The notes under the pieces were generated by a model. That model was not told the origin of the DNA. It made no database searches and saw nothing but the letters and a program-made list of their open reading frames with translations. A program made the translations under genes and the position numbers. From assembly GCF_017377735.1 (NCBI RefSeq), contig NZ_JAFVMH010000001.1:434001-498000 (forward strand): a DNA stretch of 64,000 bases. The letters run 5' to 3'. Source of the stretch: Acetobacter garciniae. GTDB taxonomy: Bacteria; Pseudomonadota; Alphaproteobacteria; Acetobacterales; Acetobacteraceae. Positions 1-64,000 of the stretch are shown piece after piece; position 1 is the stretch's first letter; every line of letters starts with the position of its first letter.

Positions 1-1
1 G

Positions 2-1192
2 CAGCTGCTTGCGCAGCATCAGGGCGGTATTCTGGGCATGTTCAACATGTTCACCGGCGGTGCGCTGGGGCGCATGACGGTGTTCGCCCTGAATATCATG
101 CCCTACATTTCAGCGTCGATTATCGTGCAGTTGATGTCGACCGCCATCCCCTCGCTTGAATCGCTCAAGAAGGAAGGGGAGTCTGGGCGCAAGAAGCTCA
201 ACGCCTACACGCGCTACCTGACGGTGCTGATCGCCGTCTTCCAGGCTTATGGCATCGCCCTGGGGCTGGAGAACGTGCAGAGCGGGGCTGCGGTGGTCAA
301 TCCTGGCCCGTTGTTCCTGGTCACCTGTGTGACCGCCCTGGTGGGGGGTACCATGTTCCTCATGTGGCTGGGCGAGCAGATTACGTCGCGCGGCGTGGGC
401 AACGGCATATCGCTGATCATTTTCGCCGGTATTGTCGCCAACCTGCCGCACGCCTTGGCCAGCCTCTTCGAACTGGGGTACACCGGGGCACTTTCACCTA
501 TTTTCGTGCTGCTGTTCCTTGTCCTGGCGGCGGTGACGATCATGTTCATCGTCTTCATGGAACAGGCGCAGCGTCGCGTGGTGATCCAGTATCCCAAACG
601 GCAGATGGGCCAGCGCATGTTCGGCGGCGATACGACGCATATGCCGCTCAAGGTGAATACGGCCGGGGTCATCCCGCCCATTTTCGCCTCATCCGTGCTG
701 CTTATTCCCGTCACGCTGGCGGGGTTGATGAACGGGAAGTCCCTGCCGGGCTGGGTGTCCTTCCTGGGTGAGGAACTGGGGCAGGGGCAGCCGCTCTATA
801 TGCTGTTCTATGCGCTGATGATCATCTTCTTTTCGTATTTCTATGCGGCGGTCACTTTCAACCCGACGGAAACGGCCGATAACCTGCGCAAGCAGGGTGG
901 CTTTATTCCCGGCGTGCGCCCCGGCGCTGCGACGGCATCCTATTTCGACCGGATACTGACGCGGCTGACGACAATCGGCGCCGCCTACATGGTTGCCGTG
1001 TGTCTTCTGCCACAGATACTGATCAGCCACTATAATGTGCCGTTCTACTTTGGCGGGACGAGCCTGATCATTATCGTCTCGGTCACGATTGATACGGTCA
1101 CGCAGATTCAATCGCACCTGGTGGCGCACCAGTACCAGGGTCTGATGCGCAAGGGACGGGGTGCGAGGAAGCAGAGGATTATCCGGCGATGA
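2..1192 (+). CDS. secY: Protein translocase subunit SecY (5' end outside window)
   Basis: This is the central channel subunit of the Sec translocon, which moves unfolded proteins through or into the inner membrane. The window opens inside the gene. The frame is open from base 2 and gives 396 residues, so roughly the first 50 residues of the usual ~445 are missing. What is visible is strongly hydrophobic with repeated membrane segments. It includes the family stretch GGALGRMTVFALNIMPYISA near the start and FNPTETADNLRKQGGFIPG in the second half. The stop overlaps the adk start (ATGA), so the two are probably translationally coupled, as in the alpha/spc operon of many bacteria. Identity is secure. 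Confidence 0.97.
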   Translation, partial: QLLAQHQGGILGMFNMFTGGALGRMTVFALNIMPYISASIIVQLMSTAIPSLESLKKEGESGRKKLNAYTRYLTVLIAVFQAYGIALGLENVQSGAAVVNPGPLFLVTCVTALVGGTMFLMWLGEQITSRGVGNGISLIIFAGIVANLPHALASLFELGYTGALSPIFVLLFLVLAAVTIMFIVFMEQAQRRVVIQYPKRQMGQRMFGGDTTHMPLKVNTAGVIPPIFASSVLLIPVTLAGLMNGKSLPGWVSFLGEELGQGQPLYMLFYALMIIFFSYFYAAVTFNPTETADNLRKQGGFIPGVRPGAATASYFDRILTRLTTIGAAYMVAVCLLPQILISHYNVPFYFGGTSLIIIVSVTIDTVTQIQSHLVAHQYQGLMRKGRGARKQRIIRR

Positions 1193-1857
1193 ACATCATT
1201 TTCCTGGGCCCCCCGGGTGCCGGCAAGGGAACACAGTCCAAACTGCTGGAAGAGCGTTATGGGCTGGTACAGATCTCGACCGGGGACATGCTGCGTGCCG
1301 AAGTGGCCAGCGGCTCCGCCATCGGGGCGGAGGCGAAGGCCCTGATGCATGCCGGCAAGCTCGTGCCCGACGCCCTGATCATTGCCATGCTCAAGGATCG
1401 TATCGCCCAGAAGGATTGCCAGAACGGGTTTATCCTAGACGGCTTTCCGCGCACGCTCGCGCAGGCCGAGGAACTGGACCAGATGCTCAAGGCGGACGGG
1501 AAGCGCATCGACGTGGTGCTGTTCCTGAACGTGGATGAGGAAATCCTGGCCGACCGGATTTCCGGTCGTTTCACCTGCGCGAATTGCGGGCGGACCTATA
1601 ACGAGGTCTCCAACCCGCCCAAGCAGGCCGGCGTGTGCGATGCCTGTGGCAGCCATGAATTCAAGCGCCGTGCCGACGACAAGCGTGAGACAGTCGTGGA
1701 GCGGTTGAAGGAGTATCGGAAGCTGACGGCGCCGATTCTACCGTTTTATGAAAAACTGGGTCTTCTCCACACCATAAACGGGATGCTTCCCGCTGAAGGC
1801 GTGACCGCGGAAATCGAAGCAGCGCTTGGGGAAAACCCTGCGCTCACGAAGAAGTGA
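1189..1857 (+). CDS. adk: Adenylate kinase with zinc-type lid
   Basis: This enzyme interconverts ATP + AMP and 2 ADP in the cytosol. The 222-residue protein begins with the P-loop GPPGAGKGT (residues 7-15) and contains the NMP-binding region and the FILDGFPRT motif (about 81-89). The LID carries four cysteines in two CxxC pairs (Cys130/133 and Cys150/153), the structural zinc-site arrangement seen in many Gram-positive and some alphaproteobacterial Adk proteins. E. coli Adk lacks it. The start ATG overlaps the secY stop. The length is normal for the long-lid form. Confidence 0.97.
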   Translation: MNIIFLGPPGAGKGTQSKLLEERYGLVQISTGDMLRAEVASGSAIGAEAKALMHAGKLVPDALIIAMLKDRIAQKDCQNGFILDGFPRTLAQAEELDQMLKADGKRIDVVLFLNVDEEILADRISGRFTCANCGRTYNEVSNPPKQAGVCDACGSHEFKRRADDKRETVVERLKEYRKLTAPILPFYEKLGLLHTINGMLPAEGVTAEIEAALGENPALTKK

Positions 1858-1867
1858 ACAGTTTTCG

Positions 1868-1895
1868 TTGACTTGTGCCGGTGGTCGGTATATTT
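1868..1895 (+). promoter_or_regulatory. Candidate sigma-70 promoter for rpsM-rpsK-rpoA-rplQ
   Basis: TTGACT (1868-1873) is followed after 15 bases by TATATT (1889-1894), or after 16 by ATATTT. It lies between adk and rpsM in a 117-base gap, where a separate alpha-operon promoter would make sense. The spacing is slightly short, so this is a prediction from sequence only. Confidence 0.5.
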
Positions 1896-1974
1896 CGCGG
1901 CCACCAAGTGAAATCCGCCCATAGAAGGGCTATGAGCCGTTCGCCGACAAGGCGGGCGAACAGGAGTATAAGGC

Positions 1975-2352
1975 GTGGCACGTATTGCCGGCGTGAATGT
2001 CCCGACCACCAAGCGGGTTGTGATCGGGCTTCAGTATATTTACGGGATTGGCGCGACAAGGGCTGCGGACATCTGCAAGGCGACGGGTATTTCCGAAGCC
2101 AAGCGCGTGAACGAGCTGAGCGACGATGAAATCCAGAAGCTGCGCGAAGTGATCGATGGCGATTACCGCGTGGAGGGCGACCTTCGCCGCGAAGTGGCGA
2201 TGAACATCAAGCGCCTGATGGACCTGGGCTGCTACCGTGGCCTGCGCCACCGTCGTGGCCTGCCGGTGCGTGGTCAGCGGACCCACACCAACGCCCGCAC
2301 CCGCAAGGGCAAGGCCGTGGCGATCGCCGGCAAGAAGAAAGTCACGCGTTAA
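1975..2352 (+). CDS. rpsM: 30S ribosomal protein S13
   Basis: S13 sits in the head of the small ribosomal subunit and contacts the tRNAs and the 50S subunit. The 125-residue sequence starts [19 protein letters not shown] and ends in the basic tail [16 protein letters not shown], both typical of the family. The start is GTG at 1975, preceded by AGGAG (1961-1965). No ATG fits the conserved N-terminus. It is the first gene of the rpsM-rpsK-rpoA-rplQ group. Confidence 0.97.
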
Positions 2353-2418
2353 TCCAATTTTTGCTAAAAGCCCGGCCTGCACATGCAGGATCCGGGCAGG
2401 GGCTGGGGTAGAAAAGAC

Positions 2419-2811
2419 ATGGCGAAAGCCGCAACACCGCGTGTTCGCAAAAAAGAACGTAAGAACATTATTTCTGGCGTGGCGCACGTGCTCTCCACAT
2501 TCAACAACACCATGATCACCATTTCGGACGCGCAGGGGAATGCGATCTCCTGGTCTTCCGCTGGTGCGCAGGGCTTCAAGGGGTCACGCAAGTCCACGCC
2601 GTATGCGGCGCAGGTGGCTGCCGAGGATGCCGGCCGCAAGGCCCGCGAACACGGCATGGAAACGCTCGAGATCGAAGTTTCCGGTCCCGGTTCGGGGCGT
2701 GAGAGCGCTCTTCGGGCACTGCAGGCTGTTGGTTTTGTCATTACCTCCATTCGTGATATGACGCCGGTTCCGCACAATGGCTGCCGGCCGCGCAAGCGCC
2801 GTCGCGTCTAA
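2419..2811 (+). CDS. rpsK: 30S ribosomal protein S11
   Basis: S11 forms part of the 30S platform near the anticodon-end mRNA path. The 130-residue protein starts [17 protein letters not shown] and ends [11 protein letters not shown], the conserved basic terminus. The reading frame stays open further upstream, but the family N-terminus fixes the start at ATG 2419, 66 bases after rpsM. A perfect hairpin follows the stop and separates it from rpoA. Confidence 0.97.
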
Positions 2812-2823
2812 CGCCTGAGCGGG

Positions 2824-2852
2824 AAGCGGCCCCCTGCGCAGGGGCCGCTTTT
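2824..2852 (+). terminator. Perfect 10-bp hairpin plus short T run between rpsK and rpoA
   Basis: The arms AAGCGGCCCC (2824-2833) and GGGGCCGCTT (2841-2850) pair perfectly around a 7-base loop and run into TTTT. This has the shape of an intrinsic terminator but lies inside the conserved alpha operon. It may attenuate, process or partly terminate transcription before rpoA. Confidence 0.6.
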
Positions 2853-2920
2853 CAGTTGTTGTGTCCACTTCAGAGAAATCGCTGCCCGGCAGTGATTTTT
2901 CCTATTGAAAGGCCGGTACC

Positions 2921-3940
2921 TTGGTCCTTCAGAAAAACTGGCAATCTCTGATCAAGCCAGAGAAGCTTGAAGTCGAATCCGGTGTCGAGCCCGCCCGCAT
3001 CGCAACCGTCGTGGCGGAGCCTCTGGAGCGCGGTTTCGGCATGACGCTGGGCAATGCGCTGCGTCGCGTGCTGCTGTCTTCCCTTCAGGGGGCGGCTGTC
3101 ACCGCAGTGCAGATCGACGGCGTGCTGCATGAGTTCTCGTCTGTTGCGGGTGTGCGCGAAGATGTCACCGACATCGTCCTCAACATCAAGCAGCTGGCGT
3201 TGCGCATGCACGGCGAAGGGCCCAAGCGCATGGTGCTGACGGCGACCGGCCCGGGCGAAATTCGCGCCAGCCAGATCCAGACCGGGCATGATATCGAAAT
3301 CATGAATCCCGATCTCGTGATCTGCACGCTGGATGACGGCGTGAAGCTTGGCATGGAATTCATCGTCAATACGGGCAAGGGCTATGTTGCGGCGGCGTCC
3401 AACCGCCCGGAAGATGCGCCGATCGGCCTTATTCCGGTGGATGCCATTTATTCGCCCGTCAAGCGCGTGTCCTACAAGGTGGAGCCCACGCGTGTGGGGC
3501 AGGTCACCGATTATGACAAGCTGCTGCTGACGGTTGAGACGAATGGCGCGGTAACGCCGGAAGACGCCGTGGCCCTGGCCGCGCGCATCCTGCAGGACCA
3601 GCTCCAGCTCTTCATCAACTTCGATGAGCCGCGCCCGGTCCAGGCGGATGAGCCGGAAGATGACCTGCCGTTCAACCGCAACCTGCTGCGCAAGGTCGAT
3701 GAGCTTGAGCTGTCGGTGCGCAGTGCCAACTGCCTGAAGAACGACAACATCATCTATATCGGGGACCTGGTTCAGAAGAGCGAGCAGGAAATGCTGCGCA
3801 CGCCGAACTTCGGCCGCAAGTCCCTGAACGAAATCAAGGAAGTTCTGACCTCCATGGGGCTGTCCTTGGGTATGAATGTGCCGGCCTGGCCGCCGGAAAA
3901 TATCGAAGAGCTGGCCAAGCGGCTTGATGAGCCGTTTTAA
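2921..3940 (+). CDS. rpoA: RNA polymerase alpha subunit
   Basis: The alpha dimer scaffolds assembly of RNA polymerase, and its C-terminal domain contacts UP elements and activators. The 339-residue protein has the N-terminal domain (roughly 1-230), a linker and the C-terminal domain (roughly 255-325) with [20 protein letters not shown]. The start is TTG at 2921. An in-frame TGA lies at 2906-2908, and no ATG occurs before the conserved [15 protein letters not shown], so TTG is forced by the sequence. A GAAAGG-type ribosome site precedes it. Confidence 0.97.
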
Positions 3941-3971
3941 GTCACCTTTTCAGACATCTAGGAACTGAACC

Positions 3972-4397
3972 ATGCGTCACCGTATTGCCGGCAGGAAGCT
4001 CGGCGTTACTTCTTCCCATCGTGCAGCCATGTTCCGCAACATGGCTGTGGCCCTGATCAAGCACGAGCAGATCACCACGACCCTGCCCAAGGCGAAGGAA
4101 CTTCGCCCCGTGGTGGAAAAGCTGATTACGCTCGGCAAGCGCGGCGACCTGCACGCCCGTCGTCAGGCCCATGCCGTGCTGCGTGACGATGTGATCGTTC
4201 GCAAGCTGTTTGCGGCAATTGCCGAGCGCTACAAGGCCCGTGCGGGTGGTTACACGCGCGTCCTGCGCGCTGGCGTGCGCTATGGCGATGCGGCCCCGAT
4301 GGCGGTGATCGAACTGGTGGATCGCGATGTCAGCGCGAAGGGCCAGGATAGCGGCCCCCGCCCTGAGGTTGAAGATAAGCAGGATCTGGCTGCCTGA
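3972..4397 (+). CDS. rplQ: 50S ribosomal protein L17
   Basis: L17 lies near the peptide exit tunnel of the large subunit. The 141-residue sequence starts [20 protein letters not shown], which is diagnostic, and ends with an acidic extension of about 20 residues beyond the core. It is the last gene of the alpha operon, 31 bases after rpoA, and is followed by a strong terminator. Confidence 0.97.
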
Positions 4398-4418
4398 TCG
4401 GCACTAACCCGTTGCTTT

Positions 4419-4456
4419 TAAAAAAGCTGGCTCGAATTTCGGGCCGGCTTTTTTTA
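4419..4456 (+). terminator. Intrinsic terminator of the alpha operon
   Basis: The stem formed by AAAAAGCTGGC (from 4421) and GCCGGCTTTTT (4443 on) has one T-G pair, extends inward around a tight loop and ends in seven T residues. It sits 22 bases after rplQ. Confidence 0.9.
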
Positions 4457-4522
4457 TGTTCAGTCGATTTTGAAGCGTGGAAGTGATCTAAATTCTGTAA
4501 AAACAAGGAAATTTTATATTTT

Positions 4523-4537
4523 CACTTATATAAAGTG
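4523..4537 (+). promoter_or_regulatory. AT-rich leader with small inverted repeat before the ABC importer
   Basis: The 147 bases between the rplQ terminator and the importer are markedly AT-rich. They contain CACTT-ATATA-AAGTG (4523-4537), a symmetric element in a likely promoter region. No regulator gene is adjacent. Function is inferred only from position. Confidence 0.3.
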
Positions 4538-4603
4538 TGAGATAATGTGGCGCTCCACGATGTGTGGTGAGTATATAGCCTGCCAGGGCGGGGTGGTAAT
4601 GAT

Positions 4604-5659
4604 ATGAGACGTTTATTTCTGAAGCTGCTTGTGGGTGTCAGCCTGTTCGCGGCAGGGGTGTCGGGCCGGGCCGAAGCGAATGAGACCGTGCGTGTCGGTT
4701 ACATTCCGGTTCTGGGTTCGTCTGCCCTGTTCGTTCTGGACGGAATGGGCTGGGCCAAACAGGCCGGGCTGGACGTGCAGCTTGTACGCTTTACCTCTGG
4801 CCCGCAGGCCATTCAGGCCCTGGTGTCAGGCCGGATCGATGCCTATGTGGCGGGCGTTCTGCCGCTGTTGCAGGCACGCGCGCACGGCGTGGATGTCAAG
4901 GTGGTGGCCGTGGGCTCGGTCGAGGAACTCTCGGTCGTCGCACGCGGGGCACTTGCCGCAGCCGCCCAGCAGGTTGGCCAGCAGGCTGGATCGGCGGGCG
5001 GGCTGTCCGCGCAGGGCATGAAGGACGCGCTGGGCCAGTTCAGCAAGACGCAGGGACATGTAGCGAAGCTGGCTGCCCAGCCCCCCGGTTCCGTGCCGGA
5101 CACGCTGGCGCGCTACTGGCTGAAGAAGCAGCTTGGCGTTGCGGATATCAACTCTGTGGCGTCCATTGTCGGGTTGGATATCGACGCGGCGCAGCAGGCG
5201 TTCCTGGCGGGTGCGGTGGATGCCGCCGTCCTGCGTGAACCTGCGGTGACGGTGGTGACGGCGCGCGTTCCCGGTGCGCGGATTTTTGCCACCGGGCATG
5301 ACATGATGCCCGATCAGCCGGGGTCCGTGCTGGCGATTGTCCGCCCCAATACGCCCGATCACCAGGCCTGGGCCAAGACGCTGACCGCCCTGTTCGTGCG
5401 GGCCACCACCCTGCTGGCGCAAAAGCCCGACGATGCGGCACCTTACGTGCAGAAGGCATTGGGCGGCGGCCTGCTGAGCGATGATATCATGAAAAAGGCG
5501 CTGGAGCGTTCGGCCCCGGATTTTGTCAGCGATCCCGCGCGGATCGAAGGCTCGGTGAAGGAGCTTCAGGCTTTCGAGGTAGCCCAGGGGCTGCTGCGCC
5601 AGGAACAGCCGGTGGAAGACCTGTTTGACCTCACATTATGGCGGCAGGCCCAGCAGTGA
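4604..5659 (+). CDS. ABC importer substrate-binding protein (SsuA/TauA/NMT1-like)
   Basis: This is a periplasmic binding protein of an importer of the aliphatic sulfonate/taurine/nitrate/pyrimidine-precursor type. The 351-residue sequence starts with a signal peptide (MRRLFLKLLVGVSLFAAG, probable cleavage after AEA near residue 25). It continues with VRVGYIPVLGSSALFVLDGM, the usual start of the NMT1/SsuA-like fold. The middle part RIDAYVAGVLPLLQARAHGV fits the family. The next gene, a permease, overlaps its 3' end by 22 bases. The substrate cannot be read from sequence, and no sulfonate monooxygenase gene lies nearby. Confidence 0.85.
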   Translation: MRRLFLKLLVGVSLFAAGVSGRAEANETVRVGYIPVLGSSALFVLDGMGWAKQAGLDVQLVRFTSGPQAIQALVSGRIDAYVAGVLPLLQARAHGVDVKVVAVGSVEELSVVARGALAAAAQQVGQQAGSAGGLSAQGMKDALGQFSKTQGHVAKLAAQPPGSVPDTLARYWLKKQLGVADINSVASIVGLDIDAAQQAFLAGAVDAAVLREPAVTVVTARVPGARIFATGHDMMPDQPGSVLAIVRPNTPDHQAWAKTLTALFVRATTLLAQKPDDAAPYVQKALGGGLLSDDIMKKALERSAPDFVSDPARIEGSVKELQAFEVAQGLLRQEQPVEDLFDLTLWRQAQQ

Positions 5660-6420
5660 AGGAAGGATTGGGTCGTTCAACGCGTATCGGGCTGAGTCTT
5701 CTCGGGCTGGTTCTTTTCTTCGGCGGGTGGGAAATTGCCGTGCGTCTGGGTGCCTTGCCGGCTGGCATGGTACCCGCGCCAAGCGATCTGGGACCGGCCT
5801 GGCTGGCCGAAATTCGCGGCGGTTTCTGGCAGCAGGCCATTCTGGACAGCCTGCACCATTATTGCCTCGGGCTGCTGATCGGCTCCGTCCTAGGGGCTGG
5901 CATGGGTATTCTGTGCGGCATGGGTGCCGTGCTGGACAATCTGCTCGAAGGGGTGGTGCGCCTGTTGCGGCCGGTGCCCGGCCTGGCCTGGGTGCCGTTT
6001 GCCATTCTGTGGTTCGGGCTGAACACCGCCGGGGCGACCTTCGTGATCGCGATCTCGGTTTTCTGGATCAATTTCTACGCCGCCCATAGTGCTGTGCGCG
6101 GGGTTGACCCGGAACTGTTCGAATTGTCGGCAGCCTTCGGGCATGGCGGTTTCTGGGGCCGGTTGCTCAAGGTCGTGCTGCCCGCATCGGCGCCCGGCAT
6201 CATGGCAGGGCTGCGCACCGGGCTAGGGCAGGGGTGGATGTCCGTGGTGGCGGCGGAGCTTTTCGGCGTGCCGGGCATTGGCGCACGCATGATGCAGGCA
6301 TCCAGCCTCTTGGCGACGGACGTGGTCGTCGTTTACATGCTGACCATGGCTTTGTTGTACGCAATTACCGATTTCCTGTTCGGTCTCGTTCGCAACTGGG
6401 TTCTCCGGTGGCAACCATGA
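5638..6420 (+). CDS. ABC importer permease (SsuC/TauC-like)
   Basis: This is the inner-membrane channel subunit of the importer encoded by its neighbours. The 260-residue protein has about six membrane segments. It also has the EAA-type cytoplasmic loop near ELFELSAAFGHGGFWGRLLKVVLPASAPGI, where the ATPase docks. Both junctions overlap: 22 bases with the binding protein upstream and ATGA with the ATPase downstream. This is a typical tightly coupled three-gene transporter. Confidence 0.9.
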   Translation: MAAGPAVKEGLGRSTRIGLSLLGLVLFFGGWEIAVRLGALPAGMVPAPSDLGPAWLAEIRGGFWQQAILDSLHHYCLGLLIGSVLGAGMGILCGMGAVLDNLLEGVVRLLRPVPGLAWVPFAILWFGLNTAGATFVIAISVFWINFYAAHSAVRGVDPELFELSAAFGHGGFWGRLLKVVLPASAPGIMAGLRTGLGQGWMSVVAAELFGVPGIGARMMQASSLLATDVVVVYMLTMALLYAITDFLFGLVRNWVLRWQP

Positions 6421-7226
6421 CCGAGGCAGACATGGTGGCCCGCCTGGACAAGGTGGGCTTTTCGCATGATGGCGGGAAAAGCTTTGTTTTCCGCGATGTC
6501 AGCCTCAGCCTGCGGCATGGGGAATTCGTGGCCGTTCTGGGTCCGTCGGGCGTTGGCAAGTCCACCCTGCTGCGGGTGCTGATGGGGCTGGTCCGCCCGA
6601 CCGAAGGGCTGGTGGGCGGGCGGGCCTGTGCCGTGGGGTCCGGTCAGGTGGAGGGCGGACGACGCAGCCGGGCCATGGTGTTCCAGGACGCCAGGCTGAT
6701 GCCGTGGCGTTCGGTCATGCGCAATGTGGAATTCGGGCTTGAAGGGCTTGGCCTTGCGGCTACGGCCCGGCGTGAGCGGGCGTTGAAGGCGCTGCAACTG
6801 GTCGGACTGGAAGGTGAGGCCACGCGCTGGCCCCGGCGCCTGTCAGGTGGGCAGAGGCAGCGCGTGGGGGTTGCCCGGGCACTGACCGTGGACCCCGACC
6901 TGCTGCTGATGGACGAACCATTCGGCGCCCTGGACCCCATAACGCGCAGCGGCTTGCAGGAAGAACTGGGCCGGATCTGGGCGCAGACACGCAAGACCGT
7001 TCTGTTCGTGACCCACGACATAGAGGAAGCCCTGCGTCTGGCGACCCGTGTGGTGGTGCTGGCCGGCGGCCCGCCCGCCCATATAACGGGCGAGATCGTG
7101 CTGAATCTGCCTGACCGTAGCCCCGACAGCCCCGCTTTCAGAACCTATGCGGCGCGGCTGCGGGCCATGATCGGGGGTGAGCCCGATCCGGGTGGTGCGC
7201 CATATTGGCGTTCGGCCGAAATCTAG
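6417..7226 (+). CDS. ABC importer ATP-binding protein (SsuB/TauB-like)
   Basis: This ATPase drives the importer. The 269-residue protein shows Walker A GPSGVGKST, the Q-loop VFQDARLMPWRSV (the MPWRSV form is characteristic of the sulfonate/nitrate group), signature LSGGQRQRVGVARAL, Walker B LLLMDEPFGALDP and the switch histidine in VTHDIEEAL. The start ATG at 6417 overlaps the permease stop. The frame is open further upstream, but those codons lie inside the permease gene. Confidence 0.92.
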   Translation: MTEADMVARLDKVGFSHDGGKSFVFRDVSLSLRHGEFVAVLGPSGVGKSTLLRVLMGLVRPTEGLVGGRACAVGSGQVEGGRRSRAMVFQDARLMPWRSVMRNVEFGLEGLGLAATARRERALKALQLVGLEGEATRWPRRLSGGQRQRVGVARALTVDPDLLLMDEPFGALDPITRSGLQEELGRIWAQTRKTVLFVTHDIEEALRLATRVVVLAGGPPAHITGEIVLNLPDRSPDSPAFRTYAARLRAMIGGEPDPGGAPYWRSAEI

Positions 7227-7400
7227 GGAAGGCCGGGCCGGCAGGACAGGCGTTACAGGACTGGCGTTAGCCCCGGCACGTGCCCTGGCCTAGCATGACG
7301 TTGTGGCGCTGCTGGGGTAGCCTGGCCGGGCATGGGCGGAACGCAAGGGTGCCGTTATGTTAACGCTCCCTAAACCCTTTGTGTGGAAGGACGTTTTTCA

Positions 7401-7634
7401 ATGAGCGCTGATCGTAAAGTTCATTATGTGCTGGAAGAGGGCGTTGGAAGTGTGCAGGATGGCGTGGAGGGTCTTTTCAGCCGGCTGAAAAGTTACGATG
7501 CCTTGCAGCCCCACTCACGCTGTGCGGCAAGCGAGGCGTGCAGGGATATCGTGATCGACCAGCCGGGCCTTGCTCTTGCCACCAGCGCTTTCGCGGGCTT
7601 CCTTGCCGGGGCCTTGCTCAAACGCCGTCAATAA
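7401..7634 (+). CDS. Small C-tail-anchored protein, DUF883/ElaB-like
   Basis: This is a 77-residue protein with a charged N-terminal part and a single hydrophobic C-terminal segment ([19 protein letters not shown]) ending in the basic KRRQ. That architecture is seen in ElaB/YqjD/DUF883 proteins, which anchor in the inner membrane, and in E. coli relatives bind ribosomes under stress. The start ATG 7401 has GGAAGGA nine bases upstream. A GTG at 7383 is in frame but poorly supported. It lies 55 bases before a DUF1328 gene and resembles the tail of the protein at 19339. Function is inferred from shape. Confidence 0.6.
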
Positions 7635-7689
7635 TTGGTCCTGCCCTTCCCTTGGGGGATGGCAGGGGAAAAACAGGAGGCTGTCTCGT

Positions 7690-7866
7690 ATGTTGAAACT
7701 GGCTTTATTTTTTCTTGTCGTCTCGCTTGTCGCGGGTGTGTTCGGCTTTGGCGGCATTTCTTCCGCGGCGGCAGGAGTGGCGAAAATCCTGTTTTTCCTG
7801 GCCATCATTCTGTTCGTGGCCTTTCTCGTGGTCGCCCTTCTCTTCGGCCGTTCGGTCATGAAATAG
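7690..7866 (+). CDS. DUF1328 small membrane protein (YtjA-like)
   Basis: This 58-residue protein is almost entirely two membrane helices: [20 protein letters not shown] and [20 protein letters not shown]. The first helix motif, with AGVFGFGGI followed by [11 protein letters not shown], is the DUF1328 signature. Family members are widespread and often stress-induced, and their role is unknown. ATG 7690 follows AGGAGG-like sequence. It is followed at once by two terminator hairpins. Confidence 0.85.
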
Positions 7867-7889
7867 GGCGCGCGGGAAAAAACGCAGCA

Positions 7890-7928
7890 AAAAGCCCACC
7901 GCACGAGAAGACCGCGCGGTGGGCTTTT
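7890..7928 (+). terminator. Strong intrinsic terminator after the DUF1328 gene
   Basis: The arms AAAAGCCCACCGC (7890-7902) and GCGGTGGGCTTTT (7916-7928) pair over 13 bp around a 13-base loop. A-rich and T-rich flanks make it usable from both sides between convergent genes. Confidence 0.9.
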
Positions 7929-7954
7929 CAGGCTTTCAGCAACAGGAATGACAA

Positions 7955-7985
7955 AACCCGGGTGCCGGTAATCGGTGCCCGGGTT
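7955..7985. terminator. Bidirectional hairpin overlapping the stop codon of the outer-membrane efflux gene
   Basis: AACCCGGGTGCCG (7955-7967) pairs with CGGTGCCCGGGTT (7973-7985) over 13 positions with two wobble pairs. T-rich sequence follows on both strands. The right arm covers two bases of the minus-strand TAA at 7984-7986. Confidence 0.75.
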
Positions 7986-9537
7986 AATTTTTGTCTTTCT
8001 GGATAAAGGACGGCAGGAACGGATTGTCCGTCTGCATGGAATCCTTGCTGGGCAGTTCCGATGCCTCCCACCCGCCGCCAAGCGCGCTGACCAGGCTGAC
8101 GGAGTCCAGCATGCGGCTCTGCTGGATCGACAGCGCGGTCTGTGCATTGGACAGGGCCGTGACTTCGGCCGTGATGACGGTGGTATAGATCTGTGTGCCC
8201 GCCATATACTGGTTGAACGCAATGCTGGCCGCGCGGGTGGCGGCGTCCAGGGCCACGGCCTGCTGGGTGGCCTGGTCCGACAGCACCCGCAGATTGGCCA
8301 ACTGGTCTTCCACTTCCTGCAGGGCGGTCAGGACCGTCTGGCGATAGGCGGCGGTATAGTAATCGTAATTCGTATCCGCCTCACGCACCGCGGCGGTTCT
8401 TGAACCGCCCGAGAACAGGGTCTCCGTGGCCGAAGCGCCCAGCGACCAGATCCGGTTGGCCACCTGCACCAGCGCGCCCACCGGGTCGCCGCTGTAGGAA
8501 TAGGAGGCCGTCAGCTTCACATCCGGGTAGAAGGCGGCAATGGCTGCACCGATCTGGGCGTTATATTCCTCCATCCGGCGTTCGGCCGCCGCAATATCGG
8601 GCCTGCGTTCCAGCAACTGGGCGGGCACAGTCACCGGAATGGGCGGAATGGTGCGAGAGAGCGCGCCGCGCGGGATGGAAAGTTCTGCCGGGGGCTTGCC
8701 GATCAGGATGGCGATGGCGTGTTCGTACTGCGCGCGCGCGGCATCTGTGGCGGTGGCCTGGGCCCGTGTCTGTTCAAGCTGGGTCTTGGCCTGCATGAGC
8801 GTCGTGGGGTCGGCCGTGCCCGCGTTATACTGGTTCTGGGTGATCTGGTAGGAGCGTTCGTAAAACGCCACGTTGCGGTCCAGCAGGTCGCGCAGGCTGT
8901 CCTCGTAGCGCATGTTGAAATAGGCCGTGGCCAACTGGGCCTGGTAGGACAGCCTGGCATTGGCCAGGTCGGCCGCACTGGCCTGGGCCTCGGTCACCTG
9001 GGCCTGGATCTGGCGGCGGATCTTGCCCCACAGATCCAGATCCCACGATGCGGTGGGCCCCATGGCATAGGTGTTCTCGGTCGAATTGGAGGCCGCACTG
9101 GTTTCCGTGCCGCCATAATTGATGATGGTGCCAGAAGAGCGCGAACCACGCCCGGAGCTTTGGCGGTTGAAGGACAAAGCCCCGCTCAGGGTGGGGAAAA
9201 GCTGCGCGCGCACGGCGTTGATGGTCGCACGTGCATTGCGGTAGCGGGCTTCGTACTGCGCCACGTTCTGGTTGTTGATTTCGACCTGGGCTTCCAGCCC
9301 GCTCAGCACCGGGTCGTTATAGATCGTCCACCACGCCCCCTTGGGCAGGCTGGCCATCTGCGGCTTGGCGTAGTCCCAGCCGGGGGCAGGGCGCAGTTCC
9401 TTGAACTGGGGGGAAACAATGGCTGCGGGCCGCTTGTAATTCGGCCCGACCATGCACCCGGTCAGGACCAGCGGGGTCAGCAGCGTGCCAATGCGCCAGA
9501 AGCCGCTACGGGACGAAAAGAAAGATGACGGAGGCAT
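7984..9537 (-). CDS. RND efflux outer-membrane channel lipoprotein (NodT/OprM family)
   Basis: This is the outer-membrane exit duct of a tripartite efflux pump. The 517-residue protein has a lipoprotein signal ending LTGC (Cys28), followed by MVGPNYKRP, the classic start of NodT-family factors. Two OEP repeats with long coiled helices follow, for example SYQITQNQYNAGTADPTTLM and AFNQYMAGTQIYTTVITAEV. ATG 9537 overlaps the stop of the upstream RND pump gene, so it is the last gene of the four-gene operon. Some homologues are annotated as cusC/oprM. The substrate is unknown. Confidence 0.93.
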   Translation of the reverse strand: MPPSSFFSSRSGFWRIGTLLTPLVLTGCMVGPNYKRPAAIVSPQFKELRPAPGWDYAKPQMASLPKGAWWTIYNDPVLSGLEAQVEINNQNVAQYEARYRNARATINAVRAQLFPTLSGALSFNRQSSGRGSRSSGTIINYGGTETSAASNSTENTYAMGPTASWDLDLWGKIRRQIQAQVTEAQASAADLANARLSYQAQLATAYFNMRYEDSLRDLLDRNVAFYERSYQITQNQYNAGTADPTTLMQAKTQLEQTRAQATATDAARAQYEHAIAILIGKPPAELSIPRGALSRTIPPIPVTVPAQLLERRPDIAAAERRMEEYNAQIGAAIAAFYPDVKLTASYSYSGDPVGALVQVANRIWSLGASATETLFSGGSRTAAVREADTNYDYYTAAYRQTVLTALQEVEDQLANLRVLSDQATQQAVALDAATRAASIAFNQYMAGTQIYTTVITAEVTALSNAQTALSIQQSRMLDSVSLVSALGGGWEASELPSKDSMQTDNPFLPSFIQKDKN

Positions 9538-12500
9538 CAGCTATCCTGCTTGGTGGTGCGGAAAAAGAACGGGCGAAGGCGCAGGTTCAGGGCTCGCAGT
9601 CGTAATCTGTCGAGTGTCAGGTAAATGACAGGCGTGGTGTAAAGGGTCAGCGCCTGGCTGACAATCAACCCGCCTACAATGGCAATACCCAGCGGGCGGC
9701 GCAATTCGGACCCGTATCCATGGGCGACGATAAGGGGGGCCGCCCCCAGCGCTGCGGCGGCCGAGGTCATGATAATGGGACGAAAGCGCAGCAGGCAGGC
9801 CGAGCGTATGGCGTCCAGCGGCGTGTGCCCGCCCTCGCGCTCGGCCGTAATGGCGAAATCGACCAGCATGATGGCGTTTTTCTTGACGATACCGATCAGC
9901 AGGATAACCCCGATCAGCGCGATAAGGGAGAATTCCTCCCCCGCCATCTGCAACGCCAGCAGCGCACCCACCCCGGCCGAAGGCAGGGTGGACAGGATCG
10001 TCAGCGGATGCACGTAGCTTTCGTACAGGATGCCCAGCGTGACATAGACCGCAACAAGCGCTGCCAGGATCAGCACCGGTTCGTTATTGACCGATTTCTG
10101 GAACTGCGCCGCATTGCCTGCGAAACTGCCCTGCACCGTATTGGGCATATGCAGGGCGACCCGTGTTTCGTTGATGATCTGGGTTGCCTGCCCCAGCGAG
10201 ACACCCTTGGCCAGGTTGAAGGAGATGGTCGCCGCCACGGCCTGGCCGTCATGGTTGACCGACAGGGCCGTATGCGTGGGCACCAGGGTCGAGACCAGTG
10301 TCAGCGGCACCATGGCTTCGGACGAGGTGCTGACGGCCGAGCCGCTGGAAGCCCCGGCCCCGCCCGCCAGGGAGTTGGCGATCTGGTTCTTGAAGGACAG
10401 CGCACTCTGGCTGGTCGATGTGCTGGTGACGCTGGTGTCGGTGGCGTTTCTGACACGGATGGTGTTCGACGCCGTGCCGCCGGACGCCGAACCGCCCGAC
10501 ACGCTGATCCATACCTGCTTGAGGCTTTCCGGGCTGGACCATTTGGCGGGATCGGCTTCCATGATGACACGGTACTGGTTCAGCCGGTTGTAGATGACCG
10601 ATGCCGAACGCTGGCCAAATGCATCGTAGAGCGTGTTGGACAGAAGCTGGGGCGTGATATTGACGCGTGATGACGTATCGCGATCGATCTGGGTGTTGAT
10701 CGCGCTGCCCGCCTCCTGCACGTCCGACGACAGGTCCGTCAGTTCGGGGTGGGTGCGCAGGGCCGCCAGCAGCTTGTCCGTCCAGCTATAAAGGCTTGTG
10801 GCGTCATTGCCCGAGAGCGAATACTGGTAGGCCGCGTTGCTCTGGCGCGCCCCGGTGCGGATACTGCCCGGCTCCATCAGGAAGAACTGCGCGCCCACCA
10901 GCTTGCGCAGCTTGCGGTTGACGCGGGCGATCAGGTCCGTTGGGGTGTCGGTGCGTTCGCTCTTGTCCTTGAGCTGAAGGAACAGGTTGGCCTGGTTGGA
11001 AGAACCACGGCCGCCGATAAAGGACGAAACGCTCTGCACGTCCTTGTCGTGGATCAGCACATCCTGCACGCCGGTCAGCTTTTCGCTCAGCGCCGCGAAG
11101 GATACCGACTGGTCACCCATCAGGTGGCCCATCATGATGCCCGTATCCTCGACGGGGAAAAACCCCTTGGGCATTTGCAGGAACAGCGCCACGATCAGCA
11201 CCAGTGTCGCGGGTATGCTGCACAGCACCAGCCGGTTGTGGCGCAGGGCCACGTCCAGCGAACGCGCATAGCCTGCCTGCAACATGTCCAGAAAACGCAG
11301 GATGCCGCCGGTGATGGCGCGGTAGAGCCTCGATCCCCCCGTCGTCCCACCCGCCGGCTTGCCAGACGGCCGCAGCAGATACGCCGCCATCATGGGGGTG
11401 AGGGTCAGCGACAGCACCAGCGAGATCATGATGGTGATGGTGATGGTGATGGCGAATTCATGGAACAGCCGCCCCGCCAGCCCACCCATGAGCATGATGG
11501 GCAGGAACACCGCCACCAGCGAGATGGAAATGGAGGTAACCGTAAAGGCGACCTCGCTACTGCCCTTGATGGCGGCCTCACGCGGGGGGAAGCCCTGCTC
11601 TATGTAGCGGGCGATGTTTTCCGTCACCACGATGGCGTCATCCACCACGAAGCCGGTGGAGACCGTCAGCGCCATGAGCGACATGTTGTCCAGCGAAAAG
11701 CCGCACAGCGCCATGAAGCCGAAGGTCGCGATGATGGATGTGGGCACCACCACGGCGGGGATCAGTGTCATGCGGGCCGAATGCAGGAAAAACAGCACCA
11801 CCAGCACCACCAGCACCACCGAAATGATCAGCGTGAGCTGCGTATCCGCCAAGGCCGCGCGAATGGTCAGCGACCGGTCAAGGGCCACATGCAGGTCCAC
11901 CCCGCCGGGCAGGGCCGATTCCAGCATGGGCAGTTGCGCGTTGATCTGGTCGACCGTGCGGATCACGTTGGCCCCGGCCTGGGCGAAGGCCACGGCAATA
12001 ATGGAAGGCTGGCCGTTGTAATAGCCGGCGTTGCGCAGGTCTTCCACGCTGTCGCGCACCTCGGCCACGTCGGCCAGGCGGACGGGGCGGCTGTTGCGCC
12101 AGGCAATGATCAGGTCGCGATAGCCCTGGGCCTGGCTGACCTGGTCGTTCGTGTCCAGGGTAAAGCGCATGCCGTTCTGGTCTATGATCCCCTTGGGCGT
12201 ATGCGCATTGGCCGAGGCAAGGGCTGCGCGGATATCCTCGAAGCTGACACCGTAGCGGAACAGGGGCAGGGGGTTGATTTCGGCCCGGATGGCGGGCAGG
12301 GCGCTGCCGCTGATATCGACCTGGCCCACGCCGTCAATGGCGGAAAGGTGCTGGAGCAGCACATTGGTGGCGTAGTCGTAAAGCTGCGCGCGGGTATGGG
12401 TGGCCGATGTCAGCGTGAAGATCAGGATCGGCGCGCCGTTGGGGTTTGCTTTGCGGTAGCTGGGGTTCTGCCGCAGGGTGGAGGGCATGTCCGCCCGCGC

Positions 12501-12842
12501 GGCCTGGAGTGCGGCCTCCACATCGCGCGCGGCGCCGTTGATATCGCGGTTGAGCGAGAATTGCAGCGTAATCCGCGTCTGGCTGTCCGAGGACTGGGAT
12601 GTCATTTCCGTGACATCGGCAATCTGGCCCAGATGGCGCTCCAGCGGGGCTGCCACCGCACTCGCCACTTCCTCGGGCGAGCCACCGGGCTGGCGCGCCT
12701 GGATCTGGATCACCGGCAGGTCCACATTGGGCAGGTCCGAGACCGGCAGGCTGCGATAGCCCAGCAGCCCCGCCAGGACCAGCGCCATGGCCAGCAGGGT
12801 GGTGGCGACCGGCCGGGCAATGAAAAACCGGCTGATGCTCAC
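9537..12842 (-). CDS. RND efflux pump, second subunit (MdtC-like)
   Basis: This is an inner-membrane proton-driven exporter of the HAE1 family. The 1101-residue protein begins [20 protein letters not shown] and carries the expected 12 membrane segments with two large periplasmic loops. The TM4 region [20 protein letters not shown] holds the paired aspartates of proton relay. GTG 12842 is chosen because it overlaps the preceding stop as GTGA, the same coupling used at the other junctions. An ATG at 12899 in the same frame would add 19 residues and lacks a ribosome site. A hexamer repeat at 11431-11448 encodes alternating Ile-Thr in a membrane helix. Confidence 0.94.
11431..11448. repeat. ATGGTG hexamer repeat, three exact copies, in the RND pump gene
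   Basis: Three exact ATGGTG units are flanked by near copies (11425-11430 and 11449-11454). On the coding strand they give Ile-Thr pairs within a transmembrane helix. Slippage would add or remove two residues without a frameshift. Confidence 0.7.
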
Positions 12843-15800
12843 GGGTGAGCGGGCCCGGTCGTGGGTTGGGCCGGTGGGGTCGGGTGGCGCGTCTTCCATT
12901 TATGCGCCCAGGTGTCGAGTGTCAGGTAAATGACCGGTGTCGTGAACAGCGTCAGCAGTTGCGACAGCGCCAGCCCGCCGATAATGGCCAGCCCGAGCGG
13001 GAAGCGCAGTTCCGAACCCGTCCCGTGCGAGATGACCATGGGCACCGCCCCCAGCATGGCGGCCAGTGTCGTCATAAGGATAGGGCGAAAACGCAGGGTT
13101 GCGGCGGTTCGGATGGATTGCAGGGAATCCATGCCGTGTTCGCGTTCGGCATCCAGGGCGAAGTCGATCATCATGATGGCGTTTTTCTTGACGATGCCGA
13201 TCAGCAGCACGATGCCGATAATGCCCATGACATCCAGCCCCGCCCCCGCGACCATGAGCGTGAGCAGCGCGCCGATAGCCGCCGATGGCAACGTGGACAG
13301 GATGGTGATCGGGTGGATGAAGCTTTCGTACAGAACGCCCAGCACGATATAGACCGCGACAAGGGCGGCCACCACCAGGAACATTTCATTGCCCAGCGAG
13401 CCTTCGAAGGCCGCCGCCGTTCCCTGGAACGATGTCTGGAAGGCCGACGGCAGGCCGATCTCCTTTTCCACCCGGCGGATGGCCGCCGTCGCATCCCCCA
13501 GCGCGTAGCCGGGGCGGATGTTGAAGGAAATGGTCGTGGCCGGGAACTGCCCGAAATGGGTCAGCAGCAGGGGGGCCGTCTCCCGCGTGACGGTGGTGAC
13601 GGCGGCCAGCGGCACCAGCCCGGAGGTGGGCGAACGCGTGGGGCCGGACGAGCTTTCCCCCGCATTGCCGCTGATGCCGGGCAGGTAAAGCTGGTCGAGC
13701 GATGTCAGCGAACGCTGGAAGCGCGGATCGGCCTCCAGGATCACGCGGTACTGGTTGGCCTGGGTATAGATGGTGGAAATCTGCCGCTGGCCGAAACTGT
13801 CATACAGCACGTTATCGACCGTCTGCGGGGTAATGGAGTAGCGTGCCCCCGTCGCCCGGTCCAGCGTGACGCGCGCGACCAGCCCCGCCGCCTGCAGGTC
13901 CGATGTCACGTCCATGAGCGAGGGCTCGGCCTGCAGGCGCTCGATCAGCTTGGGCACCCAGGTCTTGAACGCGTTGTAATCGGGGTTTTCGAGCAGGAAC
14001 TGGTATTGTGTCGCTGTTACGGTCGTATCGAGCGAAAGATCCTGCACGGGTTGCAGATACAGCCTGATGCCGGGCACCTGTGCGGTTTCCTGTTCCAAGC
14101 GCTGGGCGATCTGCGTTGCCGATCCGCTGCGGTCGTCATGGGCCTTGAGGTTGATCAGGAAACGGCCCTGGTTGAGGGTCGCGTTCTGCCCGTCCACCCC
14201 CACGAAGGAGGAGAGCGAGACCACATCGGGGTCCTTGAGCAGGACGCGGGCCAGTTCCTGCTGGTGTTCCTTCATGCTGTCGAAGGAAATGGTCTGTTCC
14301 GCAACGGAAATGCCCTGGATGATCCCCGTATCCTGCACGGGAAAGAACCCCTTGGGAATGAACCAGCCCAGAATGCCCGTCAGCACCAGCGTGCCCACGG
14401 CCACCCCGAGTGTAAGCCGCCGGTGGAGCAGGACCACGTCGAGCATGCGGTCATATCCCGCGATCAGCTTTTCGGTCGCGATCTCCATCCGCGCGGACAG
14501 GCGCTGGAAGAATGTCGCGGCCTGCGTCGTGTCATGGGGGCGTTCGGACAGGATGCGCGCGCACATCATGGGCACCAGTGTCAGGGACACCACGGCGGAA
14601 ATGATGATGGTCGCAGACAGGGTCAGCGCGAATTCATGGAACAGGCGGCCCACCACGTCGCTCATGAACAAAAGCGGGATCAGCACCGCGATCAGCGAGA
14701 TCGTCAGCGAGATGATGGTGAACCCGATCTCCCCCGAACCCTTGAGGGCCGCGGTCATTCGGTCCTCACCCGCTTCCACGTAGCGCGAGATGTTCTCGAT
14801 CATCACGATGGCGTCGTCCACCACGAAGCCGGTGGCGATGGTCAGCGCCATGAGCGAGAGGTTATCGAGCGAAAAGCCCAGCAGGTACATGATCGCCAGC
14901 GTGCCGATAATGGAAAGCGGCACGGACAGGCTGGGGATGATGGTGGCCGGGATATTGCGCAGGAACACGAAAATGACGGCCACGACCAGCACAAGGGCTA
15001 GAAACAGTTCGACCTGTACATCGGCCACCGATGCGCGGATGGTGGTGGTGCGGTCCGTCAGCGGCGTGACATCGATGCCCGGCGGCAGGGTTTCGCGCAG
15101 GGCGGGCAGAGCGGCCTTGATGTTGTCCACCACCTCGATCACGTTCGCACCGGGCTGGCGCTGCACGTTCATGACCAGGGCCGGGGTCAGGTTCGACCAC
15201 GCGGCAAGCTGCGTGTTTTCCGCCCCGATCACCACCGTGGCGATATCGCGCACGCGCACCGGCCCGCTATCCTGATACGCGATCACCTGGTTGAGCAGCA
15301 TGTCCGTGTTGGTGATCTGGCCATCGACCCGCAAGGTCGCCGCCCGCTTGGGCCCGTCGAACGTGCCTGTGGGGGAATTGATGTTCACGTTGCCGATGGT
15401 CGTGCGCAGCGTGTCCATGTCGATGCCGTAGGATGTCAGCTTGGGCACGTTCACCCGCACCCGTATGGCCTTGCGGTTGCCGCCCGACAGGGTCACCAGC
15501 CCCACGCCCGAAATCTGGCTGATCTTCTGCGCCAGGCGGGTGTCCACGTAGTCTTCCACCTCCGGCAGGGGGATGGTGGAGGATGAAATGCCCAGTGTCA
15601 GCACCGGCGCGTCAGCCGGGTTGATCTTGGCGTAGATCGGGGGGGCGGGCAGGTCGGTGGGCAGCAGGGAATTGGCCTGGTTGATGGCGGCCTGCACCTC
15701 CTGCTCCGCCACGTCCATGGACATGGACAGCCCGAAGCGCAGCGTGATGATGGATGCCCCGCCCGATGAACGCGATGTCATCTGGTCCAGCCCGGGCATC

Positions 15801-16018
15801 TGCCCGAACTGGGTTTCCAGCGGCGCGGTGACGGAGGTTTCCATCACGTCGGGGCCGGCGCCGGGGTAGAAGGTCTGCACCGTAATGGTGGGGTAATCCA
15901 CCTGCGGCAGGGCTGATACGGGCAGGAAATGGTAGCCCAGCAGGCCGACCAGGAAAATGGCCAGCATCAGCAGGGTGGTGGCGACCGGCCTGCGGATGAA
16001 AAGGGCTGAAGGGTTCAC
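12839..16018 (-). CDS. RND efflux pump, first subunit (MdtB-like)
   Basis: This is a second, different HAE1-family RND protein of 1059 residues. It starts [20 protein letters not shown] and has [20 protein letters not shown] with the proton-relay aspartates. Two adjacent non-identical RND genes with one adaptor match the MdtABC plan, in which the working pump is an MdtB2-MdtC heterotrimer. GTG 16018 overlaps the adaptor stop (GTGA), and its own stop overlaps the next start. The substrate cannot be predicted; MdtABC relatives export bile salts, novobiocin and some metals. Confidence 0.94.
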
Positions 16019-17454
16019 GGTGTCGAACCACCCTGCGCGCTACCGGGGGCGCCGCCCTGGGCGGGCGACGTTCCGGGGGGCGTGCCCGGCGGTGAGCCAG
16101 CCGGAACACCCGGAGCCGAACCGGAAGACGTGCCAGAAGGAGCGCCAGAAGGCGTGCCGGAGGGAATGGCGGAGGTGCCGGCAGGCGCCGCGTCAGGGGC
16201 CGCAGGGGTCTGCGGTTGCGTCGCCGTGCTGCCCTGCGCGCTGGCAGGGGTGGCGTCGGGTATGGTGACCTTCGAGCCGTCGCGCAGGTGGTCGGTGCCG
16301 TCCGTTACCACGCGATCGCCATCCTTCAGCCCCGTGGTCACGACCGTGTTGGTTCCGTCCGACACGGTGGTGGCGACGGGCTGCACACCTACCGTGCTGT
16401 CGGGCTTGACCACATAGACAAACTGGCCGGACGGGCCCGTCTGCAACGCCGTGACCGGCAGCAGCAGCACGTTGTCCAGCGTCTTGACCAGCAGGCGCGC
16501 ATTGACGAACTGGTTGGGGAACAGATGTTCATCCGCATTGGGGAAAATGGCGCGCAGGCGCACGGTGCCCGTTGCGGTGTCGATGGCGCTATCGAGCGCG
16601 CTGACCGTGCCATCAGCAATTTTCTGGGTGTTGGCACTGTTCCAGGCTTCGACCGCAAGCGGCCTGTTGGCCTGCAATTCGTCAAGCACCTGGGGAAGCT
16701 GGTCCTGGGGCAGGGTGAAGATGACCGAGATCGGTTGCATTTGCGTCAAAATCGCAAGTCCGCCCGATTGCGCGGCCGTCACGTAATTGCCGCGGTCCAC
16801 CGCGCGAATGCCAATGCGCCCATCGACCGGGGCGGTGATATGGCAGTAGATCAGTTGCAGTTTTTCATTATCCACCAGCGCCTGGTCGGCCTTGACCGTC
16901 CCTTCAAGCTGCTCGACCGTGAATTCCTGGTCCCGCGCGGTCTTGGCGTCGATACTGTCCTGCTTGATCAGCCGCTGGTAGCGCGCATTGTCCACCCGCG
17001 CCTGCTCCAACTGCGCCTTCGCGCTGTCAAGCTGGCCCTGGTACTGGTCTAGCAGAACCTGGTAGGGGCGGGGGTCGATGATCGCCAGCAGGTCGCCTTT
17101 ATGGACATGCTGGCCTTCGGTGAACAGCACATCGGTCAGGTAGCCGTCCACGCGGGTCTGCACGGTCACGTTGGTGACGGGCACCACCGTGCCCAGTTCC
17201 GTCAGCACCACGGGCATGGCCCCGGCATGGACGGTCTGCACCGCCACGGGCTGGGCCGTGCTGCCGGCACCGCCGCTACGGCTGTGCCGGCCGCCATGCG
17301 AACCGGTGGTGCTGCTGTGGGGGCGCAGGAAGGCAAAGCCGAGCACACCAGCCCCGACTAGGACCACGCCCGCAAGCATAAGCCATTTTCTGCGTGGAGC
17401 GGGCGGGATGGCAGTAGGGGAAGGCGAAGGGGTGGCCTGACTGTGTTCGTCCAT
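16015..17454 (-). CDS. RND efflux periplasmic adaptor (MdtA-like)
   Basis: This adaptor links the inner-membrane pump to the outer-membrane channel. The 479-residue protein has an N-terminal membrane anchor (about 23-44) and a barrel-sandwich/lipoyl half-motif [21 protein letters not shown] hairpin follows, then the second half-motif [20 protein letters not shown] and a membrane-proximal barrel. The last ~70 residues are an unusual Gly/Pro/Ser/Thr/Ala-rich tail with repeats like [13 protein letters not shown], much longer than in E. coli MdtA. It is the first gene of the pump operon. Confidence 0.93.
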
Positions 17455-17826
17455 GCAGCGCGTTTCTCGTTTACCTGAATTCTATGGGGCAGACAGGAGT
17501 GGCCTGGGCACAAGGGGAAATATTGTCTGATTATGTCTATCGTACGTCATATCTTCTGTGCGGGGCCGGGAGGAGAAGATCAAGTCTGTTGCCGAAATTT
17601 ACAACATAAAATCCAAATTATAATTACGTAATATCGTTAAAAATTGCGGGGGTATGTGCCAGCGCGCGAATGCGCCGTGCAAGTGCCGCCCGTACGCGGG
17701 CCGGGTACGGGCCGGAATGCGGCCAGAAGGCAAGGTCAAAGGCCAAAGCCAAAGGGCACGGCCTGGGATCAAGGGCAGGCCCAGCGGCAGGGTGCGCAGT
17801 CTATCCGGGCGTCGGGCAGTCGCGGG
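17455..17826. other. 372-base non-coding region upstream of the RND operon
   Basis: The half next to the RND adaptor, especially 17590-17640, is very AT-rich against a GC-rich background. It holds a perfect palindrome ATTACGTAAT (17623-17632), so it probably contains the pump operon promoter and perhaps an operator. The half next to the MFS gene is GC-rich with no clear terminator. No open frame here looks coding. Confidence 0.5.
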
Positions 17827-19221
17827 TCAGCCGCGGTTGCCGCTCATATCCGCCCCGGCCGAGGGCGAAAGCCGCGCGCTAAGCGGGGCCGCCAGCAGGG
17901 AGACAAGGCCGGTTACCAGGAACGCGGTCGAAAAATCGCCCAAGGTCGGTTCGGCATGGCCTTGCAGGCTGCCCATGACGGTCAGCGTGCCCGCCGCCAC
18001 GCAGATCCCGCCCGAGAGCATGATCTGCTGCATGGTGGAATACAGGCTGGTGGCCGCACTCATATGGGCTGCGGGAATATCCGCATACGCCACGGTGTTG
18101 TACGCCGTAAACTGCACCGCCTGCGCACCCCCCGCGATCACCAGGATCAGGGAGAGGGTCCAGAGCGGTTGGGAAGGCTGGAATGCCGCGATCATGATGA
18201 AAATGACCGCCGCCGAAACGCCGTTGACCATCAGCACGCGCCGAAACCCCCAGCGTTTGAGCACGGCGGGCACCAGCGGGCGTGTGACAATGGCGCCCAC
18301 AGGGGCGACAAAGGTGACAATCCCGCTTTGCGCGGCGTTCAGCCCCGTCCCGATTTGCAGGAAGGTGGGCAGCAGGAACGGCAGCGACCCCACCGCAATG
18401 CGCGATGCCGCCCCCGCCAGGACCGATATGCGGAAGGTGGCAAAGCGCATGAGGCCGAAATCCAGCAGCGGGGCGGTCGTGTGGCTTGCATGCCGGGCAT
18501 AGAGCCCGAGCAGCAGCCCCCCCGTGCCCAGCAGGCCCAGCCACAGCGCCCAGCTTCCCTGCGCATGGCTGAACAGTTCGGCGAAAATGGACAGGACAGC
18601 CAGCCCGCCCCCGGCCAGCCACAGGCCTTTCAGGTCGAAGGGCGGGGTATCGGTGTCCCGGATTTCGGGAATGAAACGCCATGTCATGGCCAGGCCCAGC
18701 AGCCCTACCGGCACGTTGAGGTAGAAATTCCACCGCCAAGACAGCCAGGTGGTAATGAAGCCGCCTACCACCGGACCCAGCAGGGGGCCCAGGGTCGCGG
18801 GCAGCATCATCCATGTCATGACGCGCACGAGCTGGTCGCGCGGGGTGCCGCGAATAATGGCCAGCCGCCCGACCGGCACCATCAGGGCCCCGCCCACGCC
18901 CTGGAGCATGCGCATGACCGCCAGAAAGGGCAGGGACTGCGCACGCGCGCACAGCAGCGAACTGCACACGAACATGCCGATGGCCGCCATCAGCACCGTG
19001 CGGCTGCCCAGCCTGTCGGCCAGCGCGCCGGACGCGGGAATGAAAATGGCGAGCCCGATAATGTAGGAGGTCAGTGCGACCGACGTTGCGACCGTGCCCA
19101 CATGCAGCGACTGCGCGATGGAGGGCAGGGCCGTGGCCAGCACGGTGCCGTCCATCTGCTCCATGAACAGCATGGATGAGACAGTCAGCGCGGTGAGCTG
19201 CGAATGTGTTACACTAGCCAT
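17827..19221 (-). CDS. DHA2-family MFS multidrug exporter
   Basis: This is a proton-coupled drug/solute exporter of the inner membrane. The 464-residue protein has about 14 membrane helices. It begins MASVTHSQLTALTVSSMLFM, followed by EQMDGTVLATALP, the DHA2 motif D1-like region. GALADRLGSRTVLM is the loop 2-3 motif A, and LLGPVVGGFITTWLSWRWNF is motif C plus the following loop. The start ATG at 19221 is set by this N-terminus. Codons further upstream lie in the divergent gene's leader. It may be its own transcription unit. Confidence 0.9.
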   Translation of the reverse strand: MASVTHSQLTALTVSSMLFMEQMDGTVLATALPSIAQSLHVGTVATSVALTSYIIGLAIFIPASGALADRLGSRTVLMAAIGMFVCSSLLCARAQSLPFLAVMRMLQGVGGALMVPVGRLAIIRGTPRDQLVRVMTWMMLPATLGPLLGPVVGGFITTWLSWRWNFYLNVPVGLLGLAMTWRFIPEIRDTDTPPFDLKGLWLAGGGLAVLSIFAELFSHAQGSWALWLGLLGTGGLLLGLYARHASHTTAPLLDFGLMRFATFRISVLAGAASRIAVGSLPFLLPTFLQIGTGLNAAQSGIVTFVAPVGAIVTRPLVPAVLKRWGFRRVLMVNGVSAAVIFIMIAAFQPSQPLWTLSLILVIAGGAQAVQFTAYNTVAYADIPAAHMSAATSLYSTMQQIMLSGGICVAAGTLTVMGSLQGHAEPTLGDFSTAFLVTGLVSLLAAPLSARLSPSAGADMSGNRG

Positions 19222-19338
19222 GCCTAGCCAGAGGCGTGTTTTTGCGGTCTGATGCAACACACAATCGTGCTGCCCGGGGCTGCACCCAAGGCGCCATGGC
19301 CCGAAGGCCGCACGGTTCAACGATGGAAGGACTACGTC

Positions 19339-19638
19339 ATGGCTGACGATAAAATCAAGAAAACCGAAGACAAGATCGAAGGTGTGGCTACCGATATCAA
19401 GGGGCATGTCAAGGATGCCGCCGGTGGCCTTACAGGGGATATCGGTCTGCAGGTCAGTGGCAAGTTCGACCAGTTCACGGGCCATATGCAGCAGGATTTC
19501 GCCGATCTTTACGACGAAGGCGAAGGTGTGGTGGAAAAAGCCGTGACCTTCGTGCGCGACAAGCCCCTGCTCTCCATCGGGCTTGTTTCGGCTGTCAGCC
19601 TGCTTCTGGGCTGGCTGCTGATCCCCCGCCGCAAGTGA
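19339..19638 (+). CDS. CsbD/DUF883-like membrane-tail stress protein
   Basis: This 99-residue protein has a CsbD-like hydrophilic start (MADDKIKKTEDKIEGVATD) and a helical middle. A DUF883-type C-terminal membrane anchor follows (VRDKPLLSIGLVSAVSLLLG) and ends in RRK. CsbD and ElaB/YqjD relatives are general stress proteins. ATG 19339 has GGAAGGA at 19325-19331. It is divergent from the MFS gene. The combination of a CsbD-like front and a DUF883-like anchor is inferred from motifs, and its job is unknown. Confidence 0.75.
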   Translation: MADDKIKKTEDKIEGVATDIKGHVKDAAGGLTGDIGLQVSGKFDQFTGHMQQDFADLYDEGEGVVEKAVTFVRDKPLLSIGLVSAVSLLLGWLLIPRRK

Positions 19639-19661
19639 TCTTTAAAAAATCATTTTGCCCG

Positions 19662-19744
19662 GACTCTTGCGCTCCCGGGTAAAAAAATGCTTCTCCTTGT
19701 CCGCGGAGTCGCGGTTGAAGCGACTCGGCAATTTTAGCCGAGTC
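19662..19744. promoter_or_regulatory. GANTC cluster upstream of rnhB-ccrM
   Basis: Four GANTC sites fall at 19662, 19706, 19722 and 19740, and two more lie just inside rnhB (19808 and 19918). GANTC is the target of CcrM, encoded by the second gene of this pair. Such clustering suggests methylation-dependent control of the operon. Confidence 0.5.
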
Positions 19745-19751
19745 GCTTCAA
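19715..19751. promoter_or_regulatory. Perfect 15-bp hairpin immediately upstream of rnhB
   Basis: TTGAAGCGACTCGGC (19715-19729) and GCCGAGTCGCTTCAA (19737-19751) pair perfectly around a 7-base AT loop. Each arm carries one GANTC site. The right arm ends 20 bases before the rnhB start. There is no T run on the rnhB side, so an operator or RNA structure is likelier than a terminator. Confidence 0.65.
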
Positions 19752-19770
19752 ATGGATGGATGGAGAAGCA

Positions 19771-20400
19771 ATGCCGGGCCTTTTGCTCGAACAAAAGCAT
19801 GGTGGTCGAGTCGCCGGAGTGGACGAAGTGGGCCGTGGCCCGCTGGCCGGTCCCGTCGTCGCCGCTGCCGTGGTGTTCGGGGCCGGTGTGCCGCATGACC
19901 TTGCCGCCATCATCGATGATTCCAAAAAACTCAAGCCCGCCCTGCGCGAAGCCATAGCCGCCCGCCTGCCCAAGGTGGCGGGGGTGGAAATTGGCGTGGG
20001 TGCCGCGTCCTGCAACGAAATCGACCGGCTGAACATCTACCATGCGGCGCATCTGGCCATGTTGCGCGCGGTGGCCCGCCTGCCGCGCGTGCCCGACCAT
20101 GTGCTGGTGGATGGCAACAAGATGCCCGATTTCGGATGCAGCGCGCAGGCCGTGGTTGGTGGGGACGGCATCAGCCTGTCCATTGCCGCGGCCTCGATCG
20201 TCGCCAAGGTGCTGCGTGATCGCATCATGACGCGGCTTGATGCCCGCTGGCCGCATTACGGCTGGGCCCGCAACGCGGGTTACGGCACGGACGCGCACCA
20301 GCAGGGGCTGGAGCGGGCGGGTATTTCCCCCCACCACAGAAAAACATTCGGCTCGGTGCGGTTGCGGATGAGCATGATCTTGACGGAGGAGCAGGTATGA
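19771..20400 (+). CDS. rnhB: Ribonuclease HII
   Basis: RNase HII cuts RNA in RNA-DNA hybrids and removes misincorporated ribonucleotides. The 209-residue protein shows [16 protein letters not shown] with the first Asp-Glu pair of the active site. [10 protein letters not shown] carries a catalytic Asp, and [14 protein letters not shown] a later conserved region. The start is taken as ATG 19771, with GGAG six bases upstream. ATG 19756 in the same frame adds five residues. The stop overlaps the ccrM start (ATGA). The rnhB-ccrM pairing is common in alphaproteobacteria. Confidence 0.95.
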
Positions 20401-21500
20401 GCGGGGCAAAATCGGTTTCCATGGAGCTTCCGCTCGATCAGATCCTGCGTGGCGAATGTGTGGATGTCATGCGCACGCTGCCGACCGGTTCGGTGGACTG
20501 CATTTTTGCCGACCCGCCCTATAACCTGCAACTGCGTGGCGAACTGCGCCGCCCCGATGACTCGCTGGTCGACGGGGTGGATGACGACTGGGACAAGTTC
20601 TCCGACCTTGCGGAATATGATCGTTTTACCCGCGCCTGGCTGGGCGAGGCGCGCCGCCTTCTGCACAAGGACGGCACGATCTGGGTGATCGGCTCCTATC
20701 ACAATATTTTCCGCCTTGGCGCCATTCTCCAGGATCTGGGGTTCTGGATCCTGAACGATATCGTCTGGCGCAAATCCAACCCCATGCCCAATTTCCGGGG
20801 GCGGCGGTTTACCAATGCCCATGAAACGCTGATCTGGGCGGCACGCGGGCAGGATAGCCGTTATCGCTTCAACTACCAGGCCATGAAGGCCCTGAACGAT
20901 GACGTGCAGATGCGTTCGGACTGGTACCTGCCCTTGTGCACGGGCAATGAACGGCTGCGCAACGAACACGGGCTGAAACTGCATCCGACCCAGAAGCCCG
21001 AAAGCCTGCTGCATCGCGTGCTGCTGGCGTCCACCACGGTCAAGGACGTGGTGCTCGACCCGTTTTCGGGTTCGGGCACGACTGCGGCCATGGCCCGCCG
21101 CCTGCGCCGCCATTTTGTCGGCATCGAACGCCACCCCGACTATGTCGAGGCCGCCATGGCCCGTGTCGCGCGTGAAGTGCCGCTGGCGGACGATACGGTC
21201 CAGACCACGCAGGACAAGCGCGAGGCCCCACGCGTGCCATTCGGCAGCCTGGTGGAACAGGGGCTGATCGTGGCGGGCACGGTGGTGTACGACAAGCGCC
21301 AGCGTATCAATGCGACCGTGGCCCCTGACGGAACACTGGTCAGCGGTGCGCAGCGCGGCTCCATCCACAAGATCGGTGCGTTGTTGACCAATGCCCCGTC
21401 CTGCAATGGCTGGACCTTCTGGCATTTCGAGCGTGGGGGCGTGCTATGCCCGCTCGACGATCTGCGCCAGCAAAGCCTGCGCGCCATGGCCGCGGGCTGA
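20397..21500 (+). CDS. ccrM: Adenine-N6 DNA methyltransferase CcrM (GANTC)
   Basis: CcrM methylates the adenine of GANTC and controls cell-cycle transcription in alphaproteobacteria. The 367-residue protein has the catalytic DPPY motif (residues 39-42) followed by [18 protein letters not shown] and [18 protein letters not shown] are characteristic CcrM blocks, and the SAM-binding DPFSGSGTT lies near residue 221. The order DPPY before FxGxG is the beta class. The C-terminal ~100 residues correspond to the CcrM-specific extension for sequence recognition. It is coupled to rnhB by an ATGA overlap. Confidence 0.95.
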
Positions 21501-21735
21501 ACCGCGGCAGGGGCAAGGAAAACTCAGCCCCGCGGCCTGAACTTGTCCGGTAGAGGCGGCATCTGCACGCCCTGCTGCGATATATACGCTGTTATGGGGT
21601 GCATGCCGCAGCAGGCGGTTCACCAGGGCTTACGCTGTTCGCGGGGCAAGCGGATCGGGCAGGGGCGGTCTTTTGTGCCTGAACGGGCACGTAATCGCTC
21701 TTTCTACCCCGAATGGCGGCTTTGAACGGTCCTGT

Positions 21736-22305
21736 TCAGCTTCCGCCAAAGCCCAGAAAGCCGATGCTGGGCTGCGGAATGCCGCTCGTATTTTCCGCCC
21801 GGCCGCCATGCCTGCCACCATACGATCCGTTATCGCCAGTCGCCCCGTCCATGTCGTTACCGATCATGGTGGTGCCTGCACCGCCGACCGTGCTATCCGA
21901 ACCGCGCAGGGAAAGCAGGAAAAAGGTGATGGGATTGCGGTTCAGGTCGATGGACATATCCAGCGGCGTCTGTCCCAGAATATTATGGCCGTGCAGATCG
22001 GCACCGCGATTGATGGCTTCGCGCGCCGCGGTTACGCTGCCCCGGTTGATGGCGTCGAACAGGGCGACTGTCGGCTCCACATCCCGGCTGGCATGGTCGC
22101 CGCTATCCTCATCCATGCCCGCTGCACCCGGAATGGCAGCCGGGGGAGCAGCACGCTTGGCGGCTTTCGCGCTCTCGGCTTTCTGCTGGGCTTCCTCGGC
22201 AGCGGCCTGATCTTCCTCGTCAGAAGCCCAGGCCGGTGCGGTGGCGAGCATCGACAGGCTACAGGCAAGCAGGGCGGATGAAACAAGGCGCGGAAAACGG
22301 GTCAT
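21736..22305 (-). CDS. Secreted ankyrin-repeat protein
   Basis: This 189-residue protein has a signal peptide (MTRFPRLVSSALLACSLSML, cleavage probably after AWA) and a charged Ala/Glu/Lys-rich stretch (about 27-55). One to two ankyrin repeats follow (VALFDAINRGSVTAAREAIN, then GADLHGHNILGQTPLDMSID). The C-terminus is glycine-rich and low in complexity. Such proteins act in the periplasm through protein contacts, and the partner is unknown. It is convergent with ccrM across a 235-base gap. The start is chosen at the signal peptide. Confidence 0.7.
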   Translation of the reverse strand: MTRFPRLVSSALLACSLSMLATAPAWASDEEDQAAAEEAQQKAESAKAAKRAAPPAAIPGAAGMDEDSGDHASRDVEPTVALFDAINRGSVTAAREAINRGADLHGHNILGQTPLDMSIDLNRNPITFFLLSLRGSDSTVGGAGTTMIGNDMDGATGDNGSYGGRHGGRAENTSGIPQPSIGFLGFGGS

Positions 22306-22592
22306 GGTCAGTCCAATATTGTACTCCGCCCAGTCTATCACATGCTCTGCCGGGCGAAAAGGCGGCCCGGGGGAAGAACAGCCCCACCCGCCGCACATAT
22401 GGCAGGGGCGGGTGTGGCGGTACGGGTCTTTGGCACGCATCCCTTACGCCCGGACGGCGCGCGGGGGCAGGGCCGGTCCGCCCCGGCGGGCCTGGAGAGG
22501 GGTTCAAAAGTCAGTCAGGTGGACCTCGGCGCGTCTTTTGTGGCGAAAAAATCCCTCGCCAGCACTCCACCCCCAACTGTCGAAACAGGCTC

Positions 22593-24755
22593 TTATCGGG
22601 CAGTCGGGCGGCGGCGGCTTTCAAGCCACCAGCCCGCCAGGACCAGTGCCAGGGTCACGACCATGGCCAGCCACGCGGGCAGCAGAGGGGCCGCTGTCTT
22701 GCCGGTGACCGTATGCGCCCCTCCTTGCCCGAAGCCCAGCCAGTTGGCCCCGTGCAGGGGGGCTTTGGGGGCCAGCCGGATATCGGGCACATGGACCGCC
22801 CCGCTTTCGCCCAGCCAGAAGACGCCACCGCCCGTCTGCCCGGCAATGTCGCCCAGGTTGCTTGCCGTTGCGCGCAGTTGCGAAAATTCCGCAGCATTAG
22901 TCTGGGTCGGTGCGCAATAGGCGGTGCGCACCCCGTCCGTGACCTGCCATATCCCGTCTTCGGTCGCGCGCATGCTGGCCTGGGGTGTCGCGTCCGGCCC
23001 GGTGGGGCGCAGGGTCAGGACCTGGCTTTTGCCGGAAGGGGAGATCACGGTCACGGTGTTTTCGGCCGATGTCGTCAGGCTGTGGCGGGTTACCTTCAGC
23101 GTGCCTTCGGTCAGGCTTGCAACCAGTTGTTCCTCTTCCAGTTCGGGTTCCTTCATCAGCCAGTGCGACACACGGCGCAGAAGTTCCGCCTGCGGGCCAC
23201 CCCCGCCTTCACCCCGCGACCACAGCCAGATCTGGTCGGATAACAGCAGGGCCACGCGGCCCAGATCGACATGGTCCAGCACCAGCAGGGGCGCGCCGTC
23301 GGGCCCGTTCATCAGTACCTCGCCATGTGTGCTGTCGGGGCGCAGGGCGCGGTACCACGGGCCCCACACGCCGGGCACTGTCAGGGCCGTATCGGGCGCA
23401 TGGCCTGCCGCCGGCGCACCGGGGAGCGAGCCCGTAACCGGGTGCCGCCGGCCGGCATCCGTCAGCGTGGGGCGGAAGCGCTGCTCCATCATGCTGCCTT
23501 CGGGGGCGACATGGGCAGGCAGGATATCGCCCACCGGCGTGTTCTGCAAAGAACCGGGACCGATGAATTCCGGCCCCGCCGTCAGCAGCAGGCCCCCGCC
23601 CTTGCGCACGAAACCGGCAATGTTTTCCAGATAGGTGCGCGGCAGGATATGACGGTTCTCGAACCCGTCGAGAATGATCAGGTCGAACTGGTCGATCTTG
23701 TCCTGGAAAAGTTCCCGCACGGGAAAGGCGATCAGGGCCAGGTCCGATAGCGGCGTGCCGTCATCCTTCTCGGGCGGGCGCAGGATGGTGAAGTGGATCA
23801 GATCCACCGCCGGGTCGGCCTTGAGCAGCCGCCGCCACACGCGTTCGCCCTGGTTGGGCGTGCCCGAAATCAGCAGCACGCGCAGCCGGTCGCGTATGCC
23901 GGTCATGCTCAGCACGCTCTGGTTGTTCAGCCCCGAAACCTCGTTTTCCAGGGGCGAGACCGCAAGGCTGACCAGAAGCTGCCCCGGGTGGCTGACCGGC
24001 ACGGTAACGGATTGCGCAACCCCGGTGCGCACGGGCACGGTACGCAGCGTGCCATCGCTGGTCCTGATGGTCAGTTCCGCGGCGGTGCCGGGCTGGGTGC
24101 CGGGCCCTGCATCGTCCACCTGCACGCGTAACGTGGCGTCCTGCCCGGCAAGGGCATACGGGGGGGCTTGCAGGATACGCAGCCGGCGGTCCCTTTCCTC
24201 ACCCTTGGCGGCAAGCAGCACATGCAGCGGCAGGGTGGTGTGGCCGTTCGCGCCGTCCGAAGGGGTCAGCCGTTCGGGAATGGCAGCGGGCGTGTCGGCG
24301 TTCTGGCCGTCGGTGATCATCATCGCACCGGCGAAGGATGCGGGCGGAATATCCGCTGCCGCCTGGTCCAGTGCTTCGAACAGCCTTGTGCCGTCATGGC
24401 CATTATCCTGCACGCCGACGGTGCGGATCGTAAGGCCGGGTACCTGAGTATGGGCCAGGATATCCGCCGCCTGCCGCGCAATGGCCGAACGCTGGCCCAG
24501 CGTCATGGACGGGGACTGATCGACCAGCAGCAGCGCGGTCTGGGGCAGCAACTGCCATGTTTCGCGCAAACGCTGCGGTCCGGCCAGCCAGAACAGGATA
24601 ACGGCTGCAGCTCCCAGCCTGCACAGGGCCGCAATGCGGCTGCCGCGCAAAAGGCCCAGCCCGCACAACGCCAGCGCCGCAAGCCCCAGCCCCGCCAGCA
24701 GCCAGCGCGGGATCAGCGGTTCAAAGCCGACATGGTGGATCAGCCGCTCGATCAT
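22593..24755 (-). CDS. Membrane protein with VWA-like and glutamine-amidotransferase-like segments (MoxR operon)
   Basis: This 720-residue protein has two N-terminal membrane helices (within residues 17-60) and a VWA-like core start ALLLVDQSPSMTLGQR that resembles a MIDAS DxSxS. A GATase1-like stretch FVRKGGGLLLTAGPEF and a C-terminal membrane helix follow. It is the last gene of a four-gene minus-strand operon after moxR, a DUF58 gene and a BatA/DUF4159 gene. Such loci encode membrane complexes with MoxR as the chaperone ATPase, thought to serve the cell envelope or stress tolerance. ATGA overlap with the upstream gene. Confidence 0.75.
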   Translation of the reverse strand: MIERLIHHVGFEPLIPRWLLAGLGLAALALCGLGLLRGSRIAALCRLGAAAVILFWLAGPQRLRETWQLLPQTALLLVDQSPSMTLGQRSAIARQAADILAHTQVPGLTIRTVGVQDNGHDGTRLFEALDQAAADIPPASFAGAMMITDGQNADTPAAIPERLTPSDGANGHTTLPLHVLLAAKGEERDRRLRILQAPPYALAGQDATLRVQVDDAGPGTQPGTAAELTIRTSDGTLRTVPVRTGVAQSVTVPVSHPGQLLVSLAVSPLENEVSGLNNQSVLSMTGIRDRLRVLLISGTPNQGERVWRRLLKADPAVDLIHFTILRPPEKDDGTPLSDLALIAFPVRELFQDKIDQFDLIILDGFENRHILPRTYLENIAGFVRKGGGLLLTAGPEFIGPGSLQNTPVGDILPAHVAPEGSMMEQRFRPTLTDAGRRHPVTGSLPGAPAAGHAPDTALTVPGVWGPWYRALRPDSTHGEVLMNGPDGAPLLVLDHVDLGRVALLLSDQIWLWSRGEGGGGPQAELLRRVSHWLMKEPELEEEQLVASLTEGTLKVTRHSLTTSAENTVTVISPSGKSQVLTLRPTGPDATPQASMRATEDGIWQVTDGVRTAYCAPTQTNAAEFSQLRATASNLGDIAGQTGGGVFWLGESGAVHVPDIRLAPKAPLHGANWLGFGQGGAHTVTGKTAAPLLPAWLAMVVTLALVLAGWWLESRRRPTAR

Positions 24756-27640
24756 GGCGTGTCTTCCAGGCGTTTGAGCAGCATGGGCACATGCACCTGA
24801 TCGGCCTTGTAACTGCCGGTCAGCGCGTAAATGACGGCGTTCAGCCCGAAACGATAGGCCTGCACGCGCTGGTCGGCCCCGCCGGGCAGCACGGCGAACA
24901 GCGTATTGCCGCTATTATCCACAGCCCAGGCATGGGCCCAGTCGGCCGAACCGATGATAACGGGGCTGACCTCGTCATTTTCGGCATCGCCCTCGCGCGC
25001 GACCCAGACCGGCTGCCCCGCGTAACGGCCGGGAAAGTCGTGCAGCAGGTAGAAGGTATGGGCCAGCAGGTGGTGGTCGGTCATGGCGGTCAGGGGGGGA
25101 ATGACAAGCCCGGCCGTTGCGTGGCGCAGGGCGGTGCGGGCGGTCTGCATATCTCCGGCCACGGGGGCGTCGGCCTGTGTGTCGGTCGCGCCCTGGCCCT
25201 GCGTGTCGATCAGCAGAATACCGCCGCGCGCCATGAAGGTGCTGAGTGCCGCCGTCATGGCGGGGGATGTCGTGGCATCCGCCGTGATCGGCCAGTACAG
25301 CAGGGGGTAGTAGTTCAGGTCATCCACGCCGGGGCGCACCGCATCAGGCGGGCCCAGCACGGCTGAAGTCCGGGCGTTTACGAAATCCGAAAGCCCTTTC
25401 AGCCCCAGGCGCGATGCAGTGTCCACGTCCTCATGCCCGGTCACGACATAGGCCAGGCGGGTTTGCAGTGCGGCCCCCGGCACGGTGGGGGCGGCCATGG
25501 CCGCTGGGGCCGGGGCGGGCGTATTATCCGCAGGTGGGGGCAGGGCCGAACCCTCCCCAACGTCTGGCGGGGTGTCCTGCGCATGGGCGAGGGGGGCCGT
25601 AGCCAGCCCGAGGGCAAGTGCCAGGGGGATAGCCAGGGGAATGATCAGGGGCATTGCCACCATGGCAGCGGGCGGCTGCCGCCACGGGTTCGACCAGGTC
25701 TTGGGCAGGCCCGTGCGCAGGAGCAGGATAATCAGCCCGTCCAATAGCAGCAGCAGCAGGGCTATGCTCAGGCTGTAGCGGTCCAGCGGCATATCCGGTC
25801 TCTGGCCCGCGGCATTGGTCAGGACACCGGCCGGGGCTTCGGGCTGCAGGCTGCCCAGATGGGCTGCGGCGTTAAGCGCGCGCCGTCCGCTGCGCGGTCC
25901 GTACAGGCCCGGCGGATGTTCGGGCGAGACCGGTGTCGTGGCGAAGGCGTTGGCCTTCAGCCCCCGTGCGGTAGAGGGCGGTGTGCCGGGAATACCGAAC
26001 CCGTCCAGTGTCACGACGGGGGAAAGCACCGTGTCGTCGGCGGGTACGCTCAGCCCGTTGGCGTGTTCGGTAAGCCGTTGCAGCATGGAGACGAACAGCC
26101 CCGACAAGGGCAGGTTCGACCAGCCAGCCGTGCTGCCGACGTGAAAGAGCACGATGTCGCCCTTGCCCAGTGCCGCGTGGGTGACAAGCGGGGTGCCATC
26201 GGCCAGGCGGGCCCAGCTATGTTCGCCCAGATCGGCCGAAGGACTGGCCAGAACCTGGCGCGTTACCGTGACATCGGCCGGCACGCTCAAACCCCGGAAA
26301 GGGGATGTTGCCTCGAACGGAGCAAGCTTTTGCGGCTCTCCCCATGTCATGGAACCGCCAAGCTGGCGGGTGCCGTCCAGCAGTGGCACGGGCAGCAGGT
26401 CGTCGGGCGGGTTGGCGATGTCGTGCGGCGTGCCCGCCAGCACCGGCCCCGCGAAACGGATCAGCGTGCCGCCGTTTTCCACCCATTGACGTATTTCGCG
26501 GCGGGCCTGGGCGTCGCCCAATGTGCCATCGGGCGCGATCAGGACCGAAAGCGGGCGGGACAGAAGGGTGGCAAGCGTGCCTTCATGCAGGTCCGATGTG
26601 GGGGCAAGGGCGCGGCGCACATAGAACAATGTGCCGATCAGGGGCGTGTCCGCACTGGCGGTTGCGGCCCCCGTCACGGCCCCGGCCGCCAGCAGCCCCA
26701 CCGGGCGCAGGCGATCACGCTCGTCCATCAGCACGATGGTGGCCGCCCCCGTGCTGCCTTGCAGGGCGATCGTATCGATCCGGTTGCGGATTTCCACCGG
26801 CAGGGCCACGCGGATATCGGCCTGGGTTGCCCCTGCGGGCAAGGTTACGGGAACAACCGCAAGTGTCGCACCGTCCGACGCGCGAACGAGTGCCGTAAGC
26901 GCGCGTGGCTGCGGGGCGGGCATGGCCAGAACGCGGGCCATGACATCGCCTTCGGTCGGGACCACGGGGGCCAGCACCAGCCCCTGCTGGTGGGCAAAGC
27001 GGATATCCTGCACCGGCCCCAGGGCCTGCAACGCCTTGGCGAACTGGCTGTCCTGCGGCTGGGCGATGCCATCCGCCAGGTAGAGAATGCGGGCATAATG
27101 GGCAGGCGGCAGGCCCGCGATCACGTGTGCTGCTGCCCCCCGGCTGGACGGCCAGGGTTCGGGCCTGAGAGAGGCAAGAACCTGCCGGGCCTGCTCCGGG
27201 GCCAGGGCTTGGGGTGCGGGCGCAGGGTTTTCCGCCAGGGTGGGGGATGCGGTGGCGATCAGGGTCACGGGGCTATGGGTGCGCACGGCGTCGTCCACCA
27301 CGGCCTGGGCGGCATTCAGCCGGTCGTTCCAGTCGGTCGCACTCAGCATGCCGTTATCGACAACCAGCAGAACCGGGCCAACGTCACGGGACTGCTCGAC
27401 CTGCCCGGGCAGGAAGGGGCCTGCAAAGCCTGCGACCAGCAGGGCAAAGGCTGCAATACGCAAGGCCAGCAGCCAGGGGGGGGAGCGGACGGGTTCGGCC
27501 TGGCGGGCCCGCAACGCACCCAGCAGGGTAACGGGGGGAAAAGCCTGCCTGCGGGCCTGCGGCGGTGTCGCGCGCAGAAGCCACCAGATAATCGGCAGGC
27601 CCAGAAGGGCCAGCAGCAAGGCGGGGGAATGAAATCTCAT
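24752..27640 (-). CDS. BatA-N-terminal / DUF4159 membrane protein
   Basis: This 962-residue protein starts with the BatA-type (aerotolerance N-terminal) module FHSPALLLALLGLPIIWWLL and a VWA-like region beginning VGPVLLVVDNGMLSATDWND. Further membrane segments follow near residue 630. The C-terminal DUF4159 domain contains LNYYPLLYWPITADATTSPA and GGILLIDTQGQG. It belongs to the moxR-DUF58 operon, overlapping both neighbours by four bases. The C-terminus probably faces the periplasm. The biochemical role is not established. Confidence 0.8.
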   Translation of the reverse strand: MRFHSPALLLALLGLPIIWWLLRATPPQARRQAFPPVTLLGALRARQAEPVRSPPWLLALRIAAFALLVAGFAGPFLPGQVEQSRDVGPVLLVVDNGMLSATDWNDRLNAAQAVVDDAVRTHSPVTLIATASPTLAENPAPAPQALAPEQARQVLASLRPEPWPSSRGAAAHVIAGLPPAHYARILYLADGIAQPQDSQFAKALQALGPVQDIRFAHQQGLVLAPVVPTEGDVMARVLAMPAPQPRALTALVRASDGATLAVVPVTLPAGATQADIRVALPVEIRNRIDTIALQGSTGAATIVLMDERDRLRPVGLLAAGAVTGAATASADTPLIGTLFYVRRALAPTSDLHEGTLATLLSRPLSVLIAPDGTLGDAQARREIRQWVENGGTLIRFAGPVLAGTPHDIANPPDDLLPVPLLDGTRQLGGSMTWGEPQKLAPFEATSPFRGLSVPADVTVTRQVLASPSADLGEHSWARLADGTPLVTHAALGKGDIVLFHVGSTAGWSNLPLSGLFVSMLQRLTEHANGLSVPADDTVLSPVVTLDGFGIPGTPPSTARGLKANAFATTPVSPEHPPGLYGPRSGRRALNAAAHLGSLQPEAPAGVLTNAAGQRPDMPLDRYSLSIALLLLLLDGLIILLLRTGLPKTWSNPWRQPPAAMVAMPLIIPLAIPLALALGLATAPLAHAQDTPPDVGEGSALPPPADNTPAPAPAAMAAPTVPGAALQTRLAYVVTGHEDVDTASRLGLKGLSDFVNARTSAVLGPPDAVRPGVDDLNYYPLLYWPITADATTSPAMTAALSTFMARGGILLIDTQGQGATDTQADAPVAGDMQTARTALRHATAGLVIPPLTAMTDHHLLAHTFYLLHDFPGRYAGQPVWVAREGDAENDEVSPVIIGSADWAHAWAVDNSGNTLFAVLPGGADQRVQAYRFGLNAVIYALTGSYKADQVHVPMLLKRLEDTP

Positions 27641-28695
27641 GCCGGGCGACTTGTCCCATAACCGCCAGCCCCATAACTGCTCGCACCATGGCCCATCAAT
27701 GCGTGCAGGGCCAGCAGTGCGGGCAAGGCGGGGGCATCGGTCTGGTGGCGCACGAGATCATGGCCATGGCGGGCCGCTGTCCGGCTCAGCCATGTATGGC
27801 GGGCCGCGATAAGGGAATGGTAGTCGCCCCGCACATCCTGCACTTCGGAGAATTCCACCGCTGGTTCATCCTCCAGCCCGGTAAACAGGACGCGCCCGGT
27901 ATAAGGCAGGCTGGCTTCCGCCGGGTCGTAGACATGCAATAGATGTACCTTGACGGGTAGCGAGGCCAGATGGCCCAGTGCCGCGTCCAGATCGGGCTGG
28001 GGGCATAAGAAGTCGCTGGCGAGCAGGATATGCGCCCGGCGCGGCAGGCTTGCAATGCGCATCAGGGCGGTGGGGGAGCCCGGTCTGTCGGCCTGGGGGG
28101 CTGCATTCTGCGCCAGCAGGCCGGTGGCCAGGCGTTCAAGCGGCGTGCCCCCATGCGGTAGCGGCACAACCCCCGCCGGCCCCAGAAGCCGCACCCGTTC
28201 CCCGCCGCGCAGCAGCAATGCCGCCATGGCCAGCAGCAGCACAAGCGCACTGTCGCCCTTGGTGGGGAGCGAGGGGAGAGAGCGCCAGTTCAGCGAGGGC
28301 GAGAGATCGCACCAGAGCAGGATGGTCTGCGCCGTCTCGGCTTCCATTTCGCGCACCTGCGCATGGGTGCTGCGGGCGGATTGCCGCCAGTCGATCCGGG
28401 TTGCGGGCTCACCCGGCTGGGCCGGGCGATACTGCCAGAACGCATCGCCCCAGCCGGCGCGGCGCTGCGGGTGCAGGCCTGCCGCCAGGGCCGCGGCCGT
28501 GCGGCTGGCGCGCAGCAGCAGGTCGGGCATGCGCGCTGCCAGGGCCGATGCCTCGGCCTCCGCCGCGTGGGGCTGGGGGGCGGCCGCGTTCGCAAAGGGT
28601 GCGGTGGGGCGATGCGATCCCGAACGCGCGGCCCCGGCCTGCGGCAAGAAAAGACGGCGGGCAAAGTCGGGGAGAAAAGAAGCAGCTCCGCGCAA
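27637..28695 (-). CDS. DUF58 domain protein (MoxR-associated)
   Basis: DUF58 proteins are regularly encoded beside MoxR ATPases and have a VWA-like fold. The protein shows the family motif TRIDWRQSARS (near residue 103) preceded by GDAFWQYRPAQPGEP, and a metal-site-like segment ILLWCDLSPSLNW. Length is about 352 residues from a TTG at 28695, four bases after the moxR stop. This start is uncertain, since the first ~45 residues are low in complexity. Its stop overlaps the next gene's start. Confidence 0.85.
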   Translation of the reverse strand: MRGAASFLPDFARRLFLPQAGAARSGSHRPTAPFANAAAPQPHAAEAEASALAARMPDLLLRASRTAAALAAGLHPQRRAGWGDAFWQYRPAQPGEPATRIDWRQSARSTHAQVREMEAETAQTILLWCDLSPSLNWRSLPSLPTKGDSALVLLLAMAALLLRGGERVRLLGPAGVVPLPHGGTPLERLATGLLAQNAAPQADRPGSPTALMRIASLPRRAHILLASDFLCPQPDLDAALGHLASLPVKVHLLHVYDPAEASLPYTGRVLFTGLEDEPAVEFSEVQDVRGDYHSLIAARHTWLSRTAARHGHDLVRHQTDAPALPALLALHALMGHGASSYGAGGYGTSRPA

Positions 28696-28699
28696 GAGA

Positions 28700-29716
28700 T
28701 CAGCTCAGCCGTTTGACAAGCCGGGCAATGATATCTTCGGGTCGCAGCCCATCCGCCCGGGCGGAAAAGCTCACGGCCATGCGATGGGCCAGAACGGGCT
28801 GTGCCAGGGCCACCACATCGTCCAGGCTGGGCGAAAGCCTGCCATCAAGCAAAGCGCGCGCCCGCGTCGTGAGCATGAGCGTCTGGGCCGCGCGCGGGCC
28901 GGGGCCCCAGGCAATGGCGCTTTTCAGATCGTCAGGTGCGTGCTGCGGGCGGGCGGAGCGCACGAGGGTGAGAATGGCGTCCACAATCTTTTCGCCCACC
29001 GGCATGCGGCGCACCAGGGCCTGGGCCTCGATCAGGCTTGCGGCATTCATGATGGGGCTGGCCACCTGGGTGGTCACGCCGGTCGTGGCCAGCAGCATCT
29101 GGCGTTCGGCATCTTCCGCGGGGAAATCGAGCGGGATCTGGAGCATGAACCGGTCAAGCTGGGCTTCGGGCAGGGGGTAGGTGCCTTCCTGCTCGAACGG
29201 ATTCTGCGTGGCCAGCACATGGAACGGGCGCGGCAGGGCATGTTCCACGCCCGCCACGGTAACGTGATGTTCCTGCATGGCCTGCAACAGGGCCGATTGC
29301 GTGCGCGGGCTGGCACGGTTGATTTCGTCGGCCATCAGCAACTGGCAGAAGACCGGCCCCTTCACGAAGCGGAAGCTGCGGTGCCCGGCGGCATCCTCAT
29401 CCAGGATTTCACCGCCCGTAATGTCGGAAGGCATCAGGTCGGGGGTGAACTGCACGCGCCGCGCGTCCAGCCCCAGCACGGTGCCCAGCGTGTTCACCAG
29501 CAGGGTCTTGCCCAGCCCGGGCGGGCCGACAAGCAGGGCATGCCCGCCCGAAAGCACTGTGGTCAGGGCCTGGCGGATGACGGCGTCCTGGCCGAAAATA
29601 ACGCCTGAGAGCTCCTCCTGCACGGCCTTGAGCCGGTCACAAATGCGGTCTGCCTCCCGCGCATCAGCGATGGCGGAAGAAAATTGGCCTGAAAGGGGTG
29701 CGTCTGATGCGGTCAT
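28700..29716 (-). CDS. MoxR-family AAA+ ATPase
   Basis: This is a chaperone-like ATPase that helps mature or remodel the membrane/VWA proteins encoded next to it. The 338-residue protein has Walker A GPPGLGKT (residues 64-71), Walker B-type LLMADEINRA (about 126-135) and sensor 1 VLATQNPFEQEGTYPLPEAQ. The C-terminal lid contains RVxxP-like features. It is the first gene of the minus-strand operon and divergent from the DUF1285 gene, with about 100 bases between. Confidence 0.93.
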   Translation of the reverse strand: MTASDAPLSGQFSSAIADAREADRICDRLKAVQEELSGVIFGQDAVIRQALTTVLSGGHALLVGPPGLGKTLLVNTLGTVLGLDARRVQFTPDLMPSDITGGEILDEDAAGHRSFRFVKGPVFCQLLMADEINRASPRTQSALLQAMQEHHVTVAGVEHALPRPFHVLATQNPFEQEGTYPLPEAQLDRFMLQIPLDFPAEDAERQMLLATTGVTTQVASPIMNAASLIEAQALVRRMPVGEKIVDAILTLVRSARPQHAPDDLKSAIAWGPGPRAAQTLMLTTRARALLDGRLSPSLDDVVALAQPVLAHRMAVSFSARADGLRPEDIIARLVKRLS

Positions 29717-29816
29717 GAGTCCAGTTTGGAGGTAATGCAGGGCTTACATCAAGCGGGGTATCCTTCCTATATCATTGGAAGGATCAAATGGACACGTATT
29801 AGGGGATGATCGGGCA

Positions 29817-30485
29817 GTGAAAGGTGAACTGGCGGATAACGCACAGACCCCTTTGTGCGAAGGGGCGATGGAAGATGTTTCCCCCCCTTCGCCCGGGGGC
29901 AGGCATCTGCCGTTTCTGATCCGGCGCGACGGTGTGTGGCTGTATCGGGGCACGCCGGTCAAGCGCAAGGCGATGGTCTGCCTGTTCGCTTCCCTGCTTA
30001 CGCGGGATGAGCAGGGCGCATATCTGCTGCGCTCCCCGTTTGAGAGCGGGTTCATCACGGTGGAGGACGTGCCGTTCCTGGCGGTGGAGCTTCAGTGGCA
30101 TGGTGCGGGGCGTAACCAGCGGCTGTGTTTTCGCACCAACATGGACGAAACGGTGACCGCCGATGCCGATCATCCGATTCGCGCAGTGTGGGATGTCCCG
30201 CCCGAAGCCTGCATAGAAGGCTGCCCGCCTTACCTGCTGATCCGCCCGGGCGATGGTGCCTTCGGGCTGGAGGCGCGGCTGGCCCGTAGCGTATGGTACG
30301 AACTCGCGGCCCTGGCCGAGCCCGGCACCTGCCGGGGCGTGCCGTGTCTTGGCGTATGGAGTTGCGGCAGTTTTTTCCCGCTCGCCCGCCTGCCCAGTGA
30401 AAACGGGGATGCCAGCATGCCGGAAAGCAGTGCCCCCCAGAGCCCCGATGCCCATGGCGCCCCCGGCGGAACCCCCTGCGTATGA
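29817..30485 (+). CDS. DUF1285 family protein
   Basis: This is a conserved alphaproteobacterial protein of unknown function, about 222 residues from the proposed start. The core LIRRDGVWLYRGTPVKRKAM and LLRSPFESGFITVEDVPFLA matches DUF1285. The start is uncertain: GTG 29817 follows AGGGG at 29801, TTG 29775 is in frame upstream and ATG 29868 downstream. It lies between moxR (divergent) and a CCA-adding enzyme whose start overlaps its stop. This gene order recurs in related genomes. Confidence 0.75.
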   Translation: MKGELADNAQTPLCEGAMEDVSPPSPGGRHLPFLIRRDGVWLYRGTPVKRKAMVCLFASLLTRDEQGAYLLRSPFESGFITVEDVPFLAVELQWHGAGRNQRLCFRTNMDETVTADADHPIRAVWDVPPEACIEGCPPYLLIRPGDGAFGLEARLARSVWYELAALAEPGTCRGVPCLGVWSCGSFFPLARLPSENGDASMPESSAPQSPDAHGAPGGTPCV

Positions 30486-31711
30486 GCCTGGTCTTGCTGG
30501 CGGGGCTGACACCCGGGCAACGGCAGGGGCTGGAACGCCTGTGGGCCGTGCTGCCCGAAGCCCGGCTGGTAGGGGGGGCGGTGCGGGATATGCTGGTTCC
30601 GGCCCCGGTAACGGATATGGATATTGCCACCCCCCAGCCCCCGGATCAGGTCATGGCGCTTTTGCGCGCGGCGGGGATGCGGGTGGAAGCCACCGGTCTA
30701 GCCCACGGAACCGTTACCGCCGTGCTGGAGGGGGCCCCTTACGAAATTACGACATTGCGGCGCGATGTCATGACCGATGGCCGCCATGCGGTGGTCGACT
30801 GGACCCGGGACTGGCGAGAGGACGCAGCCCGGCGCGACTTTACCATCAACGCCATGACGCTCGATCGGCATGGCAGGCTGCACGACTATTTCGACGGCCA
30901 GGCGGATCTGCGGTGCGGGCGGGTGCGTTTTGTGGGGAACGCGGCCCGGCGAATACAGGAAGATGCGCTGCGGATCCTGCGTTTTTTCCGCTTCCTGGGG
31001 CGTTACGGCCATGCTGCGCCCGACGATGACGCGGTGCAGGCGATTGCGCATAATGCGGCGCTGCTGCGCGGGCTTTCGGTCGAGCGCGTATGGTCGGAAC
31101 TGCGGCGTATTCTCGCAGGGCCCAATGTGGTGGATGTGGTCGGGCTTATGGCGCGTACGGGTGTGGTGGCCGAATTGCTGCCCGAAGGCTTCGATCTGGC
31201 CCGGTTCGAACGCCTTGTGGAGCTTGATGCGCCGGCCAGCGCCCTGCTGCGCCTTGCGGTACTGGCCCGTCAGCCGCTGGCCGTGGCACGTCGCCTCAAG
31301 CTTTCACGCGCGGAAACGGCGTATCTGCGTGGAACAGGCCTTTCTTTTCCCGCCGTGGCTTCGGGCACGCTGCTCCCGGTGACAGATGACGCCTTGCGGG
31401 TTCTGCTGGCCGAAGAGCCGGCGGATCATCTGCTGGGCAGGTTGTGGCTGGCCCAGGCCGATCTGCCACGGGATGGCGCGCAGGAGGCGGATTTTGCGGC
31501 CCTGCGCCAGCGGCTGGCGCTTATGCCGGTGCCGGTCTTTCCGCTGGCGGGGCGCGATGCGCTGGCCCTGGGGGCGGCACCGGGGCCAGCCGTGGGCCGG
31601 GCCCTGGCGCGTGTGCAAGACTGGTGGAAGGCCCAGGGCTGCCGTGCCACGGCGGCGGAATGCCGCGCGCAACTGGCCATTGTACTGAACGATTGCGCGC
31701 CGCCGGAATAG
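30482..31711 (+). CDS. cca: CCA tRNA nucleotidyltransferase / poly(A) polymerase family
   Basis: This enzyme adds or repairs the 3' CCA end of tRNA. The 409-residue class II nucleotidyltransferase has LVGGAVRDMLVP followed by VTDMDIATP, holding the metal-binding Asp pair. RRDFTINAMTLDRHGRLHDY and the head/neck region DALRILRFFRFLGRYG follow. There is no clear HD domain, as usual in alphaproteobacterial members. ATG 30482 overlaps the DUF1285 stop. A role as poly(A) polymerase cannot be excluded by sequence alone. Confidence 0.9.
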   Translation: MSLVLLAGLTPGQRQGLERLWAVLPEARLVGGAVRDMLVPAPVTDMDIATPQPPDQVMALLRAAGMRVEATGLAHGTVTAVLEGAPYEITTLRRDVMTDGRHAVVDWTRDWREDAARRDFTINAMTLDRHGRLHDYFDGQADLRCGRVRFVGNAARRIQEDALRILRFFRFLGRYGHAAPDDDAVQAIAHNAALLRGLSVERVWSELRRILAGPNVVDVVGLMARTGVVAELLPEGFDLARFERLVELDAPASALLRLAVLARQPLAVARRLKLSRAETAYLRGTGLSFPAVASGTLLPVTDDALRVLLAEEPADHLLGRLWLAQADLPRDGAQEADFAALRQRLALMPVPVFPLAGRDALALGAAPGPAVGRALARVQDWWKAQGCRATAAECRAQLAIVLNDCAPPE

Positions 31712-31745
31712 AGCGGGCGGAATGCACCCCGTGTAAAGAAGCCGT

Positions 31746-31773
31746 GGAATGAACCTTGCGGAATAAACCTCGC
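31746..31773. repeat. 14-bp tandem duplication before the ABC exporter
   Basis: GGAATGAACCTTGC (31746-31759) is followed directly by GGAATAAACCTCGC (31760-31773), two mismatches apart. A further inverted pair, CAGCCTC (31775-31781) and GAGGCTG (31798-31804), lies between it and the exporter start. Confidence 0.5.
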
Positions 31774-31817
31774 GCAGCCTCTTACGCGCGGGGGGTGGAG
31801 GCTGTTACAAACGGGGC

Positions 31818-33602
31818 ATGACCCTCCTGACGTCGGCCGGCGTGCCGTCCACCGTAAATAAGCTCCTGCCCGATGACACGCGCGTTCTGCTGGGGCGCCT
31901 GTGGCGTGGCCAGGTTCGACACCATCCCACGCGCCTGGCCGCCGTTCTTGGCCTGACCGTGCTGACAGCGGCGCTGACGGCGCTGTACCCGTTGGTGATC
32001 CAGCGCGCGCTGGACATGTTCGGTGCGCATGATCCGCGTATCCTGTACCAGGTGCCGCTGCTGGTGGTGGTGATCACCGTGGCCAAGGCCCTGTCGCAAT
32101 ACGCTCAGACGCTGGCCGCCCAGGGGCTGGTGCTGAGCGTGATTCGCGGTTTGCAGGGCGAGATGTTCGATCATCTGGTGCGCGCGGACATTACCCAGCT
32201 CGAGCGCGAGGCCCCGGCCAAGATGGCGGCCCGCTTCACGACCGATGCCGTCTCCATCCGCGAGGCGATGATCCGGGCCGTGAACTCTCTGGGCGATGTG
32301 GTGACGGTGGTGGGGCTGATCGGCTCGATGGTCTATATGGATTGGGAACTGAGCCTGATCGCCGCATTGCTGTACCCCATCGCCGCCGTGCCCATTCAAA
32401 AACTGGGGCGGCGTGTGCGCCGTGCATCGGGCGGCATGCAGGAACGGATCGGGGAGACCGCGGCCTTCCTGACCGAAAGCTTCGCCCAGGCCCGCACGGT
32501 GCGCGTCTACCGGCTTGAAGAAAGCGAACGCACACGCGCTGACCAGTCCTTCGACCATCTGTACCAGGCCATGCTGCACATCACGCGGGGGCGTGCGCGG
32601 GTGGACCCTCTGCTTGAAGCCCTTGGCGGCACGGCTGTTGCCGCTGTCCTTGGCTTTGCGGGGTGGCGGGCCTCTGTCGGGGGGGCCACGCTGGGCGATT
32701 TCTCGGGCTTTGTCGCGGCCCTGCTGCTTGCCGCCCGCCCGTTGCGCGCCCTTGGGGCCCTGAACGCCGCCTTGCAGGAAGGGCTGGCCGGGCTGGTGCG
32801 GGTGTTCGACATTATCGATGAAAAACCTGCCGTGACCGAACGCAGCAACGCCGTGCCGCTGCCACCCGGGCGCGGGCACCTGGTGTTCGACAATGTCGGG
32901 TTCGTCTACACGGATGGGCGTACGGGGCTGGCGGGGCTGAGCTTCGATGCCCAGCCCGGCTTTACCGTGGCCCTTGTCGGGCCGTCGGGGGCGGGCAAAT
33001 CCACCGCCCTGTCGCTGGTGCCCCGCCTGCACGACGTCAGCACCGGGCGCATCCTGCTTGACGGGGAAGACCTGCGCGACCTGAAACTGTCCGCCCTGCG
33101 CGACGCCATGGCCTATGTCAGCCAGGACCCTCTGCTGTTCGACCTGTCCATTCGCGACAATATCCTGATCGGCCGGCCCGATGCCTCGCAGGTCGAGATG
33201 CAGGCGGCGGCACGGGCGGCAGCAGCTGAAAACTTCATTCTCGGCCTGCCCGAGGGCTACAATACCCTGGTCGGGCCCGGTGGGCAGCGGCTTTCAGGCG
33301 GGCAGCGCCAGCGTGTTGCCCTGGCGCGCGCGCTCCTGCGCAACCCCCGCCTGCTTTTGCTGGATGAAGCCACCAGCGCGCTGGATACCGAGAACGAAGC
33401 CGCCGTGCAGGAAGCACTCGCCACCCTGCGGCACGGGCGCACGACGTTGATCGTGGCGCACCGGCTTTCCACCATCCGCTCGGCCGATCTCGTCGTGGTT
33501 CTGGCCGATGGCCGGGCGGCGGAATGCGGCACGCATGATGCGCTGATGGCGCGCGACGGGCTGTATGCCCGTCTGGTCCGCACGCAGGGGCTGGCGCGCT
33601 GA
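31818..33602 (+). CDS. ABC exporter, fused membrane and ATPase domains (MsbA-like)
   Basis: This is a homodimeric type IV exporter half-transporter of 594 residues. It has six membrane helices in residues ~40-320, an intracellular loop motif QLEREAPAKMAARFTTDAVS, then the ATPase domain. That domain shows Walker A GPSGAGKS (about 387), Q-loop AYVSQDPLLFDLSIRDN, signature RLSGGQRQRVALARALL, Walker B RLLLLDEATSALD and switch HRLSTIRSADLV. It could move lipids, lipid-linked sugars or drugs. No neighbour fixes the substrate, although MsbA-like lipid flippases are close in form. Confidence 0.88.
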   Translation: MTLLTSAGVPSTVNKLLPDDTRVLLGRLWRGQVRHHPTRLAAVLGLTVLTAALTALYPLVIQRALDMFGAHDPRILYQVPLLVVVITVAKALSQYAQTLAAQGLVLSVIRGLQGEMFDHLVRADITQLEREAPAKMAARFTTDAVSIREAMIRAVNSLGDVVTVVGLIGSMVYMDWELSLIAALLYPIAAVPIQKLGRRVRRASGGMQERIGETAAFLTESFAQARTVRVYRLEESERTRADQSFDHLYQAMLHITRGRARVDPLLEALGGTAVAAVLGFAGWRASVGGATLGDFSGFVAALLLAARPLRALGALNAALQEGLAGLVRVFDIIDEKPAVTERSNAVPLPPGRGHLVFDNVGFVYTDGRTGLAGLSFDAQPGFTVALVGPSGAGKSTALSLVPRLHDVSTGRILLDGEDLRDLKLSALRDAMAYVSQDPLLFDLSIRDNILIGRPDASQVEMQAAARAAAAENFILGLPEGYNTLVGPGGQRLSGGQRQRVALARALLRNPRLLLLDEATSALDTENEAAVQEALATLRHGRTTLIVAHRLSTIRSADLVVVLADGRAAECGTHDALMARDGLYARLVRTQGLAR

Positions 33603-33784
33603 CAGGCCACGGGGGCTGAGATCGTCCGAAGGCGCGGGCCTTTGCCCGGCTGCCCCGCCCCGGTGCCCTCCGGTGCCCCGTTCTGCCAGCGCGCGTGTGT
33701 GCGGGCACGCCAGGGGCGATGGGCAAGGCAGGGCAGGATGTAATGCAACTCACGCTTGATGAGCGCGCGTGAACGTGTCACATA

Positions 33785-33805
33785 CTGACCGAACCGGTCG
33801 GTCAG
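33785..33805. promoter_or_regulatory. TetR-like operator before the EmrAB-type pump
   Basis: CTGACCGA (33785-33792) and TCGGTCAG (33798-33805) form a perfect inverted repeat with a 5-base spacer. It lies 63 bases before the pump start and just after a weak TTGATG -35-like box (near 33753). The length and symmetry suit a TetR/AcrR repressor. No such regulator is in the window. Confidence 0.6.
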
Positions 33806-33867
33806 CGCTGTGCTGGCGGGCCACGCATGATGACTGATGACGTGTTTTGAGCAGGGCAGGGAACAGA

Positions 33868-35070
33868 ATGGCCGACGACCACAGCGAACAGTCTTCCGCA
33901 ACGCCTGATACCCAGGCAGCGCCGCAGAAAAAGAACAACGGGCGCAGGAAGGCGATTCTGACAGGCGTTATTGTCATTCTGGCGGTCGGTGCAGGGGCCT
34001 ACTGGTTCCTGACCCGTAACGAAATCGAGACGGATGACGCCTTTACGGCAGGTCGCGCGGTGGGCATTGCCCCGCATGTGGACGGTTACGTGACCGAATT
34101 GCTGGTGAACGACAACCAGTTCGTCCGCAAGGGGCAGGTCCTTGCCCGTATCGACCCGCGTGACTGGCAGGCTGCGCGCGACCGCGCGGCCGCAGCCGTC
34201 GCCGCGGCGCAGTCTGCCTTGCAGGCCAGCCAGATGCTGCATGCCGTGGCTGCCCTGGAATATCCGGGCAGGCTGTTGCAGGCCCAGGGCCAGTTGGCCG
34301 ATGCCAAGGCGCGCGAATTCAAGGCCCAGACCGATTACCGCCGCCAGCATTCGGTGGAACGGGCGGCAACGTCGCAGCAGGATATCGATTACGCGCAGGC
34401 CGCCCTGGATGCGGCGCGCGCGCAGGTCATGGCCGCCCAGGGTGCGGTGCAGATGGCCATGCCCGTGCAGCCCAATATCGAGAACACCACCGTGCGCGTC
34501 TCGCAGGAGGAAGCGCAGGTCAAATCGGCTCAGGCCGACCTGGCCACGGCCGATCTCAACCTGGAATGGACCACGATCCGCGCCCCGCGTGACGGCTGGA
34601 TAAGCCAGCGCAATGTCGAACAGGGCAACTACGTCCACAAGGGGCAGAATGTCTTTTCCATTGTCGAGCCTGAAGTCTGGGTGACCGCCAATTACAAGGA
34701 AACCCAGATTACCCGGATGAGGCCGGGCCAGAAGGTGGATATCGCGGTCGACGCGTATCCGTCCCTGGCGCTGCATGGCCATATCGATTCCATCCAGAAG
34801 GGGACCGGGGCGACGTTCAGCACCTTCCCGCCGGAAAACGCCACGGGCAACTACGTCAAGATCGTCCAGCGCGTGCCGGTCAAGATCGTCATCGACGATG
34901 GCATGAACCCCGACCAGCCCTTGGCCCTTGGCCTTTCGGTCATCCCCACCGTGCATGTGGACACGCAGGGCCATTCGGACGCGCCCCCCAAGGATGCGTC
35001 CCGCCCGGCTCCGCCCGCGCAGGTCCCTGCCGGGGATAGTGCCGCAACCCCCGGCCAGGCCACACAGTAA
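33868..35070 (+). CDS. emrA: HlyD/EmrA-type membrane fusion protein
   Basis: This adaptor pairs with an MFS exporter and spans the periplasm. The 400-residue protein has one membrane helix (AILTGVIVILAVGAGAYWFL), then the family start TDDAFTAGRAVGIAPHVDGY. A coiled-coil arm and the second lipoyl half WTTIRAPRDGWISQRNVEQG follow, ending in a proline-rich tail. ATG 33868 has AGGGA six bases upstream. The stop TAA and the next ATG share one base, so translation is coupled. The gene name reflects family, not a tested substrate. Confidence 0.9.
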   Translation: MADDHSEQSSATPDTQAAPQKKNNGRRKAILTGVIVILAVGAGAYWFLTRNEIETDDAFTAGRAVGIAPHVDGYVTELLVNDNQFVRKGQVLARIDPRDWQAARDRAAAAVAAAQSALQASQMLHAVAALEYPGRLLQAQGQLADAKAREFKAQTDYRRQHSVERAATSQQDIDYAQAALDAARAQVMAAQGAVQMAMPVQPNIENTTVRVSQEEAQVKSAQADLATADLNLEWTTIRAPRDGWISQRNVEQGNYVHKGQNVFSIVEPEVWVTANYKETQITRMRPGQKVDIAVDAYPSLALHGHIDSIQKGTGATFSTFPPENATGNYVKIVQRVPVKIVIDDGMNPDQPLALGLSVIPTVHVDTQGHSDAPPKDASRPAPPAQVPAGDSAATPGQATQ

Positions 35071-36647
35071 TGAGCGGCTCTGCCGAGCAGGCGGCGGCTG
35101 CGTGGAAGCCCAAGCATAACCCGTGGACCGTGGCCCTTGTCGTGACCATGGCGGCGTTCATGGAAATCCTGGACACCACCATCGTCAACGTCTCCCTGCC
35201 GCATATCGCGGGCAGCCTGTCCAGCACGTACGAGGACGCCACCTGGACCCTGACCGCCTATCTGGTGGCCAACGGCATTGTGCTGACCATTTCGGGCTGG
35301 CTGGGCAAGGTGTTCGGCCGCAAGCTGTATTTCATGATCTGTATCGTCATGTTCACCGTGTCGTCCTTCCTGTGCGGCATGGCGACCAGCCTGGGCGAAC
35401 TTGTCATATTCCGGCTGATGCAGGGGTTTTTCGGCGGTGGGCTGCAACCCAACCAGCAATCCATCATTCTCGACAGTTTCCCGCCCGAAAAGCGCGCGGC
35501 GGCCTTCGGGCTGACTGCCATCGCCACCGTGGTGGGGCCGGTGATCGGCCCGACCCTGGGCGGGTGGATTACCGATAATTTCTCCTGGCGGTGGATTTTC
35601 TTCATCAACGTGCCGTTCGGTATCCTCACCACGCTGGGGGTCATGGCCGTGGTCGAGAACCCGCCCTGGGCCAACAAGAGAAAAGCCCCGGTGGATGTGA
35701 TCGGCATCAGCCTGATCACGGTGGGGTTCAGTTGCCTGGAAGTCATGGTGGACCGGGGTGAGGACGCTAACTGGTTCGGGTCAAATTTCATCCGCATCAT
35801 GGCGGTTCTGGCGGTGCTGGGGCTGGGGGGGGCCGTGTGGTGGCTTTTGCATACCAAACAGCCCGCGGTTGACCTGCGCGTGTTCAAGGACCGGAATTTC
35901 GCGGTGGGTACGGCGCTCATGGGGGCCATGGGGGCGCTGCTTTATGCCTCGGCCATTATCGTTCCGCAATTTGCCCAGCAGGTCATGGGCTATACGGCAA
36001 CCCTGTCCGGGCTGCTGCTCTCGCCCGGTGGTATTGCGGTTATCATCCTCATCCCCATTGTCGGCAAGCTGATGACGGTCATGACCGTACGCAGCCTGAT
36101 TGCCGTGGGGTTCAGCCTGATGGGGCTGGCGCTGTTTTTCTCGGCCCAGTTGCTGCCCGCGCTTGATTTCAGGCATCTGGTGATTTTCCGCATGAGCCAG
36201 ACGGCGTGCCTTGCCTTCCTGTTCGTGCCCCTTTCCACCATTGCGTATTCGACCATTCCCGAACGGCTGAATGCGGATGCCTCGGCCATGTTCAGCATGG
36301 CGCGCAACGTGCTGGGTTCTTTGGCGATTTCGGGTGCCGCGGCTTTGCTGACCGAACGGCGGCAGGCCCGTCAGGCGCATATGGTGCAGTGGATGACACC
36401 CTACCACCAGCCCTACAACACCTATACGGATCAGGTGCAGGCGGCAGTCCAGGCCCGCGGGCTGACCGAAGCAGCGGCCAGCCAGGTGGCGCAGCACCAG
36501 ATCTTCTCGGCGTTTTCCCACCAGGTGGCGATCCTCGCCTATAACGAGGTATTCATGATCCTGGGTATTGGCGCGTTCCTGTGCGTGCCGTTCTGCTTCC
36601 TGTTTTCTTCCATCAAGGGAGATGGCAAGGCCCGGGGTGCCCACTGA
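35070..36647 (+). CDS. emrB: EmrB/QacA-type DHA2 MFS exporter
   Basis: This proton-driven exporter works with the adaptor encoded just upstream. The 525-residue protein has 14 predicted membrane helices. MEILDTTIVNVSLPHIAGSL is the DHA2 hallmark motif, and GPVIGPTLGGWITDNFSWRW is motif C with the following loop. The C-terminal region includes the long loop usual for EmrB. Genes 33868-36647 form a two-gene operon behind a TetR-like palindrome, consistent with inducible drug export. Confidence 0.92.
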   Translation: MSGSAEQAAAAWKPKHNPWTVALVVTMAAFMEILDTTIVNVSLPHIAGSLSSTYEDATWTLTAYLVANGIVLTISGWLGKVFGRKLYFMICIVMFTVSSFLCGMATSLGELVIFRLMQGFFGGGLQPNQQSIILDSFPPEKRAAAFGLTAIATVVGPVIGPTLGGWITDNFSWRWIFFINVPFGILTTLGVMAVVENPPWANKRKAPVDVIGISLITVGFSCLEVMVDRGEDANWFGSNFIRIMAVLAVLGLGGAVWWLLHTKQPAVDLRVFKDRNFAVGTALMGAMGALLYASAIIVPQFAQQVMGYTATLSGLLLSPGGIAVIILIPIVGKLMTVMTVRSLIAVGFSLMGLALFFSAQLLPALDFRHLVIFRMSQTACLAFLFVPLSTIAYSTIPERLNADASAMFSMARNVLGSLAISGAAALLTERRQARQAHMVQWMTPYHQPYNTYTDQVQAAVQARGLTEAAASQVAQHQIFSAFSHQVAILAYNEVFMILGIGAFLCVPFCFLFSSIKGDGKARGAH

Positions 36648-36653
36648 CGCTGG

Positions 36654-36673
36654 CCGGGCCCGCCGGGGCCCGG
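36654..36673. terminator. GC-rich hairpin between convergent emrB and rppH
   Basis: CCGGGCCC (36654-36661) pairs with GGGCCCGG (36666-36673) around a 4-base loop. There is no T run, so terminator function is only plausible from its place between converging genes. Confidence 0.4.
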
Positions 36674-36724
36674 TTCAAGCGGCAAGTCGGTGCGATTACA
36701 CGTACGGGAGCCCGGGCAGATCGG

Positions 36725-37348
36725 TCAGCGGGCTATGCCAAAAGCCGCGAAATCCTTGACCAGGCGTTCGTAGACCGGTTTTTTGAAGCCGACATTACGC
36801 TCGGGCAGGCTGTTCAGCTCGGCCCACATCCAGGCGTCGAATTCCTGCGGCGTGTGCAGGTCCAGCTTTATATCCTCGTCCTGGCCGGTGAACGCCAGCG
36901 CAAACCATTTCTGTGTCTGGCCCCGGTATTGGCCGCCCAGGGCGTGGCCGATCAGGTGGGCAGGCAGGTCGTAGGTGATCCAGTCGGGATGTTCGGCCAG
37001 GATGGTGACCCGGTTGGTGCCGATCTCCTCCTGCACTTCGCGCAGCACGGCCTCCGTGGGGCTTTCGCCCGCATCGATCCCGCCTTGCGGGCATTGCCAC
37101 ACACCATCGCACAATGGCCCGCCGGCTCCGGGCATGTCCGCCCGGCGTGCAATGAAAACCTGGCCGTTGGGGTGAAAGATCATGGCCCCGACATTGGGCC
37201 GGTACGGCAGGTCCGACGCGGTGGGGCTTGGCGTGCCGGGCAATGGGCCGGCTGACGGGGCAGGAACGGGGCCGGGGGCTTTGGGTGTGCTGGACAAGGG
37301 CAATACTCGGGCTTGGGGGTGCTGCTTACGGCAGGGTGCCCAGCGCAT
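36725..37348 (-). CDS. rppH: RNA pyrophosphohydrolase (Nudix)
   Basis: RppH removes pyrophosphate from 5'-triphosphate RNA and so starts mRNA decay. The Nudix box GGIDAGESPTEAVLREVQEE lies at about residues 89-108, and the core starts near residue 49 (LPYRPNVGAMIF). The C-terminus has FDAWMWAELNSLPERNVGFK. The first ~45 residues are Pro/Ala-rich and unlike the family. ATG 37348 lies inside the 3' end of the upstream gene, so the real start may be a later TTG. The function call is firm; the N-terminus is not. Confidence 0.9.
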   Translation of the reverse strand: MRWAPCRKQHPQARVLPLSSTPKAPGPVPAPSAGPLPGTPSPTASDLPYRPNVGAMIFHPNGQVFIARRADMPGAGGPLCDGVWQCPQGGIDAGESPTEAVLREVQEEIGTNRVTILAEHPDWITYDLPAHLIGHALGGQYRGQTQKWFALAFTGQDEDIKLDLHTPQEFDAWMWAELNSLPERNVGFKKPVYERLVKDFAAFGIAR

Positions 37349-38477
37349 CCTGCGGTTTTTGCTGCGGCTGTTTCTGGCCGTTCACGCTGCTCAGATTGAC
37401 ATGCATCCCGCCATTGGGGGCGGATGGCAGCGTGTTGCGCGCAAGCTCGGCCGACTGCGTAATCTGGCTGACCGGCACCAGGGCGATCCCCACATCCTTG
37501 AGATGCGGTATCCACGCGCGCAGGCAGGCAAGGGCGACCGGCCGCAGCGGGCCGAGCACGCCAATGGCCCGCCCGTTCTGGCGGGCAAGCTGTTGCAGCT
37601 TGAGAAGCTGGATATCGATATTCACGATATCCGTATCCGTGTTGACGCGGATATCGGCCCGATCGGGTGCGCTTGGCGTATTGCCCGCAGCATCGGGCAG
37701 GGGCGGGGTGCCGTCCAGATACAGCAGGCCGCGCTGGTCCAGCGTGGCCAGGACGGGCTTGAACGCATCCGAATGGGAAAAACCCGCACCGTCCTGGTTG
37801 CCGAAGGCATTGGTGACCCCGACATAGCCCGCCAGCCGCGAAAGCGTCCAGTTCAGGTTGGCCGCATTCTGCTGCGGCGAAAGCAGGAGCCCCAGCGCCT
37901 TGGGGCCGGCATTGTCGGCGGGTGCCGCGCCATTCTGGTTGGCCGCCGGTTCGGCCGTGCTCTGGATCGGCAGCGAAAGCAGTGTTTCATGCTCATGCTC
38001 CCGTGCTGCGGCCATCAGGCTCTGCGCATCGGTCAGGTAGGGCGACAGCGCCAGGGAGACCGCTCCGGGCAGGGAGGTGATGGCATCCTTCGTGATGTCG
38101 TCGGACTGGTCTATGCCGTCGATCAGCAGGGCTACAACCGGTGTGCCGGCGGGAACATCGACCGCGGGTGCGGCATAAGCCTGTCGGGCCTGCTGGCCCT
38201 GCGGGCCACGCTTGGGCAGGGGCAGGCCGCCGGGGCCGTTCTCGCTTTCCAGCAAGGCGGTCTGGGGCGGCAGGATGCCCATATGCCGGGGCAGGGCAGC
38301 ACCCTTGCCCTGCGTGTCCGCCACGTCGATATCCTGGCCTTCCACCGCCAGATGGGGTGGGCCCATGACCTGCAAAGCCACGCCGCCAAGCAGCGTTGCG
38401 GCCAGGCATGTTCCCCAGAAACGGACGAACACCCGGCCATTTGCGGGAATCCGGTCCCACCACGAAGAGCTACGCAT
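37326..38477 (-). CDS. Divergent polysaccharide deacetylase (YibQ-like)
   Basis: This 383-residue protein has an N-terminal membrane anchor (VRFWGTCLAATLLGGVALQV) and a linker rich in Pro/Gly/Gln. The YibQ/DUF610 fold follows: VVALLIDGIDQSDDITKDAI, then ALSPYLTDAQSLMAAAREHE, and a late PVALACLRAWIPHLKDVGIA. It probably acts in the periplasm on the cell wall or a surface polymer. The metal-site residues of true deacetylases are not obvious. It sits between ctpA and rppH, a recurrent alphaproteobacterial arrangement with envC and gpmI. Confidence 0.85.
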   Translation of the reverse strand: MRSSSWWDRIPANGRVFVRFWGTCLAATLLGGVALQVMGPPHLAVEGQDIDVADTQGKGAALPRHMGILPPQTALLESENGPGGLPLPKRGPQGQQARQAYAAPAVDVPAGTPVVALLIDGIDQSDDITKDAITSLPGAVSLALSPYLTDAQSLMAAAREHEHETLLSLPIQSTAEPAANQNGAAPADNAGPKALGLLLSPQQNAANLNWTLSRLAGYVGVTNAFGNQDGAGFSHSDAFKPVLATLDQRGLLYLDGTPPLPDAAGNTPSAPDRADIRVNTDTDIVNIDIQLLKLQQLARQNGRAIGVLGPLRPVALACLRAWIPHLKDVGIALVPVSQITQSAELARNTLPSAPNGGMHVNLSSVNGQKQPQQKPQDALGTLP

Positions 38478-38513
38478 AAGCGCCGCCTTTCACGTTAGAG
38501 CCTCCGCCCCGGC

Positions 38514-40010
38514 CTAATGATGGGCCGGCGCGTCGGTTTTGGCGGCGGGTTTCGCGGGCGGAAGGGCTGCGGCCGGGTCGGGGGCCGGCAGGCCCGCCAT
38601 GGAGCGGACAACCCGCAGCCCCTGCTGAAGCTGGTAGTCCGTGGCGGGCTTGGTGTAATCGAAGCTGGGCCAGTTGGCCGGGGGTTCACCCGCGATATCC
38701 TTGGCGATGGCGGGCAGGTCCGTCCTGGGTTGGGCCTTTGTCTGGTTGCCGCCCTGGTTCTTGAGAATATGATCCAGGTCGGCTTCACGCAGGCTCAGGC
38801 CCGGGTCTTCGCGCACTTCCTTGACGGCGATGTCAGGCGTGATGCCCAGGGCCTGGATGGAGCGGCCCGATGGCGTGTAGTAGCGCGCCGTGGTCAGCCG
38901 CACCGCCCCGTTGCCGGGGATGGGGATAATGGACTGCACGGACCCCTTGCCGAAGGAGCGCGTGCCCAGCAGCACCGCACGGTGGTGGTCCTGCAATGCG
39001 CCGGAGACGATTTCGGAGGCCGAGGCCGATCCACCATTGATCAGCACCACCATGGGCACGTTATCGGTAATATCGGTGCCGTGGGCATCCCAGCGCTGGC
39101 TGTCCTTGGGGTGGCGCGCCCGGGTCGAGACGATTTCGCCCGAGCGGATGAAACTGGCCGAGACCTCTACCGCCTGGTCCAGCAGGCCGCCCGGATCGTT
39201 GCGCAGGTCAAGGACCAGGCCGGCCAGCTTGCCGCCCGCCTGCTGCTTGAGCGCGTTATACCCCTTGAGCAGTTCCTTTTCCGTCGTTTCATTGAACTGG
39301 GCGATGCGCAGATAGCCGATCCGGTCGTACAGGGCGGATTTCACCACATCGATATGGATGATTTCGCGCGTCAGCGTCACGACAATGGGCTTGGGGGTTT
39401 TTTCGCGCACCAAAGTAAGGGTGATCTTGGTATCCGGCTTGCCGCGCATTTTCTTGACGGCTTCATCAAGGGGTACGCCGTCCACCGTATGGCCATCCAC
39501 GGCGATGATGAAGTCACCCGGCTTGATCCCGGCGCGAAAGCCCGGCGTGCCATCGATGGGCGATACCACGCGGATATGCCCGTCCTGCTGCTGAAGCTCC
39601 AGGCCCAGCCCGCCGAATTCGCCCTTCATCTGGACCATCATGTCTTCGTACTGCTTCTGGGTCATGTACGAACTATGGGGGTCAAGCCCGCTCAGCATCC
39701 CGTTCAGCGCGTTGGTGATCAGGTCGCGATCCGATACGGGTTCGACATAATCCGAGCGCACGAGGTCGAGCACCGTGCCGAACAGCGTAAGCAGCCGGTA
39801 CGTTTCGGCATGGTTGGTGGTGGGGGCCGCATCCGGCGTATCGGTCGCCGGGGTCTGGGCGGGGGCTTCGGGCTGGGCTTGCGCCCGTGCTGCGGGAATA
39901 AGCAGGCCTGCGGGGGAAAACTGGCCCAAAGAAAACTGGCCCGGAGAAAAAGCCAGGGCAAGGCCGGTCATGGCTGTGGCGCCGAGCATCAGACCTGTGC
40001 GGAACTTCAT
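38514..40010 (-). CDS. ctpA: Carboxy-terminal processing protease (S41)
   Basis: This periplasmic serine protease trims C-termini and in many bacteria controls cell-wall hydrolases. The 498-residue protein has a signal peptide (cleavage after about ARA, residue 43), a PDZ domain (about 130-210) and the S41 core. The catalytic pair is Ser330 in GGSASASEI and Lys355 in SFGKGSVQ. The C-terminus is Ala/Pro/Lys-rich. Its gene neighbour encodes an EnvC-type activator, which fits a shared role in septal wall cleavage. Confidence 0.95.
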   Translation of the reverse strand: MKFRTGLMLGATAMTGLALAFSPGQFSLGQFSPAGLLIPAARAQAQPEAPAQTPATDTPDAAPTTNHAETYRLLTLFGTVLDLVRSDYVEPVSDRDLITNALNGMLSGLDPHSSYMTQKQYEDMMVQMKGEFGGLGLELQQQDGHIRVVSPIDGTPGFRAGIKPGDFIIAVDGHTVDGVPLDEAVKKMRGKPDTKITLTLVREKTPKPIVVTLTREIIHIDVVKSALYDRIGYLRIAQFNETTEKELLKGYNALKQQAGGKLAGLVLDLRNDPGGLLDQAVEVSASFIRSGEIVSTRARHPKDSQRWDAHGTDITDNVPMVVLINGGSASASEIVSGALQDHHRAVLLGTRSFGKGSVQSIIPIPGNGAVRLTTARYYTPSGRSIQALGITPDIAVKEVREDPGLSLREADLDHILKNQGGNQTKAQPRTDLPAIAKDIAGEPPANWPSFDYTKPATDYQLQQGLRVVRSMAGLPAPDPAAALPPAKPAAKTDAPAHH

Positions 40011-40192
40011 GCGATCGTGTCTCCTGTCGCCGGGTGTTCAAGCCCCCTGGCGCGTGTTCTTCCTGTCTTCATCCACGGCGCGGCCCGTGTCACCGTGGCA
40101 CCTGCATGCGAGCGGGCTTGCCGGTCACGGGGCAAGACTAGCTGTTCCGTCACGGATAGGAAACCGTCGCCGCATGGTGCCTGGTGTCCGGC

Positions 40193-41728
40193 CTAGAGAA
40201 AAGGCGCGGGGTTGACGGTTTTCTGCCCGTGACGGAGCTGAATGAACAGCGTGGCCGAACTGCCGGAATTCCCCATCTGTCCCACTGGCGCACCCTTTGT
40301 CAAACTTTGCCCCGTCTCGACCGAAAGCACCGACAAGCCCGCCAGAACGAAGCGGTAATGCTGTCCGCAGTTCAGGATAACCATCTGGCCGTAGGTGCGG
40401 AACGCGCCGGCAAAATCCACCCCGCCCGTGCAGGGTGCGCGCACGCCCGCCCCGGCCGGCGTGCGATAGGTTCGCCCCGTGGCGGGGCCGGATTCGGTCG
40501 GGCTGCCCCAGTCCGAAACCAGCGTGCCCGCAACCGGCTTGAGCCCGGATGAAGGATGGTCGGGCAGGCCCGGGCCGTTATCCTGCGCGGGTGCTGCTAC
40601 AGGCGGGGGCGGGGCTGCAAGGTTGCCAACTGCCGTGTGGGAGGATTCTGCAGCCCTGCGCCGGCTTGCCGCCTCGCGCGCCAGGGCGGCGGCACGGTCC
40701 TTTTCCTTCTGCACGGTTGCTTCCGCTTCGGCCTCAAGCGTGTCCAGCCGTGCAATGGCGTCCTGCAGGCTGGTCGCGCGTTCCGTGGCGGCCTGAAGCT
40801 GGCGTGCGGCGGCCGACACGGCGGTGTCGGCCCGTCTCTGCGCCTGGCGCGCCTGCAATGCCTGGCGCTGCACGACCTGGCGCTGCTGGTTCTGGGTCTG
40901 TTCAAGGGCGTGCAGCCGCTCCATTTCGCCCGACAGGTCGCGGTCCACCGCGTCCAGCCGGGCCTGCTCGGCCCGCATGGCCTGGGCCTGCTGTTCCATC
41001 TGGCGTGACAGCCCGCGCAGGATCAGAAAGCCGGTCACTGCATCGCCCTGCGGCAGGGGGGCGGCCAGCAAGGTATCGGACGGGTAGAGAGAAAGCCGCT
41101 CCGCCAGGGGCAGGATGGGGGCCAGGGCGCGGGCACCGTCGCGCAGCCTGGTCTGGAGTGCTACCTGTTCGCTGCGGGCGGCATCGATCCGGTCGCTGAT
41201 ATCGGCAATCTGCTGTTCGGTGTTCTGAAGCTGTGCCGTGGCCTCGACCGTGGCGGCTGACAGGGCTGTGGAGCGGGCCTTGGCCTGTGCGGCGGCGGCC
41301 TGTGCGGCCGCACTCAACGCGCGCGAGGTCGCCACGGCTTTTGCCTGCCGTGCGTTCTCACGCGCCAGGGCTTCCTGCCTGGCATGCGTGGCGCGAAGGG
41401 CCGCCTGCGCCTGCCTGACGGATGCCGCCCCGCTGCCCCCCCCACTGCCAGTGCTGCTCCCGCTCGCTGAATGGCCGGCGGGCAGGTGGAGCGTATGGGC
41501 GGTCGGGCCCGTGTGGGACGTTCCCACATGGCCGCTGGCATGCCCCGATGCGTGGCCCGTATGGGCTACGGATGTGTGTGCGCCATTCGCCGCATTAGCA
41601 GGGTGGAGACAGCCCAGGGCAAGCAGCCATACCGCCCCGTGGAAGGGGTGAGCCATGGCGGCGCGCGTTTTGCGTCTGGCCAGTCTGTCACGCAGGACCG
41701 GGGCAAAAAAAGGCCAGAGCCTGTCCAT
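40193..41728 (-). CDS. envC: EnvC-type murein hydrolase activator (degenerate LytM)
   Basis: This periplasmic coiled-coil/LytM protein switches on amidases during division. It has a signal segment ending near HPANA, a Gly/Ser/His-rich spacer and long coiled coils (about residues 100-370). The C-terminal LytM domain starts near GTLVSDWGSPTESG. The zinc ligands of M23 peptidases are missing: YRTPAG stands where HxGxD is expected, and FIQLRHG replaces HxH. An activator rather than an enzyme is therefore likely. ATG 41728 directly follows the gpmI stop; ATG 41656 is a later alternative nearer the signal peptide. Confidence 0.88.
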   Translation of the reverse strand: MDRLWPFFAPVLRDRLARRKTRAAMAHPFHGAVWLLALGCLHPANAANGAHTSVAHTGHASGHASGHVGTSHTGPTAHTLHLPAGHSASGSSTGSGGGSGAASVRQAQAALRATHARQEALARENARQAKAVATSRALSAAAQAAAAQAKARSTALSAATVEATAQLQNTEQQIADISDRIDAARSEQVALQTRLRDGARALAPILPLAERLSLYPSDTLLAAPLPQGDAVTGFLILRGLSRQMEQQAQAMRAEQARLDAVDRDLSGEMERLHALEQTQNQQRQVVQRQALQARQAQRRADTAVSAAARQLQAATERATSLQDAIARLDTLEAEAEATVQKEKDRAAALAREAASRRRAAESSHTAVGNLAAPPPPVAAPAQDNGPGLPDHPSSGLKPVAGTLVSDWGSPTESGPATGRTYRTPAGAGVRAPCTGGVDFAGAFRTYGQMVILNCGQHYRFVLAGLSVLSVETGQSLTKGAPVGQMGNSGSSATLFIQLRHGQKTVNPAPFL

Positions 41729-43267
41729 TCAGTGCACGAGCAGGGACATGCCCGTCATTTCCGTGGGCTTGGGCAGGTCCATGATATCCAGCAATGTGGG
41801 TGCCAGGTCCGCCAGCTTGCCGCCGTCGCGCAGGGCAGGGGCGTTTGTGCCGTAGGCGATCAGCGGCACCAGGTTGAGCGTATGGGCGGTGTGCGGGCCG
41901 CCGGTCTGCGGGTCTTTCATCATCTCGCAATTCCCGTGGTCGGCCGTGACCAGCAATGCGCCATGCTGGCGGGCAATGGCCTGGGCAATACGGCCAAGCC
42001 CTGCATCCACCGCCTCCACCGCCTTGATGGCGGCGGACAGGATACCGGTATGGCCGACCATATCGGCATTGGCGAAGTTCAGCACGATCAGGTCGTATTC
42101 ACCCGCGTCGATCGCGGCTACGGCCTTGTCGGTCAGTTCGGCGGCCGACATTTCGGGTTGCAGGTCGTAGGTCGCGACCTTGGGGGAAGGGACCAGGATA
42201 CGGTCTTCGCCTTCGAACAGGGTTTCGCGCCCGCCATTCATGAAATACGTCACGTGCGGGTATTTTTCGGTCTCCGCCATGCGCAACTGCCGCAGCCCGG
42301 CCTTGGCGATGACCTCACCCAGCAGGTTGGTCAGTTCCTCCTGCCCGAACAGGGTCGTCATGCGCGCGGCCAGCGTGTCGCTGTAATGGGTCATGGCCAC
42401 GGCGGCTGCGAAATGGATGGTCTTTGCCCGCGCGAAGCCGGAAAAATCGGGTTCGAGCAGGGCGTCCATAAGCTGGCGGATGCGATCGGCCCGGAAGTTG
42501 AACGACAGCATGGCATCCCCGTCCTTCATGCCCGTATAGCCGTCCAGCACCGTGGGCAGGATGAATTCGTCCGACACGTCGGCTTCGTAGGCGCTGGCAA
42601 TGACATCCGCCGGCGTTGCGGCGTGCGGGCCCTGGCCGCAGACAATGGCGTCATACGCTTTTTCGACACGGTCCCAGCGCTTGTCGCGGTCCATGGCGTA
42701 GTAGCGCCCGCTCAGCGTTGCAAGCCTGACCTGCGGGGGAAGGGCCGCCTGCACCTGTGCCACATAATCGGCAGCCGAACGGGGGGCCGTATCGCGGCCG
42801 TCCGTGAACATGTGAAAGGCCACGGGCACGCCCGCTTCGGCTACGATGCGCGCCAGGGCCACGGCGTGGTCCTGGTGGGAATGCACGCCCCCGGGCGAGA
42901 CAAGGCCCATCAGGTGGCAGGTGCCCCCACTGGCCTTGAGGGCCGCGATCAGCCCCGTCAGGACCGGGTTGCGGGCCAGGCTGCCATCTTCAATGGCGGT
43001 GAAAATGCGCGGCAGTTCCTGCATGACCACGCGGCCCGCGCCTATGTTGAGGTGCCCCACCTCCGAATTGCCCATCTGCCCGTTGGGCAGGCCGACATCG
43101 ATGCCGCTGGTGCGCAGGAAGTTATGGGGGTTTTCCGCCCATAGCCGTTCGAAATTGGGGATATGGGCCAGGCGCACGGCGTTATCGGCCGTATCCTCCC
43201 GCCAGCCGAAACCATCGAGAATAACCAGCATGACCGGGCGTTTGGGGCGGGGGGCGGAGACTGACAT
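41729..43267 (-). CDS. gpmI: 2,3-bisphosphoglycerate-independent phosphoglycerate mutase
   Basis: This glycolytic enzyme interconverts 3- and 2-phosphoglycerate using two manganese ions. The 512-residue protein shows VMLVILDGFGWREDTADNAV at the start and the catalytic Ser68 in QMGNSEVGHLN. FADGRD-type residues appear as FTDGRDTAP, and the late metal cluster as VTADHGNCEMM. It heads the minus-strand gpmI-envC-ctpA-yibQ-rppH run. Its stop TGA abuts the envC ATG. Confidence 0.97.
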   Translation of the reverse strand: MSVSAPRPKRPVMLVILDGFGWREDTADNAVRLAHIPNFERLWAENPHNFLRTSGIDVGLPNGQMGNSEVGHLNIGAGRVVMQELPRIFTAIEDGSLARNPVLTGLIAALKASGGTCHLMGLVSPGGVHSHQDHAVALARIVAEAGVPVAFHMFTDGRDTAPRSAADYVAQVQAALPPQVRLATLSGRYYAMDRDKRWDRVEKAYDAIVCGQGPHAATPADVIASAYEADVSDEFILPTVLDGYTGMKDGDAMLSFNFRADRIRQLMDALLEPDFSGFARAKTIHFAAAVAMTHYSDTLAARMTTLFGQEELTNLLGEVIAKAGLRQLRMAETEKYPHVTYFMNGGRETLFEGEDRILVPSPKVATYDLQPEMSAAELTDKAVAAIDAGEYDLIVLNFANADMVGHTGILSAAIKAVEAVDAGLGRIAQAIARQHGALLVTADHGNCEMMKDPQTGGPHTAHTLNLVPLIAYGTNAPALRDGGKLADLAPTLLDIMDLPKPTEMTGMSLLVH

Positions 43268-43636
43268 GACATGGACCTTTATTTTCGGTTCTTGATTATC
43301 GGCAAATCATGCCACCAAAATGGCGCCAACACAAAGCGGGTGTTGCAAGAAGGGCGCCAACACTCCCCGTGCATGGCGCAGCCCTTCCATGCGCCAGGCA
43401 AGGGGTGCGGCGGGCAGGCGGGCCCGTGTGCCCTTGCGCGGTGGGCAGGTGCTGTGGGGGCTTGCGATCCGGTGGGGCAGGGGTGTGCCAGGTTGGCGAA
43501 AAATATCTTAACGATTTGAAAAGAAAAGATAATTTACAGATGTACAAAACCCTATTCCGTTTTGACGCCAGCAATGCCAGAAGGGTTTTTGAAGAATCGG
43601 CACCGGTCCGCTTCGCTGTATCCGAAACAGGTCATC
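43268..43636. other. 369-base gap between gpmI and an MFS gene, with an 11-bp direct repeat
   Basis: GGCGCCAACAC occurs twice (43322-43332 and 43353-43363), the copies starting 31 bases apart. The part nearest the MFS gene (43500-43560) is AT-rich and probably holds its promoter. Short open frames here have no coding character. Confidence 0.5.
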
Positions 43637-44833
43637 ATGCTTTTTAAAACCCTCCCGACCGGGGCCGTTATCGGGCTCTGGGCCTTGTTCGCCTGCACCT
43701 TCACGGCGCTGACCAGCGAAGTAGCCCCCGTGGGTATCCTGATTGAAATGGCCGACAGTTTTCATATTCAGGAAGGGCAGGCGGGGCTGGCGGTCAGCGC
43801 CTTCGCCCTGATGGTGGCCCTTGGCGCCGTGCCGCTGACGATCATGACCGCGCATATCGATCGCAAGCGGCTGATGCTTGTCTCGTTATCGGGGTATGTG
43901 CTGTCCAACCTGGTCATGGCCATGGCCCCCAGCTTTGTCCTGCTTTGCGTCGGCCGTCTGATCGGCGGGGTGGCGCATGCGCTGCTGATGTCCATCGTCT
44001 CGGCCTATGCGGCGCGGCTCGTGCCCCCCAGCATGACGGGGCGGGCCATTTCCTTCGTGTATGGCGGTACCTCGCTGGGGGCGATCCTGGGTGTTCCGGG
44101 CACTGCCGCCGTCGGGCATCTGGCAGGCTGGCGCACCGCCATGTACATCATGATCGGGCTTGCGGTGGTTCTTACGGCGTGTATCGCGTTTTTCCTGCCG
44201 CCCGTATCGGCCCCCGTTCAGGGCAAGGCGAACCTGCCCAGTGTCACCTCGCCCCGGATCATGCGGATATTCCTGGTTGTCGTGGCGGTGGATGCGGTGT
44301 TCTTTTTCGCCCATAACCTGCTTTACACCTATGTCACCCCGCTTCTGCTCGATCACGGCCTGGCCAGCGGCGCGCTGAGCATTGCCCTGCTGATGACCGG
44401 GGCACTCAGTATTGTCGGCCTGTGGGGGGCGGGCCAGGTGGTCGATCGGCGTCCCGCCCTGGGCATGCTGGTCGCGGGCCTGGCCCTGCTGGTGGGCATG
44501 GGGCTGATGTACGGGCATATCCTGTCGGGCTGGCTGTCCGTGGGTGCTGTCGGGCTGTGGTGTATCGGCTATTCGGCCATTATTCCCTTTGTCATGTCCG
44601 GCGCCATCCGCACACGCGCCACGCGGCCGGATGTGGCGGGGGCCGCGATCAACGCCGCCAGCAATGCGGGCATTCTGCTCGGCTCGGCGGCGGGCGGGCA
44701 GGTGCTGACCCATTACGGCTTCGGCGTGCTGACACCCCTGGCCGCGACCGTTGCCCTGTGCGGTATCCTGCTGGCCCTGTTCAACCCGGCCGCTTTTCCC
44801 CACACGCTGCCACCTTCCGACCACGAAGGCTGA
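43637..44833 (+). CDS. MFS exporter, sugar-efflux/PbuE-AraJ type
   Basis: This is a 12-helix transporter of 398 residues from the DHA1 family. It has FTALTSEVAPVGILIEMADS at helix 1 and MTAHIDRKRLMLVSL as the motif A loop. GGVAHALLMSIVSAYAARLV and GTSLGAILGVPGTAAVGHLAG (motif C-like) follow. Members export arabinose, purines or drugs, and the substrate is not predictable. The start is ATG 43637, where the conserved N-terminus begins; the frame is open upstream without a ribosome site. Neighbours give no clue. Confidence 0.88.
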   Translation: MLFKTLPTGAVIGLWALFACTFTALTSEVAPVGILIEMADSFHIQEGQAGLAVSAFALMVALGAVPLTIMTAHIDRKRLMLVSLSGYVLSNLVMAMAPSFVLLCVGRLIGGVAHALLMSIVSAYAARLVPPSMTGRAISFVYGGTSLGAILGVPGTAAVGHLAGWRTAMYIMIGLAVVLTACIAFFLPPVSAPVQGKANLPSVTSPRIMRIFLVVVAVDAVFFFAHNLLYTYVTPLLLDHGLASGALSIALLMTGALSIVGLWGAGQVVDRRPALGMLVAGLALLVGMGLMYGHILSGWLSVGAVGLWCIGYSAIIPFVMSGAIRTRATRPDVAGAAINAASNAGILLGSAAGGQVLTHYGFGVLTPLAATVALCGILLALFNPAAFPHTLPPSDHEG

Positions 44834-44997
44834 AGCCAGGCAGGCGTTCTGCCCGATCCGGCAGCGGCCATGACGCATGACCGGGCATTATCCGGGCGGT
44901 CGCTGTTCCATCCCGTTTATGCCGTGGTGTTCGCGGCATCCTGTTTATCCGCGAGGGCAGGGCGCTTCATCCTGTGACACAGGAGGATACCCAGCCC

Positions 44998-45771
44998 CTA
45001 TAATGCCGGCAGGAGTTGTACGACCATATCGAGCGCGTTCCGCCCTTTAGTAAGATCACTGTCCAAGGCTGCGTCCGGCTTTTTCAGGTGGCGCTCGCTT
45101 TCTCGAAGAAGCCCCATCATCTGGCTGGCCAGACTGCTTGCAGCCTGCCGGAACTGCTGGTTTTCGTCTGTGGTGGCCGCAGGTTGCGCTGCCGGGGCGG
45201 GCTCGCCGGGCGGGGGCTGTTCAGCCTGTGTTCCGTCCGTACTGGGATGCAAATCCTGACCGGTCCCGTCAACTGTTGCAGCCGTATCGGTGCTTGATGC
45301 GTCTTGTGGTGCCGCGGGCATGTCCGTGGCCAGTGCTGTGCTGACCGTCGCGGTTCCGCCATTCTGCGCATACTGCGCCACGGCGGCTGCGAGTTGGTGG
45401 GCCAGTCGCGCGACTTCCGCCGCCATCGCCCTGGGCGAGAGGATGCCCCCCATTTCCATCAAGGCGAACATCTGCGCCTTGAGGCTGTCGAGCCGTTGCT
45501 CGGCTTGCTGCCTGGCGGTTGCGTGGCTGGACTGAATGATCTGGTCCAGCCGCGCCAGGGCCTGCTGGGCGGAAGACTGGCTTTGGCTGCCGGCGGACGA
45601 ACCTGCCAGAAAATCGAGAGCCGTCTGCGACAACGTGACGACAACGGAGGACGCTTCCGCCTGATCCGGCTGCCCGCCCGAAAGGGAGGCCGAAGCATCG
45701 TTCACCCCGGCATCCATCGCGGAGGGAGACGGGCCAGCTTGTGTAAACGGTACGGAGATGAGCATGTCCAT
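44998..45771 (-). CDS. Unknown helical protein, Ala/Gln/Ser-rich
   Basis: I do not recognise this 257-residue protein. It has no signal peptide or membrane helix. A central helical block (about residues 60-135) includes ARLDQIIQSSHATARQQAEQ and AAEVARLAHQLAAAVAQYAQ. Low-complexity linkers rich in Ala, Thr, Pro and Asp flank it, and a shorter helical C-terminus follows. It lies 21 bases after a small 54-residue reading frame on the same strand, and both sit downstream of a TTAA-N7-TTAA box. A cell-cycle or surface-structure role is a guess from that box only. Confidence 0.6.
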   Translation of the reverse strand: MDMLISVPFTQAGPSPSAMDAGVNDASASLSGGQPDQAEASSVVVTLSQTALDFLAGSSAGSQSQSSAQQALARLDQIIQSSHATARQQAEQRLDSLKAQMFALMEMGGILSPRAMAAEVARLAHQLAAAVAQYAQNGGTATVSTALATDMPAAPQDASSTDTAATVDGTGQDLHPSTDGTQAEQPPPGEPAPAAQPAATTDENQQFRQAASSLASQMMGLLRESERHLKKPDAALDSDLTKGRNALDMVVQLLPAL

Positions 45772-45792
45772 GGTCCCGACCGGTGGTCTGTT

Positions 45793-45957
45793 TCAGCCTG
45801 TCAACAGGCCCAGTGCCTTGCGGGTTCTGGCCAGCGCGGCATGGATTGCAGCTTCATGGCCCTTTGCCGATGTCTGGTTGTGCAGATCGCTCCCACCAAG
45901 AACGGCGGCAGTCAGGAAGAGGTCATCATACCCGGACGGCACGGTAGAAACTGTCAT
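45793..45957 (-). CDS. Small conserved-looking protein of 54 residues, unknown
   Basis: An unannotated-size reading frame runs from ATG 45957 to TGA 45793. It begins MTVSTVPSGYDDLFLTAAVL and ends AALARTRKALGLLTG. A GAAGG ribosome site lies eight bases upstream of the ATG. The C-terminal half could form an amphipathic helix. Its position between a CtrA-like box and the 257-residue gene, with only 21 bases to the latter, argues that it is real and co-transcribed. No family was recognised. Confidence 0.5.
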   Translation of the reverse strand: MTVSTVPSGYDDLFLTAAVLGGSDLHNQTSAKGHEAAIHAALARTRKALGLLTG

Positions 45958-46006
45958 TGTCTCGCCTTCAACCAGACCGCGAAACCGTTACAGTCCGCTA
46001 CAATCA

Positions 46007-46021
46007 TTAACAAATCGTTAA
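46007..46021 (-). promoter_or_regulatory. CtrA-like box TTAA-N7-TTAA
   Basis: TTAACAAATCGTTAA fits the CtrA consensus TTAA-N7-TTAA on both strands and is itself an inverted repeat (TTAAC/GTTAA). It lies about 50 bases upstream of the ATG of the 54-residue gene. CtrA is the alphaproteobacterial cell-cycle response regulator. Whether it binds here is untested. Confidence 0.5.
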
Positions 46022-46204
46022 GAAGGCGTTGGCTGGAGGTCACATTGCTTCGGGTAAGCCAAGGTATTTCAGACCGTCATTCGCGTTTTATTTGGACGAT
46101 TGGGAGCGCAATCTGCAAGATGACCGCGCGATAAGGCGAGGGGTGGAAGACGCTGCATTGCCGACAGGAAGCCGTTTTAAAAATCTGCCCCCGAAGTGCC
46201 GGTC

Positions 46205-46310
46205 TATTTTATAAAAGTTTCTGGTGAAGCTTTTTTCAAAAAAGCTTCGAAGACTGTCACTTTTTTTAAAAAAGGCGACACCCGAATATTTTTTTTCGTT
46301 TTGAAATAAT
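46205..46310. repeat. AT-rich double-hairpin intergenic element
   Basis: The first hairpin is GAAGCTTTTTT (46226-46236) against AAAAAAGCTTC (46238-46248), which is perfect. The second starts with TGTCACTTTTTTT and ends AAAAAAGGCGACA (about 46254-46280), nearly perfect. Paired elements of this look are, to my memory, scattered between genes in Komagataeibacter-type genomes. On the minus strand it could also terminate the greA-ilvA transcript. Confidence 0.55.
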
Positions 46311-46363
46311 CTCCGCGTGACGTTTTCGCCCATGGGTGAGGCAAAGGCCCCACCCGCGGGGCG

Positions 46364-47560
46364 TCAGGCGCGGCGGACCGTGTAGGATTTTTCCAACTCG
46401 GTGGTAATGGTTGCCGCATGTTCGGGGTCGCGCGCCTCGATCATGATTTCCAGCACGGCGGCCTGGACGGACGGGGCCGAGAAAAGCCGCTGGTGCGAGA
46501 CTTCGATCACATTGCCGCCCGCATCCCCGATGGTCTTGGCAATATCGGCCAGCACGCCGGGCCGATCGGGAATTTCCATGATCAGGCGCAGGATGCGACC
46601 GTCGCGCAGCATGGCGCGCATGAGCGTATTGGCCAGAATGCGGCTGTCGATATTCCCGCCCGAGATGGGCATGGCCACCTTGCGGCCCTTGAACTGCTCG
46701 GGATAGGTCAGCACGGCGGCAAGGGCCGCAGCGCCAGCCCCTTCGCTGACCTGCTTCGCCCCTTCGGCCAGCAGGGTGATGGCGTTTTCGATAGCGCATT
46801 CGGACACGACCAGCACTTCGTCCACCAGCTTGCGAATGACCTCGTTCGTCTGCTGGCCGATCTGCAGGACCGCAATGCCTTCGGCAATGGTCGCCCCGCC
46901 ATTGGGCTGGATGGCCGGGCCCGGAAAGGCGCAGAGCGAGTCGTAATTTTCGACCTCCACGCCAACCAGCCTGATCCCGGGCCTGAGTGCCCGGGCCGCG
47001 ACCGCGCAGCCCGACAGCAGGCCGCCCCCGCCAATGGGCACGACCAGCGTGTCGATATCCCCCGCATCTTCGAGCAGTTCCAGTGCACAGGTGCCCTGGC
47101 CCGCCATGATCGCGGGGTCATCATACGGGTGGATGAAGGTCCGCCCCTCACGCGCCTGCAAATCCTTGGCGAAGGCCAGCGCCTCGGCAAAGTTCTCGCC
47201 CTCCAGCACCACGCGCGCACCCCAGTTGCGGGTGCGCACCACCTTGCCGCCGGGCGTGAACCTGGGCATGACAATGACCGCGTCAATGCCCAGCAGGCTG
47301 GCGTGGCGGGCAACGCCCTGGGCGTGATTGCCGGCTGAAACCGCAATAACGCCTCGTGCGCGTTCCTCGGGCGAAAGCAGGGCCAGCTTGTTGGCGGCCC
47401 CACGTTCCTTGAAGGAACCGACGGCCTGAAGGTTTTCAAGCTTCAGCGTGATATCCGCCCCCGTGGCCAGGGACAGGGCATGGGACTGGACGGTGGGTGT
47501 ACGGATCACCTTGCCGCGGATCCGTTCAGCCGCGGCGGTGATATCCTGCATGGAGATCAT
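46364..47560 (-). CDS. ilvA: Threonine ammonia-lyase with ACT domain
   Basis: This PLP enzyme converts threonine to 2-oxobutanoate and ammonia, the first step to isoleucine. The 398-residue protein has the PLP lysine in GSFKERGAANK (about residue 51), the glycine loop VVPIGGGGLLSG and a C-terminal ACT domain (about 325-398, LIMEIPDRPGVLADIAKTIG) for feedback control. It begins one base after the greA stop (TGA C ATG), so the pair is coupled. Catabolic TdcB-like enzymes share the fold. The ACT domain favours regulated use. Confidence 0.92.
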   Translation of the reverse strand: MISMQDITAAAERIRGKVIRTPTVQSHALSLATGADITLKLENLQAVGSFKERGAANKLALLSPEERARGVIAVSAGNHAQGVARHASLLGIDAVIVMPRFTPGGKVVRTRNWGARVVLEGENFAEALAFAKDLQAREGRTFIHPYDDPAIMAGQGTCALELLEDAGDIDTLVVPIGGGGLLSGCAVAARALRPGIRLVGVEVENYDSLCAFPGPAIQPNGGATIAEGIAVLQIGQQTNEVIRKLVDEVLVVSECAIENAITLLAEGAKQVSEGAGAAALAAVLTYPEQFKGRKVAMPISGGNIDSRILANTLMRAMLRDGRILRLIMEIPDRPGVLADIAKTIGDAGGNVIEVSHQRLFSAPSVQAAVLEIMIEARDPEHAATITTELEKSYTVRRA

Positions 47561-47561
47561 G

Positions 47562-48035
47562 TCAGATAAATTTTACGGACAGGATTTCATACGTGCGATC
47601 GCCACCGGGGGCGGGAACGGACACGGTGTCTCCTTCCTGCTTGCCGATCAGCGACTTGGCCAGCGGGGAAGAAATGGAAATCTTGCTCTGCTTGATATCG
47701 GCTTCATGCAGGCCCACGATCTGGTAGGTGATTTCCTTGTCCGTGTCTTCGTCCACCAGGCTGACCGTGGCGCCGAACTTCACCTGTTTGCCCGAAAGGG
47801 TGGCGGGGTCGATCACCTCGGCGGTGGAGATGATCTCTTCCAATTCCAGGATACGGCCCTCGATAAAGGACTGGCGTTCGCGCGCGGCATGGTATTCAGC
47901 ATTTTCTGAAAGGTCACCATGGCTGCGTGCTTCGGCAATGGCGCGGATGACCGCCGGGCGTTCTTCTGATTTAAGCTTGCGCAGCTCATCTTCGAGTTGC
48001 CGCAGGCCTTGGCCCGTCATCGGAGTTTTCTGCAA
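47562..48035 (-). CDS. greA: Transcription elongation factor GreA
   Basis: GreA rescues backtracked RNA polymerase by stimulating transcript cleavage. The 157-residue protein has the N-terminal coiled coil with the acidic tip [20 protein letters not shown] (the Asp and Glu act at the polymerase active site). The C-terminal FKBP-like domain carries [18 protein letters not shown]. The length is standard. It follows carB across a 140-base gap with two hairpins and is coupled to ilvA. Confidence 0.97.
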
Positions 48036-48100
48036 GGCGTATCCCCGGAATAAAGCTGTCGGCCTGGGCCGGCGTGAACGTTACACACTCTTCATGGCCC

Positions 48101-48130
48101 GGCCCCTCCCTTACGGGTAAGGGGGAGGCC
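48101..48130. other. Imperfect 14-bp hairpin in the carB-greA gap
   Basis: GGCCCCTCCCTTAC (48101-48114) pairs with GTAAGGGGGAGGCC (48117-48130) with one mismatch and one wobble around a 2-base gap. It lies 65 bases before the greA start and may act as part of the carB terminator or the greA leader. Confidence 0.4.
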
Positions 48131-48141
48131 GAACCACAAAC

Positions 48142-48174
48142 GGCAGGGGCAGGCTGGTATGGCCTGCCCCTGTC
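48142..48174 (-). terminator. Terminator-like hairpin after carB
   Basis: GGCAGGGGCAGGC (48142-48154) and GCCTGCCCCTGTC (48162-48174) form a 13-bp stem with one wobble, starting three bases after the carB stop. The T run on the minus strand is short (GTTTG), so termination may be partial. Confidence 0.65.
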
Positions 48175-48176
48175 GC

Positions 48177-51100
48177 TTAGAACGATCCACTAAAATATGA
48201 CTGAAGCGGCGCAACTTCAAGCGGTCCTTCGCGCATTGCCGCAATGGCATGCACCGCCGCCCGCGCTCCGGCCATGGTTGTGTAGTGCGGAATGCCCAGA
48301 ACAAGGGCTGAACGGCGGATATCGAAGCTGTCGGCCACCGACTGCGCGCCGCGTGCGGTGTTGATGACCATCTGCACCTCGCCCGAGCGGATGGCGTCCA
48401 CGCAGTGCGGGCGGCCTTCAAGCACCTTGTTCACCACTTCCACCTCGATCCCGGACTCGCGCAGCCGGCGGGCCGTGCCGCGCGTGGCCAGGATCTTGAA
48501 GCCCATGGATGCCAGCAGGCGGCCAAGGGCCGCAAGCTGGGGCTTGTCGCTTTCACGCACGGACAGGAAGATCGTGCCCGACATGGGCAGCTTGACCCCC
48601 GCCCCAAGCTGCGACTTGGCGAAGGCGCGCTCGAAGGAGGTGTCCAGCCCCATGACTTCACCCGTGGAACGCATTTCCGGGCCCAGGATGGTGTCCACTT
48701 CGGCAAAGCGGTTGAAGGGGAAGACCGCTTCCTTCACCGCGACATGCGGCACCACCGCCCGGTCGTCCAGGTTGAAGGTGGACAGTTTGTCACCCGCCAT
48801 GACGCGCGCGCCGATCTTGGCGACCGGAACGCCCGTGGCCTTGGCCACGAACGGCACCGTGCGCGACGCGCGTGGGTTGACCTCCAGCACGAACACTTCC
48901 TGGTCCTTGATGGCGTATTGCACGTTCATCAGCCCGACAATGCCAAGCTCGCGCGCCATGGCTTCGGTCTGGGCCTTCAGTTCGGTCACGATGGCGGGGG
49001 AAAGCGTGTAGGGCGGCAGGGCGCAGGCACTGTCGCCCGAATGAATGCCCGCCTCCTCGATATGTTCCATGACGCCGGCCACATACACTTCCGTCCCGTC
49101 GGAAATGCAGTCCACATCGGCCTCGATCGCTTCGTTCAGGTAGCGGTCGAGCAGGATCGGCCCCGATGAGATATCGTGCCCCGCATGGCGCAGCACGTCG
49201 CGCATGTAGCGCTGGAGCGACGCGCGGTCATAGACGATTTCCATTGCCCGCCCGCCCAGCACGTAGGACGGCCGCACCACGACCGGATAGCCCACGCGCT
49301 CGGCCACGGCCTCGGCTTCCTCCGGGTTGCGGGCAATGCCGTTTTCGGGCTGGCGCAGGCCGAGCTTGTGCAGCATGGCTTGGAACCGTTCGCGATCCTC
49401 GGCCCGGTCGATCGCATCGGCCGGGGTGCCCAGCAGCGGAATGCCGGCCGCTTCAAGTGCACGCGAGAGTTTGAGCGGGGTCTGCCCACCGTACTGGACA
49501 ATGCAGCCCTTGACCGTGCCGTTCTGCTGTTCGCGGCGGATCAGGGCGATCACGTCCTCGGCCGTCAGCGGTTCGAAATACAGCCGGTCGGACGTGTCGT
49601 AATCGGTGGACACGGTCTCGGGGTTGCAGTTGACCATAATGGTCTCGTAACCGGCTTCGCGCAGGGCGTAGGCGGCATGCACGCAGCAGTAATCGAATTC
49701 GATCCCCTGGCCGATGCGGTTGGGCCCGCCACCCAGGATGACGATCTTTTCACGGTCCGTGGGATCGGCCTCGCAGGTCGGAGGGGTGAACAGCCCCTCG
49801 TAGCTGGAATACATATACGGCGTGGCGGATGTGAATTCACCCGCACAGGTGTCGATACGCCGATAGGCGGGCACCACGCCGGCCTGAAGACGCAGCTTCT
49901 CGACCTCGCTCGCCTGCGTGCCCGAAAGGCGGGCAAGCTGCACGTCTGAAAAGCCCAGCGCTTTCAGGCGGCGCAGGCCCTGTGCATCCTTGGGCAGGCC
50001 GTGGTTTTCCACCATGCGTTCGGCCTGGACCAGCGTTTCGAGCTGGCGCAGGAACCACGGTTCGAACTTGCAGGCTTCGTTGATATCCTCGACCGAAAGC
50101 CCCGCGCGCAGGGCTTGTGCCGCCATGAGAATACGCTCGGGCCGCGGCTGGGACAGGGCTGCGCGGAATGCGTCTTCCCCGCCATCACCGGGCACTTCGA
50201 CCGGGTCCAGCCCGTGCAGGCCGGTTTCCATCGAACGCAGGCCCTTTTGCAGCGCCTCGGGGAAGGAGCGGCCAATGGCCATGGCCTCGCCCACCGACTT
50301 CATGGAGGTGGAGAGCAGGGCAGGGGCACCGGGGAATTTCTCGAACGTGAAGCGCGGGATCTTCACCACCACGTAGTCGATCGTCGGCTCGAACGAGGCG
50401 GGCGTGGTGCGGGTGATGTCGTTTTTCAGCTCGTCAAGCGTGTAGCCGACCGCAAGCTTGGCCGCCACCTTGGCAATGGGAAAGCCCGTGGCCTTGGATG
50501 CCAGTGCGGAAGAGCGTGAAACACGGGGGTTCATCTCGATCACCACCATGCGGCCGTCGGCAGGGTTGATGCCGAACTGCACGTTCGATCCACCCGTTTC
50601 CACCCCGATGGCCCGCAGGCACGCGATGGAGGCATCGCGCATGCGCTGGTATTCCTTGTCGGTCAGCGTCAGTGCCGGCGCCACGGTAATGGAATCGCCC
50701 GTATGCACGCCCATGGGGTCGATGTTTTCGATGGAACAGATGATGATGCAGTTGTCCGCCGTGTCGCGCACGACTTCCATTTCATACTCTTTCCACCCCA
50801 GCACGGATTCCTCGACCAGCACTTCGGTGGTGGGGGAGGCATCCAGCCCCGAGAGCACGATCTGGTCGAACTCCTCGCGGTTATAGGCAATGCCGCCACC
50901 AGACCCACCCATGGTGAAGGACGGGCGGATAATGGAGGGAAAGCCGATCTGCTTGAGCGCGTCATGCGCTTCGGCCAGCGTATGGGCGATCAGGCTGCGC
51001 GGGCTTTCGATGCCGATGGCGTCCATCGCCTCGCGGAATTTCTGACGGTCTTCGGCGCGGTCGATCACATCGGCCTTGGCCCCGATCAGTTCCACATTAT

Positions 51101-51431
51101 GCTTTTCCAGAAAGCCCGAGGCATGCAGCGCCATGGCGGTGTTCAGCGCTGTCTGCCCACCCATGGTCGGCAGCACGGCGTCGGGCTTTTCTTTCAGGAT
51201 AATGCGTTCGACCACTTCGGGCGTGATCGGTTCCACATACGTGGCATCGGCCAAGCCTGGGTCGGTCATGATGGTGGCCGGGTTGGAATTGACCAGAATG
51301 ACCCGGTAGCCTTCCTCGCGCAGGGCCTTGCAGGCCTGTGCGCCCGAATAATCGAATTCGCACGCCTGGCCGATGACAATGGGACCGGCGCCGATGATGA
51401 GGATGGAGCGAATGTCTGTCCGTTTGGGCAT
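48177..51431 (-). CDS. carB: Carbamoyl-phosphate synthase large chain
   Basis: This chain makes carbamoyl phosphate from bicarbonate, ammonia and two ATP for pyrimidines and arginine. The 1084-residue protein begins [20 protein letters not shown] and has two duplicated ATP-grasp halves ([12 protein letters not shown] in the first, [20 protein letters not shown] in the second). A C-terminal MGS-like regulatory domain (last ~140 residues) includes [20 protein letters not shown]. It starts 16 bases after carA. Confidence 0.97.
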
Positions 51432-51447
51432 GATACGTGCGGTCCTG

Positions 51448-52854
51448 TCAGTTCTTGGCGCCGTGGGTGTCGATCAGGGTGGCAAACCGTTCAAACAGGT
51501 AAAAACTGTCGGACGGGCCGGGGCTGGCCTCGGGGTGGTACTGCACCGAAAATGCGGCATACCGGCTTGTCGCCAGCCCTTCGTTCGAACCGTCGAACAG
51601 GCTGACATGCGTGACATGCGCATCATCCGGCAGGGTGTCGGCGTCCACTGCAAAACCGTGGTTCTGGCTGGTGATCTCCACCCGCCCGGTCTGCAGGTCC
51701 TTGACCGGCTGGTTCGCACCCCGGTGGCCGCGCTCCATCTTGTAGGTCTTGGCCCCCAGTGTCAGGGCCAGAAGCTGGTGCCCCAGGCAGATGCCGAACA
51801 GCGGCACGCCGGCTTCCAGCACAGTGCGGATGGCGGGCACGGCGTAGCTTGCCGTGGCCGCCGGATCGCCCGGCCCGTTGGAGAGGAAAACCCCTTCGGG
51901 CTTGAGGGCCAGGATTTCCTCACCCGTCGTGGTGGCGGGCACGACTGTCACGTCGCAGCCGGCGGCTACCAGGCAGCGCAGGATATTGCGCTTGGCCCCG
52001 TAATCCACCGCCACCACGCGCCTGCGCCGGGCGGGGACGGCGCGCGCGCCATGCGGCCATTCCCATACGCTGTCCTGCCAGGTGTAAGGTGCGGCGCAGG
52101 TCACCTCGCGCGCGAGATCCATGCCTTCAAGCCCCGGCCAGGCGCGCGTTTCGGCCAAAATGCCTTCAAGGTCGAAACGGCCATCGGCGGGGAACACGAG
52201 GGCTGCCGTCTGCGGTCCCTTGTCGCGAATGATCAGGGTCAGCGCGCGGGTGTCCACCCCGGCAATACCGGCCACGTTGCGTTCCTTCAGCCAGGCGTCC
52301 AGGCTTTCGGTCGCGCGCCAGTTGGCGGGGGCGGTGGGGTCTTCCTTCACCACCAGGCCGCGGGCGAACACGCGGGCGGCTTCGTCATCCTCCGCATTCG
52401 CGCCGACATTGCCGATATGCGGGAAGGTGAAGGTGATGATCTGCCCCGCAAAGGACGGGTCCGTCAGGGTTTCCTGGTAGCCGGTCATGCCTGTGGAAAA
52501 GCAGATTTCGCCAATGGCCGGGCTGGGTGTGAAGGCGCCGAAGCCCTTTCCCCACAATACGCTGCCATCTGCGAGAACAAGAGCGGCGGTGGCGCCATCG
52601 GGGCGGGCGTCGGGCATGGATGTTCCTGTCTTGCTGCCTTCCGCATGCGGGAAGGATCGGTCTGTCACGGTGGGTGCGGGCTGGAGGTCATCCAGCGAAA
52701 GGCCGGTCGCCTGCGCGATCGCGGGCCAGTGCCTGGCCGGAATGGCCTGGGCCTGGCGCCATTTGCGAATGGCCTCGGTGCCGACACCGGTCAGTCTGGC
52801 GGTGGCGTCTGGCCCGCCAATGCGGGCAATGATGGAATCGATTGACATGGACAT
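51448..52854 (-). CDS. carA: Carbamoyl-phosphate synthase small chain with fused N-terminal HTH domain
   Basis: This glutaminase subunit supplies ammonia to CarB. The 468-residue protein exceeds the usual ~380-390. The CarA core starts near [20 protein letters not shown] (ATG 52617) and holds the nucleophile in GICLGHQ and the His/Glu pair in QYHPEAS. The first ~60 residues ([20 protein letters not shown], then [20 protein letters not shown]) look like a Cro/YdaS-type helix-turn-helix. I recall this as the carph-isopro domain. ATG 52854 is chosen with GGGAGG 12-13 bases upstream; ATG 52884 is in frame. AGGAA precedes the internal ATG 52617. Confidence 0.9.
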
Positions 52855-52904
52855 GGCCTGGGCTGTGCCTCCCCGTCTGGCCATCTAGCATTTCGGAATC
52901 CCTT

Positions 52905-52964
52905 TGGGAAGAAATTTCCCACCTGTTCGGCGCATGAGAAAAACCCATGGGAAATTTTTTCCCT
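52905..52964. promoter_or_regulatory. Pair of TGGGAA-N5-TTCCC inverted repeats between carA and yqeY
   Basis: Site 1 is TGGGAA (52905-52910), GAAAT, TTCCCA (52916-52921). Site 2 is TGGGAA (52948-52953), ATTTT, TTCCCT (52959-52964). Their centres are 43 bp apart, about four helical turns. A further half-site pair TCCC/GGGA lies at 52899-52909. This is a likely operator, perhaps for the helix-turn-helix domain fused to CarA. Confidence 0.6.
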
Positions 52965-53070
52965 CCGGGGTGGATGCCTTTTGCCGGCGCCGGGTGGTAT
53001 GGTGGGTCAGGACCTTTATTCAGGCGTTCTCGCACCGGGGGCGCCAGCATTTGCCGGAGCAGACAAGTCC

Positions 53071-53526
53071 ATGACCCTTCGTGAAAACCTTATGGCCGAC
53101 TTAAAGACAGCCATGAAGGCGGGTGAAAGCGCGCGTGTCGCGACCATCCGCATGATAACGGCCCGGCTGAAGGACGTGGAAATTGCCGGCCGCGCCAAGG
53201 GAGCGACAGAACTGGGTGAGGAAGAAGCCCTGTCCGCCCTGCGCGGCATGATCAAGTCTCGCACGGAATCGGCGACGATGTACCGCGATGGCGGCCGCCC
53301 CGAACTGGCGGACAAGGAAGAAGCCGAAATAGCCGTGATCCGGAGCTACCTGCCGCCGGAACTGGACGAAGCGGCGTTGCACGCAGCAGTGGACGAGGCC
53401 ATCGGCACCGCGGGTGCGACCACGCTCAAGGACATGGGCAAGGTGATGGCGGCACTCAAGACCCGCTTTGGGGCGGCACTGGACATGGCGCGCGCCAGTG
53501 CGGCCGTCAAAGCCCGGCTGGGCTGA
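53071..53526 (+). CDS. yqeY: GatB/YqeY domain protein
   Basis: This 151-residue protein starts MTLRENLMADLKTAMKAGES and contains RSYLPPELDEAALHAAVDEA and KDMGKVMAALKTRFGAALDM, the YqeY/GatB tail fold. Free-standing YqeY proteins are thought to aid tRNA-dependent amidation or tRNA binding, but no function is proven. It lies directly before dnaG and rpoD, the common alphaproteobacterial replacement for rpsU in the macromolecular synthesis operon. It is divergent from carA. The start is ATG 53071, where the family N-terminus begins. Confidence 0.9.
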   Translation: MTLRENLMADLKTAMKAGESARVATIRMITARLKDVEIAGRAKGATELGEEEALSALRGMIKSRTESATMYRDGGRPELADKEEAEIAVIRSYLPPELDEAALHAAVDEAIGTAGATTLKDMGKVMAALKTRFGAALDMARASAAVKARLG

Positions 53527-53707
53527 ACCAGGCGGAGCAGCTTCGGGCCCGGGCAATTCGGGACGGGCCAAGTGGGGCCGGCCCTATGGCGGTGCCAATC
53601 CCCGGTGCCGGGTGCGGCGGGGCGTGATGGAGTGCGAACGCGGGCCGAGCGGTCTATTCCGCCTGGTGGCGCGGGTGCGTGGTGCAACGGGGGCAGGGTA
53701 GGGTATC

Positions 53708-55588
53708 ATGGCGATTGATCCCGGTTTTCTGGAAGAACTGCGTGCCCGCACCCCCCTGACATCCGTCATCGGGCGCAGGGTCAAGCTTGCGCGTTCGGGC
53801 CGGAACTGGAAGGGGTGCTGCCCCTTCCATGGCGAAAAAACGCCCTCCTTTTATGTCTATGACGATCATTTCCACTGCTTCGGCTGCGGCGCGCATGGAG
53901 ATGTCATTTCCTTTGTCATGCAGATGGAAGGCAAGGCCTTTCCCGAAGCGGTGGAGGAACTGGCCTCTGCTGCCGGCATGGAGGTGCCTGTCCAGACCCA
54001 GGCGGCGCGGCAGGTCATGGACCATGCCCGCACGTTGGAAGACGTGCTGGCGGCTGCGCAGAAAATCTGGTCCGCCGCCCTCTGGCGGCCCGAAGGCCGT
54101 GCCGGGCTGGACTACCTTCTGGGCCGTGGCCTGACGCGCCAGACCATTACCGCTTTCGGCCTGGGCTGGGCCAGCGAGGGACGCGGCGACCTGGTGAAGG
54201 CCCTGGCGCCTGAGGGCATCACGCCCGAGAAAATGGCCGAAGCGGGCCTGATGCGCGTCGATGAGGACGGAAAACCCAAGGGCGAACTGTTCTGGGGGCG
54301 CGTGACCTTTCCCATTCGCGACCGCAGGGGGCGGCTGGTCTCCTTTGGCGGGCGTATTCTGGGCGATGGCCAGCCCAAATACCTCAACGGGCCGGAAACG
54401 CCGCTGTTTTCGAAACGGCGCCTGCTGTTCGGGCTGGACCGCGCCCGTGCCGCCGTGCGCGCACCCCGCCCGAGGGGCGTGGAGGCACCGGCCCTGGTGG
54501 TGGTGGAAGGGTATATGGATGTCATTGCCCTGCATCAGGCGGGCTTTGCCGGGGCCGTGGCGCCACTGGGCACGGCCCTGACCGCCGAGCAGCTTGAAGT
54601 GCTGTGGCAGGTCAGCCCCCTGCCTATTCTGTGCTTCGATGGCGATGGGGCTGGCAGGCGCGCGGCCATCAAGGCGGCGGAAACCGCCTTGCCCTTGCTC
54701 AAGGCCGGTCATTCCCTGCGCCTGTGCCTGCTGCCCGAGGGTGAGGACCCGGACAGCATGGTGCGCGGGCGGGGGGAGCAGGCGGTGGCCGAACTGTTCG
54801 CCAATGCCCAGCCTTTGACCGATGTCCTGTTCGACCTGCTGACAAGTGGCATGTCCGCCCCCGGGCCGGAGGAACGCGCCGCCCTGCGCACCCGCCTGAC
54901 CGAAACTGCGGCCCTGATCCCTGATCGCGCCTTGGCTGCCGAATACCGCTCGACCCTGCTCGATCGCTTTTTCAGCAAGTTCCGGGGGGGTAAAGGGGGC
55001 AAGGGGCAGTTTGGCGGCCGGTCCGGTGGTGCGGGGGCTGGCGGGTGGTCTTCGGGTATGTCTGCGGGCCAGGGCTTTGCGGGCACGGCGCCGGTCATGG
55101 TCGATCAGGCGCGGGAGCGGCAGCGGCTGATGTTGCGTTTGCTCCTGCACGTCCCCACCTTGATGCAGGAGGTGGAGGAAGCGCTCTGCCGCCTGGACCT
55201 GCCGGCCGATCTTGCGCCCTTGCGTGAGATGCTGCTCGATCTTTCGGCCGAAGGCAGGCTGCCGCAGACAGGGGGGGCGTTACGCGCGCGGCTCGAAACG
55301 ATGGGGGGCGAGGACGCGCTGCGTCTTGTGCAACTGGTCGAGGGAACGCTGCCGCGCCCCGATGAGTTTACAGAGTCGGACGACCCTGCGCAGACTGTGG
55401 CGGCAAGAACACAGTGGTGGCATTTTTATGGCCTGCTGCACCGGGAGCAGTTCATACGCGAAGTGGCGCGCGATATTGCGGGCTTTGCCGAAAACGGCGG
55501 GGATTCCAGCCAGTGGCAAAGGTTGCAGGCACGCATGGATATTATGGACCAGTTGCGTCGCGGCGGGGTGGACGACGCGGATATCTAG
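53708..55588 (+). CDS. dnaG: DNA primase
   Basis: DnaG lays RNA primers at the replication fork. The 626-residue protein has the CHC2 zinc site (Cys38, His41, Cys57, Cys60) and the RNA polymerase core with FPIRDRRGRLVSFGGRILGD. The TOPRIM domain starts VVVEGYMDVIALHQAGFAGA (about residue 264) and contains FDGDGAGRRA. A glycine-rich linker (about 425-455) leads to the C-terminal helicase-binding domain. There is a 181-base gap after yqeY with no clear signals. Confidence 0.97.
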   Translation: MAIDPGFLEELRARTPLTSVIGRRVKLARSGRNWKGCCPFHGEKTPSFYVYDDHFHCFGCGAHGDVISFVMQMEGKAFPEAVEELASAAGMEVPVQTQAARQVMDHARTLEDVLAAAQKIWSAALWRPEGRAGLDYLLGRGLTRQTITAFGLGWASEGRGDLVKALAPEGITPEKMAEAGLMRVDEDGKPKGELFWGRVTFPIRDRRGRLVSFGGRILGDGQPKYLNGPETPLFSKRRLLFGLDRARAAVRAPRPRGVEAPALVVVEGYMDVIALHQAGFAGAVAPLGTALTAEQLEVLWQVSPLPILCFDGDGAGRRAAIKAAETALPLLKAGHSLRLCLLPEGEDPDSMVRGRGEQAVAELFANAQPLTDVLFDLLTSGMSAPGPEERAALRTRLTETAALIPDRALAAEYRSTLLDRFFSKFRGGKGGKGQFGGRSGGAGAGGWSSGMSAGQGFAGTAPVMVDQARERQRLMLRLLLHVPTLMQEVEEALCRLDLPADLAPLREMLLDLSAEGRLPQTGGALRARLETMGGEDALRLVQLVEGTLPRPDEFTESDDPAQTVAARTQWWHFYGLLHREQFIREVARDIAGFAENGGDSSQWQRLQARMDIMDQLRRGGVDDADI

Positions 55589-55735
55589 GGTTTGGCGGAA
55601 TGTTCCAAGGCGTGTTCCCCTTGACTTAAGGCGCAGGATATCCCACGTCCTGCCCGCCCTGGAAATTGAACAGTACATGATAAACTGGTCGTTCTGCATC
55701 CTGGCCGGATGCGGGCGGGGAGGAGCAGGTCTGGC

Positions 55736-57712
55736 ATGGCGACAAAAACGGCATCTACGAACGCGACGCAGGAGCAGGATGGTGACACCAGCCTGCTGGA
55801 TACGCAGTCTTCCTCAGTCAAGAAACTGATAGCGAAGGGGCGCGAGCGCGGTTGCATCACGTTCGACGAGCTGAATGCCGTTCTGCCCCAGGACAAGATG
55901 TCTTCCGAGCAGATCGAGGACATCATGGCCCTTCTGTCGGAAATGGGCATTCAGGTCGTCGAGAGCGAAGACACGGATGACACCGAAGCGTCCAAGCCCG
56001 CCGAGGGCGAGGAGGACGCCGAGGAAGAGGAAGCCGACACCGAGGCGGAGGCCGAAGGCCCGTCCGGCAATGTCAATGCCGAGAATGTCGGCCGGACCGA
56101 TGACCCGGTGCGCATGTACCTGCGCGAAATGGGCACGGTGGAACTGCTCTCGCGCGAAGGCGAAATCGCCATTGCCAAGCGGATCGAAGCCGGTCGGGAC
56201 GAAATGATCGGCGGGCTGTGCGAAAGCCCGCTGACCTTCCGCGCCATCATTTCGTGGCATGAAAAGATCCGCAACAGCGAGATGCTGCTGCGCGACATTG
56301 TCGATCTTGAAGCCATGCAGGGGGGCGGAAGCCCCATGGAAGAGGGTGCATCCGAAACCGAAGGCGAGGGCATTGCGGAGTCCGAGACCGAGGATTCCGA
56401 GGACCAGGAAGCCGAAGGCGATATGGAAGGGGAAGGCAGCGGCCTGTCCCTTTCGGCGCTGGAAGAAAAGCTGAAGCCCGAAATCCTTGCCCATTTCGAT
56501 GAAATCGAACCGCTTTACGAAGAGCTGCGCAAATTGCAGGTCACCCGGATCGAGGCGCTGACATCCGGTTCGGAAGTCGATGGTTCGTTCGAGGAAGCCT
56601 ATGCGGCGCTGCGGGACCGCCTGGTCGGCAAGGTTGAGCAGATTCACCTGCACAACAACCGGATCGAGGAACTGGTCGCCCATCTCAAGCAGATGTTCCA
56701 GCAGCTCAACATGCTTGAAGGCCGCATGCTGCGTCTGGCGGAAAGCTGTCGCGTCTCGCGCGATGACTTCCTGATGAAATATCGCGGTCGCGAACTGGAC
56801 CCGGGCTGGATGGAAGTTGTCGCCACCCTGCCGGGCCGGTCATGGAAGAATTTTGTCGCCAAGCATGCGGACATGGTCCTGGAACTGCGTAACCAGGTTG
56901 CGCTGCTGGCCCAGGAAACCGGGCTGCCGATCGGTGAATTCCGCCGTGTCTATGCGACCGTCGCCCGTGGCGAGCGTGATTCCGCCCGCGCCAAGAAGGA
57001 AATGATCGAGGCCAACCTGCGCCTGGTGATTTCCATTGCCAAGAAATACACCAACCGTGGCCTGCAATTCCTCGACCTGATCCAGGAAGGCAATATCGGG
57101 CTGATGAAGGCGGTGGACAAGTTCGAGTACCGCCGGGGCTACAAGTTCTCGACCTATGCCACGTGGTGGATCCGCCAGGCCATTACCCGCTCCATCGCCG
57201 ATCAGGCGCGCACCATCCGAATTCCCGTGCATATGATCGAGACCATCAACAAGCTGGTCCGTACCTCGCGCCAGATGCTGCATGAAATCGGTCGCGAACC
57301 CGCACCGGAGGAACTGGCCGAAAAGCTGGGCATGCCGCTTGAAAAAGTGCGCAAGGTTCTCAAGATCGCCAAGGAGCCGATCTCCCTCGAAACACCCATC
57401 GGGGATGAGGAAGACAGCCATCTGGGTGACTTCATCGAGGATAAGTCCGCGGTTATTCCGCTCGATGCCGCGATCCAGACCAACCTGCGTGAAGCGACGA
57501 CCCGGGTTCTGGCCTCTCTTACCCCGCGTGAGGAACGTGTGCTGCGCATGCGCTTTGGCATTGGCATGAACACCGACCACACGCTTGAGGAAGTTGGCCA
57601 GCAGTTCAACGTCACGCGTGAGCGTATCCGCCAGATCGAAGCCAAGGCCCTGCGCAAGCTCAAGCATCCCAGCCGCAGCCGCAAGCTGCGGTCCTTCCTG
57701 GATGACAACTGA
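55736..57712 (+). CDS. rpoD: Primary sigma factor RpoD (sigma-70)
   Basis: This is the housekeeping sigma factor. The 658-residue protein has region 1.1, then an acidic stretch (about 80-115) typical of alphaproteobacteria, and region 1.2 ([20 protein letters not shown]). A second acidic non-conserved region is followed by region 2 ([20 protein letters not shown] and [20 protein letters not shown]), region 3, and region 4 ([20 protein letters not shown]). ATG 55736 follows GGAGG. A 14-bp palindrome lies 25 bases after the stop. Confidence 0.97.
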
Positions 57713-57736
57713 GTCCGCGCTGCACGAAGCCGTAAC

Positions 57737-57767
57737 GCGCATGAAGGTGACAATCACCTTCATGCGC
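57737..57767. other. Perfect 14-bp hairpin just after rpoD
   Basis: GCGCATGAAGGTGA (57737-57750) and TCACCTTCATGCGC (57754-57767) pair perfectly around CAA. There is no T run. It ends one base before the likely start of the next gene and may be a processing or translation-control element, or a protein-binding palindrome. Confidence 0.6.
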
Positions 57768-58280
57768 ATGACCGCCCCGCCGCCAGCCCCCCGCCTGCTG
57801 CTGCCACCGGGCTGGATGCTTGAGCACGACGTGCGGCCCAGTGTTGCGCAATATCGCGCCCTGCATGAAGGGGTGGGCCGGTCGTGCTGCTGGTGGATGC
57901 GCCAGGCCCAGCCTGACCGCGTTCTGGCAGCACTTCTGGCCACCGCCCCCATTGGCATTGGCCTGCTGCGCGAAAACGGCGCACTGCGCGGCTTCTACGA
58001 ACTGGATTATACCGACCCGCAGGCCATCAACCTGTCCTATTTCGGTCTTTTGTCTCAAGCCATAGGCCGTGGGGTGGGGCGCGCCTTCCTGGACAGCGTG
58101 TTGCGCTGGGCGTGGCGACGCCACCCGCGCACGGTGCGGGTGAACACCTGCACGGCCGATCATCCGCGCGCCTTGCCCCTTTACCGCGCGGCCGGGTTCA
58201 CGCCCCTGCGTGAAGTGGACGAGATCTGGGATGTGCCGGACAGGCTGGGGCTGGATATTCCACGGCACCTGCGCGTCTGA
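57768..58280 (+). CDS. GNAT-family N-acetyltransferase
   Basis: This is an acetyl-CoA-dependent acyltransferase of about 170 residues. The recognisable parts are a beta-strand LRGFYELDYTDPQAINLSYF and the acetyl-CoA loop LSQAIGRGVGRAFLDSVLRW (Q/RxxGxG/A form). The late TADHPRALPLYRAAGFTPLR is the typical GNAT motif B. The substrate is unknown. The frame is open across the rpoD end, with alternative ATGs at 57702, 57741 and 57762. ATG 57768 is preferred because the others lie in the rpoD gene or inside the hairpin stem. No ribosome site stands out. Confidence 0.75.
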   Translation: MTAPPPAPRLLLPPGWMLEHDVRPSVAQYRALHEGVGRSCCWWMRQAQPDRVLAALLATAPIGIGLLRENGALRGFYELDYTDPQAINLSYFGLLSQAIGRGVGRAFLDSVLRWAWRRHPRTVRVNTCTADHPRALPLYRAAGFTPLREVDEIWDVPDRLGLDIPRHLRV

Positions 58281-58453
58281 ACGCTTGCGTTGTACCCCGA
58301 AATGTGGTTGAGACTGCGCTTTCCCTGCCGGGTTCATGGCATTGGCCCGGCTATACCTGCGCATTCCGGCATGTCCCCCTGGGGCTGGCCGGGGTTACCG
58401 CAAGCCGGAAGGGTCCGGTCCGGGCGGGTTGATTGTATCCGAAGGGAGTGAAC

Positions 58454-58900
58454 ATGCCGTTGTACGAAACCGTGCTGATCGCGCGGAATGATATTTCCCA
58501 GCAGCAGGTCGATGCCATCATTGATGGCGTGGCCGCCCAGATCGAAGCCGATGGCGGCGCTGTCCGCAAGCGGGAATACTGGGGCCTGCGCAGCCTTGCC
58601 TATCGCATCAAGAAGAACCGCAAGGGCCATTACGTCCTGCTGGGTCTGGACGTGCGCTCGGAACTGCTCAAGGAAATCGAGCGCCAGCTCTCCTTGAACG
58701 AAGACGTGCTGCGCCTGCTGACGCTGCGGGTGGAAACCATTGATGAAGCGCCTTCTCCGGTTCTGTCCCGCAAGGGTGACGACCGTGGCGAACGCGGTGG
58801 CTTCCGTGGTCCCAAGCCGACCGGCGGTCGTTTTGAAAGCGGCCGTGGCGGTCGTCGTGATGAACGCCCGGCCGAAGTGGCCGACAACGGAGCGGAGTGA
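58454..58900 (+). CDS. rpsF: 30S ribosomal protein S6
   Basis: S6 binds S18 on the 30S platform. The 148-residue protein begins [20 protein letters not shown] and has [20 protein letters not shown], both conserved. It ends with a Gly/Arg/Asp-rich tail of about 45 residues, longer than in E. coli. ATG 58454 has AAGGGAG upstream. First gene of rpsF-rpsR-rplI. Confidence 0.97.
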
Positions 58901-58905
58901 AGCAG

Positions 58906-59181
58906 ATGTCCGAAACAACTGAAATCAATCCCGCCGCCCGTCGCCCCGCCGTGGGTGCGCGCCGCCCGTTCTATCGTCGTCGCAAGTCCTGCCCGTTCTC
59001 GGGCCCGAACGCGCCGAAGATCGACTACAAGGATGTGCGCCTTCTCAGCCGCTTCCTGTCCGAGCGTGGCAAGATCGTGCCCAGCCGCATCACGGCGGTG
59101 TCCGCAAAGAAGCAGCGTGAGCTGGCACAGGCTATCAAGCGTGCCCGTTTCCTGGCTCTGCTTCCCTACGTCGTAAGCTGA
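58906..59181 (+). CDS. rpsR: 30S ribosomal protein S18
   Basis: S18 forms a heterodimer with S6. The 91-residue protein has [15 protein letters not shown] and the core [20 protein letters not shown]. The start is ATG 58906, five bases after the rpsF stop, with GGAG nine bases upstream. GTG 58897 is in frame but overlaps rpsF. The length is a little above the usual 75-80 because of the N-terminal extension. Confidence 0.96.
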
Positions 59182-59192
59182 GGGGAACAACC

Positions 59193-59786
59193 ATGGCTGC
59201 TACAGAAGTAATCCTGCTCCAGCGTGTTGAACACCTGGGCCAGATGGGTGAAGTGGTAAAGGTGCGTCCGGGTTATGCCCGTAACTACCTGCTGCCTCAG
59301 GGTAAGGCGATTCGCGCCAACGAAGCCAACCGTGCACGGTTCGACCGTGAACGCGTGCAGCTTGAAGCCGCGAACATCAAGCGCCGTGAAGAAGCCGAGC
59401 GTCTGTCCGAACGGATGGAAGGCCTGGCTGTGGTCCTGATCCGTCAGGCCGGTGACAGCGGCAGCCTTTACGGCTCCGTCAGCCCGCGCGACGTGGCCCA
59501 GGCCGTGACCGAAGCCGGCTTCACCATCGACCGCCAGCAGGTCTCCCTTGCTCATCCGATCAAGTCCCTTGGTCTGTATGACGTCAAGGTGGCACTGCAT
59601 CCCGAAGTGGTGGTGCCGGTTGTCGTCAACGTCGCCCGTTCGGAAGAAGAAGCCGAACGCCAGGCCCGTGGCGAAGCCGCGACGCCGGAAGAAGAAGCGA
59701 CCCTGGCCGGGGATGAAGCCTTCATTGAAGGCGAGATCGTGCCCGAGGACAGCGTTGAAGAACCGACGCAGGAAGCAACCGCGTAA
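59193..59786 (+). CDS. rplI: 50S ribosomal protein L9
   Basis: L9 has two globular domains joined by a long helix and helps keep the reading frame. The 197-residue protein starts [20 protein letters not shown] and has [18 protein letters not shown]. The C-terminal domain contains [19 protein letters not shown]. It then carries an acidic tail of about 45 residues beyond the E. coli length, as in many alphaproteobacteria. A strong terminator follows. Confidence 0.97.
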
Positions 59787-59812
59787 GCGGGCTGTTTTTT
59801 GTAAGGACTTGG

Positions 59813-59849
59813 AAAAGAGGGCAGATTTTCATCTGCCCTCTTTTTTTTT
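59813..59849 (+). terminator. Intrinsic terminator of rpsF-rpsR-rplI
   Basis: AAAGAGGGCAGAT and ATCTGCCCTCTTT pair over 13 bp around TTTC and end in nine T residues. Confidence 0.95.
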
Positions 59850-59895
59850 GTCATGCGCTGGGCGAGAGTGTCCGGCAGGAAGGGGAGAGAGACGG

Positions 59896-61110
59896 ATGAA
59901 ACGCCTTCTTGATCGGATCTTGCAGCATTTCATTGGCGCGGGCGCTCTGGCCGTTCGCTGGCCCGATGGGACCATCAGCCACTACACAGGGCAAAAACCG
60001 GGCCCGACTGCTGGCGTGTGGCTGCAAAACCAGCGCGCGATCCAGGCATTGATCGTCAATCCCGGGCTGGGTTTTGGCGAAGCCTATATGGAGGGTGACC
60101 TCCAGCCGCATGACAGCACGCTTTACGACCTGCTGCATGTGCTCATGCTCAATGCCATGACGCCGGGCGGGCATGTGGCCGAACGCCTTGCAGCGGCCTT
60201 GCGCTACGTGCGACGGGGGTGGACGCAGTTCAACCCGACATCGCGCGCGCGCCGTAATGTCGCGCATCATTACGATCTGGGGAACAGTCTTTACGCCCTT
60301 TTCCTGGACAAGGACTGGCAATATTCCTGCGCCTATTTCCGCCACGGCGATGAAACGCTGGATGAGGCGCAGGAGGCCAAGAAACGCCATATCGCCTCCA
60401 AGCTGCTCCTGGACCGGCCGGGGCTTGAGGTCCTGGATATTGGCTGTGGCTGGGGTGGCATGGCCCTGACGCTGGCGCGCGATTACGGGGCGATCGTGAC
60501 CGGTATCACCCTCTCCGAGGAGCAACTGGCCTTTGCCCGCGACCGTGCGCGCACGGAAGGCCTGGAAGATCGCGTGCGTTTCGAACTTCTGGACTACCGT
60601 ACACTGCGCCGCCGCTTCGATCGGATTGTCTCTGTCGGCATGTTCGAGCATGTGGGGGTGGGGCATTACCCCATCTTTTTCGAAACCATCCATCGCAGCC
60701 TGCGGGATGATGGCGTGGCCCTGTTGCATTCCATCGGGCGCAGCGACGGGCCGGGCACCACCAATCCGTGGATCAACAAATACATCTTCCCCGGCGGCTA
60801 TTCCCCGGCATTGAGCGAGGTGCTGGACGCAGTCGAACGCTCAGGTCTGTGGATGACGGATTGCGAAATCCTGCGCCTGCATTACGCTAAAACCATAGCC
60901 ATCTGGAGCCAGCGCTTCGCCGCCCGTCGGGCGGAAGCCGTCGCGCTTTACGACGAACGCTTCGCCAGGATGTTCGAGTTCTACCTGGCCGCTTCGGAAC
61001 TGGCCTTTCGCGTCCAGGGCCATATGAACTTCCAGCTACAGCTTTCACGCTCCATGACCGCAGTACCCCTGACACGGGATTATATGGCGAAGGCGGAAGG
61101 GCTGAATTGA
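59896..61110 (+). CDS. cfa: Cyclopropane-fatty-acyl-phospholipid synthase
   Basis: This enzyme adds a methylene group from S-adenosylmethionine to unsaturated phospholipid acyl chains, a membrane change often tied to acid or ethanol stress. The 404-residue protein has the N-terminal lipid-binding part and VAHHYDLGNSLYALFLDKDW. The SAM motif VLDIGCGWGGMALTLARDYG lies at about residue 178, and the core includes VSVGMFEHVGVGHYPIFFET. ATG 59896 has a purine-rich ribosome site. The frame is open far upstream through rplI, which is not coding. It stands alone between a terminator and a long gap. Confidence 0.94.
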   Translation: MKRLLDRILQHFIGAGALAVRWPDGTISHYTGQKPGPTAGVWLQNQRAIQALIVNPGLGFGEAYMEGDLQPHDSTLYDLLHVLMLNAMTPGGHVAERLAAALRYVRRGWTQFNPTSRARRNVAHHYDLGNSLYALFLDKDWQYSCAYFRHGDETLDEAQEAKKRHIASKLLLDRPGLEVLDIGCGWGGMALTLARDYGAIVTGITLSEEQLAFARDRARTEGLEDRVRFELLDYRTLRRRFDRIVSVGMFEHVGVGHYPIFFETIHRSLRDDGVALLHSIGRSDGPGTTNPWINKYIFPGGYSPALSEVLDAVERSGLWMTDCEILRLHYAKTIAIWSQRFAARRAEAVALYDERFARMFEFYLAASELAFRVQGHMNFQLQLSRSMTAVPLTRDYMAKAEGLN

Positions 61111-61510
61111 TGGATGTTCCGCAAGGTGGCGCAAACGCAGCAGCGTTCGGGCAGGCGACGCGACGGGCGCGAACGGCTTCACGCAAGACGGGCGCATGGC
61201 GCGCAGGTGGGTGGTCACTGACGTGACCCTGCATGCAGCACTCCGCAGGGGCGTGCCTTCCCCCCGCCGGATAGCCGGGGTCTGATTGTTCACGAATATC
61301 CATCGCGTAGGCCGCGGCAGGCAAGGGGCAGGATACAGTTGGGAATATTTTGCTCCCCGTCTCGCAATGCAGGGTCGCGCGCTCCAGGGAATGCAGCGCT
61401 GGCGCGAGGGAAGAATTCGTTTGACGGGGCCCCGAAATTTCGGTCACTTCCACCGGAAATTACACTGGCTCTCGATGTAATTGATAACGGCGCTGCGCTA
61501 AGGAAAGTTC
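61111..61510. other. 400-base non-coding region before the surface-polymer locus
   Basis: No open frame here looks coding. The last 100 bases hold TTGACG (61421-61426) and, directly downstream, the perfect palindrome CCGAAATTTCGG (61432-61443). AT-rich sequence leads up to the next start. A regulated promoter is plausible. Confidence 0.5.
61432..61443. promoter_or_regulatory. Perfect 12-bp palindrome in the putative promoter of the surface-polymer locus
   Basis: CCGAAATTTCGG sits within the 17 bases after a TTGACG -35-like box, where an operator would block polymerase. The matching -10 (TCACTT) is poor. Confidence 0.35.
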
Positions 61511-62902
61511 ATGTCTGAAAGCGAAAAACATCTCCAGGAACTCAACGAGAGAACGGTAACGATGTTGTCTTCCCTTGCCGAAAGGCAGGGGAACATGGAA
61601 ACGCTGCTAAGATCCCTGTCGCAACTTGTCGTTGATCTTCATATGCAGGCCAAGCAGGCGCGAAGTGCCATACAGGCCCTGGCAGCGTCACGCTCACAAC
61701 CCATTGGCAAGAAAATACGGTGTGTTTTTCTCGTCAATTCCATCGAGATCTGGGATGCTTTGTATGACGTCTACAAAGCCATGCTGGAGGACGACCATTT
61801 CGACCCGATTGTCGCAACAATCAACCGTCGATTGGGCGGGGATGCGCATTTCAGCGGAGAACAGCGCGCAAGCGATGGATTGACCAGTCTCGATATTCCC
61901 CATTTGCGCCTGGAGATGGAAGATTCCTTCGCGGGCCTCAATATTCTTCGGGGCCTGGCGCCTGATGTAATTTTCCGCCAGTCGCAATGGGATAACCTTT
62001 ATCCTCCCGCCTTTTCATCGGACTGCCTGAGCTTTGCCAAGCTCTGTGTCGTTCCGTACGGTATTATAGTCCTTGAAAAATATACCAGTAATACGGGATC
62101 AGGAGAAAGCTCGAACGAACTGTCCTGTGATACCCCTTATCACAGGGCGGCGTGGCGGATTTTCTGTGAAAACCAGTATGCTCTAGAATATTTCAGGTCT
62201 TTTCACCATTCAGCCCCGGAAAAGCTTGTTCTTTCAGGATACCCGAAGCTTCAGCGCCTTCTGGATGAACCGCCGGCCTGGCCCGAATTCAAGGCAGACA
62301 CAGCGGGCGATCGTCCGTTCCGTGTCATATGGGCACCCCATCATACGGCGGGCGATCCCTGGCTGAATTTCGGCGTCTTCCATAGAATTTGCAGGGATTT
62401 TCTGGAATGGGCGAGCAAGGAGCCGGGGATAGAATTCGTCCTGAAACCCCACCCGGAACTTTTCAAAAGTGTCGTCAATCGCAACATCCTTTCGCAGCAG
62501 ACGGTGGATGCTTTTTTGCAGCTTTGGAACGGCCTTCCAAATTGCACCTGTGAAAACGGACGCTATGGCAGTCTTTTTGCCGCTTCCGATCTTATGATTA
62601 CGGATGGCATCTCGTTTTTTGTGGAATACCCGATATTTGGCAAGCCGCTGGTCTTCTTTGACTCCGGCTTGCATGCGCCGCTGAATGAGATTGGCAAGAT
62701 GGGCGTCGCCTGTGCGGACGTAGTGTCTGATTTCGACAAAATGAAGGAAGTCGTCCTCGGCTATAAAAATAAAACCATGGTCGATACGCATCAGGATGAC
62801 CGGAAGCGGTTTATGAAGGCTCTGTTCCCCGGTGACAGGCTTCCGTCAGACATCATTCTTGATGACATAGCGGCGGGTCTGGGTGTCGATCGGGGCGCTT
62901 GA
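61511..62902 (+). CDS. CDP-glycerol/ribitol phosphotransferase-like glycosyl transferase (TagF/TarL-like)
   Basis: This 463-residue protein has an N-terminal coiled coil (about residues 5-60). A C-terminal half resembling CDP-glycerol:glycerophosphotransferases follows: RVIWAPHHTAGDPWLNFG, GIEFVLKPHPELFKSVVNRN, then LMITDGISFFVEYPIFGKPL with the TDxxS-EYP-KP pattern. That fold polymerises alditol-phosphate chains. The following gene encodes a CDP-alditol-forming type enzyme, which supports this. Base composition is lower in GC than the rest of the window. A family-level call; the exact substrate is unknown. Confidence 0.7.
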   Translation: MSESEKHLQELNERTVTMLSSLAERQGNMETLLRSLSQLVVDLHMQAKQARSAIQALAASRSQPIGKKIRCVFLVNSIEIWDALYDVYKAMLEDDHFDPIVATINRRLGGDAHFSGEQRASDGLTSLDIPHLRLEMEDSFAGLNILRGLAPDVIFRQSQWDNLYPPAFSSDCLSFAKLCVVPYGIIVLEKYTSNTGSGESSNELSCDTPYHRAAWRIFCENQYALEYFRSFHHSAPEKLVLSGYPKLQRLLDEPPAWPEFKADTAGDRPFRVIWAPHHTAGDPWLNFGVFHRICRDFLEWASKEPGIEFVLKPHPELFKSVVNRNILSQQTVDAFLQLWNGLPNCTCENGRYGSLFAASDLMITDGISFFVEYPIFGKPLVFFDSGLHAPLNEIGKMGVACADVVSDFDKMKEVVLGYKNKTMVDTHQDDRKRFMKALFPGDRLPSDIILDDIAAGLGVDRGA

Positions 62903-63049
62903 AGGCGGGGCGGGGATTGTTGCGCAAGTCAGGCCCAGATATGCTGGCGCGCATTATCTTGCCCCGCAAACTGCGTGGGTTGGAAAGGTGCGACTTTCCC
63001 TGTCAGAACGGGGCGATAGCGTTCGCCACGGAATATATGGATTGATTTT

Positions 63050-64000
63050 GTGACGAAGCATAAGACAAAAACCATTGGGGTTATTCTGGCGGCAGGCGAT
63101 GGCACCCGCTTTGGCGCGAGCGTGCCCAAGCAGTTTACGAAGCTGGCAGGCCGCGCCGTCCTGGACTATACGATAGATGTTTTTGAAAAATCGTCCCTTA
63201 TCGATGAGATAGTCGTTGTCACGAAAGACGACTATATTGGTGTTGTAGAAAACATAGCCCGTTCATCGGGGTGGAAAAAACTGAAAAGCATTGTCGTCGG
63301 CGGGAAAAACCGGACGGAATCCACGCTTGCCGCGCTGGAGGCACTGTCGGCCTGTCCGCCTGATACCAAGGTGCTCATTCATGACGCTGTTCGTCCTTTC
63401 GTGACAAACACAATACTGAATGATTGCATACAGGCTCTGGAACAATTCCCCGCCGTCGATACGGTCGTGCCATCTTCGGATACCATCGTGACTGTGCAGG
63501 ACGACGATCTCGTTGCCGCAATTCCCGACCGCAGCAAGATACGCCGCGGGCAGACGCCGCAAGGGTTTCGTCTTGATATCATAAGACAAGCTTACACAAA
63601 GATTATCGAGAACAATTACAGCGACAAGACATTCACATGCGACTGCGGTGTTGTCATGGCAATGCTGCCTGGCATACAGGTTGCTACTGTGCCGGGATCT
63701 GCCAGTAACATTAAAATAACAGAGCCGATAGATTTGTTCCTGGCTGAAAAACTTATTCAGTCCAGAATGGTTGATCTTGAAGATACGACAGATTTTGCCA
63801 AATTGCAGGGAAAACGGCTTGTCATATTTGGCGGTCGAAGTGGAATAGGGAAGTCCATAAGGGATCTGGCTCTCCACTGCGGGGCGGAGGTATTCTCCGC
63901 CAGCCGTTCCGAAAATTCTGTCGATGTTTCTGACGCCCGCTCCGTTTCGCACTTTCTGGACAGGATTGCCGCGGACGGAAAACAGATCGATGCGGTTATT
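63050..64000 (+). CDS. Fused IspD-like cytidylyltransferase and SDR reductase (3' end outside window)
   Basis: The frame is open from GTG 63050 to the window end (317 residues). The N-terminal part has the nucleotidyltransferase signature IGVILAAGDGTRFGASVPKQ and LIHDAVRPF, as in IspD/TarI. From about residue 255 an SDR domain starts with RLVIFGGRSGIGKSIRDLAL. This fusion matches Bcs1/Acs1-type enzymes that make CDP-ribitol from ribulose 5-phosphate, as well as related bifunctional enzymes. MEP-pathway IspD lacks the SDR part. There is no ATG in frame, so GTG is the start. It follows the TagF-like gene by 147 bases. Confidence 0.8.
   Translation, partial: MTKHKTKTIGVILAAGDGTRFGASVPKQFTKLAGRAVLDYTIDVFEKSSLIDEIVVVTKDDYIGVVENIARSSGWKKLKSIVVGGKNRTESTLAALEALSACPPDTKVLIHDAVRPFVTNTILNDCIQALEQFPAVDTVVPSSDTIVTVQDDDLVAAIPDRSKIRRGQTPQGFRLDIIRQAYTKIIENNYSDKTFTCDCGVVMAMLPGIQVATVPGSASNIKITEPIDLFLAEKLIQSRMVDLEDTTDFAKLQGKRLVIFGGRSGIGKSIRDLALHCGAEVFSASRSENSVDVSDARSVSHFLDRIAADGKQIDAVI

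Follow-up and report, generated by a model that had tools for sequence, protein, structure and literature searches.

CarA of Acetobacteraceae as a probable trigger enzyme acting on its own carAB operon

Introduction

Carbamoyl phosphate is a precursor of arginine as well as of pyrimidines. In Escherichia coli, carAB is controlled by PepA, PyrH, ArgR, PurR, RutR and IHF, and trigger enzymes take part in this control, as set out in the available part of one account (PMC6245113). BirA, NadR, PepA, PutA and PyrH are the E. coli trigger enzymes given in the available part of another (PMC8249747), and CarA is not named as a regulator in the accessible text of either. Can the small subunit of carbamoyl-phosphate synthase nevertheless regulate the operon that encodes it? 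This question is raised by a carA gene of Acetobacter garciniae on the minus strand (positions 51448–52854) of a stretch of 64,000 nucleotides (the window, to which all positions refer). A reading of the sequence alone had proposed that its product bears an extra N-terminal Cro/YdaS-like helix–turn–helix (HTH) domain and could act as its own regulator.

In the literature searched, which was mainly open access, no title or abstract opening concerns a CarA–HTH fusion and the term ‘carph-isopro’, the profile name of the domain, does not occur; the available main text of a Gluconobacter RNA-seq paper (PMC5756330) does not contain ‘carbamoyl’. The analysis described below indicates that CarA of Acetobacteraceae is probably a trigger enzyme that controls its own carAB operon, and that its likeliest role there is that of a repressor with a single target.

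CarA carries an N-terminal Cro-like domain

A single open frame of 478 codons (51448–52884, minus strand) encodes the protein. Relatives in the genus start at an M-x-[ML]-[ST] position that corresponds to 52854 here, and in some of them a stop codon immediately precedes it. The carA start is therefore placed at 52854, as in the sequence-only reading, which gives a protein of 468 amino acids within a frame that remains open up to 52884.

Residues 15–68 of the 478-codon frame (52681–52842, minus strand), which contain the recognition helix, match the NCBIfam model NF046037 (carph-isopro) over all of its 54 positions (1–54) with 66.8 bits, above the curated cut-off of 38. This result bears out both the proposed N-terminal HTH and the name carph-isopro, which the same reading gave for related fusions. 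The domain is thus a member of NF046037, a model that only names it, and we know of no operator tied to carph-isopro domains. Two Pfam models score below their own thresholds: PF15943 (YdaS) reaches 28.9 bits (E 1e-6), just under its gathering score of 30, and PF14549 (P22_Cro) reaches 16.0 bits with the whole protein and 20.6 bits with the segment, against a cut-off of 30.2. By this scoring the domain appears related to YdaS without being a member of that family.

Structure prediction points the same way. The full-length model (mean pLDDT 85.6) consists of a five-helix domain, a disordered stretch at residues 60–80 of 468 (pLDDT below 50) and the CarA body, in agreement with the earlier suggestion that a linker (52588–52680, minus strand) joins HTH and enzyme. 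When a model of the domain (mean pLDDT 80.1) was searched with Foldseek, the top matches were Cro proteins and phage repressors, the Cro matches having a probability of 1.00 and E values of 0.025–0.07; none of the 366 matches reached E ≤0.001. Profile matches to N15 Cro (E 9e-4) and Xfaso 1 Cro (E 2e-3) were also obtained. N15 Cro (2hin/6on0), Xfaso 1 Cro (3bd1) and P22 Cro share the predicted fold class and an aligned recognition helix with the CarA domain, in which R, K, W and R of this helix are invariant among 18 aligned proteins. The domain is thus probably Cro-like in fold, its link to P22-type Cro being one of fold and profile similarity only. Phage Cro proteins are small HTH proteins that act on palindromic sites, whereas the CarA domain is fused to an enzyme, whose body may provide the dimer interface.

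The enzyme body (51469–52587, minus strand) matches TIGR01368 with 448.5 bits (cut-off 307.35). The Cys of GICLGHQ and the His and Glu of HPEA, which we take to be the glutaminase residues, are invariant in 30 aligned proteins and, judged by profile and residues, the CarA body is intact. Only 16 nt downstream of carA lies a frame (48177–51431, minus strand) that, from its sequence, presumably encodes CarB, the large subunit, and the two genes likely form one operon, carAB.

The fusion is near-universal in Acetobacteraceae

A survey of CarA across the family, made by tblastn, found the HTH domain in 245 of the 250 genomes in which the start of carA was read, a set enriched for the KWRS type of recognition helix because sampling was partly aimed at it. 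The domain is retained as protein in 92 genera, and in 38 of 61 relatives it scores above the NF046037 cut-off. It makes up about 54 residues of an extension of 79–89 residues before the CarA body, the rest being a linker of variable length. This conservation rules out an artefact of gene calling, assembly or reading frame. The five starts outside the 245 comprise four HTH-less genes (in genomes G011, G015, G089 and G176) and one interrupted by a contig end (G095), in whose genome the domain is nonetheless found. A further candidate for an HTH-less gene (L165, in G148) was discarded, as the domain is present.

Broader searches gave a CarA match in 193 of 200 family genomes and a match to a 57-residue domain query in 373 of 397, the latter not in itself showing fusion to CarA. 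At E 1e-6, 62 of 289 genomes of the alphaproteobacterial class match the domain, including genomes of other families. One carA counted among the 245 (G009, locus L114 on contig C194) has a frameshift within the HTH domain, with its paired upstream sites (described below) intact; the frameshift may be either an assembly error or a recent loss.

A conserved candidate operator lies upstream of carA

Between carA and the divergently oriented next gene lie two palindromes, which the sequence-only reading had not noticed. The proximal one, GGGAAGAAATTTCCC, occupies 52906–52920 and is extended by its flanks to TGGGAA...TTCCCA (52905–52921); the distal one, GGGAAATTTTTTCCC, occupies 52949–52963, 43 bp from the first. 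Both are features without strand.

Across the family, GGAA-N5-TTCC occurs within 200 nt upstream of the domain start in 238 of the 245 HTH-carA genes, compared with 1.7 in shuffled sequences. By this strict definition, 128 genes have two sites and 117 have fewer than two, with 7 of the 245 having none. The sites are concentrated near −40 and −80, and 89% of the 128 spacings fall between 37 and 45 bp; within the genus, the spacing is 44 in 24 of 29. The gap between GGGAA and TTCCC is exactly five bases in 164 of the 196 carA regions compared across the family, and any other gap between 0 and 15 is seen in 0–5 of them. For 86 of 92 genera, a site is present in all members read. The centre of the palindrome is A/T-rich, as it is in the operators of phage repressors. 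We take the palindromes to be a conserved candidate operator of carAB. A promoter scan found no sigma-70-like promoter in 52400–53200, so the choice between repression and activation rests on analogy.

The candidate operator is nearly unique to carA in the genus

Of 37 genomes of the genus, 24 contain the tandem pattern, a single time each, whereas it is absent from 24 genomes of other families (control, 0). All 24 tandem loci hold a carA with the domain, including the broken copy in G009. The single motif is found at six places in the window’s genome, two at carA and four elsewhere, and its reversed control at three. Among 46 genus genomes, TGGGAA-N5-TTCCCA gives 70 sites against 5 for the reversed control. 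These 70 divide into 55 at carA loci that were read, 8 in five genomes that were not fetched and 7 elsewhere, one of the 7 coming from G714, another genome that was not fetched, where the two places fall on separate contigs. Counted by the strict motif, sites away from carA in the genus are therefore about as frequent as matches to the reversed control, weaker sites lying outside this count. Since the motif is close to chance away from carA, the operator apparently has a single target in the genus. This conserved and apparently single-target palindrome upstream of HTH-carA lends strong support to the idea of self-regulation.

One genome (G000, contig C34, at about 32.5 kb) encodes, beside an XRE-like regulator, a free-standing 67-residue carph-isopro-like protein (28.6 bits, below the cut-off); a GGGAA-N5-TTCCC site lies some 270 bp from the latter. 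Genome G022 has a site at a similar distance from its own short carph-isopro match.

Domain losses, and possibly helix types, track the operator

Three HTH-less carA genes were open to testing (G011, G089 and G176), and none has a site in 800 nt; the fourth, in G015, has 44 nt before the CarA body because of a contig end and was left out of this test. A quick tree of 119 CarA bodies, on which long branches near G126 and G089 warn of errors, separates two independent losses of the HTH, one in G011 and G015 and the other in G089 and G176. Both occurred in small genomes (1.5–2.1 Mb), which may have shed regulation anyway. All seven other small genomes that keep the domain (1.9–2.5 Mb) have one or two sites.

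The type of recognition helix also goes with the outer bases of the palindrome. CarA proteins of the KWRS type have C..G in 20 of 25 cases (G..C in 1, asymmetric in 4), and those of the KWRQ type, KWKQ included, have G..C in 183 of 210 (C..G in 5, asymmetric in 17, none in 5). Exceptions with KWRQ and C..G occur in g123 and g104, and KWRH is represented by one row with C..G and another with G..C. On the same tree, where 99 proteins have both traits, the helix changes three times and the operator four times. The KWRS genes form one clade (g48, g92 and g120), so that the covariation is close to a single event, and an independent-pairs test, for which there are too few pairs, is not significant. 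Covariation was rejected as proof, given what is essentially one concordant switch, and we regard it as suggestive.

HTH–HisZ has the same arrangement with another site

HisZ is the regulatory subunit of ATP phosphoribosyltransferase, and it too occurs fused to HTH domains. For HTH–HisZ of one HTH type, TTCAT-N5-ATGAA lies upstream in six of six loci (L490, L491, L492, L506, L508 and L518), and at two HTH–HisZ loci the motif is paired, 39 bp apart. The six HTH–HisZ come from two other families, and their helix differs from that of CarA. The motif was chosen after L441–L444 had been seen, which are the same genes as L492, L490, L491 and L518, leaving L506 and L508, both of one genus, as fresh loci. 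It is found at none of 22 unfused HisZ loci, nor at L494 and L495, where HisZ carries another HTH type.

Three lines of evidence, namely loss, specificity and the second enzyme HisZ, thus lead us to infer that the CarA domain itself binds the operator. The sequence-only reading, in suggesting that CarA is its own regulator, has in this way gained a conserved site that accompanies the domain and is absent from the testable genes without it, binding being the predicted step. A link to carbamoyl phosphate supply, or an effector such as UMP, arginine or glutamine, as that reading envisaged, would be a further possibility.

An alternative is that the palindromes are the operator of a separate transcription factor dedicated to this role in Acetobacteraceae, the CarA domain serving, for example, in complex assembly. 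Operator and domain are both near-universal in the family, such that shared ancestry alone could pair them, and their covariation is not significant on the tree. However, with sites near chance elsewhere in the genus, this account needs a dedicated one-target regulator for a gene whose own product has an HTH. It also sits poorly with the absence of sites in both HTH losses and with HTH–HisZ, where the same pairing is seen with another helix and another half-site, and we consider it improbable.

Considerably less probable is a function of the palindromes in RNA, as a short leader hairpin (attenuator or stability element): GGGAA-N5-UUCCC can make a 5-bp stem and a terminator scan picked the distal site, but such a stem is short, constraint extends to the A/T-rich centre, the copies lie about four helical turns apart at a near-fixed distance from the gene, and the presence of the site follows that of the HTH.

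An internal start may yield CarA without the HTH

In the window, a candidate internal ATG (52615–52617, minus strand; MPDAR...) would give CarA without the HTH, and a Shine–Dalgarno-like AGGA (52624–52627, minus strand) lies 10 nt upstream of it. Of 228 genes, 161 have an in-frame ATG within the linker and, with one gene counted per genus, so do 61 of 87 genera, the other 26 having no such ATG in the genes read; 30 of the 67 genes without it have GTG or TTG. The Shine–Dalgarno-like energy averages −4.79 kcal/mol at the internal ATG and −3.25 kcal/mol at the first start. In the 61 genera with such an ATG, the motifs AGGA, GGAG and GAGG, starting 8–14 nt upstream, occur at 0.10 per position at the internal ATG (0.01 at 20–39 nt) and at a lower 0.048 at the first start (0.006); common ancestry and the codon requirements of the linker limit this statistic.

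HTH-less relatives (L097 and L098) have MPDI at the place of the internal ATG, and the HTH-less CarA proteins of G011 and G015 have a Met there, which is likely the start in each case. These observations suggest that, in most genera, the internal ATG with its Shine–Dalgarno-like site gives rise to a second, HTH-free CarA. Because both starts may be used, a short form beginning at MPDAR would not by itself refute the long form.

The frequency of this ATG (161 of 228 genes) and its energy, better than that of the first start, would also fit a passive, relic HTH or translation solely from the internal ATG, so that no HTH is made, but we give this reading very little credence, given the HTH kept as protein in 92 genera, a recognition helix with invariant R, K, W and R, and the 67 genes that lack a linker ATG, 30 of them with GTG or TTG.

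A model for autoregulation by CarA

In the model that we favour, the N-terminal Cro-like domain would bind, as a dimer, one or two palindromes of 15–17 bp upstream of carA. The site in the genus would be TGGGAA-N5-TTCCCA, and paired sites, about four helical turns apart, might be bridged. Long CarA, when bound, would hold carAB down, a repressor role proposed from the analogous cases of Cro, PutA and BirA. Dimerisation may come from the CarA body, by itself or together with CarB, as may the signal, which could be the free versus CarB-bound state of the subunit or its ligand state. Uptake of CarA into the complex with CarB, or a changed ligand state, would then weaken binding. In most genera, the internal start would add a CarA without the HTH, and a single gene could in this way provide both a regulator and a plain subunit. 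Among these steps, the clause supported by sequence evidence is the binding of the sites by a dimer.

With Acetobacter, Komagataeibacter and Gluconobacter all in industrial use, autoregulation of this kind should be easy to test. Like PutA, BirA and NadR, CarA would combine a metabolic enzyme with transcription control, its DNA binding being predicted. The likeness to PutA extends to the target: PutA confines its binding to the putA–putP spacer (PMC8249747, available part), much as the CarA candidate operator is confined to carA. CarA differs from these three enzymes in its Cro/YdaS-like HTH, in its 5-N5-5 palindromes, which are often in tandem, and in a likely HTH-free isoform. In E. coli, the same operon is governed by regulators that are separate proteins (PMC6245113, available part), whereas here the regulator is apparently CarA itself. 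Thus, control of carbamoyl phosphate, which in E. coli needs many separate proteins, seems in Acetobacteraceae to be given in part to the enzyme. If this is true, an essential housekeeping enzyme would double as a one-target transcription factor and offer a clean case in which to ask how the assembly or the ligand state of an enzyme is conveyed to DNA. It would also provide a search handle for more such enzymes, namely an N-terminal HTH together with a palindrome about 40 bp upstream.

HTH domains on other enzymes and proteins

Among the loci read, several have the domain on HisZ, and PdhA, ArgB, Ccr, PyrB and a YjeF-like protein carry it at one or two loci each. A single example of each of HisZ (in two types), PdhA, ArgB, Ccr and PyrB was named through NCBIfam, the others being assigned by eye. 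Fusions to PyrB (L460 (L458), L477 and L486) carry a carph-isopro domain in G346 and an XRE-like one, by eye, in G440 and G335. N-terminal HTH domains on PdhA, ArgB and Ccr were named by NCBIfam at L445, L447 and L457 and recognized by eye at L446 and L148; that on a YjeF-like NAD(P)HX epimerase (L141) was recognized by eye.

A palindrome rule for all HTH–enzyme fusions was also considered. In a first set of fusions, 9 of 12 loci have a 5-N5-5 palindrome in 130 nt, where 2.9 are expected and none of 200 shuffles did as well; a spacer of 7 gave 8 of 12 (0 of 200 shuffles), some of these palindromes being shared with the 5-N5-5 count. A second set, which overlaps the first and consists of PyrB and HisZ fusions, gave 6 of 11 for 5-N5-5, with 3.4 expected and 8 of 100 shuffles as good, and 7 of 11 for each of spacers 3 and 4 (1 of 100 shuffles each). 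Unfused PyrB and HisZ loci have the 5-N5-5 palindrome in 8 of 46, with 7.6 expected, after 3 of 49 were dropped for having no nearby ATG or being too short. The rule did well in the first set but poorly in the second and was set aside; of these results only the HisZ motif stands, and the fusion class otherwise remains a proposal.

This broader proposal, which we hold tentatively and at somewhat less than even chance, is that Alphaproteobacteria hold a class of enzymes with built-in operators, comprising CarA and HisZ together with PyrB, ArgB, PdhA, Ccr and NAD(P)HX epimerase, these last in one or two genomes each. Every such enzyme would read 5-N5-5 palindromes of its own, some 40 and 80 bp upstream, the helix setting the half-site. 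For CarA, internal initiation would make a regulator-enzyme and a plain enzyme, and the operon would sense small subunit free of CarB.

Among the loci read, the domain is found most often on coiled-coil membrane proteins that resemble Mic60/mitofilin by eye (several of L024, L036 and L124–L150). In these Mic60-like fusions, a domain of DNA-binding type stands at the N terminus of long proteins with a membrane segment.
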